From: a virus
Direction: 5' to 3' (one strand)
IMG/VR virus record: IMGVR_UViG_3300022699_000302
Coordinates: 62,001 to 126,000 of that record
Length of the DNA stretch: 64,000 nt
Shown: piece by piece, positions 1-64,000 of the stretch
Numbering within the stretch: position 1 is the first letter of the stretch
Layout of the letters: the number at the start of each line of letters is the position of its first letter
Position numbers and translations under genes: made by a program
The notes under the pieces: model-generated
The model's input: the letters and a program-made list of their open reading frames with translations, nothing else
Database searches by the model: none
What the model was told of the DNA's origin: nothing

Positions 1-19
1 GCTTCTTCGGTTTTGCCAT
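1..19 (-). CDS. 5' end of an unknown minus-strand gene (runs off the window)
   Basis: An ATG on the minus strand overlaps the TGA stop of the preceding gene by one base. The first residues read MAKPKK. Only six codons are in the window, so the product cannot be judged. The stop/start overlap is the usual junction in this operon. Confidence 0.45.
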
Positions 20-204
20 CACTCTTCCTTTTTGCAGTTGGTGATCTCAGCGTAGTAGGCCTCCAGTTGGCCGTTCTGCTTCTCCAGGGCATCGGGGCCC
101 ATGTTCTCGGCGATGATTTTAGCCGCTGTCTCGTTGTCGGCCTCGACCTCAACATCGCCGGCGTACACGGTGGTGACCGCGAAGCTGACTCGGTATTTCG
201 GCAT
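19..204 (-). CDS. Unknown small acidic phage protein (61 aa)
   Basis: Not a recognised family. The reading begins MPKYRVSFAV, then has an acidic helical stretch and a lysine/glutamate-rich end. The alternating hydrophobic start followed by GDVEVEADNE and AAKIIAE resembles small beta-alpha phage proteins. Its ATG overlaps the stop of the upstream gene (TAATG), so the two are probably translationally coupled. Confidence 0.6.
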   Translation of the reverse strand: MPKYRVSFAVTTVYAGDVEVEADNETAAKIIAENMGPDALEKQNGQLEAYYAEITNCKKEE

Positions 205-515
205 TATTCCTCCTCGTGAAGTTTCTTGGTTGCATCTAATAGCTCCTCAGGAGCTATATGGACGCCTTTCTCGCCGAGTTTGAAAACTGTCTCGTTCACC
301 AGTCGGGCCGCGTTGTCTATGATCCGATTCCTTTCCGTTTCGATGCCCAGCTCCAGCATCTCAATCAGGAACGCGGCCTTTTGCTGTCGTTGTTCGCGGC
401 TTCCATAAGAGCAGCAACGGGCGCACCCCATGCTGGAAGTGGGAACTACACAGGTGCAGTTCTCTCGACACGGGTTGCCGTAGGTACAGGGGCACGATCG
501 GTTAAGCTCCGCCAT
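204..515 (-). CDS. Unknown Cys-rich small protein (103 aa)
   Basis: The N-terminal 40 residues hold about nine cysteines (CPCTYGNPC, CTC, CARCC), a spacing that suggests a metal-binding knot. The rest is a charged helix ending in HEEE. It overlaps the genes on both sides by a few bases. No function can be assigned; zinc binding is an inference from the cysteines alone. Confidence 0.6.
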   Translation of the reverse strand: MAELNRSCPCTYGNPCRENCTCVVPTSSMGCARCCSYGSREQRQQKAAFLIEMLELGIETERNRIIDNAARLVNETVFKLGEKGVHIAPEELLDATKKLHEEE

Positions 516-684
516 AGGTTCTCCTCGCCATTTCGATCAAGATCTCGAGCTGGTCCTCTGTGACCTCCCGAACCGTCATGTCGGGGGTAGGCGCCACCAG
601 CCATGATTCAGACGGGAAGCGGTGGGCGAGGTCAGAGTCAGCGCCCATGGCGGCCTGCAGGAGCACACATCCCGGCCGCTTCAA
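502..684 (-). CDS. Unknown small protein, start uncertain (about 60 aa)
   Basis: The frame is open from a TTG (684) through to a stop inside the next gene. An in-frame ATG at residue 13 (MGADSDL) is the alternative start. Neither has a strong Shine-Dalgarno, though an AGGGAGGG run lies about 20 bases upstream of the TTG, at the end of the preceding gene. The C-terminal half is a likely amphipathic helix (TEDQLEILIEMARRTYGGA). Function unknown. Confidence 0.45.
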   Translation of the reverse strand: MKRPGCVLLQAAMGADSDLAHRFPSESWLVAPTPDMTVREVTEDQLEILIEMARRTYGGA

Positions 685-703
685 CGTAGTTCGTATGCAA
701 TCT

Positions 704-1105
704 TCATTGCCCTCCTTCTCTCAAGTATTTTCTGATCGGTTCCCAGAGCAAATCCTCTTCGTAGAGGATACCAGTAGAGTGTTTGAGACAAAATTTGAGG
801 CAGTCGAGCCAGTAGAGGGTCTGCAGGGCGCTGCAGCGCTCTGTCTCTGCCCGGATCGAGCCGATAGAGGCTCCTTTTTCCAAGTCTTTCAATGTGAATC
901 CGAGAGGGCTCCACGATGTAATTCTCAGCATCTTGTCGTTCAAGCGGGTATAAATCGTCTCGGTATCCTTCTTCATGAAGGGAAACCAGATATTGAGGTG
1001 ATAGCCCTTCCCTATATGACGTAGGTAGGCGGCAGCCTCGGTTATATCTGGCTCGTTGATGTCCCGGAGGATTTGCCATCCCCGGTAGTCTCGTAGGCCT
1101 TCCAT
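704..1105 (-). CDS. RGWQIL-family small phage protein (133 aa)
   Basis: Unknown function. The N-terminus carries RGWQILRDINEP, a motif shared with the products at 2017-2319, 4733-5140 and 5137-5544 and, more weakly, 6189-6533. After it comes a beta-rich stretch (LNIWFPF) and a helical C-terminal half. These look like paralogues copied within this region. A good RBS (AGGAGGA) precedes the ATG. Confidence 0.65.
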   Translation of the reverse strand: MEGLRDYRGWQILRDINEPDITEAAAYLRHIGKGYHLNIWFPFMKKDTETIYTRLNDKMLRITSWSPLGFTLKDLEKGASIGSIRAETERCSALQTLYWLDCLKFCLKHSTGILYEEDLLWEPIRKYLREGGQ

Positions 1106-1113
1106 GTGTCCTC

Positions 1114-1638
1114 CTATCGGGGTCTGGGTATTTGTTGGAATAGCTTTTCGATCTTCAGAAGAGCCTCTCGAGCTTGGTCGGCTCGATCTAGTGATGTCAC
1201 GGGCCGGCGGATGTTCTCGAGAGTCGTGATTGCGGTTTCCAGAATGTCGTAGATCTTCGCCATAACCTTTGGGTTGTGGGCTTCAATGAATAGCCCGTCT
1301 TCTTCCGCCATGACGACATAAGGCCCTTCGGTGTGAATTACATCAGTCCCGTAATCTTCAGGATCAAGCCGGATCTCGAAGTGTCCGACTCTGCGGTGGT
1401 ACCCCGGCATCTGGGTCACTACGCCTCCGCCATAACGCATCAACCAAGCTCCCGGGGACGCCGAGGAGACTCTCGCCCGCTGCAGGTCAATCCACTCGTG
1501 AAGAGTCACCTCTACTTTGTAATCGAGAGAGGCTTCAGCGGCGGCAGTACACTCGACGCACCAATGCCGTTCTCCATCCCAACCCCCGATAGTATGTCCT
1601 TCGATACCACAATCCGGTACTGGTTTCATTGAGTCCAT
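1114..1638 (-). CDS. Unknown protein with N-terminal Cys/His cluster (174 aa)
   Basis: Not recognised. Residues 9-31 hold CGIEGHTIGGW then HWCVEC, a possible zinc site. The middle is beta-rich and the C-terminal 50 residues look helical (IYDILETAITTLENI, REALLKIEKLF). It precedes the RGWQIL gene at 704-1105 with almost no gap, so the two are probably co-transcribed. Confidence 0.6.
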   Translation of the reverse strand: MDSMKPVPDCGIEGHTIGGWDGERHWCVECTAAAEASLDYKVEVTLHEWIDLQRARVSSASPGAWLMRYGGGVVTQMPGYHRRVGHFEIRLDPEDYGTDVIHTEGPYVVMAEEDGLFIEAHNPKVMAKIYDILETAITTLENIRRPVTSLDRADQAREALLKIEKLFQQIPRPR

Positions 1639-1763
1639 GGTTTATCTACTCCTTGGGATTGGTATCTCCTCTGGTTTCTTGTCTGAACTTGCCCTCCATC
1701 TCTCGGGTCACTAGGTCTTCTTCGTCGATGGAGCAGTGTCGTATGCACTTTTCATGGGGTCCT
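1639..1763 (-). other. Short gap with two tiny open frames
   Basis: One minus-strand frame reads CIRHCSIDEEDLVTREMEG and runs to a TAG at 1646-1648, but it has no ATG, GTG or TTG at its head. A second frame has an AGGA-type RBS and ATG at about 1756 but stops after 14 codons. Either could be a vestigial or frame-shifted small gene; I do not call one. Confidence 0.3.
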
Positions 1764-2006
1764 TTAGTTTAGTGAAGAGGAATCGAACGGATCGGCGTTG
1801 AAGTGCTCTACCTCGATTGGTGAAGCGGAATGCATCTCGACGATGTCGATGACGTCCTGATCACGAAACCCGTAATCGATCTTGAGCTTCTCGAAGCAAC
1901 CGCGTACCGTATCCCCCTCTTCTAGCCCTACGGTGAGCATGATCGGGCCAGTAGTTGACTTCTCGAAGTTGATGATCAGAACCCTCTTGAACGCGGAGTC
2001 GCTCAT
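1764..2006 (-). CDS. Unknown small protein (80 aa)
   Basis: The start MSDSAFKRVL is chosen because AAGGAGACACCG sits just upstream, and it follows the stop of the preceding gene. The predicted fold alternates strands and helices (VLIINFEK, IMLTVGLEEGDTV, CFEKLKIDYGF), reminiscent of a small beta-grasp domain, but this is only a guess. It ends with a Ser-rich tail. Confidence 0.6.
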   Translation of the reverse strand: MSDSAFKRVLIINFEKSTTGPIMLTVGLEEGDTVRGCFEKLKIDYGFRDQDVIDIVEMHSASPIEVEHFNADPFDSSSLN

Positions 2007-2016
2007 CGGTGTCTCC

Positions 2017-2319
2017 TTATCCAAAGTGCGCAACACGAACCAGCCATGCAGAAGCAGCCAACTCTCGTGCTCTCGAGCTGTCTGCATCGATCTCGTGGGC
2101 GACTAATACGACGCTTGTGCCGCTTTTGGTCCATGTTCCGTGTGAGTTGCGAATAGAACTCCCTGATCGCCACCATGTAGTCTCGCGTTCGCTCATACCC
2201 TCGAACCAGACTCGGACCGATCCAGTAGGGTGGACGAAGACCCGGAACGCCGGCATCTTCGGTTCTTTGATGTTTCGTAGTATCTGCCAACCCCGATTAT
2301 CGAGATTCAGGTTTGTCAT
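2017..2319 (-). CDS. RGWQIL-family small phage protein (100 aa)
   Basis: Begins MTNLNLDNRGWQILRNIKEP and continues with FRVFVHPTGSVRVWFEGMSE, matching the core of its paralogues at 4733-5140 and 5137-5544: the motif, then a VFRF/VFVH strand, then V-VW. The ATG at 2319 is chosen because GGAGAGGAAG precedes it; it lies inside the end of the upstream gene. Role unknown. Confidence 0.65.
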   Translation of the reverse strand: MTNLNLDNRGWQILRNIKEPKMPAFRVFVHPTGSVRVWFEGMSERETTWWRSGSSIRNSHGTWTKSGTSVVLVAHEIDADSSRARELAASAWLVRVAHFG

Positions 2320-2797
2320 TCTTCCTCTCCTTTTCGAAGGATTCACGACGGATCGACGGATATTTCCCTGTTTTATGGTACACCAGATCTTTGTAGGTCA
2401 GCGGTTTCAACGGCAGCGTGTCCTTGGCGTGTTGAAGGATCTCTTTATCCCAGTAGCCGTTTGAAACTTCTAAGGCACAGCAGCCGCCATGCATGTGCTC
2501 GTAGAGCTGACAGTAACGGCGGTAAAGAGTTAGGGACGGGAGCTTCCAAGTGCCGTCAGGATTTTTCATCTCCCTTAGGTCTTTGAATTGGCGAGCCATT
2601 TGACGGAGGTAGTCCCGTTCTTCGTTCTCGTCGTGAGCTTCTTCCCAGTACTCGTCGATCAGGAATTTATTGAGAGACTCTTGAGCCGCTGATTTCATGC
2701 CTAGTACGACCCTGATAAACCTTCGAGCTTCCGTTTCTTCGTATTCCTTCTTTTTCTGCCTGTTCCTCTTTATCTTTTTTAGGACGGTGAAAAGCAT
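2297..2797 (-). CDS. Unknown basic helical protein (166 aa)
   Basis: First gene after a GGCCTAAGA promoter box. The N-terminus is strongly basic (LKKIKRNRQKKKEYEETEARR), followed by charged helices and a Tyr/Cys-rich middle (YRRYCQLYEHMHGGCC). It could bind nucleic acid, but no known motif is visible. It overlaps the RGWQIL gene downstream by 23 bases. Confidence 0.6.
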   Translation of the reverse strand: MLFTVLKKIKRNRQKKKEYEETEARRFIRVVLGMKSAAQESLNKFLIDEYWEEAHDENEERDYLRQMARQFKDLREMKNPDGTWKLPSLTLYRRYCQLYEHMHGGCCALEVSNGYWDKEILQHAKDTLPLKPLTYKDLVYHKTGKYPSIRRESFEKERKNDKPESR

Positions 2798-2820
2798 GGC
2801 TACTCCTCGTTCAGTAAGGA

Positions 2821-2837
2821 TCTATAGTCTTAGGCCA
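2821..2837 (-). promoter_or_regulatory. GGCCTAAGA promoter box, with CTATAGA after it
   Basis: On the minus strand the box (2828-2836) is followed by CTATAGA and an AT-rich stretch, then GAGGAG and the ATG at 2797. A U-tailed hairpin ends the preceding transcript just upstream. This is one of the best matches to the shared motif. Confidence 0.65.
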
Positions 2838-2846
2838 CACCATAGG

Positions 2847-2874
2847 TAAAAGAAAAGGCCCCCGGAGAGGCCTT
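2847..2874 (-). terminator. Rho-independent terminator
   Basis: Minus-strand hairpin AAGGCC...GGCCTT followed by TTTTCTTTTA, directly after the 2905-3111 gene and before the next promoter box. Confidence 0.75.
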
Positions 2875-2880
2875 CACTCA

Positions 2881-2905
2881 GTTGGTTGCATCGGATGTGA
2901 TCAAC
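2881..2905. repeat. Dispersed palindromic element, copy 1
   Basis: Left arm GTTGGTTGCAT, centre CGG, right arm ATGTGATCAAC. It is the leftmost of eight related elements. The right arm is diverged. It lies between a stop codon and a terminator. Confidence 0.65.
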
Positions 2906-3111
2906 TACTCTTCTCCCTGAGGTTGCCACATAAACCCGCAAACAGGGCAGTGCTTGAGATTATCGAGATCCCCGTTGAATTGATTATCGCACTCCGGGCA
3001 GTCTCCGTTATCGAGGCGACGCTGACGCTCTTTATACCGGGCAATGGTCTTACGTCGGCTCTCAGCGTACTTAGCGTCGATGTCATGGAGTTTCCTGGAT
3101 AGATCACTCAT
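2905..3111 (-). CDS. Small zinc-ribbon protein (68 aa)
   Basis: A basic N-terminal helix (AESRRKTIARYKERQRR) is followed by CPEC, 13 residues, then CPVCGF, a textbook zinc ribbon. Its ATG overlaps the TGA of the preceding gene, and GGAGAGG precedes it. It is probably a nucleic-acid or protein-binding accessory factor; the partner is unknown. Confidence 0.7.
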   Translation of the reverse strand: MSDLSRKLHDIDAKYAESRRKTIARYKERQRRLDNGDCPECDNQFNGDLDNLKHCPVCGFMWQPQGEE

Positions 3112-3485
3112 CACCTCTCCTTATACTCTTGGTCAATCTTCTTGAGCGTTTTGCCGAGCTCGTCATTCTTGGCCCGCTGCTCTTCGAAGAAAGTGTCGAT
3201 ATCGTCGATCACTCCGGACAGTGAGGTATTCTCTTCGAAGGACATGTCCATGATGCGGTTTAACAAGGCTGTAGCGGCATCGCGTTGCTCACACGCCCGA
3301 TCGGCAACAGCGTCACGGCGGGCGTACATGCGCTTGTACTCTTTGAGTTCCTTGAGAGTATCGAGCTCCCGCTTGGCGGCGTCAAGCGCACATTGGGCCC
3401 GTGTTTCCGACTTGATCACTTGCAGATCTTTCCTGAGGCTTTCGATCTCGGCCAGAGCCTCTTCTAGTGTGGTGGGGTCATCCAT
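3111..3485 (-). CDS. Unknown coiled-coil protein (124 aa)
   Basis: Nearly all predicted helix with heptad-like Leu/Ile spacing (LEEALAEIESLRKDLQVIK, LDTLKELKEYKRMY, LGKTLKKIDQEYKER). It probably forms a coiled coil. It is coupled to the zinc-ribbon gene downstream and overlaps the gene upstream. Confidence 0.6.
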   Translation of the reverse strand: MDDPTTLEEALAEIESLRKDLQVIKSETRAQCALDAAKRELDTLKELKEYKRMYARRDAVADRACEQRDAATALLNRIMDMSFEENTSLSGVIDDIDTFFEEQRAKNDELGKTLKKIDQEYKER

Positions 3486-3799
3486 CTTTTTTCCTCTCTC
3501 TCTCCGCTCCGCCTCTTACGGAGGTTCGGTGTATCGTATCCTTCGAACTCCTCTTTCCGCTTTACCGCATAGAGACCCATGCGGTAGCCGTAAACAAAAG
3601 AGGATGCTTGGCTGAAGCTGTGGTAGGGCCCGCCGGTGCTCTCGTGGTCATCCTTTTCGTGAATCGCGGGGAAAATGATCGTGTATTTCCCGTTGGCCTG
3701 CTGCATCTTACCGCCGAGCTTTTCGATCTCGTCCTTGAGCTGGTTGGCCTTTGAGGCAACCGCCATTACATCCCGCAGTGAGTCGGGGTCAATCGTCAT
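3464..3799 (-). CDS. Unknown small protein (111 aa)
   Basis: The start MTIDPDSL is preferred because GGGAGG lies seven bases upstream and the ATG overlaps the upstream TGA (ATGA). A helix (SKANQLKDEIEKLGGKMQQ) is followed by strand NGKYTIIFPAI and a basic C-terminus rich in Arg/Lys/Glu. No family recognised. Confidence 0.6.
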   Translation of the reverse strand: MTIDPDSLRDVMAVASKANQLKDEIEKLGGKMQQANGKYTIIFPAIHEKDDHESTGGPYHSFSQASSFVYGYRMGLYAVKRKEEFEGYDTPNLRKRRSGEREEKRWMTPPH

Positions 3800-4323
3800 G
3801 TCCATACCTCCCAGGTAACTTCGTCTTTGATTTCACACCGCTTGTCGAGACCGCCGTTCCAGACACTACCCCTACCGTACCGGATATAGAGCGTGGGAAC
3901 CCATACTCCTGGTACAAGCTTTTCCCAGGCATCGATGTGTTCTTGTGCCGGGACCCCGAAGATTCGAGGCTTTTTGTGTTGATTGAACAGCGGCGGGCAT
4001 TCGGTCTGCAGCCAATCGATCGAACACCATGCCAGGGAGAACTCTCCCTCAACAGCGGAGCACTCTATGCCTTTGTGACCCCACCTGCGCCCAAGACGGA
4101 AGTAGTGTCCTCTGATGACCCTTTCTTCGTAGTCGGGTTGGTACATCGAAACGTAGATGTCAGCGTTATAGGTGTAGATTCGTTTGGGTTGCTCACACCA
4201 GATTTCGGCTTCCCGGAGGAACACAGCAGTGGCTTCTTCAATCTTGATCTGCGGAAGGTTCTCGTTGATCCAACACTGACCGTCACCGATTCGGGCGAGG
4301 GTCAGGTGTCCGTCAGCTCCCAT
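3796..4323 (-). CDS. Unknown Trp/Tyr-rich protein (175 aa)
   Basis: The start MGADGHLTLARIGD is set by AAGGAGGAAGATA just upstream; the longer frame upstream is the shadow of the previous gene. The opening DGHLTLARI and the many aromatic residues recall phage proteins that open with GADGHI, but no function follows. It overlaps its neighbours at both ends. Confidence 0.6.
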   Translation of the reverse strand: MGADGHLTLARIGDGQCWINENLPQIKIEEATAVFLREAEIWCEQPKRIYTYNADIYVSMYQPDYEERVIRGHYFRLGRRWGHKGIECSAVEGEFSLAWCSIDWLQTECPPLFNQHKKPRIFGVPAQEHIDAWEKLVPGVWVPTLYIRYGRGSVWNGGLDKRCEIKDEVTWEVWT

Positions 4324-4660
4324 TATCTTCCTCCTTTGCGTGTTTGAGGTGGTTTTCGATGGTGGTGGCCAGCCCCTCACCGTTTTGGCGGAGAAGCTGC
4401 GCGGCCTGTTCCAGCAACTTCTGGGAGTACTCGCGGTCTTCACACCACGAACACTGGTGTTTGCCCGGTCGGACGACCTGCAGAGGCGCCCCGCACCCAT
4501 CACACCACGCCGGTCCATGGCCGTCGTCGCTCTGTTCGATGCGGGCGAGTTGGTCGTGGACCTCGTCGTATCGAACCCACTCGCCATTCTCGTCGGGGAC
4601 AATAGCGGAAACGGTGCTTCCCGTGCAGTTTTCTCGGATCGTTACTGTGTATCGTTTCAT
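4313..4660 (-). CDS. Zinc-ribbon phage protein (115 aa)
   Basis: The start MKRYTVTIRE has GAGGAGGAGTAGG upstream. Beta-strands at the N-terminus are followed by CDGCGAPL, 13 residues, then CSWCED, a zinc ribbon, and a C-terminal helix (LLEQAAQLLRQ). Likely nucleic-acid or protein binding. Confidence 0.65.
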   Translation of the reverse strand: MKRYTVTIRENCTGSTVSAIVPDENGEWVRYDEVHDQLARIEQSDDGHGPAWCDGCGAPLQVVRPGKHQCSWCEDREYSQKLLEQAAQLLRQNGEGLATTIENHLKHAKEEDNGS

Positions 4661-4677
4661 CCTACTCCTCCTCGTTT

Positions 4678-4700
4678 TTGGTTTCGTCGGATGCAGCCAA
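4678..4700. repeat. Dispersed palindromic element, copy 2
   Basis: Arms TTGGTTTCGT and ATGCAGCCAA around CGG, in the gap between two minus-strand genes. The left arm is diverged at two positions, and the hairpin would contain wobble pairs. Confidence 0.6.
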
Positions 4701-4732
4701 GATCTCGAGCCTGAATTGGTCATGGGTTCTCC

Positions 4733-5140
4733 CTATAAATTCGGACTTGCCGCTGCGCAGATTTCGTATAGCTTCGCGCTGAATACGCGAGAGTTGACGC
4801 GAGAGTTGACCTGATCGGTTAGGACTGCGGTAACGAATTTTTTGATGTAAGGAAGACTTGCTGAGCGATTGAGTTCGACTCCTGTGCCGTTCTTTACTCG
4901 CTCCTGTACCGACTCGAAAGTCATACCCGATTCGATATCACTGTCTAACTTGCCCTTGCTAAAGAAGAATGTGCGGCCATGCAGGGTGTTCGCGGACTCG
5001 ACCCATATGTTGACATCTCCATCGGCAAACGATCCTGGACCAAACCTGAAAACGCGGAACAGCTGAAGCGGGTTTATATGGATATCGTTGAGTATCTGCC
5101 AACCTCGTTGGTCAAGGTTTAGAAGGGATGGCGTTGTCAT
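4733..5140 (-). CDS. RGWQIL-family small phage protein (135 aa)
   Basis: Reads NLDQRGWQILNDI, then FRVFRFGPG, DVNIWVESAN and TFFFSKGK, in the same order as the neighbouring paralogue at 5137-5544. Near the C-terminus QVNSRVNSRV is a short internal duplication (two tandem VNSR). A strong RBS (AAGGAGTTGTC) precedes the ATG. Function unknown. Confidence 0.7.
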   Translation of the reverse strand: MTTPSLLNLDQRGWQILNDIHINPLQLFRVFRFGPGSFADGDVNIWVESANTLHGRTFFFSKGKLDSDIESGMTFESVQERVKNGTGVELNRSASLPYIKKFVTAVLTDQVNSRVNSRVFSAKLYEICAAASPNL

Positions 5141-5544
5141 GACAACTCCTTTTTTGGGGGATATGCCCGGATAAGATCGTTGATTGCGTCTGCATGAGCC
5201 TCGGATCGCTTCGACAGGGACAGCTGTTCCTCTATGTGATTTGAAAGCGCTTGAAGATAAAGGCGGATCTCAGTCTCGTCGGTCAGCTCTTCGGCCTCCT
5301 GTCTAGCTAAGTAGTCCTCCATATCGTGAAGAGTGCATCCCAGGCCACCAAAGCAGCCCCTCTTCCCGAGGTTGAAAAAGAAGGTGGCTTGGCGGAGACC
5401 CAGGGGAGCTATCCAGACGTTGACATCGCCGTTGCCGACATCTTCGGTGAACCGAAAAACCCGACACTGAAGGTCGGGCTCTCTGATATCTCGTAATATT
5501 TGCCAGCCTCGGTGATCATGCCCCGGCAGTTTCTTCACAGCCAT
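5137..5544 (-). CDS. RGWQIL-family small phage protein (135 aa)
   Basis: Begins MAVKKLPGHDHRGWQILRDI, then CRVFRFTED, DVNVWIAPLG and TFFFNLGKRG. It is the closest relative of the adjacent 4733-5140 product, so a tandem duplication is likely. The ATG at 5544 has GAGAAGGAG upstream and overlaps the preceding TAA. Confidence 0.7.
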   Translation of the reverse strand: MAVKKLPGHDHRGWQILRDIREPDLQCRVFRFTEDVGNGDVNVWIAPLGLRQATFFFNLGKRGCFGGLGCTLHDMEDYLARQEAEELTDETEIRLYLQALSNHIEEQLSLSKRSEAHADAINDLIRAYPPKKELS

Positions 5545-5777
5545 TACTCCTTCTCCTCTTCTTTTGCTTCGAGGATAGATCCTGTAAAACGAATGCCGTC
5601 CCACCCGAGATCCGAATCGATTTCGCCTCCGGTGTGCCGGTTGAATTTCCAGTCACCGCAGATGATGAGAATGTTGGTTACAGAGGTAACCTTGAGTTCT
5701 ACAGGTACACCGCCGTGTTTCCCACCTATCCATCGGGTGACGGCATCTCCTGGTCTGAGTTCTTTCAGTTCTTTCAC
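5544..5777 (-). CDS. Unknown small beta protein (77 aa)
   Basis: Reads LRPGDAVTRWIGG, VPVELKVTSV, IICGDWKFNRHTGGEID. The RPGD start and short strands suggest a small SH3-like or OB-like barrel, as in several phage proteins of unknown role. This is a structural guess. It ends with a charged tail. Confidence 0.6.
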   Translation of the reverse strand: MKELKELRPGDAVTRWIGGKHGGVPVELKVTSVTNILIICGDWKFNRHTGGEIDSDLGWDGIRFTGSILEAKEEEKE

Positions 5778-5786
5778 TGCGCCTCC

Positions 5787-6110
5787 TTACCCTCCTTTAT
5801 CGATGTACTTATTTGTTTCGACGGCATGATTAGCCAGTTCGGTTAAGATATGATCGGGGAGCTCTTCATCAGGCTCTTCGTTGTAGATCAGATCTACGAA
5901 GAGATCGACGGTGTCGATATAGTCGTAGGTGCTGTCTTCGTGGTGAGACAAAACCCCGTCGAGAGCAAGACCGGCATCCCGGCACAGCCCCCAGAGTCCA
6001 GGGAAGCCGCCGAGTAACGGACCATAGTCGTCGTAGAACTTTTGGTATCGTGAATCCTGGTGGAATACTGCTGAAACAGCAGCTACCACAGTCCAGCTAT
6101 CATCGCTCAT
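5787..6110 (-). CDS. Unknown acidic protein (107 aa)
   Basis: Helical and acidic (VDLFVDLIYNEEPDEELPDHILTELANH written in pieces along the C-terminal half). The N-terminus is SWTVVAAVSAVFHQD. No family recognised. Between the promoter box and this gene lies a U-tailed hairpin, so expression may be attenuated. Confidence 0.6.
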   Translation of the reverse strand: MSDDSWTVVAAVSAVFHQDSRYQKFYDDYGPLLGGFPGLWGLCRDAGLALDGVLSHHEDSTYDYIDTVDLFVDLIYNEEPDEELPDHILTELANHAVETNKYIDKGG

Positions 6111-6130
6111 GAATTCTCCTATCCGCGTAT

Positions 6131-6151
6131 AAAAAAGAGGGCCGAAGCCTC
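6131..6151 (-). terminator. Hairpin with U-tract between promoter box and gene
   Basis: On the minus strand a GAGGC-TTCG-GCC(C)TC hairpin is followed by TTTTTT. It lies downstream of the promoter box at 6174-6182 and upstream of the 5787-6110 gene, the layout of an attenuator. Confidence 0.65.
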
Positions 6152-6164
6152 GTACGGGAAAACC

Positions 6165-6183
6165 TCTCTATTGTCTTAGGCCG
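6165..6183 (-). promoter_or_regulatory. GGCCTAAGA promoter box, with CAATAGAG after it
   Basis: The box lies at 6174-6182, just after the stop of the 6189-6533 gene. The downstream part CAATAGAG matches the shared N-ATAGA extension. Confidence 0.6.
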
Positions 6184-6188
6184 CATCC

Positions 6189-6533
6189 CTACGAATCTTC
6201 CGTAGTCTTGCTAAACCGCTGAAAGTCAGCAGATGCCTGAACTTTCTTGATGATACGCCGGATCTTGGACTTATCGGTTACCGGGTCCAATTCGGTGTAT
6301 CCGCCGACCGACGTCATTTCTTCCATGTTGATCCCGCACTTTCTAAACCCCTTGCGGACATAGTTCTTTCCCCGGTATTGGTGGTAGGTACTAGCGTTCT
6401 CTGACATGCCTTTGTGCCATACCAATAGGGCTTGATCACTCCGGAAGACCCGCCAGTTTCTCAGATCGGATAGAGTGTCGGTCTGAGTGAGGTACTTCCA
6501 GTTTCGTTCGTCGTGACCGATCCATCGCTCCAT
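6189..6533 (-). CDS. Diverged RGWQIL-family protein (114 aa)
   Basis: Begins MERWIGHDERNWKYLTQ, where the family motif has changed to RNWKYL, then WRVFRSDQALLVWHKGMSEN, which lines up with VFRF and V-VW-GMSE of the paralogues, especially 2017-2319. It follows a perfect 26-base palindromic terminator and has its own RBS (AGGAGACC). Role unknown. Confidence 0.6.
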   Translation of the reverse strand: MERWIGHDERNWKYLTQTDTLSDLRNWRVFRSDQALLVWHKGMSENASTYHQYRGKNYVRKGFRKCGINMEEMTSVGGYTELDPVTDKSKIRRIIKKVQASADFQRFSKTTEDS

Positions 6534-6545
6534 AGTGGTCTCCTA

Positions 6546-6576
6546 TAAAAAAGAGGTTCCCCCGGGGGAACCTCTT
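6546..6576 (-). terminator. Strong rho-independent terminator
   Basis: Perfect inverted repeat with arms AAGAGGTTCCCCC and its complement, followed on the minus strand by TTTTTTATA. It closes the 6583-6954 gene. Confidence 0.85.
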
Positions 6577-6582
6577 CAGGAC

Positions 6583-6954
6583 TCAGTCCTTTTTCTCTTT
6601 CTTCTTTTCTTCCTTTGCGGCCTTCAGCGTGGCGAGCCGCTCCTCCCGCTTTGCCCTGAGCGTTGAGGAGTCTTCGAACGGCTCACTGGGGAGGAGCATG
6701 ATCTCATTGACTTCGACGGCCCGACCGATGTGGCCGTTGGTCTGAACGGCTCGGATCAGGTAGTGGAGTTGCACCCCGCCGATGCAACGTTGCATCTTCT
6801 GCTCCAGCACGACGAACCTTGCTTGAGCGTCGGAGCTGAACGGAAGATCGTCCTGCTCCTCTGGTGTGCCGACCGCCCGGACGATGTCTCCAATCTCGTA
6901 TTTGAAGACATTATCCATCATTTCCATGCACGTCTTGACTGCTTCCGGTGTCAT
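6583..6954 (-). CDS. Unknown protein with Lys/Glu-rich tail (123 aa)
   Basis: The start MTPEAVKTCM is chosen because GAAAGGAATAC lies directly upstream and the longer frame would run through the leader hairpin and promoter box. Strand-rich centre (YEIGDIVRAVG, RFVVLEQKMQ) and a tail of alternating Lys and Glu (KAAKEEKKKEKKD). Function unknown. Confidence 0.65.
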   Translation of the reverse strand: MTPEAVKTCMEMMDNVFKYEIGDIVRAVGTPEEQDDLPFSSDAQARFVVLEQKMQRCIGGVQLHYLIRAVQTNGHIGRAVEVNEIMLLPSEPFEDSSTLRAKREERLATLKAAKEEKKKEKKD

Positions 6955-6977
6955 GTATTCCTTTCGCTTGCTATGCA

Positions 6978-7010
6978 AATAAAGAGGGCCTCCACAACGG
7001 AAGCCCCTGA
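6978..7010 (-). terminator. Leader hairpin with U-rich tail (possible attenuator)
   Basis: Minus-strand stem GGGCTTCC...GGAGGCCC with one wobble pair, followed by TCTTTATTT. It lies between the promoter box at 7038-7046 and the ATG at 6954. Confidence 0.65.
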
Positions 7011-7034
7011 TCTCTAGACAAGAATTCGGTAGCA

Positions 7035-7047
7035 TCTTCTTAGGCCA
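7035..7047 (-). promoter_or_regulatory. GGCCTAAGA promoter box at the divergent junction
   Basis: The box at 7038-7046 is followed by AGATGC. It sits between the minus-strand block and the plus-strand tail operon. On the plus strand nearby TATACT (about 7073) could be a -10 element for the tail genes. Confidence 0.55.
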
Positions 7048-7099
7048 TATTTTTGGCATAGCTATACTGGTATCAGATGTCAGGCAGAAGGCCTACCAC

Positions 7100-7639
7100 A
7101 TGCGTGTTGAATATGATAGCCGTCACTCTAGAGAAGCGGTGTTGATCGAGCGAATTCTAAAGAAGCTGGAGTGTTTAAAAGAGACCAGCTTAATTGGATA
7201 TGATTTGATCTTACAGACGCTTAGATCTCAGGGGTACCCAACGACTTATCGTCGATTGGCATTGGTATCTGATCGGCGTAGGCTTGAAGCTATTTTAGCT
7301 ATACTTGATAAGGCCATTGAAGGCGTATTGCCTGGTTTAACTTGGAAGGGGCTTATTGCCGACGGAACACCCGCTAATGGCGGTGATCCGTACATAGCTA
7401 GTGTTGGTGAGATTATTCTAGCCAACGGCACCAACCCGTTTACGATTACGCTGCCAGATCCCGCACAACCAGAGAACGAGAAGGCCCTCATTACAGTAAA
7501 ACTCGTGGCAGGTCCCGGTCCGGTTACCGTTGATGTTGACGGAGGAACTTTAGTAGACGGGGACCCCAATATCGAGCTGCAAGTCGAAGACATCACTTTC
7601 ATGTTTCACGCTGTGGACGGTATTTACCGTGTCTTATAG
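7100..7639 (+). CDS. Tail fibre-associated structural protein (179 aa)
   Basis: An N-terminal helical part (IERILKKLECLKE, RRRLEAILAILDKAIEG) is followed by a beta-rich C-terminal half with ANGTNPFTITLPDP and VTVDVDGGTLVDGD, typical of phage fibre or base-of-fibre domains. First gene of a plus-strand operon leading into the beta-helix spike. AGAAGG precedes the ATG. The exact role is inferred from context. Confidence 0.65.
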   Translation: MRVEYDSRHSREAVLIERILKKLECLKETSLIGYDLILQTLRSQGYPTTYRRLALVSDRRRLEAILAILDKAIEGVLPGLTWKGLIADGTPANGGDPYIASVGEIILANGTNPFTITLPDPAQPENEKALITVKLVAGPGPVTVDVDGGTLVDGDPNIELQVEDITFMFHAVDGIYRVL

Positions 7640-7650
7640 GAGGCCTTGCT

Positions 7651-8241
7651 ATTTCTCATACGCTGCCTCTTCATGTCTTGTGGCAAGTGCCCGTCGACGA
7701 AGTCGCAGTGTCTCCGTCTGGCGGAGAACTGGGTGACAACGGATATCGCGTGCTTGTTCGAGGGGCCGGAGCGGGTGCTTTTGTCGGTCATGATAATGAG
7801 CTAGCCACCTGGAATGACTCTAATGCTCTGTGGGAGTTTGACGCTCCCGTTTCCGGTATGGCCGTTATCGACGCAAGTACAGGAATTCTGTACACTTATA
7901 ACGGCACGACGTGGGTCATTAGCGGGGGCGGTTTTACTACCGTCAGTGAAGTGATTCTGTCTTTTCCCGACACAGTTCCCGCAGGCACGGCGATCAATAT
8001 TCAAACTGGAGTATATGGAGGCGGAGGCCCTGCTACTGTGTTCGGAGACTTGATCACACTCCCTGCAGTCGGGGCAACGTTCAAGACTGACGGCCGTGTT
8101 CAGGTACACCTGAACGGTCAGAACCTGTTCAAGGGAGACAGTATTGGCGATGAAACAGCTAACTGGGTAAGTAGTACTCAATTAGCTTTTGATGTCAAAG
8201 TGAAAAAGTTTTCTATCGTCAAAGTCGTCACGATTTCATAA
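7651..8241 (+). CDS. DUF2793-like tail fibre protein, probable ATT start (196 aa)
   Basis: Residues near the N-terminus read VRGAGAGAFVGHDNELATW, WEFDAPVSGM and GILYTYNGTTW, the pattern of DUF2793 tail proteins. The C-terminus (VQVHLNGQ, WVSSTQLAF) matches the C-terminus of the next gene. The frame stays open and protein-like upstream (ISHTLPLHVLWQVPVDE) to an ATT at 7651, placed seven bases after AGGAGG; the first conventional start is TTG at 7678 with no RBS. I prefer ATT, which is rare. Confidence 0.65.
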   Translation: MSHTLPLHVLWQVPVDEVAVSPSGGELGDNGYRVLVRGAGAGAFVGHDNELATWNDSNALWEFDAPVSGMAVIDASTGILYTYNGTTWVISGGGFTTVSEVILSFPDTVPAGTAINIQTGVYGGGGPATVFGDLITLPAVGATFKTDGRVQVHLNGQNLFKGDSIGDETANWVSSTQLAFDVKVKKFSIVKVVTIS

Positions 8242-8262
8242 TAAGACCTCAGGGGAAAGCTC

Positions 8263-9369
8263 ATGCCTAACCGGCTGACACAAGAAGAACAAATACGGAA
8301 CTCCGACGCGTATTCGGATGCCGAAACAACAGGTTCCGGGATGGAGGCCGCTGAAGACGCCTCTAATTTGCAGGCGGACCTGAACAACCTCCGCACCATG
8401 CTGCGTCGTCATGTCAATGGTGCGGGCAGTCGTAACTGGTACGACGATGTCCTCGACGGCTTTGGTCTCGACCAGATCCACGATAAAGCGCTCGTAATTC
8501 GCATGCCGTTTCGCCAGACCGGTGCGAACCCGGCTAACTTCACTCTGGCCGGCGGTCCGCTGGCTGGTGTCCTCACCCCGGCCTCACAGTACCCTGGCGG
8601 TGCAGGCACGATTGCTGTCGGCGGTGGCTCCACGGAAGATGGCGGATTCCAGGCTGCGGACGAGTCCAACTTCACCGTCGCTGGTACGCTGGGTGTGGGT
8701 CTTACAACGGTAACTGACCCGAACGGCGCGGTCCTCAACGCGGTCGATCTCATCGATGCCGCTACCAACGACGTGCCCAAGACTACTGATGATGAGATCA
8801 TCTTCGGTCTCTTGCAGGTGGTGACCGGAACGGCCGACGGCGCTGCGATCGGCGGAGCCGCGTCAGAGACTCTTCAGATCAGTTTTGTTTACCTCGATAA
8901 GGTGACTGATACGATTACGGCGACGACGCTGCCGGACGGGACGTATCACTATGCTCCGGGGCGTCTCTCGACGTTCTACTCGCTGGCACGCGGTGCCCTG
9001 CTCACGCCGGGTGGTTCAATCGCTGAAGCCGGTGGTACGGCTCCTCGTCTTCCGTTCAATGAGTTCGAGATCTCCAGCTCACCGCGTCCCGCCGCGAACG
9101 ACCCGTTCACCATCACAACCGGGACGTTCACCACTGCTGGCGCTCAGACTGCGGTGTCGAGTGACGGTACCGTGGCGCTACCGTCGAGTGGTGCCGAATT
9201 CCGGGACGACTCCCGGATCGAGGTCTACCGTAACGGTGTCTTGCAGTCCAAAGGAGCTGACGCCTCGGAGAACCGGGATGTTTACTGGGTAAGCTCGACA
9301 CAACTCGCGTTTGAGACTAAGCTCAAGTTGAACGACACGATTATGATCGTGACGCCTGAAAGCTTCTAA
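8263..9369 (+). CDS. Tail fibre structural protein (368 aa)
   Basis: A charged N-terminal 60 residues are followed by a long Gly/Ala/Thr-rich beta region (GGPLAGVLTPASQYPGG, AGTIAVGGGSTEDGG), typical of fibres. The C-terminal 55 residues (IEVYRNGVLQ, VYWVSSTQLAFETKLKL) repeat the C-terminal module of the preceding product, so the two may share an attachment or trimerisation domain. AGGGGAAAGCTC precedes the ATG. Confidence 0.7.
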   Translation: MPNRLTQEEQIRNSDAYSDAETTGSGMEAAEDASNLQADLNNLRTMLRRHVNGAGSRNWYDDVLDGFGLDQIHDKALVIRMPFRQTGANPANFTLAGGPLAGVLTPASQYPGGAGTIAVGGGSTEDGGFQAADESNFTVAGTLGVGLTTVTDPNGAVLNAVDLIDAATNDVPKTTDDEIIFGLLQVVTGTADGAAIGGAASETLQISFVYLDKVTDTITATTLPDGTYHYAPGRLSTFYSLARGALLTPGGSIAEAGGTAPRLPFNEFEISSSPRPAANDPFTITTGTFTTAGAQTAVSSDGTVALPSSGAEFRDDSRIEVYRNGVLQSKGADASENRDVYWVSSTQLAFETKLKLNDTIMIVTPESF

Positions 9370-9379
9370 GAGGTAGGCA

Positions 9380-9553
9380 ATGCCTGAACTGGCGGACGAT
9401 CAAGTACCGAAGACAGCGTGGCATCTTGGGGGTCGCGGTGAAGATGCAGTGCTTAGTCAGTATGAGCAACGTATGATTTTCGATCACTACGTGATCCCCG
9501 AGGATACGACGCTTACAGTTCACGAGAACGGGCAGTTCAGGGTGACGGCATGA
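9380..9553 (+). CDS. Small tail-operon protein (57 aa)
   Basis: ATG at 9380 with AGAGGTAGGCA upstream. Reads MPELADDQVPKTAWHLGGRG, then SQYEQRMIFDHYVIPEDTTL and ends NGQFRVTA. The last part (IPEDTTLTVHENG) is like short capping modules seen before spike genes. Its TGA overlaps the next ATG (ATGA), so the two are coupled. Confidence 0.7.
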   Translation: MPELADDQVPKTAWHLGGRGEDAVLSQYEQRMIFDHYVIPEDTTLTVHENGQFRVTA

Positions 9554-11436
9554 CCGCAGGTTACATCGACATTCAGAGTGGCTCAGAACCGAGCAATCCC
9601 CCGAGCGGATTCTTTCGTTTGTTCGGGGAAGGCGGAGCGTTCAAAGTCAAGGACGACGCGGGCGGTATCGGTGTATTGGGGTCCAGCCCTGAGCGTGTCT
9701 TCACGGTTGAGGAAAATGGTAAGGCCGATTTCGACAAGCTGGAAGACGCAATAGCGGCAGTCAACGCGTTGATGCCCGCACCGGATGCTTTTACTCCTGC
9801 CGCGATCAGAGTGTTCCCCGGAACGTATACCGTCCCGAATACGCAGGTTGTTCCCGAGGGCACGACCATTGAGGGTATCGGTTTCCCGATCATCACTACG
9901 GCAGTTACATCCAATCCGGTTTTCGAGCTAACGAATAACGCCAGTGCTTTACGCAACCTCGTTATTTTCGGAGCGTCCGGTGCAGGTGGGGTTGGTGTTC
10001 AATTCACGGGCGGCACAGGCGAGCGAGCGCAGCTAATCGGTTGTGTCATCAGCGGCAATGAGACCGGCATCGAAGTGGTCAGCCCGGATGATCTTGGGAT
10101 ACTCGCGAACTTCTTCAACATCTTCAGCAACAATACTACAGGTTTGCGGATCACTGACGGAACGTTGTTTCAGCGTGACGACACGTTTCAGGCGAACACC
10201 AGTCTTGACCTTGAGGTTCTGACAGCGGACGCTCGATTCCTGTCGGTCGGTGCCAGCTTCAGTCAGTTGACGGCGAATATTGACTCTGCCGCCACGGCTG
10301 TCGGCGCCCATATTTCCGAGGTTGACGGGGACGAGTCTTACCGGATCATGGGAGAGTTTTCGGTCGGTCATCCCGATGAGGGGCATCGAGCGGGGTTCGG
10401 TAAAGGCACTTCAAGCGCACTGAACATTACGGCACTTACGAATACCAACGGAGAGATTGGTACGTGGGCGGACATCACTACACAGCTTGAAAGCCCGCTC
10501 GGTTCCGTCGCCGCTCTGTTTCCCGGCACCGCAGCGGAAAACACGTTCTATCTCGGCCATCCTGAAAAATTCGTGGGCCTCGACAATATTGTTTCAACCG
10601 CAATGGTGCTTGGAAGTGGCGCGGTTGCCGTTGAATTTTGGAACGGTGCGGCATGGGTCGGGGTCAACCACATGTCCACTACTGCTGACGATTCTCCGCC
10701 ACAGCAGTACGCGGATGCTTTGTGGGAGCGCGTGGATGACGAGCACGTCAGATTCGACGACATGCCGGGTTGGGCACAGAAAAGCCTGAATGGGACCACG
10801 GCGTACTGGATCAGGGTCAGGATCACGTCTGCCATCACGACGGTGCCGCAAGCGCAGCACATGAAGCCGCACTTCGATTCGACCGAGATTTCGCGCACCG
10901 GTCAGGTCACGTTATTCGGAGCGGCGGAACCCAAGATTGTTCTGCCGACCAACTGGTCGAACTTCAACGACGTTCAGGGGTTCCCTGCTGGAAACGTTTT
11001 CATCGACTACAGTCCGCAGGTTTCCGTCCTAAGTCTTGACGCTGATTTCGACGACGGATCGGTCAACGCGGTCGGGACACTGATCCAGATTCCCTCGGGT
11101 CTCGACACGTCGAAACCGATTGAGCTTTCGGTGCAATGGATTCCGAAAAGTACCGGAGGTGATGTTGAGTTACAAACCGTCGAGACTTTGGTGCGTGAAG
11201 GGGATACTCTCGACGGTACACTGGCTGAAACATTCAGCAGTAAAGTCGTCACGGCTCCGGCAACAAACGTTCTCGTCACGACTACGTTCCAGTTCGACGT
11301 GTCTGAGTTGACTCCGTCGGACTTTCTGGCCATCACCTTGTTTCGTGATGCCATGGGCGGTAACGCAGACGACACTTTGTTGGGAGACGTGCATATCGTG
11401 CGTGCTTCGATAAGGGGCTTTAGGTGGCTGGCATGA
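9550..11436 (+). CDS. Beta-helix tail spike or fibre protein (628 aa)
   Basis: After a short anchor, residues 45-230 read like a right-handed beta-helix: FDKLEDAIAAVNAL, AAIRVFPGTYTVPNTQ, TTIEGIGFPII, LRNLVIFG, LIGCVISGNETGIEVVS, FSNNTTGLRITDG. This pectin-lyase-like layout is usual in tail spikes that bind or cut surface glycans. The second half is beta-rich (WNGAAWVGVNHMS, AYWIRVRITSA) and resembles C-terminal receptor or trimer modules. No catalytic residues can be fixed by eye. Confidence 0.75.
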   Translation: MTAGYIDIQSGSEPSNPPSGFFRLFGEGGAFKVKDDAGGIGVLGSSPERVFTVEENGKADFDKLEDAIAAVNALMPAPDAFTPAAIRVFPGTYTVPNTQVVPEGTTIEGIGFPIITTAVTSNPVFELTNNASALRNLVIFGASGAGGVGVQFTGGTGERAQLIGCVISGNETGIEVVSPDDLGILANFFNIFSNNTTGLRITDGTLFQRDDTFQANTSLDLEVLTADARFLSVGASFSQLTANIDSAATAVGAHISEVDGDESYRIMGEFSVGHPDEGHRAGFGKGTSSALNITALTNTNGEIGTWADITTQLESPLGSVAALFPGTAAENTFYLGHPEKFVGLDNIVSTAMVLGSGAVAVEFWNGAAWVGVNHMSTTADDSPPQQYADALWERVDDEHVRFDDMPGWAQKSLNGTTAYWIRVRITSAITTVPQAQHMKPHFDSTEISRTGQVTLFGAAEPKIVLPTNWSNFNDVQGFPAGNVFIDYSPQVSVLSLDADFDDGSVNAVGTLIQIPSGLDTSKPIELSVQWIPKSTGGDVELQTVETLVREGDTLDGTLAETFSSKVVTAPATNVLVTTTFQFDVSELTPSDFLAITLFRDAMGGNADDTLLGDVHIVRASIRGFRWLA

Positions 11437-12035
11437 AATACGTTTATCTTGATGCCGACGGGTTGGTGGTTGCTACGTCGAATGTGCAGCGCGAGATCAC
11501 GTTGCCCAAGTTGGTCGAACTTGGCGTGGTTGAGCGTATTGATGGCGCACCGGATGAGGTTTCCGCTCCGGGCGATTTCGGTTCAACCTCGACGTACACC
11601 AAGGTTAAGGGCGACGGCACCAGTACTGACGACTACGAGAAGTCCGACAACCTTCAACCGATCAAAGAACGTAGGTATCGTGAAATTGACTCACGCACGT
11701 CTCAGTTGATCGCACAGGGGTTCAAGCATCAGGACAAAACATTCAGTCTGTCGGAACAGGCGCAGAACAACATGATCGGGGTTCGCACGGCTATTGCGGA
11801 TCACCGGGCCAGCGGGACACTGCCAGACTTTGAATCAGCGTTCTTTCCGATCACGTTCAACACCTTGAACGACGACGACTCAATGAAGATTATCGACTCC
11901 GACGAATACATGGCGTTCTACGACGACGCGATGAGCACGATTCGGTCACACCTCGATGGAGGCACTGCACTCAAGAAAGACATCCGTGCCGCGACTACCA
12001 AGGCAGAAGTTGACGCTGTGGTAGACAACCGATGA
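11433..12035 (+). CDS. DUF4376-containing tail protein (200 aa)
   Basis: A short beta N-terminus (KYVYLDADGLVVATSN) is followed by ERRYREIDSRTSQLIAQGF, DKTFSLSEQAQNN and later helices, the layout of DUF4376 in phage tail fibre or assembly proteins. The ATG overlaps the spike stop (ATGA) with AGGTGG six bases upstream; a GTG nine bases earlier is the alternative. It probably helps fibre assembly or attachment. Confidence 0.7.
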   Translation: MKYVYLDADGLVVATSNVQREITLPKLVELGVVERIDGAPDEVSAPGDFGSTSTYTKVKGDGTSTDDYEKSDNLQPIKERRYREIDSRTSQLIAQGFKHQDKTFSLSEQAQNNMIGVRTAIADHRASGTLPDFESAFFPITFNTLNDDDSMKIIDSDEYMAFYDDAMSTIRSHLDGGTALKKDIRAATTKAEVDAVVDNR

Positions 12036-12931
12036 GGGCTTTAGTGCTTAGCGGTGGCGGTTCCAAAGGATCCTGGCAGGCCGGTGCTATTAAAGCAGTG
12101 GCCGATAGTTGTTGGGGCAAAAAAGGCTTTGATTTCATCTCAGGCACAAGCGTTGGGGCCATTAATGCTGCCGGTCTAGGCATGTTCCGAAAGGATGAGT
12201 TTCGGAGCGCAGCTATCATCCTCGAAGGGATATGGTACGACCGCTTGAAGGTGTGGCGTCTAAAATTTCCCTGGTATCTTTGCGGGTTATGGAGTCCCTC
12301 CATAGGCACGAATAAGAGACTCGAGAAGTTCATCGACAAGAAGCTTAATCTCGAGGACCTTCAGAAGAGTGATGTCGATCTTTGCTTCAGTGCAGTCGAT
12401 ATCGAGAGCGGGGAACTCAAGCGATTCACTAAAGACTCGAATGATATCAAAGCCGCCATTATGGCTAGCGCCAGCTTTCCTGTAGCCTTTCCTCTACAAG
12501 AAGTGGAACGGAGGCTTTACACCGATGGCGGTGTACGAGACATAGCGCCGTTGAAGCCGGCCATCGAGGCAGGGGCCAGTGAGATTATTGTCTTGATGAC
12601 GGAAAACCCGTTTGAGGCAGCTGAGGTAGAGCCCCCCAAGAATGCTGTGTCGATGGCTATGAGGGTGGTTAATCTACTCACCGCTGAAGTTCTGCTCAAC
12701 GATATCGAGAGATGCTACAAGATCAACGAGCAGATCATTCATCACCCCGGCAAGCGAAAGGTTCTAGTTCATACCTATTGGCCGGAAAAACCCCTGGCGG
12801 ACTCTTTGAATTTCAAGACGAAGCTCATGAGAAAGCAGATCGAGCAGGGGTACGATGAGGTCCGAAAGCAGCTCGACGACGTCTCCCCGCTGGATAAACA
12901 AAGACAAGCTAAAAGAAAAGGACTTAGTTGA
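12032..12931 (+). CDS. Patatin-like phospholipase (299 aa)
   Basis: Carries the patatin signatures in order: the oxyanion-hole loop GGGSKG (residues 8-13), the nucleophile elbow GTSVG (38-42, Ser40) and the catalytic Asp in DGG (165-167). Members hydrolyse acyl esters of membrane lipids. No signal peptide is seen, so it should be cytoplasmic or virion-packaged. It overlaps the DUF4376 gene by four bases at the end of the tail operon. A role in lysis, entry or membrane remodelling is inference. Confidence 0.85.
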   Translation: MRALVLSGGGSKGSWQAGAIKAVADSCWGKKGFDFISGTSVGAINAAGLGMFRKDEFRSAAIILEGIWYDRLKVWRLKFPWYLCGLWSPSIGTNKRLEKFIDKKLNLEDLQKSDVDLCFSAVDIESGELKRFTKDSNDIKAAIMASASFPVAFPLQEVERRLYTDGGVRDIAPLKPAIEAGASEIIVLMTENPFEAAEVEPPKNAVSMAMRVVNLLTAEVLLNDIERCYKINEQIIHHPGKRKVLVHTYWPEKPLADSLNFKTKLMRKQIEQGYDEVRKQLDDVSPLDKQRQAKRKGLS

Positions 12932-12964
12932 CCGGCTTGTACTTGCCGGTCTTCCAGTCCTTTT
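12916..12964. terminator. Nested bidirectional terminator at convergent genes
   Basis: Outer arms AAAAGGACT and AGTCCTTTT enclose an inner hairpin GACCGGC...GCCGGTC. The A-run and T-run give a U-tail on both strands. It overlaps the 3' ends of both convergent genes. Confidence 0.75.
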
Positions 12965-13211
12965 CTACGTCCTCGATGAAATTCCTGAATGCGTCCATGA
13001 GGAGCATCTCTTCAACATCGCTTAGCTGAAGATCGGCGAAAGCGTCCCAGTACCCCCGCATGCATGAGTTAGCGGTAAGGTAGGTGATGAATCGCGGTTT
13101 CGGCCAGTTGGTGTGCCAGACCGCTACTCGTTCTTCGTGTCTATGGTCGGGTCTCTTGTCTTCGACCCGATAGACATACCAATCGCCGTGGGACCACCTC
13201 AGATACGGCAT
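12924..13211 (-). CDS. Unknown small protein (95 aa)
   Basis: Begins MPYLRWSHGDWYVYRVED and has a basic, His-rich N-terminal third, then likely helices (DVEEMLLMDAFRNFIEDVEK). Its last codons overlap the patatin gene on the other strand. AGAGGTGG precedes the ATG. Not recognised. Confidence 0.6.
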   Translation of the reverse strand: MPYLRWSHGDWYVYRVEDKRPDHRHEERVAVWHTNWPKPRFITYLTANSCMRGYWDAFADLQLSDVEEMLLMDAFRNFIEDVEKDWKTGKYKPVN

Positions 13212-13254
13212 AGACCACCTCTACAATCAGTGTAGATCGGTCTTTGTTTTTAGT

Positions 13255-13638
13255 TCAGATCTTGAATCGCTGCTCCGGCGGTTTGACTTCCTCGAACTCG
13301 TCGATCAGCTCATCGATCTTTCCGATGATGACCCGAATCTCCATGTAGTGCCGGCTTTCCGGGTTGATCTCGTGGCAAAGACTCTCGAGTCTCTGGCGGG
13401 TAAACCGTAGACCTGGGATTCGGGCATGACGTTCTTCTTCGACGATCTCGCGTACACGCTTGTCATCGATAGGCAAGGCAAGATCTTTGACTGACGGTAC
13501 AGGAATTGGTTGTTCCGGCATAGGTAGGGCCTCCGGCTCTTTGTAGGGCTGACGGACATCGTGACCACAGGTCATGCAGCGGAAGGCGGTGTCCGAGTTC
13601 CAGCTTCCGCATTTAGTGCATTGGTAAATCTCAGTCAT
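13255..13638 (-). CDS. Zinc-ribbon protein with helical tail (127 aa)
   Basis: N-terminal zinc ribbon CTKCGSWNSDTAFRCMTCGHD, given here only as its CxxC...CxxC spacing (residues 7-10 and 21-24), then a proline-rich linker (PMPEQPIPVPSV) and a charged helical C-terminus. Likely an adaptor binding protein or nucleic acid. First gene after a promoter box. Confidence 0.65.
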   Translation of the reverse strand: MTEIYQCTKCGSWNSDTAFRCMTCGHDVRQPYKEPEALPMPEQPIPVPSVKDLALPIDDKRVREIVEEERHARIPGLRFTRQRLESLCHEINPESRHYMEIRVIIGKIDELIDEFEEVKPPEQRFKI

Positions 13639-13651
13639 TTTACTTCCCCCT

Positions 13652-13661
13652 ACTTAGGCCG
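13652..13661 (-). promoter_or_regulatory. Variant promoter box GGCCTAAGT
   Basis: The last base of the core is T instead of A, and GGGGGAAG follows directly as an apparent RBS for the ATG at 13638. The weakest spacing of the set: the box, RBS and start fall within 24 bases. Confidence 0.45.
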
Positions 13662-13694
13662 TTCTTCTCGTGCTTTTTCCAGCGCTTCCTTATT

Positions 13695-13715
13695 TTGGTT
13701 GCACCGGATGCAACC
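13695..13715. repeat. Dispersed palindromic element, copy 3
   Basis: TTGGTTGCAC, CGG, ATGCAACC; the outermost right-arm bases are lost. It ends exactly at the 3' end of the gene at 13715-14095. Confidence 0.65.
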
Positions 13716-14095
13716 TATTCCGCGATCGGGCCGGGACGTCCCGGACCAGTGGATTTCAAAAGTTTTTGGGCCGATCTGATGTGGGTTTCGGCCCGGACGC
13801 GCCAGTCATAGCTGGGCTCATCGACTAATGCTTCAGCCAGGGTGTCCTGCAAGGTGTCGATCATCTGGCGATAGTTGGCTTCGCGGGCCTCAATAAACTC
13901 CTTGAGAGTATCGAGGATCCGCTGATCCTCGGTCACGTAGATCAAGGCATCCTGAGTGGTTGCTAGTTCGTGATTCAGTTCCTTGATCTTCGCCAAAGCC
14001 TCTTCAGCTTCGACATAGTCCCCGTCCTTGTTTTCTTCTCTGAAGACGTAGGGACCGTTGGCGTTTTCGCCCACACTGAAAAAGTATCGGTTCAT
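13715..14095 (-). CDS. Unknown helical protein (126 aa)
   Basis: N-terminal beta part (YFFSVGENANGPYVF), then two long helices (EAEEALAKIKELNHELATT; LKEFIEAREANYRQMIDTL) likely to pair as a coiled coil. The ATG overlaps the preceding stop. Ends with a Pro/Gly-rich tail. Function unknown. Confidence 0.6.
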   Translation of the reverse strand: MNRYFFSVGENANGPYVFREENKDGDYVEAEEALAKIKELNHELATTQDALIYVTEDQRILDTLKEFIEAREANYRQMIDTLQDTLAEALVDEPSYDWRVRAETHIRSAQKLLKSTGPGRPGPIAE

Positions 14096-14688
14096 CGCTT
14101 AATCCCCCAGTAAGTGTCGGTCAACTCTCCGATCGTATCGAAAAACTCATCGTCAGTGATCTTGTCGTCGTTCATCCTTTGATTGGCTTCTACGACCTTG
14201 CGTACCGCTACAGCGAGTTCGGTGTGTTTCCGGGCTTCTTTGGCGAACTCCCTTTCGATCTCTTGGTAGACCCCGTAGATCTGGCATCCCGCAATGATGT
14301 CGGGACTATCGTGCTTATAGAAGACCTGAACATAGGGGTTGAGCCATTTAGCCGTAGTAGGGCAGTCCTGCCAAAAGACCGTGATCATGTTGCCGGCGTC
14401 GCTGAAGACCCAGCCCGGTTTCCATTCGCGTTCCGGTGCTCTCTCTATCAAGTACTTGAGAGCATCCTCTGTGTCAGGGATGGAGTCGACGCCGAGGAGA
14501 AAGAGGATGTTCTCGATACGAGTCTCCCTCGTGTCGAAATGCCGATTAGCCCAGGTCAGAAGTAAGTCGTAGGCTTCCTGTTCTGTGATCGGTGTGCCCC
14601 GAATCATCCAAGTACTGCCGCTCTTAGTTCGGAACAAGCCGGAGCGCTTCGGCATCTTGTATTTAGATCGGAGCTCCTTGTACATCAT
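14092..14688 (-). CDS. Unknown protein (about 198 aa)
   Basis: The frame could start at 14757, but that would overlap the upstream gene by 95 bases; an ATG pair at 14688/14685 with AAGGGACCTGGGG is preferred. It contains an ITEQEAYDLLLTWANRHFD helix and a Trp-rich centre (WKPGWVFSDAGNMITVFWQD). No family recognised. Confidence 0.55.
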   Translation of the reverse strand: MMYKELRSKYKMPKRSGLFRTKSGSTWMIRGTPITEQEAYDLLLTWANRHFDTRETRIENILFLLGVDSIPDTEDALKYLIERAPEREWKPGWVFSDAGNMITVFWQDCPTTAKWLNPYVQVFYKHDSPDIIAGCQIYGVYQEIEREFAKEARKHTELAVAVRKVVEANQRMNDDKITDDEFFDTIGELTDTYWGIKR

Positions 14689-15337
14689 CCCCAGGTCCCT
14701 TGCCTTTGGGATCTTTTTTCCGATCTCGTCCTTTTTGTAGTTCGGCGTATGATTCATGGGTCTCTCTCAATTCAGTCAATAAAGGGTCCAGTTCTTTTTT
14801 GTTAGTCTCCAGCTGTTTAACTAGTTCCCGCTCTCTGTGTCTTAGCCGTTCATAGGACTGGCGAGTGAATCGTCCTTGTTGGTGGTACTGAGTGATCTGA
14901 TTCAGGACTTTAATCAGCTCTTCCTGGAGAGTCATGTGCAGAGCAGCAGACCACACGAAATTTCGCCAGCACCTGATCTTACTTGCGGCTTCTTGGGCCA
15001 GGGTCCCGGGAGTATGCTCGCCTACGCAAACTCCGTCTTCTTCTGTTGCTCCAGGAAAAATTTCAGGATCATCTTTGTACCAAGGATACCCTAATACCGG
15101 TCCTAGCGACTGTTCAACATCGACGAGTTCTCGGTGATACGCTGTATCCAGTCGATCTGCTTCGCTCATCAGGTTTTCGATAAAGGAGGCGGATCTCTTT
15201 AGAGGATCTCGAAGATAAGGAAATTTTTTACTCAGAGAGTCTAGTATCTTGGGCAGTTCGAGATTGGACGGATCATTTCGAACGCTCTTCTTTTTCTCGT
15301 CGGTAGTCTCTGGGAATGAGGGCTTTTCGTTCGGCAT
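14663..15337 (-). CDS. Unknown helical protein (224 aa)
   Basis: Charged N-terminus, then ILDSLSKKFPYLRDPLKRSASFIENLM, a Gly/Pro-rich middle with two Cys, and a C-terminal coiled-coil-like stretch (ERLRHRERELVKQLETNKKE). Ends with a Gly/Lys tail. It overlaps the HNH gene by 65 bases. Unknown role. Confidence 0.55.
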   Translation of the reverse strand: MPNEKPSFPETTDEKKKSVRNDPSNLELPKILDSLSKKFPYLRDPLKRSASFIENLMSEADRLDTAYHRELVDVEQSLGPVLGYPWYKDDPEIFPGATEEDGVCVGEHTPGTLAQEAASKIRCWRNFVWSAALHMTLQEELIKVLNQITQYHQQGRFTRQSYERLRHRERELVKQLETNKKELDPLLTELRETHESYAELQKGRDRKKDPKGKGPGDDVQGAPI

Positions 15338-15758
15338 CTTCTTTCAACCTTTCTTTGATATCAGCCAAGCTTCTGAGTAATTTGAGTGTCCCTTCAGCAT
15401 GCCAGTCACGGACATCAGGAGAAGCGTATTTGAGATGATCAATGGCAGCCTCCAGCTCTTTGATATAGAGGTCACGCCACTTTATCTGCTGGCCAACAGG
15501 AGTAATAAGCAGTTCCGATACGGACTCCCAGTCGACCTCCCCTCTGGCCAGGCGTACACCACGATCGTGATTACACCGTTTATGGGTTAAGCGGATGTTC
15601 TCCAGCGTGTTATTGCCGCCGAAACTGCGGGGTAAGATATGGTCGATCGATGTGTCCTTCATCTTCATTTTCTCTCCGCAGATAGCACACCTACCGTTTT
15701 GTCGGAGGAACAGTTTCTGCTTTCGGCGCCGTGACGGCTTCTTACGTTCATTTACCAT
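15273..15758 (-). CDS. HNH endonuclease (161 aa)
   Basis: The N-terminal half carries CAICGEKM, then DTSIDHILPRSFGG, NTLENIRLTHKRCN: the ββα-metal HNH core with two CxxC-like zinc ligands and a DH pair. The C-terminal half is helical. The ATG at 15758 is chosen (GGGGA upstream). Free-standing HNH proteins in phages often act as homing or recombination-linked nucleases; no intron is seen nearby. Confidence 0.8.
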   Translation of the reverse strand: MVNERKKPSRRRKQKLFLRQNGRCAICGEKMKMKDTSIDHILPRSFGGNNTLENIRLTHKRCNHDRGVRLARGEVDWESVSELLITPVGQQIKWRDLYIKELEAAIDHLKYASPDVRDWHAEGTLKLLRSLADIKERLKEDAERKALIPRDYRREKEERSK

Positions 15759-22227: not shown

Positions 22228-23613
22228 TCATCTCCAGTTCCTTGCCTCCTGTGCTTCGAGATCCCACTTGCGATTCAATGCGACTTGGATACAGATCTCT
22301 TGAAAGCTGGCCGGCGTGATTTCTTGGTGGCGTTGGGCTAATTCCTTAATCTCGTCGGAATGGCCGAGGTCTCCTATGATCCGTTCAGCCATAGTCAGAC
22401 GTCCTTCATATCCAAGATTTCCGAGCTCGACTACGCGGTCGACACGTCCAGGCCGTGAACCAACTTCATCGGTGGAACCTCCGCCCAGAGCCGGATCCAA
22501 AACATCGAGGCGATTAGTAGTGATGAACAAAAGAGTGCCGTCGGTTCGGTCGACACCATCGATCAGGTTGAGGAGGCAGTCGAAAGTCACACCCTGAACG
22601 TCGTTCGGAGCTGCGATGTTCTTCCGACCTTCGAACACACCATCGATGTCCTCAATAAGGATGATGCGCCGGCGGTAGAGCTGGCATCTTAAGCTCCATG
22701 CCTTGCTCAGATACTGGTTGTCCATTGATGCCAAATCGAAGATATAGATTGGGAGGTCGAAGTTCTGACCGACAGCTCGTACAAAACTGGACTTGCCGGT
22801 ACCCGGTTTTCCGTGAAAGACGTAACCACGCCTCCAAGGGATGCTGCGCTCCTGGTACCATTCGCGATGATCCAGCCAGAATTGAATTTCTTGCAGGATA
22901 CGCTTTTGATCGGATCCCAGAATCAGAGATTTGAAGGCGTCAGATCCTTGATTCTCGCCAATATCATCCCAGTCAAATCCTAATGCCAGATTGGATCTGA
23001 GACTCATATCGGCACCGCCTGAACCGCTTCTCGCTAGAGACGGAGACTCTCCTTCGGCGGAAGCATTCTCACCTTTACGTAGATTTCCGATGACGTATTC
23101 GACGAAGAAGTCTGTCGACTCTGCCTCTTCCCTTTTCTTGCGCTCTTCTCGTTGCTTATTCAGTATCCTCAAACCTTGATTGATGAAGTGATAGTAGGGG
23201 AAGCTCCATCGGACAAAGCGGACCATCGTGGGATGTGAGATTCTCTGGCCTTCCTTTGGTTCCTCTTTTGATGGCTCAAACCAGACCGGACGAAAATTGA
23301 CCCAGAAGATGTTGGAGTGCTTGTTCAAGTTTTCGAAAGCGACATGCTGCCAATCACCTTTAGACTTGAGGAAAGCAAGGAAGGCAGTGAATGAGCGAAT
23401 ACCTAGCTTTCGGCGGCGTCCTCGGGATCCGAGATATTTCTGGATCGCCATGCTGAGCTCGTGATCATTGATTTGCTGGGGGACGACGATGAAAGAGAAC
23501 ATCTTGATCAGGAACTGACGACTCTTGTTCCATGCAGTGGCGGCATAACCAAGAACGAGAATTCCGGTTGCCCCAATGGCAGCCTCGAGACCGCCGATAG
23601 CAGGTAGTTCCAC
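22228..23613 (-). CDS. BCS1-like AAA+ ATPase with N-terminal membrane anchor (461 aa)
   Basis: The GTG start has AAGGAGTAACT upstream. An N-terminal TM helix (IGATGILVLGYAATAW) is followed by a BCS1-type N domain and an AAA+ core: Walker A GKPGTGKSS, Walker B RRIILIEDID, sensor FITTNRLDVLDPAL and arginine finger RPGRVDR. Mitochondrial BCS1 extracts folded protein across a membrane; bacterial and phage relatives are mostly uncharacterised. It is flanked by the WW-motif family genes. Confidence 0.85.
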   Translation of the reverse strand: MELPAIGGLEAAIGATGILVLGYAATAWNKSRQFLIKMFSFIVVPQQINDHELSMAIQKYLGSRGRRRKLGIRSFTAFLAFLKSKGDWQHVAFENLNKHSNIFWVNFRPVWFEPSKEEPKEGQRISHPTMVRFVRWSFPYYHFINQGLRILNKQREERKKREEAESTDFFVEYVIGNLRKGENASAEGESPSLARSGSGGADMSLRSNLALGFDWDDIGENQGSDAFKSLILGSDQKRILQEIQFWLDHREWYQERSIPWRRGYVFHGKPGTGKSSFVRAVGQNFDLPIYIFDLASMDNQYLSKAWSLRCQLYRRRIILIEDIDGVFEGRKNIAAPNDVQGVTFDCLLNLIDGVDRTDGTLLFITTNRLDVLDPALGGGSTDEVGSRPGRVDRVVELGNLGYEGRLTMAERIIGDLGHSDEIKELAQRHQEITPASFQEICIQVALNRKWDLEAQEARNWR

Positions 23614-23615
23614 AG

Positions 23616-24056
23616 TTACTCCTTGTATGTCAGTTGTAGTTCAGAAAAACATGGGTGATTCCACCAATCTTGAGGCTGGTGACATCGGTAAAACGGATTA
23701 GCCCATATGAGGCGAGGAGAATAAGCGTAGGGAGGATTTAGAGCAAAAAGGTGGGGGATGTTTACCCCTGTCATGGTGTAAGTGGTTTCTGGCGAGAATA
23801 TGTCGTGTGCGTCGGATAGCCTTCGAGCATCTCCGGAAGCGCCAGATCCCCAAATGAAAAGAGGGGTCTTTGAGAGAATCAAAGCGTTTCCGTGGAAGGC
23901 TGTATAGATGAAGTTTAGGTCTATCCCGCCTCTCGCGGCCTTGAGCTTTGCTAGCGTAATAAGCTCCTCCAGGCAAGTCACCTTTCTCCACTTGTTCTCT
24001 TCTAGGATGTCTATCTTTAGCTTGGAAAACGCTACGGGTTCAGGTACAAAAGGCAT
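23616..24056 (-). CDS. WW-motif family protein (146 aa)
   Basis: C-terminus RLIWANPFYR then PQDWWNHPCFSELQL, matching the three relatives nearby. The centre (LNFIYTAFHGNALILSK) lines up with FLFAYTCYSSTRIYLSK of the 24391-24810 product. No strong RBS is seen before the ATG. Sits just upstream of the AAA+ gene in the same operon. Confidence 0.6.
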   Translation of the reverse strand: MPFVPEPVAFSKLKIDILEENKWRKVTCLEELITLAKLKAARGGIDLNFIYTAFHGNALILSKTPLFIWGSGASGDARRLSDAHDIFSPETTYTMTGVNIPHLFALNPPYAYSPRLIWANPFYRCHQPQDWWNHPCFSELQLTYKE

Positions 24057-24085
24057 GGTCGTCGATCTTTCTGTAGTAGGAAAGG

Positions 24086-24472
24086 TTACCCCCTCACTTC
24101 CCTGTGAATTGAAGACAGAAGGGTCAAGGCGTACCCTATTTGTTTTTTCGAGCCGTTGTTCTTTTGATGATCTGAGATGCCGCGTGAGGCTTCGCCCAGG
24201 ATGTCCCCGATCTCTTGGAGACGGCCGGGGAGATCCTTGAGAAGAGACCAGTACTCACCGGCTTCTTTTTTACGTTCGTCGTGGTATGTGATCATGTTGT
24301 GGTAGAGTTGGCGGTACTCATCTCGCTCGGCTACCAAGCGAGTGATCTCGTTGGACATTTCCTGTAGGGCGACCCGCATATTAGGTCGATTTAGGATGGG
24401 GTCTTCATCATCTTCAGGTCGGTCAGTAGGCGGGCTTCCCACCACTTTCTCCTTGATCTCGGGTGAATCCAT
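24086..24472 (-). CDS. Unknown coiled-coil protein (128 aa)
   Basis: The ATG at 24472 has CGGAGATCAT upstream, but it lies 82 bases inside the preceding gene. The acidic, Pro-rich N-terminus is followed by a long helix (VALQEMSNEITRLVAERDEY). A shorter start at 24379 has no RBS. Function unknown. Confidence 0.55.
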   Translation of the reverse strand: MDSPEIKEKVVGSPPTDRPEDDEDPILNRPNMRVALQEMSNEITRLVAERDEYRQLYHNMITYHDERKKEAGEYWSLLKDLPGRLQEIGDILGEASRGISDHQKNNGSKKQIGYALTLLSSIHREVRG

Positions 24473-24810
24473 ATGATCTCCGGTACTTTGGGTCTGTGAA
24501 ATCTCTGTACATCAATCTTGGCCTCAAGGACTTTAACCAGCATTTCAGCGGAGTCCTCTCTGAAGAGTTTCCCGGTCTCATCGCGGTAAACTCCAAGACA
24601 TTGCCTGGGCCCAAGCAAAGGCTCGAACTTCGAGAGATAGATTCTAGTGCTCGAGTAACAGGTGTAAGCAAACAAAAAGTCGGGGTAGGTCCGGCGGATA
24701 AACTCAGCAGTGAGAGGAGTACCGCCGGGGGTTATAAGACCTAACTTGTCGAGTGAATCGCTTATCCGCAGAGGCTTAGTCTTTCCAGGATCTATCAGTC
24801 TAGGTGCCAC
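24391..24810 (-). CDS. WW-motif family protein (139 aa)
   Basis: C-terminus PEIIWIHPRSRRKWWEARLL then DLKMMK; centre FLFAYTCYSSTRIYLSKFEP. It aligns best with 24800-25165 at the end and with 23616-24056 in the middle. Overlaps both neighbours. Function unknown. Confidence 0.6.
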   Translation of the reverse strand: MAPRLIDPGKTKPLRISDSLDKLGLITPGGTPLTAEFIRRTYPDFLFAYTCYSSTRIYLSKFEPLLGPRQCLGVYRDETGKLFREDSAEMLVKVLEAKIDVQRFHRPKVPEIIWIHPRSRRKWWEARLLTDLKMMKTPS

Positions 24811-25165
24811 TATCGAACCTCCTTCTCGCCATCGTCATTTCCCCTAGAGTCGGCGTCTCCCACCATTTACGAGGTGTGCGGACCCAAAGAATGACAGGCT
24901 CAGGGATCGCCTTCATATTGAGGGGAAGACGAACAATGCATCGATCCGAGGAGGGAGTCGGATCCTTACATGGTTTTCCTAAGGCATCACGGCCAGCAAA
25001 GATTCTGCCTTCTTCCCGGAGTGGTTGATGTACCGCCCAGAACAGTGCCCGACCTCCGTACCCGGAATAGACGTAATTAGCTTTATCAGGAATATCATCC
25101 TGAATGAGTTCCCACTCTCTCGACGAAAACCAGAGCAGGGGGTCGTTGTGCGGTAAGTTTCTCAT
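24800..25165 (-). CDS. WW-motif family protein (121 aa)
   Basis: C-terminus EPVILWVRTPRKWWETPTLG then EMTMAR; the N-terminus SSREWELIQDDIPDKANYVY also recalls the RGWQIL proteins, so the two families might share an ancestor. GGAGAATC precedes the ATG. Function unknown. Confidence 0.6.
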   Translation of the reverse strand: MRNLPHNDPLLWFSSREWELIQDDIPDKANYVYSGYGGRALFWAVHQPLREEGRIFAGRDALGKPCKDPTPSSDRCIVRLPLNMKAIPEPVILWVRTPRKWWETPTLGEMTMARRRFDSGT

Positions 25166-25175
25166 GATTCTCCAA

Positions 25176-25208
25176 GAAAAAGAAAAGGGCCCCTCCGGGG
25201 GCCCTTTG
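25176..25208 (-). terminator. Rho-independent terminator
   Basis: Perfect stem AAAGGGCCCC-CGGA-GGGGCCCTTT followed by TCTTTTTCTT on the minus strand. Confidence 0.85.
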
Positions 25209-25209
25209 G

Positions 25210-25845
25210 TTATGCTTGGTTGTCGTTTTTCAGGCCGAGATCCCGAAGCCGCTTACGGTTGAGCTGAATCTTTCGTTCTCGAACTTCGATGAAACTCTGT
25301 TCGTAAACTGGATCCCAAGCCTTCTGCTTCACAATGACAGTTTCGTACCAGAAGCCGTTGACCTTCTTGTAGGTCCGGCCACCCAGTTTGAACTCGTTGC
25401 GTCGTTTGGCGTCGCGGTGCCGACGAATCCGCTGGCGACGCCACTTGCTGTGAGTGTTGTGATCGCAACGGAGAATCCCGTCACTGTCTACATACAAGTC
25501 TTTCCACCGCCAGGGCCTGTCGTGAAGTTCTCCCGTCGTGTCAACGGCACTGAGGATGTGTTCGCGGAGATGCCAGCCATCCACGGACCGGGCATCAGCG
25601 TGTTCACAGATCTCGGACCAAACATCATTCCAGGGTCGGCCGACATTCTTGTACAGAAAACCGTACATCGGTGCCAGCCGATCATTGAAGGACTTTGTTC
25701 GACGAGTCCTCATGGGCTCGCGTGCGGGAAGGTCCTCCATATCCTCACACTTCGTGTTGATGCGGAATGTTGCGCGTCTCTTGAGGCCCCACTCGTCGTA
25801 ACGGCGGGTGCATTCAATGATAACGCGTTTCATGTCCTTTCGCAT
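25210..25845 (-). CDS. Conserved hypothetical basic protein (211 aa)
   Basis: Reads MKRVIIECTRRYDEWG, then LAPMYGFLYKNVGRPWNDVW, SEICEHADARSVDGWHLREH and a His/Arg-rich C-terminal part (KWRRQRIRRHRDAKRRNEF). I recognise the GRPWNDVWSEIC-type core as a widespread family of unknown function in bacteria and phages. Its basicity suggests nucleic-acid contact. AAAGGAG lies upstream of the ATG. Confidence 0.65.
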   Translation of the reverse strand: MRKDMKRVIIECTRRYDEWGLKRRATFRINTKCEDMEDLPAREPMRTRRTKSFNDRLAPMYGFLYKNVGRPWNDVWSEICEHADARSVDGWHLREHILSAVDTTGELHDRPWRWKDLYVDSDGILRCDHNTHSKWRRQRIRRHRDAKRRNEFKLGGRTYKKVNGFWYETVIVKQKAWDPVYEQSFIEVRERKIQLNRKRLRDLGLKNDNQA

Positions 25846-25847
25846 GA

Positions 25848-25982
25848 CACAACTCCTTTAGACCATCTAAATAGGTCTCATGTCGGGCCTCCTTCCTTAG
25901 TGACTGGAGAACCGGCAGGACGCACTCTGCCGGTCCCCATCGTCGTTGCTTCTCTTAGTTGCCGCTCACAGGTGCGTCAGCG
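25848..25982 (-). other. Leader with a hairpin and mini-ORFs
   Basis: Holds a stem ACCGGCAG/CTGCCGGT (25911-25934) and a strong RBS (AAGGAGGCCCGAC) followed by a four-codon frame MRPI-stop, before the real RBS of the next gene. No larger gene is seen. A translational leader is possible. Confidence 0.4.
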
Positions 25983-26540
25983 CTAACATCCTGCTCGAAC
26001 ACTCGATACTGCCTCCATCAGGAACTTCAGGGTGTCAATAGGATCCCTGGGCTCAGGTTCCCATGGTAAGAACTGATTCTCTTCTCGCGACCAGTGATAT
26101 CTCTTCATCTGGTCTTTGTTGATTTCTTCCGGAATATCGTCCTCGTTGCTGAAGATCATCAATTTGCCGTCGAAAGTCCTGAGTACCCAAAGCCAGGCCG
26201 AAGGAACGTAGGTCCAGTACCCCTTGAGAACGAGAGCCCACTCCTTCATCTCGAGGAAGCAGTAGTACCACCACTTGAACCAGCACTTGATGTGCTTGGG
26301 CTTAGCAACAAATGCGGCGATCAGATGGATCATCCTCGGAACGCGAGGGTATTGCATGCGCTCGCTCAACAAATGGATGCTGGGAGCGCACATCAACCCA
26401 AAGCCGGCCCGGTGTTCATTGTCACGACCGTAGAGCTCAACACCCTCTTTGTTTCGATGGAAGTACATCCCCAGAGGGTAAGGATGTTCGCTGTCATCCC
26501 ATTCGATAACCAGGGCCTTATCTATCGATCCGCTATCCAT
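25983..26540 (-). CDS. Unknown Trp-rich protein (185 aa)
   Basis: The start MDSGSIDKALVIEW follows AAAGGACAAACG. The middle is very aromatic (IKCWFKWWYYCFLEMKEW) and could be membrane-associated. The C-terminal part has EPEPRDPIDTLKFLMEAV. An in-frame upstream extension of 45 codons has no RBS and poor composition. Unknown. Confidence 0.55.
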   Translation of the reverse strand: MDSGSIDKALVIEWDDSEHPYPLGMYFHRNKEGVELYGRDNEHRAGFGLMCAPSIHLLSERMQYPRVPRMIHLIAAFVAKPKHIKCWFKWWYYCFLEMKEWALVLKGYWTYVPSAWLWVLRTFDGKLMIFSNEDDIPEEINKDQMKRYHWSREENQFLPWEPEPRDPIDTLKFLMEAVSSVRAGC

Positions 26541-26731
26541 CGTTTGTCCTTTGAGTGAGTGAGTAGAAAGCAAAGACAGGCAACGACGGCGGGCCCCTAC
26601 AGCGAAAGGAGAGGAGCAGGGGCCCCCGCCGCCTGTACACGCCCGGTCACTCCGGACGTAACACTGTCCCATCTCTACGCTCACCAAGATTAATGATAAG
26701 CCGGCCGAGTAACGACTCTAGAGAAGGGGCA
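26541..26731 (-). other. Structured 5' leader, about 190 nt
   Basis: Between the promoter box and the ATG at 26540. It holds a GC-rich hairpin with arms GGCGGGGGCCCCT and AGGGGCCCGCC plus three short start-stop frames. No terminator U-tract is seen. It could control translation of the gene that follows. Confidence 0.4.
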
Positions 26732-26747
26732 TCATGGTCTTAGGCCA
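26732..26747 (-). promoter_or_regulatory. GGCCTAAGA promoter box, with CCATGATG after it
   Basis: Core at 26738-26746, directly after the GlnRS terminator, heading the long leader of the 25983-26540 gene. Confidence 0.6.
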
Positions 26748-26750
26748 AAA

Positions 26751-26782
26751 AGAAAGGGCTCCTTAGGAGGAGCCCTTCTTTT
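26751..26782 (-). terminator. Terminator of the GlnRS transcript
   Basis: Stem AAGGGCTCC...GGAGCCCTT containing the last codons and stop of the gene, followed by TCTTTTTGG on the minus strand. Confidence 0.75.
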
Positions 26783-28364
26783 GTTTCTTCTTCCACGGAT
26801 CTTTCAGTGGCACAACTTCGACTAAGTCGATACGGGTACCTACGATACAGACTTTGTAGTATCCTTTTCGCATGAGCTGCACGATCTGCCCGTGTTGGAG
26901 GTCAAGAGGCTCCATAAAGGCTATTGGGAGCTCTTTCATGCTGTCCTCATTGAACTCTCCGTTTTCGTCGAACAGGGGACCCAACTGGTAGATGTTGACC
27001 GGTCGAGCTCCTACGGAGACCCAATGGATCGTGCCTTTGACTTTTTCTTCCGGAAGGAGCTCACACTCGATACCGGTTAGATCCTCGTCCACCTGGAACG
27101 GTCCTACGTGCTTCAGGATACCGGCACCCTTGATCCGGACCTTACCTCCAGGCTTCAACCGTTTGAACTTCGGTGGCGGGTCCCCGGAGAAGTCATCCTT
27201 CTCGATCATGATGAAGTTGTCAACGAGAACCTTCCGAGTCCCGGCTTCGGGATCTTCGGGGTTGTTCTCGATCTCGACATACTCGCCGGCGGGCGATGAC
27301 AGATTGGAGATCCGAACCGATAACGGGTCGAAGACGCACATCACTCGCTGGGATGTCTTGTTGTAGCGGTCCCGGGCGATGTTCTCGAGCTTGTTCGGTG
27401 CGATCACCGAGTGGGTCTTGGACACCCCGATCTCTTCACAGAAGTCCTGGAGCATCTCGGGGGTATACCCCCGATTGCGGAGACCACGGAGAGTAGGCAT
27501 GCGGGGATCGTCCCATCCGTCGACCCTCTTGTCGTAGACCAGTTTACGGAGCTTGCGCTTTGAAAGCACCACTCCATCGACTTCGCATCTTGCGAATTCA
27601 CGCTGTTTTGGGAGGTAGTGGGTGTCGTAAACGGCATCATCGAATTCGGCGTGTTTGAGGAACCAGTTGTAGAGTTGGCGGTGCTCTTCGAATTCGAGAG
27701 TGCAGAGTGAGTGGGTGATCCTCTCGAGATAATCGACCAGAGGATGGCTGAAGTCGTAGCTGGGGTAGATGCAGTACTCAGCGCCGGTGCGGTGGTGAGG
27801 AGTGTAGATGATGCGGTACATCACAGGATCCCGCATCAGAGCACTGGGGTGCTTCCAGTCGATCTTGGCCCTGAGGGTGCACTCACCACCCTTGTAGATC
27901 CCCTTGAACATGTTGTCCCAACGGGCCAGGTTCTCAGAGATCGTGCGGTCGCGATAAGGGCTGGGCTTGAGCTCCTTGTTCGAGTCGCGGTAGTCGGCAG
28001 CATCTCGCGGCGAGAGATCACAGACATAAGCATCACCGCACTCCACCATCTTTCGAGCAACAGTTAGGAGATCCGGAAAGTAGTCCGAGGTGTAGGTGAC
28101 CTCGGGTTTGAATCGTAGTAGCCACGACAGATCTTCAATGATGGCCTTCTCATAGATCGGGGATTCGGTCAAAGGGTTGGTATCATCGAATCTGAGGTGG
28201 CATTTGCCCATGTACTGGGCGGCGATGCCGAAGTTGAGACACGCTGCTTTAGCATGCCCTAGATGCAGGTATCCGTTGGGTTCTGGCGGGAACCGAGTTC
28301 GCACCTCGGAGTACCGCCTTTCTTCGAGGTCCTTATCGATCTCGAGGGTGATGAAGTTCTTCAT
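26763..28364 (-). CDS. glnS: Glutaminyl-tRNA synthetase (533 aa)
   Basis: Class I aminoacyl-tRNA synthetase. It opens with FPPEPNGYLHLGHAKAACLN (HLGH at residues 34-37), has LRFDDTNP, SPYRDR, RAKIDW, RDPVMYRI, CIYPSYDFSHP, ITHSLCTLEF, and the second signature VVLSKRKL (about 267-272), then GWDDPRMPTLRGLRRG-like text and the two C-terminal barrels (KVKGTIHWVS). Close in length to the E. coli enzyme (554 aa). It should charge tRNA-Gln in the infected cell. No tRNA-Gln gene is in this window. AAAAGGAGAAAA precedes the ATG. Confidence 0.95.
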   Translation of the reverse strand: MKNFITLEIDKDLEERRYSEVRTRFPPEPNGYLHLGHAKAACLNFGIAAQYMGKCHLRFDDTNPLTESPIYEKAIIEDLSWLLRFKPEVTYTSDYFPDLLTVARKMVECGDAYVCDLSPRDAADYRDSNKELKPSPYRDRTISENLARWDNMFKGIYKGGECTLRAKIDWKHPSALMRDPVMYRIIYTPHHRTGAEYCIYPSYDFSHPLVDYLERITHSLCTLEFEEHRQLYNWFLKHAEFDDAVYDTHYLPKQREFARCEVDGVVLSKRKLRKLVYDKRVDGWDDPRMPTLRGLRNRGYTPEMLQDFCEEIGVSKTHSVIAPNKLENIARDRYNKTSQRVMCVFDPLSVRISNLSSPAGEYVEIENNPEDPEAGTRKVLVDNFIMIEKDDFSGDPPPKFKRLKPGGKVRIKGAGILKHVGPFQVDEDLTGIECELLPEEKVKGTIHWVSVGARPVNIYQLGPLFDENGEFNEDSMKELPIAFMEPLDLQHGQIVQLMRKGYYKVCIVGTRIDLVEVVPLKDPWKKKQKKGSS

Positions 28365-28587
28365 TTTTCTCCTTTTGCTGAAGTAACGAGGAGGGGATCC
28401 TTGCGCGTTGGGAATGTAAGACGCATCTCCCTCCGTACTGCAGGTCGTTTCTGATTATTTGGACTTGAAGAGCGGGCTTTGTCTTGCTTTTCACGTCTTC
28501 TTCGATAAACCTGAGTTCTACCTCCAGCGACTCGAGAGCATCTCTGATCATTTCCTCAACTATCTGCTCTACATCCATAGGATCCAT
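28333..28587 (-). CDS. Unknown small acidic protein (84 aa)
   Basis: The ATG has a perfect AAGGAGGACAAA in front. N-terminal acidic helix (VEQIVEEMIRDALESLEVEL), then KTKPALQVQIIRNDLQYGG and a Gln/Lys-rich tail. Its end overlaps the GlnRS start by 32 bases, so the two are probably coupled. Unknown. Confidence 0.6.
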   Translation of the reverse strand: MDPMDVEQIVEEMIRDALESLEVELRFIEEDVKSKTKPALQVQIIRNDLQYGGRCVLHSQRARIPSSLLQQKEKNEELHHPRDR

Positions 28588-28597
28588 TTTGTCCTCC

Positions 28598-28610
28598 TTG
28601 TCTTAGGCCG
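28598..28610 (-). promoter_or_regulatory. GGCCTAAGA promoter box, RBS three bases away
   Basis: Core at 28601-28609; AGGAGG follows after ACA-type spacing only, and the ATG at 28587 lies 14 bases downstream of the core. If the box is a -10-type element, the mRNA would begin almost at the RBS. It drives the small gene and GlnRS. Confidence 0.6.
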
Positions 28611-28619
28611 TGTTGAGAC

Positions 28620-28648
28620 TAAAAGAAGGGGCCCTGGGGCCCCGTTCT
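28620..28648 (-). terminator. Rho-independent terminator
   Basis: GGGGCC-CCAG-GGCCCC stem followed by TTCTTTTAG, ending the 28648-29136 gene. Confidence 0.8.
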
Positions 28649-29136
28649 TACTTCTTCAGACGGACGTGAATACGAGGCTGTCCGCCCCTGGTTACGACCC
28701 CGCCGCAGGCGCGGTATGCCCTCAGGGAGAGCTTGGAGGTAACACACGTCCCGAACTTGTTCATGATTGCCCGTCGACAGTCGGCGTGACTGTACGCGGG
28801 CTTCTCGCGCCGGAGTTTGGCGATGTGTTTCAGCTTCTTCATCGTCGCTTTCGATCGACCTTCCAGCCTCATCTCTTCGATAAAGCTAGCCCACCCCTCC
28901 TCATCGAAGGGCGGCTCATTGCCGGGCTCGAACAATTCCTTGGGTTCGTGCGACTTCTCTTCCTCGGGTTCGTGATCGATACCGGAAGACTCTGAGTCCA
29001 GATTCAGGCTGTCGAGAAGCGACCGTTTTTCGAGCTCGTCCCGCTCTTTGACCGCTTCCCGATATGCCTTGGCGGCACGCTGAAGATGTTCTCCGGCACG
29101 CCGCACCTTTTCATTTGCTTCGTTTAGCTTGCTCAA
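28648..29136 (-). CDS. Unknown protein, TTG start (162 aa)
   Basis: TTG at 29136 with AAAGGAGGTTAGC. N-terminal coiled-coil-like helix (NEANEKVRRAGEHLQRAAKA), an acidic middle (EPEEEKSHEPKELFEPGNEP) and a basic C-terminus (ADCRRAIMNKFG, GGQPRIHVRLKK). The bipolar charge suggests nucleic-acid or scaffold binding. Unknown. Confidence 0.6.
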   Translation of the reverse strand: MSKLNEANEKVRRAGEHLQRAAKAYREAVKERDELEKRSLLDSLNLDSESSGIDHEPEEEKSHEPKELFEPGNEPPFDEEGWASFIEEMRLEGRSKATMKKLKHIAKLRREKPAYSHADCRRAIMNKFGTCVTSKLSLRAYRACGGVVTRGGQPRIHVRLKK

Positions 29137-29164
29137 GCTAACCTCCTTTCGGTTTCAAAATCCT

Positions 29165-29180
29165 CTATATTCTTAGGCCA
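29165..29180 (-). promoter_or_regulatory. GGCCTAAGA promoter box, with ATATAGAGG after it
   Basis: Core at 29171-29179. The extension ATATAGAGG is close to the consensus. Upstream lies a terminator; downstream the TTG-start gene at 29136. Confidence 0.65.
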
Positions 29181-29191
29181 CATCTGAGATA

Positions 29192-29224
29192 AAAAGAAAA
29201 GACCGCTGGATCAGCGGTCCTCTC
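29192..29224 (-). terminator. Rho-independent terminator
   Basis: GACCGCTG-ATC-CAGCGGTC stem with TTTTCTTTTT after it on the minus strand. Confidence 0.85.
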
Positions 29225-29249
29225 TTCTCTGCTCTAGTAGCTGGTTATT

Positions 29250-30125
29250 CTACGGGTGGAAGACGTCTTCCTTCAACAACTCGTGCGCGTGCTCTTCGCG
29301 GAGCTTCTCGAGTTGGATGTAGTTATCGCACCCCAGCTTCTTCAGATATTTCAGCGTGACTTTCTGTTTGTCATGGGGTGACTGGGCTTTGTTGAGCTGC
29401 CGGCGGTAGCTCGCCTTGTTCCCTGCCCCCGTGAGACTTCGGTATACCAGAATCTGTTTTTCTGTCATGTCGTCCATACTGATTTCCTCGCCTTCCTCGT
29501 TTTCGTAAATATCGACAAACAAGCCGCCGGCAAAACCCAGAACCCACATCGGACAACTGTCCCGATATGTAACTTCATCAAAAAGAACAAGATCGGCAAA
29601 AACTTGCTCGATCCTGTCCCGGGTCCAATCCCTCGGCTTTTTGTCGGTGTTCCCTTTTCCCTCCAGGCACCACAACGATCCCGGCATAAGACGGACCGTC
29701 AGGGTCAACCAAACCACACAATCCTCGGCTAGAGACGGGTAGAGGACATTCTCTAGCCAGGTATGCAGCACGGGAGTGTATGCATTACATGTGTCGAGAT
29801 TGACAAAGTCAAAGCTCCGACCCCCTAGATCAGAAGGCCGAAGGGTCTCGAGTCGGTCGATGAAAAGTTCGTAGCTACCGGGGTAATTTCGGTAGTACTC
29901 ATCAATAGCTGTTGCGATCTCGATGTCGCGCTCGACCAACACGAAGTTGGTCTTGTCGTCGAAACAGCCGTTGATGAATCCTTGTTGGAGATCCAGCAGT
30001 TCTGCTCCCGGCAATAAGAGCACTTCCCTGAATGCCCCTGTGGGTGGAGCGGTATAGATACGATCTCGGACCAGGCCTTTTTGCGGTCGGTCCCTAGAGA
30101 ATGTATCTGGTATGATCTTTGGCAT
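29250..30125 (-). CDS. Possible SAM-dependent methyltransferase-like protein (291 aa)
   Basis: The first third has GAELLDLQQGFING, then FVLVERDIEIATAI and FDFVNLDTCNAYTP, which follow the strand-loop order of class I methyltransferases (nucleotide-binding loop, acidic end of strand 2, motif IV-like NLD). The canonical GxGxG is not clear, so cofactor binding is unproven. C-terminal helices are basic. GGGGAGCGT precedes the ATG. Confidence 0.5.
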   Translation of the reverse strand: MPKIIPDTFSRDRPQKGLVRDRIYTAPPTGAFREVLLLPGAELLDLQQGFINGCFDDKTNFVLVERDIEIATAIDEYYRNYPGSYELFIDRLETLRPSDLGGRSFDFVNLDTCNAYTPVLHTWLENVLYPSLAEDCVVWLTLTVRLMPGSLWCLEGKGNTDKKPRDWTRDRIEQVFADLVLFDEVTYRDSCPMWVLGFAGGLFVDIYENEEGEEISMDDMTEKQILVYRSLTGAGNKASYRRQLNKAQSPHDKQKVTLKYLKKLGCDNYIQLEKLREEHAHELLKEDVFHP

Positions 30126-30139
30126 ACGCTCCCCTTAGT

Positions 30140-30634
30140 TTATATGGTTTGAGCTGCGGCACAATTGGCTTTCTTGGTTACGTGCTTGTAGGAGTGGCCA
30201 TTGACGATCTTCACCGTCCGTTGGTAGCCCAAGCCGAAGAACCGAGAAATTTCGGTAACCAGCCAATCATGTTCCCACCGAAGATCTCGAAGACGTCGGA
30301 CACAGTCGTCCGGTAAGAGTAGGGAGCTATTCGCTATTGCGGGCTCCCAGTCTTCAGGAATCTCTTCGGTTTCCTGCATTTTCTTGACGCGTTCCCTCCT
30401 TTGCTTATTGGCCTTAAGGACGACGTCTTTGAGCCCTATGGGCGGGGGTTTCAGCCAGTGATCCGGGGTGTCTGCTTTCACCCACTTGAACATCTTGTTG
30501 TTGACGATCAAGCAGACATTGCTGCTGGGCATCCCTAGTTTTCGCGCGATCCAGGCTTGGCTCTTTCCCTCGGCATGCCACTTCCGGATCTTCTTTATTG
30601 TTCCTGCTGTGTTCTTTCGTTTGCCCACAGGCAC
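30140..30634 (-). CDS. Double helix-turn-helix DNA-binding protein (164 aa)
   Basis: Two HTH-like segments: GKSQAWIARKLGMPSSNVCL (residues about 23-42) and WLVTEISRFFGLGYQRTVKI (near 124-143), each followed by a similar NNK-FKWV or NGHSYKHV end. This internal repeat resembles Mor/resolvase-type HTHs. It probably binds DNA as a regulator; the target is unknown. Confidence 0.65.
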   Translation of the reverse strand: MPVGKRKNTAGTIKKIRKWHAEGKSQAWIARKLGMPSSNVCLIVNNKMFKWVKADTPDHWLKPPPIGLKDVVLKANKQRRERVKKMQETEEIPEDWEPAIANSSLLLPDDCVRRLRDLRWEHDWLVTEISRFFGLGYQRTVKIVNGHSYKHVTKKANCAAAQTI

Positions 30635-30645
30635 AGTTGTCCTCC

Positions 30646-31203
30646 CTATAGATGTTTGACGAGTTCCGCTCCTTTCTTCACAGCGTCCAGGAGCATACGA
30701 GTATCCGCGAGTGCGCGATGGGGGTTGTCTTGCGGGTCCCCAATTCCAGTCATGTCAAGGAAGAGGCTGGTGTCCCATCCGCAGTAGTGGAAGGGCCACT
30801 TTTTGCCAGCAATCCTGAACAGCTTCTTGGTGAGCTGATATTCGAATTGGATGTTGTCTGAGATTAAGATCCACTTCTTGTTGTGATCCGGATCGATATC
30901 CCTAAGTCGACTCATCAGCTCTCGAACCACAGCTAAGCCGTGACGAGATTTCCTGAAGTACTCAGAGGGGGTAATCTGGTGGAATTCAAAGGCTTTCTGG
31001 TACGGCTCTTTCCAGACCTCTTCACCGCTTTCAATTGTTTGGGTCAGGTCATGCCACAGGATCATGTCTTCGAATTCAAAAAGCTCATGGAGCCTGTTAT
31101 CGGTCGCGATCACTCCTATTTCGATCGGAAAATGATCCGCAGCAGGAACACCAGTGGTCTCGTAATCACAGAACACGAGAAGAACGTTGTCGGCGATGGG
31201 CAT
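30646..31203 (-). CDS. DEDDh 3'-5' exonuclease (185 aa)
   Basis: Exo I motif FCDYETTG (D12, E14), Exo II SDNIQFEYQL and Exo III HRALADTRML, the DEDDh set of the DnaQ/RNase T/oligoribonuclease superfamily. Length and layout fit oligoribonuclease or a small proofreading-type exonuclease. Substrate (RNA or DNA) cannot be told. Given a nearby Ro60, an RNA-decay role is worth considering. GGAGAATTC precedes the ATG. Confidence 0.85.
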   Translation of the reverse strand: MPIADNVLLVFCDYETTGVPAADHFPIEIGVIATDNRLHELFEFEDMILWHDLTQTIESGEEVWKEPYQKAFEFHQITPSEYFRKSRHGLAVVRELMSRLRDIDPDHNKKWILISDNIQFEYQLTKKLFRIAGKKWPFHYCGWDTSLFLDMTGIGDPQDNPHRALADTRMLLDAVKKGAELVKHL

Positions 31204-31223
31204 GAATTCTCCAGTGCATACGA

Positions 31224-31243
31224 AGGTCTATGGTCTTAGGCCA
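31224..31243 (-). promoter_or_regulatory. GGCCTAAGA promoter box, with CCATAGACC after it
   Basis: Core at 31234-31242, upstream of the exonuclease gene and downstream of a UUCG terminator. Confidence 0.65.
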
Positions 31244-31249
31244 CAGATC

Positions 31250-31285
31250 TAAAAGAAAAGGGGCCCGAAGGCCCCCTTTTTTACT
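31250..31285 (-). terminator. UUCG-loop terminator
   Basis: GGGGGCC-TTCG-GGCCCC stem flanked by an A-run and TTTTCTTTTAG on the minus strand. Confidence 0.85.
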
Positions 31286-31544
31286 TCGAAAGAGTCAGGC
31301 GTGCGTGAGGAAGATTCTGGAAGATCTCATTGCGGAGGTCTTCCACCCCTGACAGGGCCGAAGCTAACTTTCGCGCCCGATCGACGGAGTCGTCGGGCTC
31401 ACGGCCGGCAATAGCGCCAGCCTCCTCTTCGACATCGAGTAGGTCGTTGATCGCTCCTACCGCTTTTTGTTCGAGTTTACGGAGTGCGTCCTCCGTGATA
31501 TGCGGTGAGGGAAGGTCTTTCACCCCTGTTGATCCTTCAGTCAT
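31281..31544 (-). CDS. Unknown small helical protein (87 aa)
   Basis: Acidic helices (EDALRKLEQKAVGAINDLLD, VDRARKLASALSGVEDLRNE). No family. Preceded by GGAGGTGGT. Last gene before a terminator. Confidence 0.55.
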   Translation of the reverse strand: MTEGSTGVKDLPSPHITEDALRKLEQKAVGAINDLLDVEEEAGAIAGREPDDSVDRARKLASALSGVEDLRNEIFQNLPHARLTLSK

Positions 31545-31553
31545 ACCACCTCC

Positions 31554-32051
31554 TTACTTGGTTGCATCGGACGAAACCAAGACTGAGTAGTGATCCCAGT
31601 CGATCTTCTTTAGGGGATCGCCGTAATGCCGATGCATGAAATCATCAGCGATCTCCAGTTTCTGACGGGCTGTAGCACTGACCAACCACCAACCAAAAGT
31701 CAGGGTCTTGGGACACTGGTTGGCCATGGTGTTGAGGAACAGGTCGTAGTCGCCTTTCATGTAGAGGAACTCTGAAACACACGACCAGAGCTGGTCATCA
31801 CCTTCATCCCAGTTCCACCGAGGATCTTTTCCTCCCCAGGCGTTGGGTAGTGGGACTAGGCGTCCTTTTCGGTAAAACCGTCCTTGATCCTTTTCCAGAT
31901 CGTGTCGAGCTACTTCTAGCCAGGTATCCAGGTCCCGGCATTTGTACCCGATTTCTGTCCCTCCACATCTGATTCCCCAGGTTGCGAGGCCTAAATGGAG
32001 TGCGAGACGTGTGTCTACGTCGAACTCGGCGTAGACGGGGATGTCTGACAT
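31554..32051 (-). CDS. Unknown protein (165 aa)
   Basis: The start MSDIPVYAEFDVDTRLALHL follows CAGGAGCTTAC. Aromatic-rich, with RWNWDEGDDQLWSCVSEFLY in the middle. The last codons (SSDATK) are encoded by the dispersed palindromic element. Unknown. Confidence 0.6.
   Translation of the reverse strand: MSDIPVYAEFDVDTRLALHLGLATWGIRCGGTEIGYKCRDLDTWLEVARHDLEKDQGRFYRKGRLVPLPNAWGGKDPRWNWDEGDDQLWSCVSEFLYMKGDYDLFLNTMANQCPKTLTFGWWLVSATARQKLEIADDFMHRHYGDPLKKIDWDHYSVLVSSDATK
31557..31581. repeat. Dispersed palindromic element, copy 5 (inside a coding end)
   Basis: CTTGGTTGCAT, CGG, ACGAAACCAAG. It supplies the last codons of the 31554-32051 gene on the minus strand. Confidence 0.65.
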
Positions 32052-32398
32052 GTAAGCTCCTGTTGAGATTGATTCCATAGCTTTTCCAGGTGTTCCTGCA
32101 TCTCTCGATACTCGTAAGTCCCGGGAGGATACCACGAGTCCATGTAGTCAAGGAACTTCTTCAGGAATTTTTCTGCTCGGTACCATGCAGACGCGATTGC
32201 GTACTGCTGGTCGGTCCATCGCCCCTTTCCAAAAATTTTGATGCCAACTGAATAAAGATGAGCCAAGGTGTTTTCTGCGTGAGCCGCTCTCACGATCAAT
32301 GGCCCAGCGGATTTCCGGGGATCAGGGTCTAGCCCCTCGTCCATGATCGTACGAAGAGCGCCGATGTCCCGGAGAGCTGCTCGAATGCGTTCTTCCAT
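32015..32398 (-). CDS. Unknown helical protein (127 aa)
   Basis: Mostly helical (MEERIRAALRDIGALRTIMD, WYRAEKFLKKFLDYMDSWYP), ending with a Ser/Thr/Pro tail. It overlaps the downstream gene by 37 bases and follows a promoter box. Confidence 0.55.
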   Translation of the reverse strand: MEERIRAALRDIGALRTIMDEGLDPDPRKSAGPLIVRAAHAENTLAHLYSVGIKIFGKGRWTDQQYAIASAWYRAEKFLKKFLDYMDSWYPPGTYEYREMQEHLEKLWNQSQQELTCQTSPSTPSST

Positions 32399-32419
32399 AG
32401 GAACACCCTCAAAAAGTTC

Positions 32420-32438
32420 TCACTACATTCTTAGGCCA
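32420..32438 (-). promoter_or_regulatory. GGCCTAAGA promoter box at a divergent junction
   Basis: Core at 32429-32437 followed by ATGTAGTGAG; serves the minus gene at 32398, while a plus-strand nuclease gene starts 33 bases away in the other direction. Confidence 0.65.
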
Positions 32439-32469
32439 CGAGAATGTACTCTTTACGGACGAGTTCATC

Positions 32470-33177
32470 ATGGCAAAGAAAAAGAAATGGCCGCCCAACG
32501 AAGAGGCGTTGTGCTCGGTTCTGATCGATTGGCTGGAAGAAGAAGGATGGGACGTCTACCAGGAGGTAAGTTTTCACTCCTGGGTAGCAGACATTGTTGC
32601 GGTTCGACGAAAGATTATTTGGGTCATTGAAGCCAAGACCGGGTATAACATGACCGTCATGGAGCAGGCCCACAGGTGGCTGAGTTACGCACATCTGGTC
32701 TCAGTCGCTACTCCCGATATCAAGAAGCGTAAAGGCCACTTCATGGCTGATTCGATCCTGCGATACTACGGTATCGGCCGGCTTGTCGTTCCCGCCCCTA
32801 TCAACTTTCGAGGCCGGAATGAGATCGTAGTCCGGCAGGGAATCTACCCGAAGTACAATCGAAAGAGAGGGATGTTGAAAAAGTCAGCTCAGCGTCTTCT
32901 CGATACCCTCAGGCCTGAACATAAGACCTGGGCGAAAGCAGGGAGCCAGCACGGCAAGCGGGTTACAGCTTTTGGCCTGACCCGCGATAAGGTCCAGAAG
33001 ATCGTGAAAGAAAATCCGGGAATCACTCTTCACGACTTGATCAATAAAATAGATCATCACTATTCCTCAGATTCTGGAGCACGTCGTTACATCGCGTTAT
33101 ACGTCACCACTGGCGTAATCGGCGGCGTTCGCATCGATCGTGAGGGGAGGCGGTTGCGTTTCTACCCGGAGGGCTAG
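32470..33177 (+). CDS. PD-(D/E)XK nuclease-like protein with C-terminal winged helix (235 aa)
   Basis: The N-terminal 60 residues read LCSVLIDWLEEEGWDVYQEV, then VADIVAVRRKIIWVIEAK: the D...ExK metal motif (Asp, then EAK) of restriction-like nucleases. The C-terminal third (LHDLINKIDHHYSSDSGARR) resembles a winged helix. Such proteins may process phage or host DNA or act as repair nucleases. First gene of the plus-strand block. Confidence 0.75.
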   Translation: MAKKKKWPPNEEALCSVLIDWLEEEGWDVYQEVSFHSWVADIVAVRRKIIWVIEAKTGYNMTVMEQAHRWLSYAHLVSVATPDIKKRKGHFMADSILRYYGIGRLVVPAPINFRGRNEIVVRQGIYPKYNRKRGMLKKSAQRLLDTLRPEHKTWAKAGSQHGKRVTAFGLTRDKVQKIVKENPGITLHDLINKIDHHYSSDSGARRYIALYVTTGVIGGVRIDREGRRLRFYPEG

Positions 33178-33179
33178 CA

Positions 33180-33458
33180 ATGGCAAAACTGACGGCTGTG
33201 TGGAAGAGGTCTTGGAAGGCGATCGATAAGATCTGCCGGCGCAATAGAGATCACCTAAAAACTGAACTTGAGCTCGACGAGAAGGATCGCGAGGTCCTAT
33301 CGGAAGCCTTAATGGCAGCGGCGTATTGCATGATCAATGCGCCGAATAATCACATTTCTGTAGGATATGAACACGAACGAAATACGGCTCCTGCTGTGGT
33401 GTTGAGGATCAACGTTGACGGTGTTGGGGTCATCGGTATTGGGAGGAAGTCGGTATGA
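33180..33458 (+). CDS. Unknown small protein (92 aa)
   Basis: Basic helical N-terminus (WKRSWKAIDKICRRNRDHLK), then a strand pair near the end (AVVLRINVDGVGVIGIG). Starts two bases after the nuclease stop; overlaps the next gene by four bases. Confidence 0.6.
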   Translation: MAKLTAVWKRSWKAIDKICRRNRDHLKTELELDEKDREVLSEALMAAAYCMINAPNNHISVGYEHERNTAPAVVLRINVDGVGVIGIGRKSV

Positions 33459-33871
33459 TCGATCATGAATTCAAGCAGTTGACTAAAAAGATCACGAAGT
33501 ACCCGAACCGGAAGGTCATGTTCGCTGACGAGCAGAAGATGCTTCTGACCGTGATGGAGTGGCTGTTCCGTAAGCGGCATTCCCCGGCAGACGAGTACGA
33601 GGATGCTCTTTTCAAAAAGGCTATGGAAGCGACGTCTAACGTGGCGAATTTCATGGCATTGAATAATCGCTGGTTCGAGGACCAAATGAACGTGTTCGTC
33701 CAGACCGGGAACATCCCCGCGCATAAGTGGGACGCGATTCAGGATCGGGCGGCGGAGAAAGAAGACTACAGCGATGTACCGTCTATCGCGAAGGATATGG
33801 GGATCTGGGACGCTAGTGGCGAGGCCAACACGAATACTATCTCTGGACAGATGGACGGACACAATGCCTAA
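33455..33871 (+). CDS. Unknown helical protein (138 aa)
   Basis: GGAGGAAGTCGGT lies before the ATG. Helical throughout (MLLTVMEWLFRKRHSPADEY, FKKAMEATSNVANFMALNN). It overlaps the HAD gene by eight bases. Not recognised. Confidence 0.6.
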   Translation: MIDHEFKQLTKKITKYPNRKVMFADEQKMLLTVMEWLFRKRHSPADEYEDALFKKAMEATSNVANFMALNNRWFEDQMNVFVQTGNIPAHKWDAIQDRAAEKEDYSDVPSIAKDMGIWDASGEANTNTISGQMDGHNA

Positions 33872-34256
33872 AAAACGACCCATGCTAGTTGCTGTAGACT
33901 TCGACGGGACGATCGTTAAACATGCCTTTCCCGAGATTGGTGAGCCTCTCCCCGATGCTTTTAGGGTTCTGAAGAGGATTAACCGTGCTGGTCACCACAT
34001 CATTCTCTGGACCTGCAGAGAAGACGATTCCGGGAAGGAACGGAAGCATTATCTCGAGAAGGCGGTAGAGTTCCTTAAGGAAAACGGTGTCGGTCTTCGT
34101 AGTGTCAACGAGAATCTGCAGGAAGACGATTTTCGTGAGCCGCCGGCGAAGTCTCGTAAAGTGTTCGCCAATGTCTACATCGACGATCGTAACTTCGGCG
34201 GATTCCCTGGCTGGAAAGAAGTCGAGAAATGGATGGAAAAGGAGGGATGGCTGTAA
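33864..34256 (+). CDS. HAD-superfamily phosphatase-like hydrolase (130 aa)
   Basis: Opens MPKKRPMLVAVDFDGTIVKH, the HAD motif I DxDGT with nucleophile Asp. Motif II Thr lies in ILWTCRED, and YIDDRNFGG near the end supplies the acidic motif IV. It has no large cap. These small HADs act on phosphorylated sugars, nucleotides or polynucleotide ends; here the substrate is unknown. It overlaps the genes on both sides. Confidence 0.8.
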   Translation: MPKKRPMLVAVDFDGTIVKHAFPEIGEPLPDAFRVLKRINRAGHHIILWTCREDDSGKERKHYLEKAVEFLKENGVGLRSVNENLQEDDFREPPAKSRKVFANVYIDDRNFGGFPGWKEVEKWMEKEGWL

Positions 34257-34438
34257 TGTACTTTCATACGTACATCCACAACATCGAAGACTACAATGTT
34301 GATCTTGACGACGCAGTGAAAGCATATGTCCGGAATCGTTGTCCCGATACTGTTCGTGGAGTCCAGGAAGCATTGAGCAACCTGAAAACGGCTATCGCCG
34401 GACTCGAAGAATGGCTGGAGGAGCATCAGAGCGAATGA
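34256..34438 (+). CDS. Unknown small protein (60 aa)
   Basis: ATG overlaps the HAD stop (TAATG) with GGAGGG eight bases upstream. Reads MYFHTYIHNIEDYNVDLDDA, ending in an acidic helix (GVQEALSNLKTAIAGLEEWL). Unknown. Confidence 0.55.
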   Translation: MYFHTYIHNIEDYNVDLDDAVKAYVRNRCPDTVRGVQEALSNLKTAIAGLEEWLEEHQSE

Positions 34439-34445
34439 GGTAGTA

Positions 34446-34820
34446 ATGACAGAACGTTGGTCTCGCGACAAACTGATCTGGATTCTGCGCACGATTCACT
34501 GTATCAATCAAGGGCATTACGAGGACCTGAACGACCGGCAGCGAAAAACTGTAGATCTTGATGTTCATAAGTTGATCGAGCAGTACGACATCATCCGTAA
34601 AGACTATGAAGTGGCCTGCGCACTCATCATCGGCGCTTACCGAGTCAACCAGGTTATTGCTGATGCCTTGGAACAACTAGTTGATGCCAAGGATCACAAA
34701 GATACGTTCGGGAAGACACCGGTATACGAAGAGAAGCGTGTTGCGGCCTGGAAAGCGGCCCGGCACGCTCTTCGTGTTCAGCGAGGGGAGATAATGGTTG
34801 ATGGAGAAGAAATCGGATAA
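34446..34820 (+). CDS. Unknown helical protein (124 aa)
   Basis: Helical, charged (LIWILRTIHCINQGHYEDLN, RVAAWKAARHALRVQRGEI). GAGGTAGTA precedes the ATG. It overlaps the next zinc-finger gene by 20 bases. Confidence 0.55.
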   Translation: MTERWSRDKLIWILRTIHCINQGHYEDLNDRQRKTVDLDVHKLIEQYDIIRKDYEVACALIIGAYRVNQVIADALEQLVDAKDHKDTFGKTPVYEEKRVAAWKAARHALRVQRGEIMVDGEEIG

Positions 34821-34965
34821 TTTTGGTTCGGAACGATGCCCGTATTGTGGTCACAATACTCGGTTGATATGGGTGCACGGGCATGCTCAGTGCTCTATAT
34901 GTGGGGTAAACACTCATCCGTGCTGTAGTGGAGAGACTGTTAGATGCCTACTAGATATGCCGTAA
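34801..34965 (+). CDS. Zinc-ribbon protein (54 aa)
   Basis: Reads CPYCGHNTRLIWVHGHAQC, then SICG and HPCCSGE: a paired CxxC/CxxC ribbon with extra Cys and His, a compact widespread phage and bacterial family. RBS GGGGAGATAATGG lies upstream. The ATG is inside the preceding gene. Role unknown. Confidence 0.7.
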   Translation: MEKKSDNFGSERCPYCGHNTRLIWVHGHAQCSICGVNTHPCCSGETVRCLLDMP

Positions 34966-34986
34966 AGATCTTCTGCGACTCTCTTG

Positions 34987-35019
34987 AAACCCGCTTAGTC
35001 AGCGGGTTTCTTCTTTTTT
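34987..35019 (+). terminator. Plus-strand terminator
   Basis: Stem AACCCGCT-TAGTC-AGCGGGTT followed by TCTTCTTTTTT. Ends the small plus-strand block. Confidence 0.85.
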
Positions 35020-35081
35020 AGCTCTATTCTGTTCTTGGGCCGGACGACTGGCTGGCCTGATTTGTTTACAGGAGCCTCGCT

Positions 35082-35354
35082 ATGCTTCTACCTGAAGCCA
35101 CAGTCGAACAAATTGCTGATGAGCTGGATCGTCGATCCACTATCTCTTTTGTCCTTGCGTACAGGGACCTGGAGACCGGTGTTATTCGCATGCGAGCTCA
35201 TGGCGACTCCGGCGAATCATTAGTCCTTACTGGCGAACTCCTAGAGTTCATTGAGGAGAACGTGAATGGCGAACTCGAAGACCAAAAAGAACGATTCCGG
35301 GAAATCAAGGAAAAGTACGAGGAAGAAGGCGAGGAAGAAGAGCCAGAAGACTAA
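35082..35354 (+). CDS. Unknown acidic protein (90 aa)
   Basis: CAGGAGCCTCGCT precedes the ATG. Globular start (VEQIADELDRRSTISFVLAY), then a helix and a tail of Glu (EEGEEEEPED). It overlaps the next gene by 89 bases in another frame. Confidence 0.6.
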   Translation: MLLPEATVEQIADELDRRSTISFVLAYRDLETGVIRMRAHGDSGESLVLTGELLEFIEENVNGELEDQKERFREIKEKYEEEGEEEEPED

Positions 35355-35622
35355 GTCAAAGATCGATCTACGTGAGTGGGGAAAGAAAGCAACCAAGGAT
35401 AAGAAGGGTCGCCGGCGTCAGAGCGAGACGTTGAACTACCCCGAAGTCTGTGCCGCCATCGAAGAGGTATTGACGATGATGTCGCACGGTGAGATCTCGA
35501 TTGCAGCTAATCAGCTACACGAGATGTTGGTTGAAGAGTACGACTACCCCCTCACTGAAGCGGCGATGATGAACTACATCTACGCCCATCACAAGGAGCT
35601 GTGGGACCGACGCAATGGCTAA
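35266..35622 (+). CDS. Lys-rich protein with helical C-terminus (118 aa)
   Basis: The first 50 residues are packed with Lys, Arg and Ser (RKSTRKKARKKSQKTKSK), like a disordered DNA- or RNA-binding tail; the C-terminal half is helical (VCAAIEEVLTMMSHGEISI). It overlaps its neighbours on both sides. Confidence 0.6.
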   Translation: MANSKTKKNDSGKSRKSTRKKARKKSQKTKSKIDLREWGKKATKDKKGRRRQSETLNYPEVCAAIEEVLTMMSHGEISIAANQLHEMLVEEYDYPLTEAAMMNYIYAHHKELWDRRNG

Positions 35623-36781
35623 AAAGAAGAGGCAATCTAAAGGATTATCCAAGGCTGAGCTAGAGAGACTCGAGAAGGCAAAAGCAAAGGCACGAGAGAA
35701 GGCGAAAGAAAAAGACGCAGAGGCCCATGAAGCCCGCGAGGAGCTCAGACTCCGACGAGCCCATCGCAAGCAGCAGAACCAACTCAACGAGCATCGTAAA
35801 CGAGAGCGTAAGCATCTCGATGAGATTGAAAGACTGGAGTCGCTGCTTCAGGTGGCCTTGGATATGAGAGATGACGCCGAAGAATGGCGTCCGATCAAGA
35901 TAAAGACTAAAGAGAAAGGGACGGCACGAGAAGGAACAGCCGTTGTCTTGTTTAGCGATATCCACCCTGAAGAGATCGTGAAACCAGAGACGGTAGCAGG
36001 GCTCAATGAATTCAATCCAGATATCGCCGAAGAAAGGATCCACAGCCTTATAGAGGGCATCCGATGGAATCTCGAGACGGTTCGTCATAACAAGGGAAAA
36101 GCAGGCTACCGTGTTCGCGACTTGATGTTGTGTCTGCTGGGCGATCTAATCTCGAATACTATTCATGCCGACCTCAGTGAGTCCAATGCTTTAGGGCCGG
36201 CTGATGCAGTGAACTTCGTATTCGACCTTATCCAAACAGTGATCGACGCGCTGCTTGAAGACCCATACCTTGAGAACATCATTATCCCGTGTGTCATGGG
36301 CAATCACGATCGGATGACCAAGCGCAACCGACATCAGACCAAAGCCCAGACATCTCTTGCCACAATTATCTATGCTAATCTTCGCCGGCTCTATCGGGAC
36401 GAAGACCGGGTGACCTTTGACATTGCTCGGGGAAATCTTCTTTATGTCGACGTCTACGGCAAGATGATCCGAAACACTCACGGAGACGATATCCGGTATA
36501 ATGGTGGTGTGGGCGGCCTTACTATCCCGATGCGTAAAGCGCTTGATAGCTGGGATCGCTCGGTGTCAGCAGCAATCACAAACTGCGGTCACTGGCACCA
36601 GGTAATGGATGGAAAGGACTTCTGTGTCAACGGAAGCATCATTGGATACGGCCCTTTTGCTCAAGCGATTAAGGCACGATTTGAACCTGCTGCTCAGGTG
36701 TTCTATCTTATCGACCCTGATCGAGGTAAGAGATTCTTTACACCGATCCAAGTGCAGGACTGTCCGGGACACTGGAGTTAG
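35615..36781 (+). CDS. Metallophosphoesterase with N-terminal coiled coil (388 aa)
   Basis: Residues 1-90 form a Lys/Glu/Arg-rich coiled coil (LERLEKAKAKAREKAKEKDA). The rest is a calcineurin-like phosphoesterase: FSDIHPEE (DxH), LLGDLISN (GDxx), MGNHDRMT (GNHD), NTHGDD and NCGHWHQ (GHxH). These bind two metals and cleave phosphoesters; phage members include DNA-end and nucleotide phosphatases. The N-terminal coil could tether it to DNA or a virion part. Confidence 0.85.
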   Translation: MAKKKRQSKGLSKAELERLEKAKAKAREKAKEKDAEAHEAREELRLRRAHRKQQNQLNEHRKRERKHLDEIERLESLLQVALDMRDDAEEWRPIKIKTKEKGTAREGTAVVLFSDIHPEEIVKPETVAGLNEFNPDIAEERIHSLIEGIRWNLETVRHNKGKAGYRVRDLMLCLLGDLISNTIHADLSESNALGPADAVNFVFDLIQTVIDALLEDPYLENIIIPCVMGNHDRMTKRNRHQTKAQTSLATIIYANLRRLYRDEDRVTFDIARGNLLYVDVYGKMIRNTHGDDIRYNGGVGGLTIPMRKALDSWDRSVSAAITNCGHWHQVMDGKDFCVNGSIIGYGPFAQAIKARFEPAAQVFYLIDPDRGKRFFTPIQVQDCPGHWS

Positions 36782-36798
36782 TCAGCTCTAGGAACGGA

Positions 36799-37056
36799 AT
36801 GTACTACTTGGTCACCGTCTACATGTATGACAACGATAACGAGACCTGGGGGGCTGGTAGTCGTGTTGAGGAGGCAGCTAGTGCTGAAGCCGCAAAAGCA
36901 ATCGTATCGGCATCTTTTCGAGATGCAGCTGACTCGCTAGACATTGACATAACGTCGGTTACGGCGAGAAAGCTGACAGAAGCGGAGACTGAGACTTATA
37001 TCAGGAAGTATAAGCCGCCCCCGGAAGACGACAGCGATTGGAATTTTTTCGACTAA
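36799..37056 (+). CDS. Unknown small acidic protein (85 aa)
   Basis: Reads MYYLVTVYMYDNDNETWG, then an Ala/Glu helix (VEEAASAEAAKAIVSASF) and an acidic end. The strand-helix layout resembles the products at 19-204 and 16621-16845. AGGAACGGA precedes the ATG. Confidence 0.6.
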   Translation: MYYLVTVYMYDNDNETWGAGSRVEEAASAEAAKAIVSASFRDAADSLDIDITSVTARKLTEAETETYIRKYKPPPEDDSDWNFFD

Positions 37057-37090
37057 AAAAGAAGGACCCATCGGGGTCCTTCTCTCTTTA
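37054..37090. terminator. Bidirectional terminator
   Basis: GAAGGACCC-ATCG-GGGTCCTTC with an A-run on the left and a CT-rich run on the right, between convergent gene ends at 37056 and 37088. Confidence 0.8.
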
Positions 37091-37360
37091 CTTCTCTTTG
37101 AAGTCAGTGGCATCGAAGCTGAAGGACGTTGTTTCTACCTCGTCCCCCTCTGCAACCACCTCAGCCTCGTCGACGCTGTCGAGCGAGTCATCGTAGAGAT
37201 AGGGTAAGTCGGGCAACCCTCCTATCTCAAACTCCTTCTCGATGAACTGAGCAGCTTGTTCAGCGTTGTAAGCCTTCACCGGGATACGGAAACATACCCG
37301 GAAATCTGCCCAGACTTCAAAGATCTTCTCTTCTTGACGGGTCCCATTTTCCTGTCCCAT
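37088..37360 (-). CDS. Unknown acidic small protein (90 aa)
   Basis: The start MGQENGTRQEEKIFEVWADF follows CAGGGAGACGAG. A strand (FRVCFRIPVKAYNAEQAAQF) precedes an acidic tail. The same small beta-alpha plan as the 36799-37056 product. It overlaps the next gene. Confidence 0.55.
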   Translation of the reverse strand: MGQENGTRQEEKIFEVWADFRVCFRIPVKAYNAEQAAQFIEKEFEIGGLPDLPYLYDDSLDSVDEAEVVAEGDEVETTSFSFDATDFKEK

Positions 37361-37652
37361 CTCGTCTCCCTGGCAACTGGGAGTTGTACGGAGCGTACGG
37401 GTAAGGCGTATGGTCGTCATCTTTGAGATTATCGCACTGACGGAATCCCAGAAAGTCAAAGACTCCCTGGATCGCGTGAGACAATATCATTGCGACGATG
37501 TAGATTGGAATGAAGGGGAATAGCACAGACAGGATCATGAGATCACTGGTTGAGTCCTCGTCTCCCCGTAGAAAGATAAGGAGTATGAGCGTAATCAAAA
37601 TCCCTGTGCTGTACCCCAACACGAGTTCAGGAGTGAGTAAGAGATCTGGCAT
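37317..37652 (-). CDS. Membrane protein, two TM segments (111 aa)
   Basis: Hydrophobic segments YSTGILITLILLIFL and ILSVLFPFIPIYIVAMILS, then a polar C-terminal tail rich in Tyr/Pro (TPYPYAPYNSQLPG). Preceded by GAGGTGGAC; ATG overlaps the upstream TAA. Confidence 0.6.
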   Translation of the reverse strand: MPDLLLTPELVLGYSTGILITLILLIFLRGDEDSTSDLMILSVLFPFIPIYIVAMILSHAIQGVFDFLGFRQCDNLKDDDHTPYPYAPYNSQLPGRRDGTGKWDPSRREDL

Positions 37653-37882
37653 TAGTCCACCTCGATGCCGTTCTCTATCAGTTTAGCTTTACGCGCCTCT
37701 CTTTCGGCCTCGAGTTCCTCAACCAAGTCCGACCAGTCTTGTTCTCGCTCTAAACTTTTATTCAGCATATCCAAGACTGTGTTGGCCCGACGGTTCCACC
37801 AGAAAGTGGCAATGCCGGCACCGATCAGGAGAGCGGTCATGTACGAGCTGATAACGAGCAGAGCTACAATCGGGTCACTCAT
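37652..37882 (-). CDS. Small membrane protein, one TM (76 aa)
   Basis: N-terminal TM (IVALLVISSYMTALLIGAG), then a coiled-coil-like charged helix (LNKSLEREQDWSDLVEELEA). Resembles spanin or other small envelope proteins in plan, but no lipobox or partner gene is seen. Confidence 0.6.
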   Translation of the reverse strand: MSDPIVALLVISSYMTALLIGAGIATFWWNRRANTVLDMLNKSLEREQDWSDLVEELEAEREARKAKLIENGIEVD

Positions 37883-37891
37883 GATTTATCC

Positions 37892-38275
37892 TCAGTTGAA
37901 ATTCACTCCGTGTCTGGCCTCTCCGTAGATCCTTATGGCAACGTCATCCAGATTTCCTGGCTTCAGTTTTCCGCATTGAATCTTCAAGCGAAGGCATTTC
38001 GGATCGGTCTCATCGGTGAGTTTTTGTCGTATTAGCTCGCTGATGAGGATCGTAAACCGCTTGAAGGTGTAGTACTCCAGCAGTTGCCGATGATTGTAGA
38101 TTACGCCCTTTAACTGAAGAGCAGCAACCTCTCCGCTCCAAAGGAAAAGATCGTACATGCTGGGAGCGTAATCATGCATGTACTCGACGATCGACTCACT
38201 AGGGCCGACTTCGGACAGCAGCGTTATACACAATCTACTGACATCGTCTAATTGAACATTGGGTACATCACGCAC
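37892..38275 (-). CDS. Helical paralogue family protein (127 aa), GTG start
   Basis: GTG start after AAGGAGGATCG. The middle (IVEYMHDYAPSMYDLFLWSG, EVAALQLKGVIYN) parallels the 38268-38627 product: a helix, a hydrophobic residue pair, GEVAAL, then a Phe/Tyr-rich region before an FRQ/ILIS helix. Function unknown. Confidence 0.55.
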   Translation of the reverse strand: MRDVPNVQLDDVSRLCITLLSEVGPSESIVEYMHDYAPSMYDLFLWSGEVAALQLKGVIYNHRQLLEYYTFKRFTILISELIRQKLTDETDPKCLRLKIQCGKLKPGNLDDVAIRIYGEARHGVNFN

Positions 38276-38627
38276 CGATCCTCCTTGGCCATGTCGGCAC
38301 TTTGTTCATGTCAACAAATTCGAGGTAGGCATCAGCCATATCCACAAGTTCTTCGTTGTAGTCCGAGTCGACAGTGAAGAATCGTTTTGTAACAAGAATC
38401 TGTCGGAATAGATCGAGCTGATCGGCGCGGAATACCTTGTTCATGTCTTTGGTTTCGTAGATCTCCCCATAGGCTCGAAGAGCAGCTACCTCGCCGGCTT
38501 TGATCCAGGAGGTGTAGACGTTGGGGGTGAGATCACGCATAGCTTCAATAACGTCTGGTACTACTCCTTCTGCAAGGAGGTAGCATAAGACGAAGTCTAA
38601 ATGCTCCTCGTCAGTTTTCCCTGTCAT
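38268..38627 (-). CDS. Helical paralogue family protein (119 aa)
   Basis: Reads VIEAMRDLTPNVYTSWIKAG, EVAALRAYGEIYE, then RADQLDLFRQILVTKRFF. It shares with 37892-38275 the APS/TPN-Y...GEVAAL core and, with 40939-41232 and 41229-41540, the FRQ/FRD helix. ATG at 38627 is preferred over the TTG at 38630. Confidence 0.55.
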   Translation of the reverse strand: MTGKTDEEHLDFVLCYLLAEGVVPDVIEAMRDLTPNVYTSWIKAGEVAALRAYGEIYETKDMNKVFRADQLDLFRQILVTKRFFTVDSDYNEELVDMADAYLEFVDMNKVPTWPRRIGA

Positions 38628-38949
38628 CAACTTTGAACCTCTTTCGGAAGGATAGTTGGTCCATAGCCATCACCTCGTTAGGTGTGGTGGTTTTGAACGG
38701 GATTACGTAGGACCCGTTGTCCGCTTCGTCGGAAGCATTAGCAATCTCGACTAGGATTCCGTCGACTCCTCGTTCAGCCCACACTTGCCCTCCAACCCTG
38801 AATGTAAGTGATACCATCAAGGCCTGGATAGGATCATCGGAACCGATGACTACTGGTAGGGGCGGTTCAGCAGAGGAAGGGGAGGTGCGCACTTTCTCCC
38901 CTTTCTTCCTGCTGAAGATCTTCTTGATCCAGTGAAATAGTCTTTTCAT
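38611..38949 (-). CDS. Unknown protein with basic N-terminus (112 aa)
   Basis: Starts MKRLFHWIKKIFSRKKGEK, a basic amphipathic helix like a membrane-binding or nucleic-acid-binding peptide, then a globular body (FRVGGQVWAERGVDGILVEI). Unknown. Confidence 0.55.
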   Translation of the reverse strand: MKRLFHWIKKIFSRKKGEKVRTSPSSAEPPLPVVIGSDDPIQALMVSLTFRVGGQVWAERGVDGILVEIANASDEADNGSYVIPFKTTTPNEVMAMDQLSFRKRFKVDDREN

Positions 38950-39434
38950 GAGCTGGGAAGCGGAATAGGCTCAGGAGCGCCCAAACCTACGTCACTGATT
39001 TCTCCTTTCTTCTCGGGACCGTCGTCTTCTTCGTCTTCTTCATCGTCATCATCACTCTCATCATTCCGAGAATCGAGGGGGCCCATGTCATGCAAGGCCT
39101 CCATCAGTTCCACTAGGATCTCGCTTTCCCACCCGCAAAGTATGAAGATAACCCCGTTATTGCTGAAATCAGCAAAGAAGAAATCAACTGTGTCCTCGTC
39201 AACACTGGTGGGGATTGCGGGTGTGAGATCCCCCATTTCGTCCAGCATGTTCACCAACCAAGTCGGGTCAAATCCTAATTCTTCATCTTCTTTGATGCAG
39301 AACTGGGAATAGACTTCACGAGGATTGATCGGTACCACCATCAAGAAAGTGAGAGTATCCCACTCCTCAAACCCCAATGTATCCAAAGCATCAAGGGCAG
39401 CATCAAGCGCCCGAGTCGTCGGTTTTATTGCCAT
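38946..39434 (-). CDS. Unknown acidic protein (162 aa)
   Basis: Helical N-terminus (TTRALDAALDALDTLGFEEW), a beta region (VDFFFADFSNNGVIFILCG), and a strongly acidic linker (DDDDEEDEEDDG) before a Pro/Ser tail. It overlaps the next gene by 32 bases. Unknown. Confidence 0.55.
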   Translation of the reverse strand: MAIKPTTRALDAALDALDTLGFEEWDTLTFLMVVPINPREVYSQFCIKEDEELGFDPTWLVNMLDEMGDLTPAIPTSVDEDTVDFFFADFSNNGVIFILCGWESEILVELMEALHDMGPLDSRNDESDDDDEEDEEDDGPEKKGEISDVGLGAPEPIPLPSS

Positions 39435-40137
39435 GTGTGCGAACTTTCTTCTTGGAACGGACTTCCTTTACTACCTTGGCGCCTCTGATCGGCTGAACGT
39501 TGTACGGCTTGAACATCGTCGACCACTCGGATCCGCATTGTTTGCATTTCAGATCAGCAGTGGCGTGAGGTGGTCTGTTGGACAGGCGCCAGATAGCCCG
39601 TGGGAGAGCAACCTCGTGATGTTCCTGACAGAACGGACAGGTATGAATATCTTTCTGAAACCAGGTGGCGTCGAATTCAAGCTGAACCAGCATCGTGTTG
39701 CTCTCGTCTAGTTCAACGACAGGCAGTTCCGGTACTTTTGGGTTTCTCTTACGATATTCCCGGACCAACTGTCGGAGAGCGTTTGGACTATCAACGCACT
39801 CCTCGATATCGCTGAGACCGATTGAGGGGTAAGGATCGAACTGCTCAGGCGACTGCCATTCCGGACGATATACCATCCAGTACTCCGGACCCTGCCAGTC
39901 CTGATCGACTTCGATATTGAAGGGAAGATTGTGCTTCTTACAGAATTTTTCGTGCTCAGGAAATTGTCCCCAGCTTGCCAAAGGATCGAAGAGTTCGATG
40001 TGTTTACCGACACAGTCCTGCACAGATGCGGGTTGTTCCTCTATCCGGTACTTTTCCATCAGCTCGTCGAAATCTTTGGCCATCGTTGGAGTAAATACTC
40101 CACCGACGATCATCCGTGCTGCAGACGTATTACTCAT
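39403..40137 (-). CDS. Zinc-finger-like protein (244 aa)
   Basis: The start MSNTSAARMIVGGVFTPTMA follows GGAGAAGATGCC. C-terminal region holds CPFCQEHH and CKQCGSE, 35 residues apart, plus a basic tail (VKEVRSKKKVRTHG). Middle has WQGPEYWMVYRPEWQSPEQF. Possibly a nucleic-acid-binding protein. Confidence 0.6.
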   Translation of the reverse strand: MSNTSAARMIVGGVFTPTMAKDFDELMEKYRIEEQPASVQDCVGKHIELFDPLASWGQFPEHEKFCKKHNLPFNIEVDQDWQGPEYWMVYRPEWQSPEQFDPYPSIGLSDIEECVDSPNALRQLVREYRKRNPKVPELPVVELDESNTMLVQLEFDATWFQKDIHTCPFCQEHHEVALPRAIWRLSNRPPHATADLKCKQCGSEWSTMFKPYNVQPIRGAKVVKEVRSKKKVRTHGNKTDDSGA

Positions 40138-40384
40138 TGGCATCTTCTCCGTCGTTGGCGTCGTCATAATCCAGAACTCCGATGTCATCGAGATCAAACA
40201 CCGGAATCATCGGCGTATCGCCTACGAAATTATCGACGGAGTCGTCTGCACTGTCGGAGGGGTAATACTCCGAGATAGCGTCCCAATCGATTAGGATCAC
40301 TTGTCGATCTGTGTCTTGGCTGAATGCTTGTTGGACGACTCCTCCTGATACGACTATGACTACGGCATTATTTGGTACTAGCAT
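40130..40384 (-). CDS. Unknown small acidic protein (84 aa)
   Basis: Begins MLVPNNAVVIVVSGGVVQQA, then DRQVILIDWDAISEY and a very acidic tail. The VVSGGVVQ start and following ID-D strand are a recurrent pattern in phage and plasmid orphan proteins with no known role. GAGGATTAA precedes the ATG. Confidence 0.6.
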   Translation of the reverse strand: MLVPNNAVVIVVSGGVVQQAFSQDTDRQVILIDWDAISEYYPSDSADDSVDNFVGDTPMIPVFDLDDIGVLDYDDANDGEDANE

Positions 40385-40942
40385 TTAATCCTCCAATAGA
40401 TCAGCCACTAACCCCCCAAGAACAATGCTGGGGAGCTGAGTGTGCATGTAGCGGTAGTGTCTTTCGACTTCTTCCGCGTCCTCTTCAGTGAATTGATGTG
40501 AATAGTAGAGCATGTGCTGGAACTGTTCACGAGCTCGCCTGAAATCTTGAATTAAGTTTCGGGAATGGGAGATGTTCGGGGGAGAGTAGAACTCCCGGAT
40601 GGTCTCAATCTCCTGGATGTAGAGGATCTCTCGTTGAATCAAGAGTATCTCGAAGGACTCGTCCCGATCTAATTCAAACTTCATGTTGGATGAGAGAGAA
40701 TTGTAGATGTTCTGAGGACCCTGATAATGCAGGATTGCGGTCTCCTCCCCCGCCTGAGCCCAAAGATGCTGAAATCGCCACGCCGCTAAAAGCTTGTAGA
40801 ATCTTTCGGTTTTTGTGTCACGATTCCAGGGCATCTCGTGGCGTAGGCACACCAGCCTACCGGCTCGGTTCCTTATTTCTCCCGGCGACGTAGTTGAGTT
40901 CCTCAATGCTTCTTCGACGGTGTTCAGTGTCGGTGTGGTCAT
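40385..40942 (-). CDS. Unknown helical protein (185 aa)
   Basis: Helical throughout (FYKLLAAWRFQHLWAQAGEE, LLIQREILYIQEIETIREFY, RRAREQFQHMLYYSHQFTEE). The W-Q-AGEETAIL section may be a distant version of the GEVAAL core of the neighbouring paralogues. Unknown. Confidence 0.5.
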   Translation of the reverse strand: MTTPTLNTVEEALRNSTTSPGEIRNRAGRLVCLRHEMPWNRDTKTERFYKLLAAWRFQHLWAQAGEETAILHYQGPQNIYNSLSSNMKFELDRDESFEILLIQREILYIQEIETIREFYSPPNISHSRNLIQDFRRAREQFQHMLYYSHQFTEEDAEEVERHYRYMHTQLPSIVLGGLVADLLED

Positions 40943-41232
40943 ATCAGGATCCCCATTCCAGAAAAGGACTTCTGATCCAGCAGATCAGCATCAACCATCA
41001 ACTGCCGAAAAAAATTGAGGCGCTTAGCTGAGAATTGACTGTTAGCTTCAGCGCTCTTATAGATGTCGGGGATGACGATGGCGGCGTATTCACTCGCTAT
41101 CCGCCACTGCAGGTCGACGCCGGCCTCACTGAACATCTTCAGACCGTCACGATGGGCTCCGACCAGCATGTATTGAATTCCGTTATAGATACGGAGTTTT
41201 CGAGCATTGGAATACATAGAATCGGCGATCAC
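40939..41232 (-). CDS. Helical paralogue family protein (97 aa)
   Basis: GTG start. Reads WRIASEYAAIVIPDIYKSAE, then RLNFFRQLMVDADLLDQKSF. It aligns with the 41229-41540 product across this whole section (WRYASEQAA...; RYSFFRDIL). A local duplication is likely. Function unknown. Confidence 0.55.
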   Translation of the reverse strand: MIADSMYSNARKLRIYNGIQYMLVGAHRDGLKMFSEAGVDLQWRIASEYAAIVIPDIYKSAEANSQFSAKRLNFFRQLMVDADLLDQKSFSGMGILI

Positions 41233-41540
41233 GATATGGGCACCTTTCGTACTTCGGGATTGAGGTAGGTTCCGGCAGTCATGGCGATGCCGATATACTC
41301 CTCGGGAGCGATCACGCCACGTTCCTCCAGAATGTCACGGAAAAACGAATACCTATTCCTTACGAAATTGACGTGAGTTCCGTGGGAGGTGTAGACAGTC
41401 TTACCGGCTTCCAGAGCAGCTTGCTCTGAGGCATACCTCCACTCTTCCTCTAAACCCAATTCTTCGAGAATGACGACTCCTCCTTTATCCAGTCGGGTAA
41501 AGAAGAAGTCGGCTAGTAACTGGCAAAATCTTGGTGTCAT
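41229..41540 (-). CDS. Helical paralogue family protein (103 aa)
   Basis: ATG with TTTAGGAGGGTGG upstream. Contains WRYASEQAALEAGKTVYTSH and RYSFFRDILEERGVIAPEEY. Closest to the adjacent 40939-41232 product. It overlaps it by four bases. Confidence 0.6.
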   Translation of the reverse strand: MTPRFCQLLADFFFTRLDKGGVVILEELGLEEEWRYASEQAALEAGKTVYTSHGTHVNFVRNRYSFFRDILEERGVIAPEEYIGIAMTAGTYLNPEVRKVPIS

Positions 41541-41559
41541 CCACCCTCCTAAATAATCT

Positions 41560-41576
41560 CTCAAATTCTTAGGCCA
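41560..41576 (-). promoter_or_regulatory. GGCCTAAGA promoter box directly after an IS110-like gene
   Basis: Core at 41567-41575, one base from the stop codon of the 41577-42632 gene, followed by ATTTGAGAG and a 20-base leader to the RBS of the 41229-41540 gene. No terminator separates it from the upstream gene. Confidence 0.6.
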
Positions 41577-42632
41577 CTACTTCTTCTGTTTGTTCTGAGT
41601 GGCAAGCGGTGTGTATCCAACCGGCTCGATGATGTGGGCGTGCTCGAACTTTCCGTGTGTGATGATGTAGGGCTTGGGAGCAGGTTGTTCGTAGTAGATC
41701 TCGAACCACACCCAATGGAGGTGTGCTAGGAAGAGCTTGGTGGCGTATCGCATTGCCCGGAGATCAAGACGCGCCGGCGGAAGCATCCCCTGGGAATACC
41801 ACTTGTAGGCTTCTGTGCTCTTGCTGTAGTTCTTAGTGGCTAGGGATTCCTCGGCTTGTTTTTGATATTTCTTCTCCTGGTTATTTTTCTCCTCGTACCT
41901 CTTCCGCCCTACGTAGATGTGTCCGTAGACACAATTGGGCCGAAAACTGTTTCTCTTGAATGACTCGCCGATCTTCCAGCACAGGTCCTTGAGATTTTGG
42001 TTGAAGGGCCGTCGTTTGATAGCCCTTTTCAGATTGGCCAGGGTGAACTTTTCTTTGTCGCCGTAAGACCGCATGGCGTCGATGATCGTCTGGGGCCGAC
42101 GGTTCATCTCTTCGGCTACTTGGTGGATTTGTTCGATCGTGACCGTTTTTGAGGTGATGCCAAGATCGGCGAGGAATGGGTCAACTTGCTTCTTTCCCAA
42201 CCACACGATTTTGGGGAGAAGCCCGGCATAGCTCCAGATATGCCCAGCCGTCGGCGCTTTAGCGATATCGATGTGAGCCAGAAGCCCTGCAGTGATCACA
42301 GGACCAATCCCCGTGATACTCATGCACCATTTGCCGACTTCTGTGTTTTTAGCGTAGACCTTCAAAACGGACGCCAAGATCTTCTCGATCCGCTCGGAGT
42401 TGGCCCCAAGAAAGTCGATCAGCTTATGGGGCTCGACTTTTCCCAGTGATCGACTTTGGTTTTTGAGGCGAATTCGATTGGCTTGGTGGATGTAGTAAGC
42501 ATCGACCAAGAACCGAGCTTCATTTGCGGTCATCTCAATCGCGGCAGCTTTTAAGTCAGTAGACAGCCGTGTCTTGATCAACTCCATAGTCAGGAGCTCA
42601 TCGACGTCCTGTTTTGCTTCTTTTTCCTGCAT
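41577..42632 (-). CDS. IS110 Transposase_20-like domain protein (351 aa)
   Basis: Residues 104-140 read MSITGIGPVITAGLLAHI, IDIAKAPTAGHIWSYAGLLP: the helix-hairpin-helix/Transposase_20 pattern of IS110 recombinases (GIGP...YAGL-P). The N-terminal DEDD RuvC-like domain of IS110 is not seen; the N-terminus is helical instead. No terminal repeats or copies are visible. It may be a domesticated phage protein rather than an active transposase. GGAGAGATT precedes the ATG. Confidence 0.7.
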   Translation of the reverse strand: MQEKEAKQDVDELLTMELIKTRLSTDLKAAAIEMTANEARFLVDAYYIHQANRIRLKNQSRSLGKVEPHKLIDFLGANSERIEKILASVLKVYAKNTEVGKWCMSITGIGPVITAGLLAHIDIAKAPTAGHIWSYAGLLPKIVWLGKKQVDPFLADLGITSKTVTIEQIHQVAEEMNRRPQTIIDAMRSYGDKEKFTLANLKRAIKRRPFNQNLKDLCWKIGESFKRNSFRPNCVYGHIYVGRKRYEEKNNQEKKYQKQAEESLATKNYSKSTEAYKWYSQGMLPPARLDLRAMRYATKLFLAHLHWVWFEIYYEQPAPKPYIITHGKFEHAHIIEPVGYTPLATQNKQKK

Positions 42633-42641
42633 AATCTCTCC

Positions 42642-42672
42642 ACTAAAAAGAGAGGCCCGAAGGCCTCTCTTA
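42642..42672 (-). terminator. UUCG-loop terminator
   Basis: AAGAGAGGCC-TTCG-GGCCTCTCTT followed by TTTTAG on the minus strand, ending the 42674-42986 gene. Confidence 0.85.
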
Positions 42673-42673
42673 C

Positions 42674-42986
42674 CTACAAATATGCCTCGATCGCCAGATG
42701 GCGAACGAAGTCCTCCAGGGCCCGTACTTCCTCTTCGAGCTCCTTTTGGCTCGAAGCGTGATGAAGGATCCTGACAGCCTCTGCCCGGACCGCAGGATCA
42801 GTCTCAATCCTCGGCAGCAAGTCAGGACATCCCAACGCCCTCACAAGAGGCGGTACGATATCTCCGTACAATGCATTGAAGCTTTTCTCAGGAGCATTGG
42901 GTGGGAGTTTCTTCAGCTTTTCCAATGCTCCGTCGATCAGGACTTCGTTCTTGAACAACTGATTGAGTGGGACTGCTTCTGACATA
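42674..42986 (-). CDS. Unknown helical protein (103 aa)
   Basis: The start MSEAVPLNQLFKNEVLIDGA follows GGGGGAAGAAGT; the longer frame would include the promoter leader. Helical (VRALEDFVRHLAIEAYL). Unknown. Confidence 0.6.
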
Positions 42987-43020
42987 CTTCTTCCCCCTAT
43001 GATGGAACCAAAAATCACTG

Positions 43021-43037
43021 CTCATTTTCTTAGGCCA
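43021..43037 (-). promoter_or_regulatory. GGCCTAAGA promoter box at the divergent junction with the virion operon
   Basis: Core at 43028-43036 followed by AAAATGAGC; serves the minus gene at 42986. The plus-strand virion operon starts 60 bases away. Confidence 0.6.
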
Positions 43038-43051
43038 CGAAGTCGGGGGAA

Positions 43052-43076
43052 CTTGGCTGCGTTGGATGCGACCAAG
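43052..43076. repeat. Dispersed palindromic element, copy 6, before the ligase-like gene
   Basis: CTTGGCTGCGT, TGG, ATGCGACCAAG, just upstream of the plus-strand ATG at 43093. The paired changes C/G and G/C in both arms keep the palindrome, which suggests selection on pairing. Confidence 0.65.
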
Positions 43077-43092
43077 AGGGTATACTGGGACT

Positions 43093-45456
43093 ATGAGCTT
43101 GTTCGACCGGATCAAGCATGCCGCTCAATTTGCCCCCGGACTGCCGGAGAAGGGCAAGTACCGTCAATTTCCCGAGATCAAGAAACCGACAGAGACGCAG
43201 TATGTAGCACAGCTCCATAAAGCAGAGAAAGCTGGTCCTCACTTCGATCTTCGCATTCAGATCCCCGGGACTGACGTCGGTTCGTCCTGGGCTGTACCTA
43301 AGGCGAAACTCCCGAAACCAGGACAGAAGGTCTTAGCAGTTCGACAGGGTGACCACACGGTCGACTACTTTAAATTCAAAGGGAAGATCCGATCGGGCTA
43401 CGGGAAAGGTTCGGTATCGCCGGCTCACCAAGGAAAGACTGAGATCATCGAGTCACGGCCAGATATGGTGCGTTTCGGTGTTTACGACAAGAAGTATCCT
43501 CAAGAGTTCTTGCTTCGCCAAACCAAGGGCAATCAATGGCTTTTGATGAATACGACACCGACTTCTAAAAAGGAGAAGCTGCCCCACTCCAAGCCAAAGT
43601 ATCGAGAGAAGAAGATTGATCAGCTCAACCCTGAATCATCGGACATCTGGCAGGCCAAGATCGACGGGGCCCATGCCTATATGGTTCTGGATAAAGGGAA
43701 ACGTCCCCGTATCTTTTCATATCGACGAGGGAAGAAAGCTCCTGGCGGGTTGATCGAGCATTCTCAAAAGCTCGTTGATTTGTGGAAAAACGTGCCTGGA
43801 GTGGATAAGCACACAGTTCTTCGAGGAGAGATCTGGGGACGTGCTCGAGGTCAGAGAAACAAGCCGTTATCCGTATCTCAGATCGGCGGGATCTTGAACT
43901 CGTCGACCTGGAAAGCCAGAGATAAGCAGAGAGAGATTGGAAAGCTTCAGTTCAGCCCCTTTGATATCGTAAAACATGAAGGCAGGAGCGTTGAGCGTAA
44001 GCCCTACCGAGAGAAGTATCCGTTGATTCGTCAAATCTCGGAACGCATGAAGCTGCCTCTTCCCGATACCGCTGAAACAGTTAGGGAGAAGAAGCGTCTG
44101 CTCCAGAAGATCGAGAAAGGCCGGCATCCCCAGACCAGAGAAGGAGTAGTGACCTGGGGAGATCGGGCCAGCAAGTACAAGCTCCGTCCCGACTTCGACG
44201 CTAAGATCACCGGTTTCTTCAAAGCGGAACCCGGGAGCAAATACGAAGACAGGGCGGTCGGTGGTTTCTATGTTGAACATAACGGCGCACGCAGTCGTGT
44301 AGGTACAGGTATTAGCGATAAGCTTCGTCGCGAGATGCACAAGGATCCGAATCGATTCAAAGGCATGGTGGCGACAGTGGCGGCGCAGGAGAAACTGCCC
44401 AGTGGAAAATTGAGGGCCCCCAGCTTCGTGAGATTTCATCTCGACAAAAACGATCCCGAGCGTCTGTCCCAAGTAAAGACAGCTCTCCATCCAGCGGCTG
44501 CCGGAGCCCTGGGAGGTGCCGGTCTTGGTGGCGCCATTGGATCGATTTCCGGCCTACTGAGTTCCGACAAGGACGAACCAAAATGGCGTAAAGCCCTTCG
44601 TCATGGAGCTATCGGAGCAGGAGTCGGAGGCGCTGGAGGCGCTCTCGCAGGATCAATGGTTCCGACCTACAAACCGAGATCAGAGATGGAATCGTTGCGG
44701 CACCTCGCCCAAAAAGGCTCTCCGGAGAAAATGTATACTCCGGAAGAGATCGAGGCGGTAAAGGGCCAGTTCGAAAAACTCAAAAAGATGATGCATCAGG
44801 AAGGCGTGGAAGCCGGTACTTTCCACAAGCGTCTTCCCATCCCGAAGAGTAAGTTGACCGAAAGGGATCTGACTGAAATTCTGGGATTCGAGCCGGTTCG
44901 GGTTGCTATTCCTGAATCTGGTCAGGACGTATTTACCTCGTATCGCCATCCCGAGCATACCTATCATGTCCACTCGCATCCGGGGCGGTGGTTGATGCAC
45001 ATGGATGAACACCCTGCCGCTACCATGATCGCTAAGGGGCGAAAAACTACAGCAGGCAAGGGTAAGGCGTATGCTGAGGGGATGCCTCATGTGTTAGGCG
45101 AAGGTGTTCCTGGAGCCCTTGCGTATATTCGAGGTAAACTCTTGCGAGGAAAAGGATTAGGTCGTCGGGTACTCAAAGAAATAAATCCCAAGGCTCGACG
45201 CACGCTTCGTAATCTGCCTGATTCTCCCTCTTATGTTATGCCTTCAGGACCTGAGCCGTCCGGCGGTTCTGTGATGCCGAAACTCAGTGCTCAACGGTTT
45301 AGCGATCGAAATGTGGTTCGTAAGATCTTATCGAATAAGTATCAAGACGATCCGTGGCGAGCGCAGCGGCCTGCTCGCATTCGTGCACCTAAGAAGAAAC
45401 TCGACAGTGGCCGAGAGAACATGACCAATAAACTCAAGAAACGTCTACTCCAGTAA
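43093..45456 (+). CDS. LigD-type phosphoesterase + ATP-dependent DNA ligase fusion, Gly-zipper tail (787 aa)
   Basis: Residues 35-155 match the LigD 3'-phosphoesterase domain: HKAEKAGPHFDLRIQI, SSWAVPK and DHTVDYFKFKGKI (H42, H50, D52, H88). Residues 180-460 hold an adenylating ligase core: KIDGAH (Lys189 nucleophile), LRGEIWG and EGVVTWGD, then FDAKITGF. Residues about 475-540 are a Gly/Ala-rich hydrophobic stretch (GALGGAGLGGAIGSISGLLS, GAGVGGAGGALAGSM) like a membrane-inserting glycine zipper. The last 250 residues are unrecognised. It is the first gene of the virion operon, so it may be packaged. The fusion is unusual. Confidence 0.75.
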   Translation: MSLFDRIKHAAQFAPGLPEKGKYRQFPEIKKPTETQYVAQLHKAEKAGPHFDLRIQIPGTDVGSSWAVPKAKLPKPGQKVLAVRQGDHTVDYFKFKGKIRSGYGKGSVSPAHQGKTEIIESRPDMVRFGVYDKKYPQEFLLRQTKGNQWLLMNTTPTSKKEKLPHSKPKYREKKIDQLNPESSDIWQAKIDGAHAYMVLDKGKRPRIFSYRRGKKAPGGLIEHSQKLVDLWKNVPGVDKHTVLRGEIWGRARGQRNKPLSVSQIGGILNSSTWKARDKQREIGKLQFSPFDIVKHEGRSVERKPYREKYPLIRQISERMKLPLPDTAETVREKKRLLQKIEKGRHPQTREGVVTWGDRASKYKLRPDFDAKITGFFKAEPGSKYEDRAVGGFYVEHNGARSRVGTGISDKLRREMHKDPNRFKGMVATVAAQEKLPSGKLRAPSFVRFHLDKNDPERLSQVKTALHPAAAGALGGAGLGGAIGSISGLLSSDKDEPKWRKALRHGAIGAGVGGAGGALAGSMVPTYKPRSEMESLRHLAQKGSPEKMYTPEEIEAVKGQFEKLKKMMHQEGVEAGTFHKRLPIPKSKLTERDLTEILGFEPVRVAIPESGQDVFTSYRHPEHTYHVHSHPGRWLMHMDEHPAATMIAKGRKTTAGKGKAYAEGMPHVLGEGVPGALAYIRGKLLRGKGLGRRVLKEINPKARRTLRNLPDSPSYVMPSGPEPSGGSVMPKLSAQRFSDRNVVRKILSNKYQDDPWRAQRPARIRAPKKKLDSGRENMTNKLKKRLLQ

Positions 45457-45494
45457 TCACTACACTGACTGGGGGAAAGACTAAGGAGCTCCTG

Positions 45495-46331
45495 ATGGAA
45501 TACCCAGACCTGGAAATGACCAAGGTCGCCGCCGCTTACGCGGTTGAGTCACCGGATAACGTGGGCGATGCTATCGCTCACAGCTCGCTGGTAGCGGGCA
45601 TGCTGATGGGCCTGGCGAACGGCAAGAAAGAGGCGGGACAGCTCTCGCCGGAAGATCAGCGGATCATTGGCCTTGTTGCTTCGGTATGCCAAAAGACAGC
45701 CGAGATGGCTGATCAGCTGAACACAAAGACAGCTTCGATCGATATTGCTGATGCGGTGTCTCTCCTCGAGAACGACTTCTTTATCAGCATGATGTCGGAC
45801 AAAGTCGCCTACGCAAAAGAGGGCAATCTTCGTCTGCTCGATAAGCACTTCGACGCTACTGATCTTGAGTTCTGCGAGAAGGTCGCCGAGAAGTATGCCG
45901 GCCTGTTTGAGAAGCAAGCAAACGACGAAATGGAAGAGATCCAGTACGGCGAAGAGGCTAATGATGACGCAGATGTCGAGAACGGCATGGCGGAATCGTT
46001 AGAAGAAAAGAAGAAAAAGAAGCAACGCCAAGCCCTCGAGAACAACGAGGGTGAGCTCGAAGAGGGTGGAGACATGGATGAGTCCAACGGCGGTGTAGTA
46101 GGCGAAGACGCACTCGCTGAAGCTCTCCGTAGGGTTAATTCAACCACCTATAGTCCTATGGAAGAAGGCATGGACGCCATGGACGGTGAAGAGAACGAGA
46201 TGGCCGAGGTTGCCCGACTTCTCGAAGCTCTCAATTCAGGACAGCTTGGTGGAGCCGACGGGATGTCCAGCTCGGAAGGTATTGGCCCGATGCTGGCGTC
46301 GATGGGACATGCTGGCCGCATGATGCAATAG
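45495..46331 (+). CDS. Virion-operon acidic protein (278 aa)
   Basis: AAGGAGCTCCTG precedes the ATG. Helical N-terminal half (EDQRIIGLVASVCQKTAEMA, AVSLLENDFFISMMS), then an acidic, Met/Gly-rich C-terminal half (EEIQYGEEANDDADVENG, EEGMDAMDGEENEMAEV). Likely a structural or scaffolding-type protein by context only. Confidence 0.6.
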   Translation: MEYPDLEMTKVAAAYAVESPDNVGDAIAHSSLVAGMLMGLANGKKEAGQLSPEDQRIIGLVASVCQKTAEMADQLNTKTASIDIADAVSLLENDFFISMMSDKVAYAKEGNLRLLDKHFDATDLEFCEKVAEKYAGLFEKQANDEMEEIQYGEEANDDADVENGMAESLEEKKKKKQRQALENNEGELEEGGDMDESNGGVVGEDALAEALRRVNSTTYSPMEEGMDAMDGEENEMAEVARLLEALNSGQLGGADGMSSSEGIGPMLASMGHAGRMMQ

Positions 46332-46616
46332 ATGAGAAAACTTGGTGGATCAGACGATATTCTTACGTATCTCCGCAAGGAGGCCCTTATCGGAAGAGGG
46401 GGACCTGGCGGACTAGGCGGAGTTCTTCCGCTGTTCGGCAAGGGTAAGGCCCCGAATCCTCTGAGTAAATCCCCTATGTCCCTGGGAGCTACGGGGACGA
46501 TGTCTTCGGCTCGAGGCGGACTGAAGATGCCTAATATTCCTAAGGCCAAGTCAAAGATGCAGGCCCCGACATCCGCAACGCCGACTGCACCCCAACCTCA
46601 GAACACAGGGGCATAA
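46332..46616 (+). CDS. Small Gly/Pro-rich protein (94 aa)
   Basis: Starts right after the preceding TAG. Low-complexity: GRGGPGGLGGVLPLFGKGKA, SKSPMSLGATGTMSS, ending with Pro/Ala/Thr (TSATPTAPQPQ). Probably disordered; a linker or structural peptide. Confidence 0.55.
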   Translation: MRKLGGSDDILTYLRKEALIGRGGPGGLGGVLPLFGKGKAPNPLSKSPMSLGATGTMSSARGGLKMPNIPKAKSKMQAPTSATPTAPQPQNTGA

Positions 46617-47317
46617 TGAATTTTTCAAAGAGTGAGGAGCTCGACCTTTGGAAGAAGTCGAGGGCTGGGGACGCGAAGGCTACCCAAGCCCTTCTTCGCT
46701 CTGTGATGCCTCATGTCCATAAAAGAGTCAGCCGATATCGGGATGTTCCGATCCCCCAGCCTGCGCTTTATGGTGAGGCCACAAAGATGGCATTGTCCAG
46801 CCTGCAGAATTGGGACCCGGCTCGAGGAGCCCGTCTCGGTACTCATGTGGTCACTTCCCTTCAGCGAATGAATAGATTTGTCACACAAAACAAAAACGTA
46901 GCCCGCATCCCCGAGCATCGAGCAGTTAAGATTGGTGGTTTCCTCAACGTACGGAATGCGCTGGAAGCAGAGCTCGGTCGCCCGCCTTCTCCTGAAGAAC
47001 TTGCAGACGAACTGGCATGGCCAGTAAAAGAAGTACGGCATATCGCAGCTTCGATGAGGAAAGACCTGTCGGAGTCGGGTATGCCCGAGGCTGCGCTGCA
47101 GCACCATCGGGACCGTCAGAAAGAGACTTCTCAGTTTATCCGCTACAGTCTTACGCCGCCGGAGCGAAAGGTCTTCGACTCCTACTTCGGAAAAATCGGG
47201 AAGAAGACCGGGAAACCGCCCCCGGTTTCGTCTGTGGCGAAAAAAGTCGGCAAGAGCGAAGACTGGGTATATCGGGTCCGCCGGCGGTTAATCTCTGATA
47301 TCAAGAGGTATACCTAA
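46616..47317 (+). CDS. Sigma-70-like factor (233 aa)
   Basis: Region 2-like: ALYGEATKMALSSLQNWDPA, RLGTHVVTSLQRMNRFVTQN; region 3-like: LEAELGRPPSPEELADELAW; region 4-like HTH at the end: LTPPERKVFDSYFGK, VSSVAKKVGKSEDWVYRVRR. The -10-recognising and HTH segments make a phage-coded sigma plausible. It sits in the virion operon, so it may be packaged for early transcription. It could direct the GGCCTAAGA boxes; that link is inference. Confidence 0.75.
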   Translation: MNFSKSEELDLWKKSRAGDAKATQALLRSVMPHVHKRVSRYRDVPIPQPALYGEATKMALSSLQNWDPARGARLGTHVVTSLQRMNRFVTQNKNVARIPEHRAVKIGGFLNVRNALEAELGRPPSPEELADELAWPVKEVRHIAASMRKDLSESGMPEAALQHHRDRQKETSQFIRYSLTPPERKVFDSYFGKIGKKTGKPPPVSSVAKKVGKSEDWVYRVRRRLISDIKRYT

Positions 47318-47529
47318 TGAGGCCAGAAACAGTTTTCCAACTAGTCAAGCACGGCCTTACCGCATTGAAGGTGCCGAAACCGGTAAGCCCTAAGCGCGTA
47401 TCGTCTGCTGTCCAGGATGTCCCATCGGTAACCGGCAATAAGACTACGGCGACCACTACTAAGTTGCAGACCACCAAGGGCTCACCGAAAAACCCCGGGA
47501 AGATGATCCTTCCTAAGGCGAACAAATAA
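47317..47529 (+). CDS. Small basic low-complexity protein (70 aa)
   Basis: ATG overlaps the previous stop (TAATGAGG). Reads MRPETVFQLVKHGLTALKVP, then Lys/Thr/Ser/Pro repeats (SVTGNKTTATTTKLQTTKG). Disordered. Possibly DNA-packaging related; no evidence beyond charge. Confidence 0.5.
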   Translation: MRPETVFQLVKHGLTALKVPKPVSPKRVSSAVQDVPSVTGNKTTATTTKLQTTKGSPKNPGKMILPKANK

Positions 47530-47542
47530 CCAGGAGAACAAG

Positions 47543-47854
47543 ATGAAAAAGTTGATGATTTTGACGATTGTGATGATTGCAGGCGTTAGCTTCACCGGTT
47601 GTAGCATGTGTCAAATCAACGAGGATTTGGCACAAGATGCTGTGGACACCTCGAAGCAGTCTCAAGCAGATATTGAGCTCGTAACTGGATGGTTAGACCA
47701 GACTCTGGAGGGGGACACCAGCTGGAATGAAGACGAGGACGGCCAGCCGATTTGGGAAGCTGAGCGCGACTCGATAAAGCTTAACTCGAAAGCCAATGTT
47801 GCGGCCTGCGAAGAGCTCCTGGCTAACGCTAAAGCTGCCAACAAAGACGACTAA
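47543..47854 (+). CDS. Predicted lipoprotein (103 aa)
   Basis: Signal peptide KKLMILTIVMIAGVSFTG followed by Cys20 (lipobox FTGC), then a polar acidic body (DEDGQPIWEAERDSIKLN). It should be lipidated and attached to the outer or inner membrane. Phage lipoproteins can serve in lysis or superinfection exclusion. CAGGAGAACAAG precedes the ATG. Confidence 0.75.
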   Translation: MKKLMILTIVMIAGVSFTGCSMCQINEDLAQDAVDTSKQSQADIELVTGWLDQTLEGDTSWNEDEDGQPIWEAERDSIKLNSKANVAACEELLANAKAANKDD

Positions 47855-47877
47855 TTGGTTGCATCGGATGCAGCCAA
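47855..47877. repeat. Dispersed palindromic element, copy 7
   Basis: TTGGTTGCAT, CGG, ATGCAGCCAA, a near-perfect copy between the lipoprotein stop and the next RBS. It has no U-tract. Confidence 0.75.
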
Positions 47878-47889
47878 CAAGGAGAAGTA

Positions 47890-48528
47890 ATGAGTGATCT
47901 CAAACCATTTGAAGACATCCTTGATAAGATTATCTCGGATGGTGAGGATGAGTTGAAGGACGCGGCCAAGGAAGTTCTTAAAATCGGTCGTGGTGCTTTC
48001 CAGGACTTCCTGAACGACATCAAGGATGACCTGACATCTGAGGATGCTAAGCGGTTGGCCGAACTCTATGCCGAGGCAGAGGCTAAGATTCTTGCCTACA
48101 ACTCGACCTCGGCTCGTCGTGTGATGAAGCGCCTCAATCTGATCTCGCGGACCTTTTACAACATCAATCGTAGTCAGAACGCAAAACGTGCCATCATCTC
48201 ATGGCGCCAAGCTCTCCGCATCCTGACCTCGCTGGTATCACGTCTTGGGTCTATCGGGGCGGAGGCGCTTAGCGGCCTTGCTGGTGAAGCCGTTAAGGCC
48301 GGATCTGATCTTGTCGACGAGGTCGCCGGCGAAGCCGAGAAAGCATTGTCTTCAAAGAAGACAAAAAAGGTCAAAAAGAAAAAGTCCCAGAAGAAAAAGA
48401 AGAAAAAGAAGAAGACCACTAGCACCACTACGAAGAAAATCGTCGAGGACGATGACGGAAAAGACGGTCCTATCACTGATGATCTGGTTATCGAGGACGA
48501 CGAGAGCGGTGACAAGGAGAGTAGCTAA
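47890..48528 (+). CDS. Virion-operon helical protein with Lys-rich segment (212 aa)
   Basis: AAGGAGAAGTA precedes the ATG. Helical body (DKIISDGEDELKDAAKEVLK, LAELYAEAEAKILAYNSTSA), then a long Lys/Thr stretch (KKVKKKKSQKKKKKKKKT) and an acidic end. The charged, opposed tails look like a protein that contacts DNA or a capsid surface. Unknown. Confidence 0.6.
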   Translation: MSDLKPFEDILDKIISDGEDELKDAAKEVLKIGRGAFQDFLNDIKDDLTSEDAKRLAELYAEAEAKILAYNSTSARRVMKRLNLISRTFYNINRSQNAKRAIISWRQALRILTSLVSRLGSIGAEALSGLAGEAVKAGSDLVDEVAGEAEKALSSKKTKKVKKKKSQKKKKKKKKTTSTTTKKIVEDDDGKDGPITDDLVIEDDESGDKESS

Positions 48529-48878
48529 TGAGTTCTGAAAAACCATTCTACAAGTCGCTGAAGTTTTGGTACTCAGTTGGTGGTGTGTGCGCTGTTGTGG
48601 TCGGTCACTTCCTTGGACTATCGGTCTATGAATTGATGCTGATCGCCGGTATTGCTGTGTCTTTGGTTGGCGGCCAGGCTTCGTCGGACTTTAAGAAGCA
48701 CGCTACAGCCATCGAGAAAGAGGCTCGTGAGCGTGAGATGGTAATGTCTCTAATCACGAGTCAGACGGGAGATCCTGTTACCATGCAGGACCTGAGTCCT
48801 GAAACTGCGAAGAAGATTCGCGAGTTCGTCGATGAGCTCAAGGGGTTGAATACCGTAATTTCCGATGAGGAGGACTAG
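48528..48878 (+). CDS. Membrane protein, two TM helices, holin-like topology (116 aa)
   Basis: Hydrophobic segments YSVGGVCAVVVGHFLGLSVY and LMLIAGIAVSLVGG are separated by few residues, followed by a charged coiled-coil-like tail (HATAIEKEAREREMVMSLI). Two short TMs and a charged end fit small holins, but nearby lysis enzymes are not seen. Confidence 0.6.
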   Translation: MSSEKPFYKSLKFWYSVGGVCAVVVGHFLGLSVYELMLIAGIAVSLVGGQASSDFKKHATAIEKEAREREMVMSLITSQTGDPVTMQDLSPETAKKIREFVDELKGLNTVISDEED

Positions 48879-48880
48879 AC

Positions 48881-49084
48881 ATGGCGTCCGGACGCTTCAG
48901 GCAAAAGAACTTGGCCGAGGTATACGGCTTACCTCCGATGACTCCCATTCCGAAGTGGTTACAGAAAGAGGAGATCGAGAAAGCCGCTGCTCTGATCCGT
49001 GATAATCCTGACATGTCCTTCGACGATGCAATTTGTTATGTTCTGAAGGAACAAGTCGGGAAGGCTAAACGTGTCTCTGCCTAG
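48881..49084 (+). CDS. Unknown small protein (67 aa)
   Basis: Reads MASGRFRQKNLAEVYGLPPM, PKWLQKEEIEKAAALIRDNP, DAICYVLKEQVGKAKRVSA. It overlaps the next gene by 14 bases. Unknown; small virion-operon protein. Confidence 0.6.
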   Translation: MASGRFRQKNLAEVYGLPPMTPIPKWLQKEEIEKAAALIRDNPDMSFDDAICYVLKEQVGKAKRVSA

Positions 49085-51017
49085 CACAACAGCCCTACGA
49101 GAAGCACTCAATGCCGTTGTAGACCCCAGTACGGACTGCGACGGCATTGTTGGTCCCGCTTTGCGCGTGGTAGGTATTCTGTTTTCGATGGAAGCGTCAT
49201 CGTCTCGATCACAGAACGAGTTGGCCGAGTTCATTGACGACACTAAATCCTCGATTGAGAATCTTAGTGAGAATCAGGACCTGAGAGAGCAGCTGTTCGG
49301 AGAGTTTGAGAAGCTTAATGCTCTGGACGAGGCGTATTCGAACCAGTCGATCCAATCAATTTTAGGGAGTAGCGACCCGTACTCACAGGCCGGTGTCTCG
49401 CCAGACTCGCTTTTGGTGAATCAGCAGACCGGTGGATTCGGGCTATTCGATCAGTCCTCGCTAATCAACAACCAGTTTTCTGACTTTACGTTGACCGGGT
49501 CACAGATTGATGCCCCCTCTGGGGGTACCGACTGTTCTGATCTCCTGGCCGGATCGTTTGGTAGTCCGACAGCGGCGGAGCTACCTACGACTACACGATC
49601 GTTTCGACGGGCTGCTTCCAGTTTGGCCGGGATCGGCATGTCGATAACCCAGAATCCGGGTCGGTTGCTTAGTTCTTCCATTACCGCAATGTCGACTTTG
49701 TTGACTACGCTGGGGCAGCGAAGAGCGACACTCGAGAACTGCAAAACACAGATATCCAATATTCGTGACCTGCTCGAACAACTCGACAGCAACGACTATG
49801 TAGTTCGAGTGAACCAGGTCATAACAGGAGCCAAGGTATACGTCACACAAGCAATTGAAGCTATTGAGCAGATTGTAGATGAGCTCACAGCGTCTGGAGA
49901 TGTCAATGAAGACCGGAAAGACGAACTGAAAGAGTTTCTTCTCGAGGCTCGCCGAGAACTGGATACTCCGCCTGTCCCCGCTGCAAACAACTTCTTTGTC
50001 TATCAAGCAGTATCTGCTCTTTTGGTGGTCCTGAACCAACTTGTCGAGTACCTGAAAAACCAGAACAATGCTGCAGTGCCGGTTATAACGAATCTAACGG
50101 AATTCCGTGCGTCCCTTGAGTCAAACATTACTGTCTCAAATCATTTCGGGTCGATGTTCTCGATTCTTCGGTGCCGGCTGCAAAAGCTTTCTGCTCAGAT
50201 GACGAGAGTTATTCAGAAGAGCAACCCCGTCATTGCGCATCTCAAGATGCAGGAGTGGAGGATTCTTCTGGAAGTTTATCGCAAGATGGTTGATCTAGCT
50301 GCGAAAGATCCGGCACCCCAGCTGGTTGGAGAATTTACTTCTTCATTCGGGGAGTCCCTTGGCGAATTCGAGGACAGTCTCTCCAGCCTAGCACCTGATT
50401 TTTCAGAAGAAGAGATTGACCAATCTCCCAGCAAGATCCGGGCTTTTATGGACGCGGCTCAGACAAAGCTAAAGACGGATCTGGATCAGTCAGTCATTGA
50501 CGCTTTAGCTGGAGATGCGATCGAGCAGATCGATAAGGACTTGGAAAATAGCACGATTATCGAGAACTTGATGGACGAGTTTATCGACAGTAATCCATCC
50601 CAACAGAAGGCTGCTGAAGCACTTAGTGTCGTTCTCGCATCTTCTGTTGAGCTCTTCCCTCTGTCTGACGCGTTGAGCCAGGGAGACTGGAAACAGTTTT
50701 TCACAGCAGATCCCCAAGACTTGGCGATTGAAGCTGTGACTGCTCGTCTGCTCGAGGCAGCGGCGAATTGTCGATGTGGTAGCCAGACGGATGCTGCAGC
50801 ACAGTCTGTGGCTCGCCGGCTTCGTCGAGAGGCCGATCGCCGCATCCAACAGGACCGGCTGAATCAACTTGATGAGCGGTATGTCTCCTCAACGAGCTCG
50901 GAAGTCACGAGGAGCGCTATACTGGAAATACGGGTGTTGAAGCAGAGATTGAGGTCTTTGCGAGCCCTGTTCCAGTCACCATGTTTTGGTGTGACGGAAC
51001 AAGTAACGCTTTTCTAG
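49071..51017 (+). CDS. Large helical virion protein (648 aa), GTG start
   Basis: GTG with AAGGCTAAAC. Long helical and coiled-coil stretches (LENCKTQISNIRDLLEQLDS, QAIEAIEQIVDELTASGDVN, VIQKSNPVIAHLKMQEWRIL) with a Ser/Gly/Gln-rich part near residues 105-165. Ends with an Arg-rich helix. Position between the holin-like gene and the baseplate genes suggests a tail or baseplate hub component; not recognised. Confidence 0.6.
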   Translation: MSLPSTTALREALNAVVDPSTDCDGIVGPALRVVGILFSMEASSSRSQNELAEFIDDTKSSIENLSENQDLREQLFGEFEKLNALDEAYSNQSIQSILGSSDPYSQAGVSPDSLLVNQQTGGFGLFDQSSLINNQFSDFTLTGSQIDAPSGGTDCSDLLAGSFGSPTAAELPTTTRSFRRAASSLAGIGMSITQNPGRLLSSSITAMSTLLTTLGQRRATLENCKTQISNIRDLLEQLDSNDYVVRVNQVITGAKVYVTQAIEAIEQIVDELTASGDVNEDRKDELKEFLLEARRELDTPPVPAANNFFVYQAVSALLVVLNQLVEYLKNQNNAAVPVITNLTEFRASLESNITVSNHFGSMFSILRCRLQKLSAQMTRVIQKSNPVIAHLKMQEWRILLEVYRKMVDLAAKDPAPQLVGEFTSSFGESLGEFEDSLSSLAPDFSEEEIDQSPSKIRAFMDAAQTKLKTDLDQSVIDALAGDAIEQIDKDLENSTIIENLMDEFIDSNPSQQKAAEALSVVLASSVELFPLSDALSQGDWKQFFTADPQDLAIEAVTARLLEAAANCRCGSQTDAAAQSVARRLRREADRRIQQDRLNQLDERYVSSTSSEVTRSAILEIRVLKQRLRSLRALFQSPCFGVTEQVTLF

Positions 51018-51024
51018 GTGCGTC

Positions 51025-51471
51025 ATGGCGTTTGACCTGCGCATTGTTAATCCCGCTAAAAGCGGGGACCCGCTGGAAGTTGGTCCCCGGGACGGGATTC
51101 TTTTGCCTCAGTTGATTGCTGATTGTGCGGCGCGTTTGGTAGAGGGAACCGAGAAGCTAGTCCAGCAGATAACACTAGAGATTCTCAATGATCCCCTTCC
51201 CGACGGAACAGGGTCTGGCCTCGCATCCGCCCTAAAAGCCGCACCTCCGGATGAAAGTGAGGCACGTCGTATCGCATCTGCAGGTGTTCGCCGGGTCAAG
51301 TCGAATATCTTAGCTCAGCAGCAAAACCTGCAGAATGGGGTCGATGAATCTGAGTTGTTACTAGATCTGCGTCTTCTCAGCTTTTCTATTAGCAGTAACT
51401 CGTTTGATCTCCGATTGGAGGTGGTGACGGTAGATGGGCGTGTGACGACTGAGATCGTCGAGGTAACGTAA
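51025..51471 (+). CDS. Baseplate component, gp25-like candidate (148 aa)
   Basis: Reads MAFDLRIVNPAKSGDPLEVG, then DLRLLSFSISSNSFDLRLEV and TVDGRVTTEIVEVT. Small alpha/beta layout and position two to five genes before a baseplate J-like gene fit the gp25/W family, but the match is loose. Confidence 0.5.
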   Translation: MAFDLRIVNPAKSGDPLEVGPRDGILLPQLIADCAARLVEGTEKLVQQITLEILNDPLPDGTGSGLASALKAAPPDESEARRIASAGVRRVKSNILAQQQNLQNGVDESELLLDLRLLSFSISSNSFDLRLEVVTVDGRVTTEIVEVT

Positions 51472-51719
51472 TGAGCTTCATCGATCAAGCAGTTGAGAAG
51501 CTTAGCGAGATACTCGGCGATCGAATCTCAGATCGTGACAACTTTGGTACTGGTGATTTATCTGCGTATGAATCAAAGAGTTATATCGGTATGCTCACTC
51601 CGTCGAGTGGTCCCCGGGAAAAGCTAGAAGAGATGTTGGCTCGTCACAAACGAATGAAGCCTTCAGGTGAGCGTGATCCCGCGACCACTTATGAGAACTT
51701 GAAGGATGAGGAAGAGTAA
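51471..51719 (+). CDS. Unknown small protein (82 aa)
   Basis: ATG overlaps the preceding stop (TAATGAGC) with GAGGTAACG. Reads FIDQAVEKLSEILGDRISDR, ending with acidic residues. Baseplate-region small protein; role unknown. Confidence 0.55.
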   Translation: MSFIDQAVEKLSEILGDRISDRDNFGTGDLSAYESKSYIGMLTPSSGPREKLEEMLARHKRMKPSGERDPATTYENLKDEEE

Positions 51720-51891
51720 GAGATGGCTGTCACGGGTTCTATGTTTTTTAGGATTCCATGTCTGGCTATACCAGCAATTCAATACGATGAGCTGTGTAGA
51801 ATGCGGAGCTATAGCTAGATTGAACTACTTCGGTGAAATAGTATCTGTCAGGCCGAAGAGAAGAGGTCAGGATGAGCGAGAAGACATCTAG
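51706..51891 (+). CDS. Unknown Cys-containing small protein (61 aa)
   Basis: Basic start (MRKSKRWLSRVLCFLGFHVW), then SCVECGAIARL: a short hydrophobic FLGFHVW and CxxC like DUF1660-type prophage zinc peptides. It overlaps both neighbours. Confidence 0.5.
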   Translation: MRKSKRWLSRVLCFLGFHVWLYQQFNTMSCVECGAIARLNYFGEIVSVRPKRRGQDEREDI

Positions 51892-52444
51892 GAGTATCCC
51901 TCCTCACGTCGAAAAGATGATCGAGGAGCTTCAGGGAGGCCCGCAGGTTCAGCAGCACAAAGGGCTTCCGATGGGGGCACTGCGTCAGCTCCTGCGTATT
52001 CTCGGAATTCCTCTTGATCAGTTCCTGGACGATAACGGCAAGTCTCCGCATGACGAAGGTGATGAGACCACAATGAGCGATACAGCCCCAGAAGACCCTT
52101 ATTACCCCGTGTCCAGCGGGAATGACGAACAGTATTCAGCCACAGGTATTGATCCTCTTGCCAAGGGAGCGTCTGAGTACAAGCTCGAGCCTAAGAAGCC
52201 GAAAGGTAAGAAAGCGGAACCGGTGGCTCCCAGCAGCCTGTTGAAGAACGCAGACCAAATTCTTTTATCCCATTTCTTCGGCGGCGTTCTCGATGGCTTT
52301 TCGAAACACGGCTGGTACCCTGAAGTGGATCCGAACTTCCTTTTTGACTCTCTGGTCAATCACGCCGATGATGCAGTGGGATGCACGGAGAAAGAGATAC
52401 AGGAAGTCAAAATCGCCTTTGTGAAGAGTTGGAATCAGGAGTAA
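51872..52444 (+). CDS. Virion-operon protein (190 aa)
   Basis: AGGTCAGG precedes the ATG. Helical start (IPPHVEKMIEELQGGP, LRQLLRILGIPLDQFLDDNG), an acidic middle, a Lys/Pro-rich linker and a C-terminal helical domain (LSHFFGGVLDGFSKHGWYPE). Probably baseplate-associated by position. Confidence 0.55.
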   Translation: MSEKTSRSIPPHVEKMIEELQGGPQVQQHKGLPMGALRQLLRILGIPLDQFLDDNGKSPHDEGDETTMSDTAPEDPYYPVSSGNDEQYSATGIDPLAKGASEYKLEPKKPKGKKAEPVAPSSLLKNADQILLSHFFGGVLDGFSKHGWYPEVDPNFLFDSLVNHADDAVGCTEKEIQEVKIAFVKSWNQE

Positions 52445-52447
52445 TGA

Positions 52448-54490
52448 ATGGCTGAGCTTCAAGTCTTTGAAGATCGGTTCAACCTCCCGATTGCGCCGTT
52501 CATTACGCAGATCCTGCGTGAGCGATTTCCTGATCTAGACTTCAGGAAAGGATCTGCTCTGTACCGTGCTGTGGTTGTTCCGGTTTCGGTGATCTTTCAG
52601 CCGTTCCGGGATCGGCTCTCGATTCTGCGGCGTAACCAGTCTCTTCGCTTCTATCAGTACATGCGACCGAGTGAGCTCGACAAGCTCGTCGCCAACTTCT
52701 TTATTTCTCGCCAACCGGCTTCCACAGCAGGAGGTACGGCGAGGGTTTATTTCGCTCAGCCCGACAATCGTACGGTTCCTGGTAATGCGGTATTTTCAAC
52801 AGCAGACGGACTGCAGTTCCGTCCGGTTACTGCGATCGCAGTGACCTCGGCAGAGATGAGCCTGAACCAGGAAGATGGGCTGTTCTTCGTAGATATCCCG
52901 GTCGTCGCTTTGGCTCCCGGCGAAGACTACGAGATTGAGGCGGAGTCTTTATCGACGGTCTCTAATGTTCCCAACGCGATTCGAGTAACAAATCGAGCAG
53001 CTTTTACCGGCGGTAGGGATGAAGAGAGTAATGTTGCTCTGGTCAATCGTACTAAAGACAGCCTGGCTACTCGTACGATCACCAGCCGCAATGCTATTAT
53101 CGCCACGCTGAATGAGAATTTCCCTGGTGTGATCATCTCTCAGGAGGTCATTGGCTACGGCGATTCCGAGATGACCCGAGACACCATCAAAGCTTTTGCC
53201 AGTTATGACGAGCTCTTTGGCACCTCGTATTGCCGGAAATTCAATGTCGCCTATGATCCCGAGACTCGTCAGATCTATACCGGGTCAGGCGCCCCTCCCT
53301 CTGGATATGTTCAGCGAGGGGCCGTTGTCGATGTGTCGAACTCATACGGAGAGCCCACTCCGAGCGGAGGAGAGCCTTATTTCTGGTACGAATTAGAAGT
53401 AGAGAGGGACGGCGAGATTGTCGTGCTGACAATTCAGCGCGGGGACACGATCAAACTTGTAACCGGCGATGCTGACGAAGGTCAGTACATCATTGATGAC
53501 ATCATCTACTCCGAGCCGTTCTCTACGGTGACCCCTCCGCCGGCCCCCGACCGTAATGAGGCAACTCACATCTTGATCCTCGGTGAATCTCTGACCGCAC
53601 CGCAAGGTCCTGGTGCCTTTGATCCCAGCCCCGGTAATGACGATCTAACCGAGTATTCCTATACGATTCAGACCGGCGTTCGGACTAGTGAGTTCCACAT
53701 CGGAGGTAAAGCTGATGTGTACATCCATACCACAGGAGTACTAGAAGACGAGATTTTGATCAGCGAGCTCTATGTCGATCCTAATGCGTTGGCGCCTAAT
53801 TTTTTCGACATTCCGGTGAGCTCGACACCGATCGATGTTCCGGTCGGGCCTCCTGGTGTGGCCCTCTACGAGAATGGTAAAGCGTTTTTGCTGCCGGTGA
53901 TCAATATCGTCAGGATCGAGCAGGTCGACCCATCTAATTCGGATCTGATCGTCAAGACGCTGGAACCCGAGACCGAGTACAAGTTGATCTACAACGATGT
54001 CGACTCGAGGTTTACTCCTAACGAGGACGCATTCATCCGCTTCATCGACAGCGACCCCGCAGGAGCTAATTTCGCTAATGCTCGTATGCGGGTGGTCTAT
54101 CAAACCAACACAGACATCGAGACTCTACAAGAATTCGTGAATCAGTCAGTGATCAAGGACACAACCAAAGACGTCCTGATTAGAGCGGCTCAGCAGGTTC
54201 AGCTCGACATTGAGTTGGCCTTTAGAGGGGACGCTACTCAGACAGCTGCTACTCGAGTCCTTGAGAATTACATCGAAGGGATCCCGCAAGGCGGTGAGGC
54301 CAACGTTAACGATATCGTTGCCGTCATGAATCTTTTCGGCGTAAATGATATTGAAATGCCCGTTACTTTGCGTAAGACTGTGTTCAATGCCGATGGTTCA
54401 ATCTCTACCGAGGAATCGACTGATCGACTCGAGGTCAATGAACTTCAGCGATTCATCCCGGTAGATGAGTTGTCGGTTACCAAACTCTAA
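52448..54490 (+). CDS. Baseplate J-like protein (680 aa)
   Basis: CAGGAGTAATGA precedes the ATG. N-terminal helical part (FITQILRERFPDLDFRKGSA), then NFFISRQPASTAGGTARVYF, GNAVFSTADGLQFRPVTAI, LSLNQEDGLFFVDIPVVALAP and EDYEIEAESLSTV, the signature layout of phage baseplate J/gpJ proteins of contractile tails. The C-terminal half is beta-rich. It implies a myovirus-type tail. Confidence 0.8.
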   Translation: MAELQVFEDRFNLPIAPFITQILRERFPDLDFRKGSALYRAVVVPVSVIFQPFRDRLSILRRNQSLRFYQYMRPSELDKLVANFFISRQPASTAGGTARVYFAQPDNRTVPGNAVFSTADGLQFRPVTAIAVTSAEMSLNQEDGLFFVDIPVVALAPGEDYEIEAESLSTVSNVPNAIRVTNRAAFTGGRDEESNVALVNRTKDSLATRTITSRNAIIATLNENFPGVIISQEVIGYGDSEMTRDTIKAFASYDELFGTSYCRKFNVAYDPETRQIYTGSGAPPSGYVQRGAVVDVSNSYGEPTPSGGEPYFWYELEVERDGEIVVLTIQRGDTIKLVTGDADEGQYIIDDIIYSEPFSTVTPPPAPDRNEATHILILGESLTAPQGPGAFDPSPGNDDLTEYSYTIQTGVRTSEFHIGGKADVYIHTTGVLEDEILISELYVDPNALAPNFFDIPVSSTPIDVPVGPPGVALYENGKAFLLPVINIVRIEQVDPSNSDLIVKTLEPETEYKLIYNDVDSRFTPNEDAFIRFIDSDPAGANFANARMRVVYQTNTDIETLQEFVNQSVIKDTTKDVLIRAAQQVQLDIELAFRGDATQTAATRVLENYIEGIPQGGEANVNDIVAVMNLFGVNDIEMPVTLRKTVFNADGSISTEESTDRLEVNELQRFIPVDELSVTKL

Positions 54491-54499
54491 GGAGAATGC

Positions 54500-55231
54500 A
54501 TGTCGAAGTCTTACGCACAGGATTACACAGACGGGGGAGCCGCCAAGTCGTCAAACAAGAAGTCACGAAAGGATCTTCTTCCTTCCTACGTCAACGGAGG
54601 AGGGAAGTATGGGTCTGCTGAAGAGGAGCAGGCACCAGCTCGTTTCAAATCGATGGCGGAACAGACCGGAACCGATTCACCCTGGGAGAAGGACGTCGCT
54701 TACGACTCCGGGGCTGAGCAAGTCCCGTCCGAGCTTCCTAATGCTCACCTCGGCGAGAAGGAAGGCGAGATCCAGCCTCCGGGCTGGCAGCCCTATTCGT
54801 TCCTTCGCCAGAAGATCGAGGAGTTTCTCAACAATCCCAAGATCGAGCAGTTCGCCCAGATCAATCGACGAATTCATTTTGAGCAAACTGATATCCCGTC
54901 GATTCGTATTGCGGAAGCCAAGGCAGCTTTCGTCAAGCCTGACATCATTTTTGGCACAGAGATGGAGAAATCTCAGACGAAGATGATTATTAAGTTTGCC
55001 AAACCGTCCCCCGACACTACGCTGGAAGGTTTGGAGCGTATCCTTCAGACTCTTTTCAATTGGGACAAGGGGCGCGAGAAAGAGCCGGAGAACAGCTCAA
55101 CTTTCAACACGAAGAGAGAGAAGGGGATGGGGAATAACGCTCCGCCGGTTGATCCCCTGAACTATCAGCAACATCTCTATGTATTCGGGGCATTTGACAG
55201 ACCGGGTGAGGTTGTGGTAGCCTTCTCGTAG
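54500..55231 (+). CDS. Baseplate-region structural protein (243 aa)
   Basis: AAGGAGAATGC precedes the ATG. The first 70 residues are charged and probably disordered (SSNKKSRKDLLPSYVNGGGK); the middle has FLRQKIEEFLNNPKIEQFAQ and the end NYQQHLYVFGAFDRPGEVVV. Not recognised; part of the baseplate operon. Confidence 0.55.
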   Translation: MSKSYAQDYTDGGAAKSSNKKSRKDLLPSYVNGGGKYGSAEEEQAPARFKSMAEQTGTDSPWEKDVAYDSGAEQVPSELPNAHLGEKEGEIQPPGWQPYSFLRQKIEEFLNNPKIEQFAQINRRIHFEQTDIPSIRIAEAKAAFVKPDIIFGTEMEKSQTKMIIKFAKPSPDTTLEGLERILQTLFNWDKGREKEPENSSTFNTKREKGMGNNAPPVDPLNYQQHLYVFGAFDRPGEVVVAFS

Positions 55232-55261
55232 TATGCAGGTGCAGTTCTGTTCTTTGCCATG

Positions 55262-55284
55262 AGGGGGTCCCACGGGACCCCCTT
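55262..55284 (+). terminator. Perfect hairpin after the baseplate protein gene
   Basis: GGGGGTCC-CAC-GGACCCCC, followed by TTCCTCG rather than a clean U-run. Possible weak terminator; a TATAAT follows at 55290-55295. Confidence 0.6.
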
Positions 55285-55301
55285 CCTCGTATAATGATCG
55301 C

Positions 55302-57185
55302 ATGCCGAGACGTGGTCACATCGTTACTCCCGCCCAAGGCTGGTACTACCCCGAAGGGTATGAGGGGTCGTTAACTGGAGTTCTTCCCGAGCGACTCCAG
55401 GAAGTTGGGCCTTGCGGTCGGGGCGTTACTCCGCTTTCTCCTAATGACTTCAGTCCGGAATCCTTGATCCAGGTAATGGGTACGTTCTTCCGTGATCTGC
55501 CTCAAGCAGATGAAGAGGTTCTGCGCTCGTTACTCGAATCAATGATTCACGGGGCTACGCATGAGTACGTCCAGTTCGATCAGATCAATGATTCGAAAGA
55601 CGTGAACACTGTTCCTACTTTTGTTAGGAAGTTGTGGCTTCAGCGCGATCTGACTGATGGTAGGTATCTCGGAACACCGCACGCCCACCTCGATTTCGAG
55701 TATATAGCAGCTGGTGGCGAAACCTCGGTTGCGCTTCCGGCCGGCCAGTATCTTGCCGAAGGCTTCTATTTGCTTTATCTCGATCGTATCGGAGTCGATC
55801 CGGAAGCATCTGGAATTACCGTCGGCCAAGGAGCATTTAGCTCCGAGATTCAATTCACCACGCCTCTGGCCCCGAACACTGTCGTACGGCTACACTCGTT
55901 GAAACGAGGCACGCAGCCTTCGTTTACCGCGAGTGGGAATGACACTGTATTCAATTTTTCGCCGGCGGTGGATGTCGTTTCAGCTAAAGTCTTCATCAAC
56001 AACATCAATCTCGAAGAAGGCGTGGGCTGGGTTCTCAGAAGTCGTGAATTGGTGTTCACTGGAGGGTTAATAGGTAATGAGGTCATACGGGTGCAAGTCG
56101 GGGATCAGGTCCATACCGTATTGGGCACGGCGGGGCAAACCCGCGTCGCGTTGCCGTTCACTGTTGAAGATCCAGAGGCAGCGATTGTCACGATGGACAG
56201 GATCGACCTCCGGACAGGATGGGTCCTCGAACCGACAAGGCTAATTTTCTCAAACCCTCTCAGGAGCGGGTATACCGTTAGGGTTGAGGGGCCAGTGGTA
56301 GCCGCACACAACCATCAGTCCTACTCCGAAGAGACAACCGCCCTGAAACATACATTCGAGCTCCCCTCAGGGTTCGAGTTCGATATCAATGATGATAAGA
56401 CCTATAACACTGAACGCCCGATCTACATCTGGGTGGACCGTCAGCTCTTACAGACATCCGAGTACACATTTTTGTCTCGGTCCAAGGTCAAACTGAATGC
56501 GCCAATCCCTGCCAACAGTTTATTCGAGGCGAAGTGGGTTACCCGGAGTGATAGCGCACTGCACGGTCACCCGAATCTTCGAGAGACTCTTTCGGGGTCG
56601 AAGAACACCTTCAACCCCCCTGAAGAGATTCAGACCGATCGACCCGAGTATGTAGAGGTCGACGGCCTTCTAATGACTGAAGGTCTCGACTATGTCGTGA
56701 CTGGAGCCGGCACTGCAATCAAGTTTACGTCGAATCTCGGTGCTACCTCGAAGGTAGTGATCTACGGTCAAGCCAACTCGTACCTCTGGGAATTCGACTC
56801 GAACACAGGATCGCCCTGGGACTACGAGATCGTTGATATGGAGACGATCCAGAACGGCATCGATCATCCCAGCTTCGTGGCAGAGAAAGATGTCGACTGG
56901 TCGATCCCGGAACGAGGCATTCTTCGTACCAACTTCTTAATCCAGGATGGTTGGCTGAAAAATGCCGATGTTGATGAGGAGACGGCTTACAACAACTTCG
57001 GCATCCTTCTGGATTTCCAGGAAGATACCACTGCTGAATACGTAGCCCTTGTGCGGGCTTTGATGGCCGCGTATCTTGCTGGACCGAAATATTTCGTCAA
57101 AGAGAACTTCGCCCGTATTGTGCTGGGATCACCTTTTTCGGCAAAACCCGGCAAAGTCAAGTCGATTGAACTGGTGACCACCTAA
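55302..57185 (+). CDS. Large tail structural protein (627 aa), no RBS before ATG
   Basis: N-terminal part (PEGYEGSLTGVLPERLQEVG, IQVMGTFFRDLPQADEEVLR) is followed by a long beta-rich region with repeated VRLHSL, VRVEGPVV and KVVIYGQ-type strands, and a helical end. It looks like a large baseplate or tail-tube/fibre adaptor protein. No SD precedes the ATG; TATAAT lies only six bases upstream, so the transcript might be leaderless. Confidence 0.6.
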   Translation: MPRRGHIVTPAQGWYYPEGYEGSLTGVLPERLQEVGPCGRGVTPLSPNDFSPESLIQVMGTFFRDLPQADEEVLRSLLESMIHGATHEYVQFDQINDSKDVNTVPTFVRKLWLQRDLTDGRYLGTPHAHLDFEYIAAGGETSVALPAGQYLAEGFYLLYLDRIGVDPEASGITVGQGAFSSEIQFTTPLAPNTVVRLHSLKRGTQPSFTASGNDTVFNFSPAVDVVSAKVFINNINLEEGVGWVLRSRELVFTGGLIGNEVIRVQVGDQVHTVLGTAGQTRVALPFTVEDPEAAIVTMDRIDLRTGWVLEPTRLIFSNPLRSGYTVRVEGPVVAAHNHQSYSEETTALKHTFELPSGFEFDINDDKTYNTERPIYIWVDRQLLQTSEYTFLSRSKVKLNAPIPANSLFEAKWVTRSDSALHGHPNLRETLSGSKNTFNPPEEIQTDRPEYVEVDGLLMTEGLDYVVTGAGTAIKFTSNLGATSKVVIYGQANSYLWEFDSNTGSPWDYEIVDMETIQNGIDHPSFVAEKDVDWSIPERGILRTNFLIQDGWLKNADVDEETAYNNFGILLDFQEDTTAEYVALVRALMAAYLAGPKYFVKENFARIVLGSPFSAKPGKVKSIELVTT

Positions 57186-58444
57186 TGCCTGACCAGTACA
57201 AGATCATAATCGAAAACGCTGACGGAACCGAGTCGGAGTACCTGGTTCGGTCCGACCTCCCTCTTGGGGTTACAGCGGGTCAAGCTGTTGACAAGTTCAA
57301 ATCCTTGCTGGCCGGGGTCGATGTCTACGACGACGTCATCACGCCGAATTGGTATACCGAGTTTATCTGCTTTATCTGGGCTATTGCTCGTCTGAATCCT
57401 AAGTGGGAAGTCGGCCGTTTGCTTGGTGCCGGCATCACCACGTCGAAAGTCATGGTGGGCCATGGTTCAGTTGAGTCTGAGCTGCGAGGTGGCGCCCAGA
57501 TCGATCTTAGAGCGGCAGGGCCTGGTTCATCTGTTACGGTGAAGGGGTCGGTATTCACTTATAACGCGAATCCCACAACTCTGGCTCAATGGAGAACAGG
57601 GGAACAACTGGCGTTTGCAATCGAGGAATCGTTTCCTGATCTGCAAGCCATCTACCGCAACGGATTCTTGTTCCTCTATACACGAAGCTTTGGATTTACG
57701 AACCCTACTCTTCTGGCCGGCAGTTACACCGTAGCATCCACAGGGCTCGCCGGATTTACCCGTCTTGGCGGCGATGCCTTGATTCCTGCAGGACAATTCA
57801 ACATCGAAGCGTCACCGTCAGCACCACAGGCCTGGGCAGGAGCTCAGATCAAGATTACGATTGGAACAGCTTTCTTCCCGGATTACGAGTCGTTGCGGAA
57901 GAACGATACTATCAGGTTCCAGCTGTCCGGTGTTGACTATGAGACCAAGATCAGCCGGGTCGAGGTATCACTGCCGGCGATCGATATCTATCTTGATCTG
58001 ACCAATGATTTCCACGATCACGGCGTCGGACCCCTGGCCCACCCCATTGCATCCACGCTTCTCGATGAAGTCGAGATCACCTATCGCCGGCTCCCTCAAC
58101 TTGATGATAATCCTCTGTTCTTCATGGATGAGCCAATTAAGGAGCAGACCGACCGGTTTATCCAGGAGATCTACGATTACCTCAAGAATAACACCTTCGG
58201 AGTCAAGGTCGACTCGAATTGGCTGAAGGATCAGGAAAGGATCGATCAGTTAGTGCGGTTCCTCGATCGCGTGAGAGCTGTCGAGACCAACTGGATCATG
58301 TGCTCCGACCTCGAGGGAGTCGATGAGCTCGGGGTTCCTTTCTTTGTCGAGACAACACCGTCGTCGGGCGGCTCGTTCTTCGACACGCTTCCCGCGTACC
58401 TGATCGTCGATCAGACCTACCTCGATCAGCACTATTTGAGCTAA
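57185..58444 (+). CDS. Tail structural protein (419 aa)
   Basis: ATG overlaps the preceding stop (TAATG). Beta-rich middle (SYTVASTGLAGFTRLGGDAL, DYETKISRVEVSLPAIDIYL), helical C-terminal third (RFIQEIYDYLKNNTFGVKVD, QLVRFLDRVRAVETNWIMCS). Not recognised; last gene of the virion operon. Confidence 0.55.
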   Translation: MPDQYKIIIENADGTESEYLVRSDLPLGVTAGQAVDKFKSLLAGVDVYDDVITPNWYTEFICFIWAIARLNPKWEVGRLLGAGITTSKVMVGHGSVESELRGGAQIDLRAAGPGSSVTVKGSVFTYNANPTTLAQWRTGEQLAFAIEESFPDLQAIYRNGFLFLYTRSFGFTNPTLLAGSYTVASTGLAGFTRLGGDALIPAGQFNIEASPSAPQAWAGAQIKITIGTAFFPDYESLRKNDTIRFQLSGVDYETKISRVEVSLPAIDIYLDLTNDFHDHGVGPLAHPIASTLLDEVEITYRRLPQLDDNPLFFMDEPIKEQTDRFIQEIYDYLKNNTFGVKVDSNWLKDQERIDQLVRFLDRVRAVETNWIMCSDLEGVDELGVPFFVETTPSSGGSFFDTLPAYLIVDQTYLDQHYLS

Positions 58445-58465
58445 AAAAGAAAGACTCCTAAAAAA

Positions 58466-58495
58466 GTTGGCTGCATTGGATGCAACCAACTTTTG
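58466..58495. terminator. Dispersed palindromic element, copy 8, acting as a bidirectional terminator
   Basis: GTTGGCTGCAT, TGG, ATGCAACCAAC, with AAAAA on the left and TTTTG on the right, so a U-tail follows the stem on both strands (TTTTTTAGG on the minus strand). It sits between convergent gene ends. Here the element has terminator form; most other copies do not. Confidence 0.7.
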
Positions 58496-58498
58496 TGA

Positions 58499-58969
58499 TT
58501 ATGGAAGGGGTGGGGACCTTCCCCACCCCTCGGCCTCCATGGACTTCTGGACCTGGTTTTTCTTTACCGCCATGAAGGCCCATGATGTGACGGTGGTGGA
58601 GACGCAGAACATGATGAATCCTGCTACTAGCAGGAATCCTGCTCCTGCCTCCAACCATGCCGTGAGAAGGATCGACCCCAGAAAAGGCAGGCCGAAGATT
58701 AATGCCGCAAGGATAGCGCCGTCGAAGGCGCTGGGTTCGATGCGACGGTTATACTCGTCCCACCATTTCTTGGGGGTGATCCCGTCTCCGGGTTTTGACT
58801 CGAGCAACCCTGTCATTTTCTTCATCAGGGCTGCACCGAATCGATTCGCCTCAGCTTTGAAGCTGGGCTTTTTCTTCCCTTTCTTCTTCTTTTTCTTGGG
58901 TCGGGGCTCGGGCTCGGGGACGATACTCCCGTAGCCGTATGGGGTCCGACCCTTCATCGTCTTCTCCAT
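58499..58969 (-). CDS. Membrane protein, two TM segments (156 aa)
   Basis: The start MEKTMKGRTPYGYGSIVPEP follows GGAGGGCAGGACG. A Lys-rich stretch (PRPKKKKKKGKKKPSFKAEA) is followed by two TM segments (FDGAILAALIFGLPFLGSIL, GAGFLLVAGFIMFCVSTTVT). It overlaps the secreted protein gene by 119 bases in another frame. Confidence 0.6.
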   Translation of the reverse strand: MEKTMKGRTPYGYGSIVPEPEPRPKKKKKKGKKKPSFKAEANRFGAALMKKMTGLLESKPGDGITPKKWWDEYNRRIEPSAFDGAILAALIFGLPFLGSILLTAWLEAGAGFLLVAGFIMFCVSTTVTSWAFMAVKKNQVQKSMEAEGWGRSPPLP

Positions 58970-59636
58970 CGTCCTGCCCTCCGATGTAACGACTGGCAAT
59001 CGTGAAGACAACTGCGATCACCAGAAGGATCAGTACCGGAATCAATGCCCACGATTTTCCCAATGCTCCGGCACAACCATTGGAATCGTCGTCTCCTCCG
59101 CCTCCTCCGCTAGAGGAAGAGCCGTTGGTGCCCCATCCACGTACACCGGTGTAACCCGATGGGTGGATGATCAGAGTGTAGGTCCTGACCTCAGATGCTT
59201 CTGAGGCCCCGGCTCCGACCGCGACGGTGTCGTACCAAAACCATTCAACCTCAAAGGTGTATGCGCCTTCGGTTCCTGGTTGGGGTACACCTCCTACCGC
59301 CCCGGTTTGGTAGGGGTGATGGAGGTTGTTCGGTCCGCTGGGCGGGGGCGGATAGTTGGGATTGTCGTAAGGGGATGGTGGGTCGAGAGTGAGGCCTGAG
59401 GGTTGGGGGGATATCCACGTCGCAATCGCCCGGGAGAAATGCATGTTCCCCATGTACGTGGCTTGATACTGCTCGTCGACGGTGAACTGGTAGTTCCCGC
59501 GCATGGCGGAGTTGGTTACGTTGACCTCCGCGTGGATCTCGGATCCATCGGCGGGACCGAAGTCGGGCTTGTACTGGGTCTGTGCCGAGACCGCCCCGGC
59601 GAACAGCAGTAGTGTCACAAGTGTAAGGTATTTCAT
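58851..59636 (-). CDS. Secreted/membrane-anchored surface protein (261 aa)
   Basis: Signal peptide KYLTLVTLLLFAGAVSA, a beta-rich exported domain, a Pro-rich part (SPYDNPNYPPPPSGPNNLHH), then a Ser/Gly run (SSSSGGGGGDDDSNGCAG), one TM helix (WALIPVLILLVIAVVFTIAS) and a basic cytoplasmic tail. The Gly-rich/Cys/TM/basic end recalls bacterial C-terminal sorting signals. A phage-coded surface protein of this build could block superinfection or alter adhesion; this is inference. GGAGGTGCC precedes the ATG. Confidence 0.65.
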   Translation of the reverse strand: MKYLTLVTLLLFAGAVSAQTQYKPDFGPADGSEIHAEVNVTNSAMRGNYQFTVDEQYQATYMGNMHFSRAIATWISPQPSGLTLDPPSPYDNPNYPPPPSGPNNLHHPYQTGAVGGVPQPGTEGAYTFEVEWFWYDTVAVGAGASEASEVRTYTLIIHPSGYTGVRGWGTNGSSSSGGGGGDDDSNGCAGALGKSWALIPVLILLVIAVVFTIASRYIGGQDDGEDDEGSDPIRLREYRPRARAPTQEKEEEREEKAQLQS

Positions 59637-59691
59637 GGCACCTCCTGGACTTGTAAGTGTTTGGGTTTGCAGAGGAGATACAACTATATCT

Positions 59692-59710
59692 CCTCTATAG
59701 TCTTAGGCCG
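59692..59710 (-). promoter_or_regulatory. GGCCTAAGA promoter box with a hairpin at the transcript 5' end
   Basis: Core at 59701-59709; AGAGGAGATA and TATCTCCTCT follow within 25 bases and form a ten-base-pair hairpin that starts almost where transcription would begin. It drives the secreted protein gene. Confidence 0.65.
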
Positions 59711-59734
59711 AAATCGGAGGCTGGTTTTTGCAGT

Positions 59735-59763
59735 AAAAAAGAGGGGCCCCTTAGGCCCCTTGA
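59735..59763 (-). terminator. Rho-independent terminator
   Basis: AAGGGGCC-TAAG-GGGCCCCT stem followed by CTTTTTTAC on the minus strand. The GGCCTAAGG inside it is part of the stem, not a promoter box. Confidence 0.8.
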
Positions 59764-59972
59764 TACCACATCAGCAGAGCCATAGCTCCTGCTAAGTAGC
59801 CGTGCAAGCCGAGAAGCACAAACACGAAACAGAGGACCCCGCCGAGAGTTGTCGGCTGGACCCGATTCTCCAGGCCGAGATGGTCGGCTAGGGCTTGTCC
59901 GCAGTCACCGTCGTACTCAACTTCAATCAGGTACGGCAGGTACCACGCGCGGATTCGACGTAGCCACTTCAT
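59751..59972 (-). CDS. Small membrane protein (73 aa)
   Basis: Basic start (MKWLRRIRAWYLPYLIEVEY), an acidic middle with a Cys, then TM segments (TLGGVLCFVFVLLGLHGYLA, GAMALLMWYQ). It overlaps the previous gene by four bases. Unknown. Confidence 0.6.
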   Translation of the reverse strand: MKWLRRIRAWYLPYLIEVEYDGDCGQALADHLGLENRVQPTTLGGVLCFVFVLLGLHGYLAGAMALLMWYQGA

Positions 59973-60232
59973 GCTCCCTCCTTTGGCCGGCCGATTTTTC
60001 CGATCAGCTTCAGTTTTTCTTTGGATTCAAAATTGCGCCATTCCGAGCTATGGATCTCGAGGCGCGTCAAAGACTGCATGTCGTAGATTACAATGGAGTC
60101 GCCAACATAGACCGGACCTCGCTCGATCAGAACAAGCTGAGGACAGATTAAACGGCGCCACCAAGGTCCCCGTGAATAGACCTCGCAGGTCCGGGGGAGA
60201 CCTGCAGACTCAAGTGTGATCTCTACGGTCAA
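59969..60232 (-). CDS. Unknown protein, TTG start (87 aa)
   Basis: TTG at 60232 follows AAGGAGGGGGGATA; the frame upstream (to GTG at 60280) lacks an RBS. Reads LTVEITLESAGLPRTCEVYS, then WWRRLICPQLVLIERGPVYV and DSIVIYDMQSLTRLEIH. Beta-rich. Unknown. Confidence 0.55.
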   Translation of the reverse strand: MTVEITLESAGLPRTCEVYSRGPWWRRLICPQLVLIERGPVYVGDSIVIYDMQSLTRLEIHSSEWRNFESKEKLKLIGKIGRPKEGA

Positions 60233-60288
60233 TATCCCCCCTCCTTCTAAAATTTGCGTTCCTCGGGATGAGGTGTTCACGCTGTAAT

Positions 60289-60307
60289 CTTCTACTGTCT
60301 TAGGCCG
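60289..60307 (-). promoter_or_regulatory. GGCCTAAGA promoter box, with CAGTAGAAG after it
   Basis: Core at 60298-60306, between the end of the zinc-ribbon gene and the TTG-start gene at 60232. Confidence 0.6.
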
Positions 60308-60317
60308 AACTTTTTGT

Positions 60318-60638
60318 CTATTCTCGTTTCAGCATTCCTCTCTGTTTGAGCCAATGAAAGATCGGTTCTGGGCGGTCTTCGTCTTTGTCCGCAGCTTCGC
60401 ATGCCAAGTCCCAGTCGTTGAATCGATGGATCCAGGTCTCGCAGTCCTGACAGTAGAATCCGTTGCTCCCTCCGATAGCGAAGTCATCTTGGCTCAGTGC
60501 TACCTCTGCATCCATACCGTCATGCAAGAGAACTTCACAGGCGATGTCAGCGTTGTAGCTTTCCATAAGATCCTTACCGCCACATTTCGGGCAGACGAAA
60601 GCTATTTCGTAGTTACAGTAGTCTTTGATTTTGGACAT
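60318..60638 (-). CDS. Zinc-ribbon protein (106 aa)
   Basis: The start MSKIKDYCNYEIAFVCPKCG follows AACGAGGAAAC. CPKCGG and, 38 residues on, CQDC form a zinc ribbon. Middle: ADIACEVLLHDGMDAEVALS. Likely nucleic-acid binding. Confidence 0.65.
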   Translation of the reverse strand: MSKIKDYCNYEIAFVCPKCGGKDLMESYNADIACEVLLHDGMDAEVALSQDDFAIGGSNGFYCQDCETWIHRFNDWDLACEAADKDEDRPEPIFHWLKQRGMLKRE

Positions 60639-60651
60639 GTTTCCTCGTTTC

Positions 60652-60692
60652 GTAAAAAGAAAGCAGGGGTCCCGAAGGACCCCTGCTAACAA
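60652..60692 (-). terminator. Terminator of the tRNA operon
   Basis: GCAGGGGTCC-TTCG-GGACCCCTGC stem followed by TTTCTTTTTACG on the minus strand, directly after the third tRNA. Confidence 0.9.
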
Positions 60693-60695
60693 TGA

Positions 60696-60786
60696 TGGCA
60701 CAGCGGGGAGGACTCGAACCTCCAACCTTCCTACTAAGCGGACGGGCCCGCTTTTCAGATGCTCTACGCAATTGAGCTACCGCTGT
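60696..60786 (-). tRNA. tRNA-like gene with abnormal anticodon region
   Basis: Acceptor ACAGCGG/CCGCTGT, G discriminator and encoded CCA, D-arm GCTC-AATTGCGTA-GAGC and T-arm GGAGG-TTCGAGT-CCTCC are all canonical. But 37 bases, not about 23, lie between D-arm and T-arm, and they form an AAGCGG/CCGCTT hairpin with a six-base loop instead of a normal anticodon arm plus variable loop. No anticodon can be named. It may hold an insertion, be a class II tRNA with a decayed anticodon stem, or be a non-decoding tRNA mimic. Confidence 0.65.
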
Positions 60787-60787
60787 G

Positions 60788-60863
60788 TGGTGCAGGGAGA
60801 AGGACTCGAACCTTCATTTCCGAGCTTAAGAGCTCGGGTCCTAACCAATTGGATGATCCCTGC
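60788..60863 (-). tRNA. tRNA-Lys(CUU) with an eight-base anticodon loop
   Basis: Acceptor GCAGGGA/TCCCTGC, A discriminator, encoded CCA, T-arm GAAGG-TTCGAGT-CCTTC. Anticodon stem CCGAG/CTCGG closes a loop CTCTTAAG of eight bases rather than seven, with CUU in the expected place after U33; a further C-G pair could shrink it to six. One base separates it from the tRNAs on each side. Confidence 0.75.
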
Positions 60864-60864
60864 T

Positions 60865-60942
60865 TGGCGGTCCCGGCGGGATTCGAACCCACACCCTCCT
60901 GAGTTTAGAGCCCAGGCGCGCTGCCAGTCGCGCTTCGGGACC
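60865..60942 (-). tRNA. tRNA-Arg(UCU)
   Basis: Acceptor GGTCCCG/CGGGACC, G discriminator, encoded CCA, D-arm GCGC-GACTGGCA-GCGC, anticodon loop CTCTAAA (UCU) on a six-pair stem, T-arm GTGGG-TTCGAAT-CCCGC. It starts five bases after the stop of the peptidyl-tRNA hydrolase-like gene. Confidence 0.85.
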
Positions 60943-60947
60943 GTGGT

Positions 60948-61340
60948 TTACGCAGCCTTCGCCGCCTCCTTTCGACTGAATTCCTTCAACGCCAGAGGAA
61001 GCGAAGACAAAAGTTTCGCGGTGTCTTCCCCAGGTTCGACAGCGACAGCCGTCAGCTCATTAGCCCAATCCGGCTCAAGCCACTTCGAGTGTCGGATACC
61101 CTGGGTCTGCAAGACATGACACAACAGATCCAGCGCCTGCTTGTGCTTCACAGAGAGCAAGCAGAGAAACTGGCTGTCGCGATGCCACGCAGTGGCTATG
61201 TCAGAGTTTTCGAAAGTGAATTGAGCGAGGGCGTGAGCAGACTGGGTTGCCTGCTGTCCAGGGCTGAGGTCCCTGCGAGTGACGATGTAGAGTTTATCAC
61301 CCGTTTGGTACTTCGGTTCTTCCTACGTGAAATCCATCAT
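60948..61340 (-). pseudogene. PTH2-like peptidyl-tRNA hydrolase gene with in-frame UAG
   Basis: A frame of 124 codons reads KLYIVTRRDLSPGQQATQSA, HALAQF, FLCLLSVKHKQALDLLCHVL, WANELTAVAVEPGE, the layout of PTH2 peptidyl-tRNA hydrolases (RxDL...G..A.Q..HA). The only RBS and start (GGAGGAA, then ATG ATG at 61340-61335) are in the same frame but separated from it by a TAG at 61325-61323 (MMDFT, stop, EEPKYQ). No ATG, GTG or TTG follows the stop in frame before the conserved core. So either the gene is broken, UAG is read through, or an unusual start is used. It leads the tRNA operon. Confidence 0.6.
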
Positions 61341-61356
61341 TTCCTCCGTGGTTAGT

Positions 61357-61370
61357 TCGGGTATACCCGA
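61357..61370. promoter_or_regulatory. Perfect 14-bp palindrome, possible operator
   Basis: TCGGGTATACCCGA, between the promoter box at 61392-61400 and the RBS at about 61345. The only such palindrome near a box; could bind a dimeric repressor. Confidence 0.45.
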
Positions 61371-61384
61371 TGATGAAAAGGCCT

Positions 61385-61401
61385 GTCAACACTTTAGGCC
61401 G
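61385..61401 (-). promoter_or_regulatory. Variant promoter box GGCCTAAAG before the tRNA operon
   Basis: Core at 61392-61400, with A for G at position 8 and G for A at position 9. Followed by TGTTGACAGG. It is the most diverged copy. Confidence 0.45.
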
Positions 61402-61488
61402 AAAAACTCGAAAAAGGAGGAGGTAGGAGGGGACTCCGGGGTTACGGGAAGTCCCCTCCCCAGCTAGCCAGAAAGGGGGCGAAAGGGA

Positions 61489-62253
61489 TTAGCTGTTTTC
61501 CTCACTGCTCTTGGATGATTTGGCCGAGTCGGGGCCTGTATCCCCGGTCTCGCTCGGGGTGACCGCGTTTTCGAATTTCTCGAGAGCGTCTTTATCGACT
61601 TTCGTGCCGGCCTCGAGGTAGTCAGCTGCGTTCGAAGCAATGAGGTTGCTCTTCAGCAGTCGTTTCTGCGGTCCGCCGGCGTTGGCGTAATTCACGACCG
61701 ACTTACCGAACGCATCCATAGTGCCCTTGACGTTCTTCGATTGGAGGTGGGCTACGTTGCCTCTGCTGAGACCAAGTCCTTTTGATTCGTCCCAGGTCGA
61801 GATGTCAGAGCCCAGGAATGCGATCGACCAGTTCTCGTCGCTCTCACGGTCCTCGATCATCTTTTTGATGACAGCGGGATCCTTGATCTCTTGGGAACTG
61901 TTTTCTTGCCCATCAGTCATGACAGCGATGATGGATGTGGCCTCACCGAGCTTGTACTTCTTCGCCGCTTCTTCGGTGGTGGTGATGGCCCGGTGGACTG
62001 CGTCGAGCAGAGCCGTCGATCCTCGCGTGGTGTAGTTCTCCATGTTGAGGTCGGCTGCACTACGGATCGGCTGATCTTTGACCAGCTCGATGTACTCGTT
62101 ATCGAAAAGGATGATCGTGAGACGAACATCTTTGTCCTGAGCCTCTTTTTCGAGGCTGGACTTGAAAGCGTTGACCGACTCGATCACGTCCATACGTTGG
62201 GGCTCCATAGAGCCGGAGCGGTCGACCACAAGTGTGACGTATAATCTTTCCAT
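61489..62253 (-). CDS. vWA-domain protein (254 aa)
   Basis: Complete metal-ion-dependent site: DRSGS near residue 11, Thr in TTRGSTALLD and Asp in VMTDGQENSS. Helix-strand layout of a full vWA domain through about residue 170; then a polar C-terminal region ending in Ser/Glu. vWA proteins bind partner proteins and often pair with MoxR-type ATPases; none is next to it. It is a second vWA after Ro60. Confidence 0.8.
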   Translation of the reverse strand: MERLYVTLVVDRSGSMEPQRMDVIESVNAFKSSLEKEAQDKDVRLTIILFDNEYIELVKDQPIRSAADLNMENYTTRGSTALLDAVHRAITTTEEAAKKYKLGEATSIIAVMTDGQENSSQEIKDPAVIKKMIEDRESDENWSIAFLGSDISTWDESKGLGLSRGNVAHLQSKNVKGTMDAFGKSVVNYANAGGPQKRLLKSNLIASNAADYLEAGTKVDKDALEKFENAVTPSETGDTGPDSAKSSKSSEENS

Positions 62254-62436
62254 GCGTATCTCCTGAATCAGACCAAGCCCTTAGCGGTAGAGGATACCGC
62301 ATTCGGGCTTGAATTTGGGGATTGGGAATGAACGATTGTTCATAACCAGTATAGAAGAGGGAAGGCGGGCGAGGTGGTAGTGGAATCCCGCCTTCCCCCA
62401 TTGGCCTCGCTGGGCGCGTACTCTACGAAACCTAAG
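62254..62436 (-). other. Intergenic region with hairpin and possible operator
   Basis: Minus strand: hairpin GGAAGGCGGG...CCCGCCTTCC (62360s-62395), then TATACT (62348-62353), then the inverted repeat ATGAAC...GTTCAT (62328-62343). An 18-codon frame (MNNRSFPIPKFKPECG) starts inside the repeat but has no RBS. This looks like a promoter-operator of a different type from the GGCCTAAGA boxes. Confidence 0.4.

Positions 62437-64000: not shown

Follow-up and report, generated by a model that had tools for sequence, protein, structure and literature searches.

Among the proteins that phages are known to deliver into the cell are RNA polymerases, enzymes of modification and anti-restriction proteins. 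Bacterial NHEJ requires Ku, and the Pseudomonas LigD protein (PaLigD) has the domain order PE-LIG-POL, with a 3'-phosphoesterase (PE) first, the ligase second and a polymerase domain of the archaeo-eukaryotic primase type last. Archaea have stand-alone PE proteins (3p43, 3p4h and 5dmp), which are small and separate. The ATP-dependent ligases of phages (phrog_114, the T4 enzyme and the Rhizobium phage ligase 9fzx) have a nucleotidyltransferase and OB core with the ligase motifs and no PE, and in the examples from D69 and Arash they are encoded with replication genes. Polyvalent proteins of phages and conjugative elements (Iyer et al. 2017, PMC5512222) are multidomain, are found in portal and terminase neighbourhoods, and have among their domains an SNF2 ATPase and an inorganic pyrophosphatase (InPase); these proteins are believed to travel in the particle and to be injected. 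In the passages of that paper that were searched, ligases are mentioned solely as RNA ligases and LigD never; likewise, the passages found by searching in it and in the 2021 jumbo phage survey make no mention of a LigD-type PE.

The DNA analysed here (the window) is a stretch of 64,000 nucleotides, G000:C1:62001-126000, from a 194,114-base IMG/VR virus record. The RNA polymerase (RNAP) of the phage is a beta-beta' fusion, and Vibrio phage D69 and Salmonella phage Arash are its distant kin. In one ORF of the window, a LigD-type PE is followed by a complete ATP-dependent DNA ligase, then by a hinge rich in Gly and Ala, and finally by a C-terminal domain (Table 1). Two ATG starts are plausible for this ORF, the first at 43066 (796 aa) and the other at 43093 (787 aa), which was the choice of an earlier, sequence-only reading of the window. 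The product, referred to below as the PE-ligase, is best read as a virion-associated, probably co-injected polyvalent protein that heals and seals DNA ends, and a probability of about 0.6 is assigned to this reading.

Table 1. Features of the PE-ligase gene and its surroundings (window coordinates)
Feature	Position	Strand	Basis or remark
Divergent upstream ORF	42674..43018	-	
Intergenic space, start point of the + strand cluster	43019-43092		
PE-ligase ORF	43093..45456	+	787 aa; numbering used throughout
N-terminal segment, family motif FAxG[LI]P directly ahead of PE	43093..43173	+	alignment
LigD-type 3'-phosphoesterase, residues about 28-155 (H42, H50, D52, R54, H88, Y92)	43174..43557	+	Pfam, alignment, structure match
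ATP-dependent ligase nucleotidyltransferase domain (K189-x-D-G, E246, E350-G, K361-x-K363)	43585..44187	+	Pfam, alignment, structure match
Ligase OB domain	44188..44472	+	Pfam DNA_ligase_OB_2 1.1e-6, above cut-off; AF2 model
Two-part Gly/Ala-rich segment (glycine zipper below threshold), a disordered hinge in the model	44473..44697	+	Pfam, AF2 model, hydropathy
Conserved His-rich C-terminal domain (IPExGQDxF.. HSHPxxWxMHxDxH), residues 545-735	44725..45297	+	homologs in L164, L171, L173; divergent copy L136
Basic C-terminus, predicted disordered	45298..45453	+	model and sequence properties
Next gene, 278-aa protein	45495..46331	+	
RNA polymerase sigma factor	46616..47317	+	Sigma70_r3 6e-10, phrog_351 2.5e-13
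Baseplate J / wedge protein, same + strand cluster	52448..54490	+	Baseplate_J 1.7e-12, phrog_6 3.7e-24

By sequence and by predicted structure, the PE domain is clearly a member of the LigD superfamily. A scan of the ORF matches Pfam LigD_N PE at 2.9e-14 and NCBIfam LigD_PE_dom at 2.7e-14 (under that model's whole-protein cut-off), and the solved relatives of the ORF at the sequence level are LigD-type PE domains and the phage DNA ligase 9fzx. The Mn ligands of LigD are His42, His48 and Asp50, and its phosphate site consists of Arg52, His84 and Tyr88 (PMC8656161); the equivalents of these PaLigD residues are H42, H50, D52, R54, H88 and Y92, the first five present in 31/31 aligned PE-ligase rows and Y92 in 29/31. 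An AF2 model made from the single sequence was discarded (pLDDT 38.6) and replaced by a model from an alignment of 33 window and IMG/VR sequences, with a mean pLDDT of 78.5, values of about 90-97 for the PE and ligase core, and mixed values in the tail. In this model the PE beta-barrel fold finds its nearest structural matches in the archaeal proteins 3p4h (VIA-align Z 17.0, rmsd 1.5 A, 113 residues) and 3p43 (Z 17.0; rmsd 1.5-1.6 across the two), although the phage PE is fused to a ligase. Among isolate phages the PE domain has no match, even at E 10, and the isolate phage matches to the ORF cover the ligase part alone.

For the ligase, the ORF matches Pfam DNA_ligase_A_M at 2.1e-4, slightly under the curated cut-off, and the ATP-dependent ligases of phrog_114 at 1.2e-25. 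The motifs that would be expected of such an enzyme (KxDG, E, EG and KxK) are all found on alignment, together with the OB domain: K189, D191, G192, E350, K361 and K363 are present in 31/31 aligned rows, and E246 in 30/31. The Arg that ends motif I (KxDGxR) is common in ligases, but not universal, and is also missing in some annotated phage ligases, for instance that of BUCT696 (KYDGWY). Here it is absent family-wide, with H in 17, A in 9 and S in 5 of the 31 rows, and on this alignment a residue other than Arg at the end of motif I is a hallmark of the PE-ligase family. When compared by VIA-align, the model matches T4 ligase 6dt1_A with a Z of 17.2 and an rmsd of 3.5 A over 266 residues of the nucleotidyltransferase and OB domains, and the mycobacterial LigD ligase 6nhx with a Z of 16.5; structurally, the ligase core is as close to T4 and archaeal ligases as it is to LigD, or closer. 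Domain search and structure prediction, both named as checks by the sequence-only reading, have thus recovered PE and ligase with all catalytic residues, and homology at the level of sequence and model makes the enzyme assignment firm.

The region that follows the ligase had been described in the sequence-only reading as a glycine-zipper segment of membrane-like character. The Gly/Ala stretch is real, and comprises two GxxxG-rich segments (window about 44494-44656), but a strict glycine zipper is not borne out, as the match to PF13441 scores 22.8 bits against a curated cut-off of 28.9. Because of this score, a peak Kyte-Doolittle hydropathy of 1.3 and modelled disorder (pLDDT < 50), little speaks for a membrane-like stretch, and with such a peak a membrane helix is unconvincing. 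Comparable Gly-rich segments are present in further genes of the same phage (G000 55-59 kb).

The 250-residue tail that had been listed as unknown is indeed an addition to the enzyme core, but it is not wholly unfamiliar, since it contains a conserved domain that occurs in other phages. This domain is 54% identical in L171 and 46% identical in G012, where it lies within a 546-aa ligase-free ORF directly before the portal gene (locus L173). In L164 it is fused to a PE-ligase with the domain order unchanged and no Gly/Ala hinge in between, and a divergent copy is found in a 1618-aa PE-ligase ORF (L136, 8.8e-15). No Pfam family matches the domain, no homolog was found among the isolate phages searched, and the PDB structures among the matches listed do not reach it. 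Its sequence suggests metal binding, because the pattern HxH..W..H.D.H is invariant. The HSHP motif was also considered as a sign of a JAMM-type protease, an idea that was dropped because the S/D residues are not spaced as in the known motif.

The full-length protein gave no confirmed relative when used as an IMG/VR query, and the family was reached instead via IMG/VR relatives of the RNAP, several of whose records encode PE-ligase homologs. An alignment of these homologs led to 41 PE-ligase loci in IMG/VR, for which one motif-I pattern was required and a few of which are near-duplicates of one another. The sequence-only reading had called the protein unusual, and its combination of a LigD-type PE and a ligase without a polymerase domain stands; with 41 loci, however, it is not a one-off, and judged by sequence comparison it belongs to a recurrent phage family, not described so far, whose members are fused to varying partners. 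Homology searches with Pfam identify PE-ligase-InPase-SNF2 helicase (G017, 1329 aa), PE-ligase-SNF2 (G005), PE-SNF2 (G036) and HAD/PNKP-PE-ligase (G037, the HAD match being under its cut-off), while in G043 PE and a ligase-like ORF are neighbours. HMMER searches of all loci add InPase fusions in L131, L151 and L160, helicase fusions in L156, L161/L162 and L170, a HAD fusion in L152, and in L150 a fusion to RNAP beta' (query residues 1470-1943). A LigD-anchored PE alignment run against IMG/VR picked up loci of the bacterial LigD type and, on two other viral contigs, one stand-alone PE gene each (L025:6327-6710 and L026:7953-8435), with no ligase in the ORF. Cellular genome contigs yielded no confirmed relative with two short patterns of limited sensitivity.

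Two minor observations concern the relatives. The motif FxxELxKIA recurs in L130-L170 and L124-L126, either close to the N-terminus of a small protein or at a junction that follows PE-ligase (for instance, L148:5777-5986, L144:10049-10852 and L133:5935-7929), with 22 occurrences versus 1.5 expected from shuffles (maximum 5), and is possibly an encapsidation or processing signal; none occurs in the record of the phage under study or in the Arash parts. In record G022, a protein that looks PAS-GGDEF-like by eye is encoded directly upstream of the PE-ligase gene (L127:10902-11819, - strand).

The genes around PE-ligase are, by homology, largely those of the virion. In 27 of the 41 loci, there are genes for RNAP, portal, terminase, sheath, baseplate, sigma factor or P672 within about 6 kb, always on the same strand; P672 is a conserved protein to which this phage's 617-aa ORF between the RNAP and terminase genes is related. 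PHROGs confirm such neighbours for the sheath (G022), for sigma factor and baseplate wedge (G025) and for the terminase (G005), and in several relatives, too, a sigma factor gene adjoins that of PE-ligase. The ORF studied here had been proposed as the first virion gene of a virion operon; it does head the + strand sigma/baseplate cluster, but it is not the first virion gene of the phage, which has its portal and terminase genes in the region around 147-161 kb of the record and its tail sheath gene at 177 kb. No sigma-70-type promoter match was found on the + strand before the ORF, and the counts were not above those of shuffles.

A position in a virion operon is by itself no proof of packaging, and the link to the particle is drawn through Arash. 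Mass spectrometry of purified Arash virions gave some of its highest counts for RNAP beta Gp206 (3516 spectra), RNAP beta' Gp216 (1210) and the helicase Gp217 (1148) (PMC10585845). The RNAP of the phage under study is homologous to Gp206/Gp216 and its portal to Gp204, and the helicases that are fused to PE-ligase in relatives are homologous to Gp217 (E 6e-92 for G017 and 4e-47 for G005). Some points count against a virion reading: Arash's own ligase is without PE and is represented in virions by only 2 unique peptides (PMC10585845), and no homolog of the Arash-type virion helicase was found in the gene set of the phage under study. The Arash authors also caution that highly expressed enzymes may persist in a virion preparation (PMC10585845). 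On balance, the analysis makes a virion role of PE-ligase probable, and the protein would plausibly be delivered into the cell alongside the DNA. The unrelated domains (PE, ligase, SNF2, InPase, HAD, RNAP beta' and the tail domain) vary among relatives and the genes have virion neighbourhoods, as in the polyvalent proteins covered by the passages searched, and PE-ligase appears best filed as a variant of this class for which DNA end healing and sealing is a new activity.

In the proposed mechanism, PE-ligase would most likely be produced late, together with the structural proteins, and would ride in the particle alongside the virion RNA polymerase. The C-terminal domain would probably dock the PE-ligase core in the particle, with the Gly/Ala hinge as a tether, a role that is proposed because a relative encodes the domain alone beside its portal gene. 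The target would be the incoming genome, ahead of phage gene expression. Here, the PE domain would convert a 3'-phosphate or 3'-ribonucleotide end to a clean 3'-OH (a Mn-dependent reaction in LigD), and the ligase, AMP-charged from ATP, would then close the nick. In this way nicks and blocked ends that arise from damage during storage or from nucleases of the host would be mended, and the genome might also be closed. Action on incoming DNA is an unproven mechanism, but the one with the best support. A wider and more tentative proposal, held at somewhat less than even odds, is that a large clade of phages, most of them uncultured, equips its virions with a multisubunit-type RNA polymerase, an SNF2 translocase, PE-ligase, a pyrophosphatase and a PNKP-type phosphatase for transcription and for particle-borne repair of single-strand breaks or ends before gene expression; phage particles may thus arrive in the cell with repair enzymes of their own. 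If true, an injected enzyme that heals and seals DNA ends would represent an entry factor of a new class. It could account for the survival of very large linear genomes that acquire nicks inside the particle or through nucleases of the host, and NHEJ-type PE domains would then have a function beyond cellular NHEJ.

An unlikely alternative, though the strongest of those considered, is that PE-ligase is the replicative ligase, joining Okazaki fragments and sealing nicks while its PE strips 3' blocks, and merely sits in the late cluster. It is the sole match to PF01068 in the 194-kb record, where no NAD-dependent ligase was found either, and the ligases of Arash and D69 have no homolog in this gene set; since no second ligase was found, PE-ligase could serve replication too. 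The conventional ligases of Arash and D69, however, lie with replication genes (primase, RNase H and exonuclease), whereas the context of PE-ligase is morphogenetic in most relatives and its fusions are to virion-type modules. In addition, at least three PE-ligase phages (G017, G058 and G067) encode an extra PE-less ATP-dependent ligase-like protein, so that PE-ligase is not their sole ligase; a second ligase match in G022 is less like a DNA ligase. Judging from these gene contents, a specialised role is therefore likely for the family, but less certain for this phage. As a separate observation, the conventional ligases of D69, Arash and G017 (L024, L178 and L174) start with a domain that by eye looks WGR-type.

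Somewhat less likely again is a function at the packaging stage, whereby nicks and 3' blocks in the concatemer would be repaired near the portal and terminase by an enzyme that is not itself injected. In eight loci the PE-ligase gene is flanked by those for P672 and the large terminase subunit, in three it is close to the portal gene, and in L173 an ORF with the C-terminal domain immediately precedes the portal gene, all of which would suit such a role. In the phage under study, however, the gene is grouped with those for sigma factor and baseplate, at a distance of about 54 kb from the terminase, and the fusion with RNAP beta' (L150) and the fused helicases homologous to the virion helicase suggest use on entry, which is the preferred reading.

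It is highly improbable that PE-ligase is a true NHEJ LigD that joins double-strand ends with host Ku. The likeness is that a PE of the LigD superfamily, its catalytic residues all present, precedes an ATP-dependent ligase that has an OB domain, which is the order seen in Pseudomonas LigD. Unlike the bacterial protein, PE-ligase has the motif I Arg replaced by His, Ala or Ser, is encoded in a virion cluster, and bears the Gly/Ala hinge and an extra C-terminal domain; its ligase core, as noted, is structurally no closer to LigD. Pfam and NCBIfam scans of the ORF find no POL domain, and the search for a Ku gene that the sequence-only reading had suggested gave no match at E <= 1 in the 194-kb, possibly incomplete record. 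With neither POL nor Ku found there, PE-ligase is not a member of bacterial NHEJ LigD or of classical NHEJ, and works like the end-processing half of LigD. An artificial fusion of two genes through a frameshift or assembly error, to which only the odd-looking domain combination would point, is already refuted, as 43066-45456 (+) is a single continuous frame with zero internal stops, the independent phage L164 carries the same PE-ligase-tail-domain order in one ORF, and there are dozens more PE-ligase ORFs.

Other genes of the phage merit a brief description. Before the window, at about 47528-54016 of G000:C1 (L008), about ten adjacent ORFs of 147-302 aa share a C-terminal WWxHxRFxEL-like motif, and by their sequences this run is a tandem paralog array. 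A 941-aa head-region protein (G000:C1 166230-169055; L012:1230-4055) has an apparent intein/Hint-type insertion (C-FIAGTLITMADGSRKPI ... VHN-C). Within the window, the - strand encodes a glutaminyl-tRNA synthetase-like protein (26763-28364), about 45% identical to the versions of other phages, and a Ro60/TROVE-like RNA-binding protein (20073-21749; phrog_850 2.9e-40).
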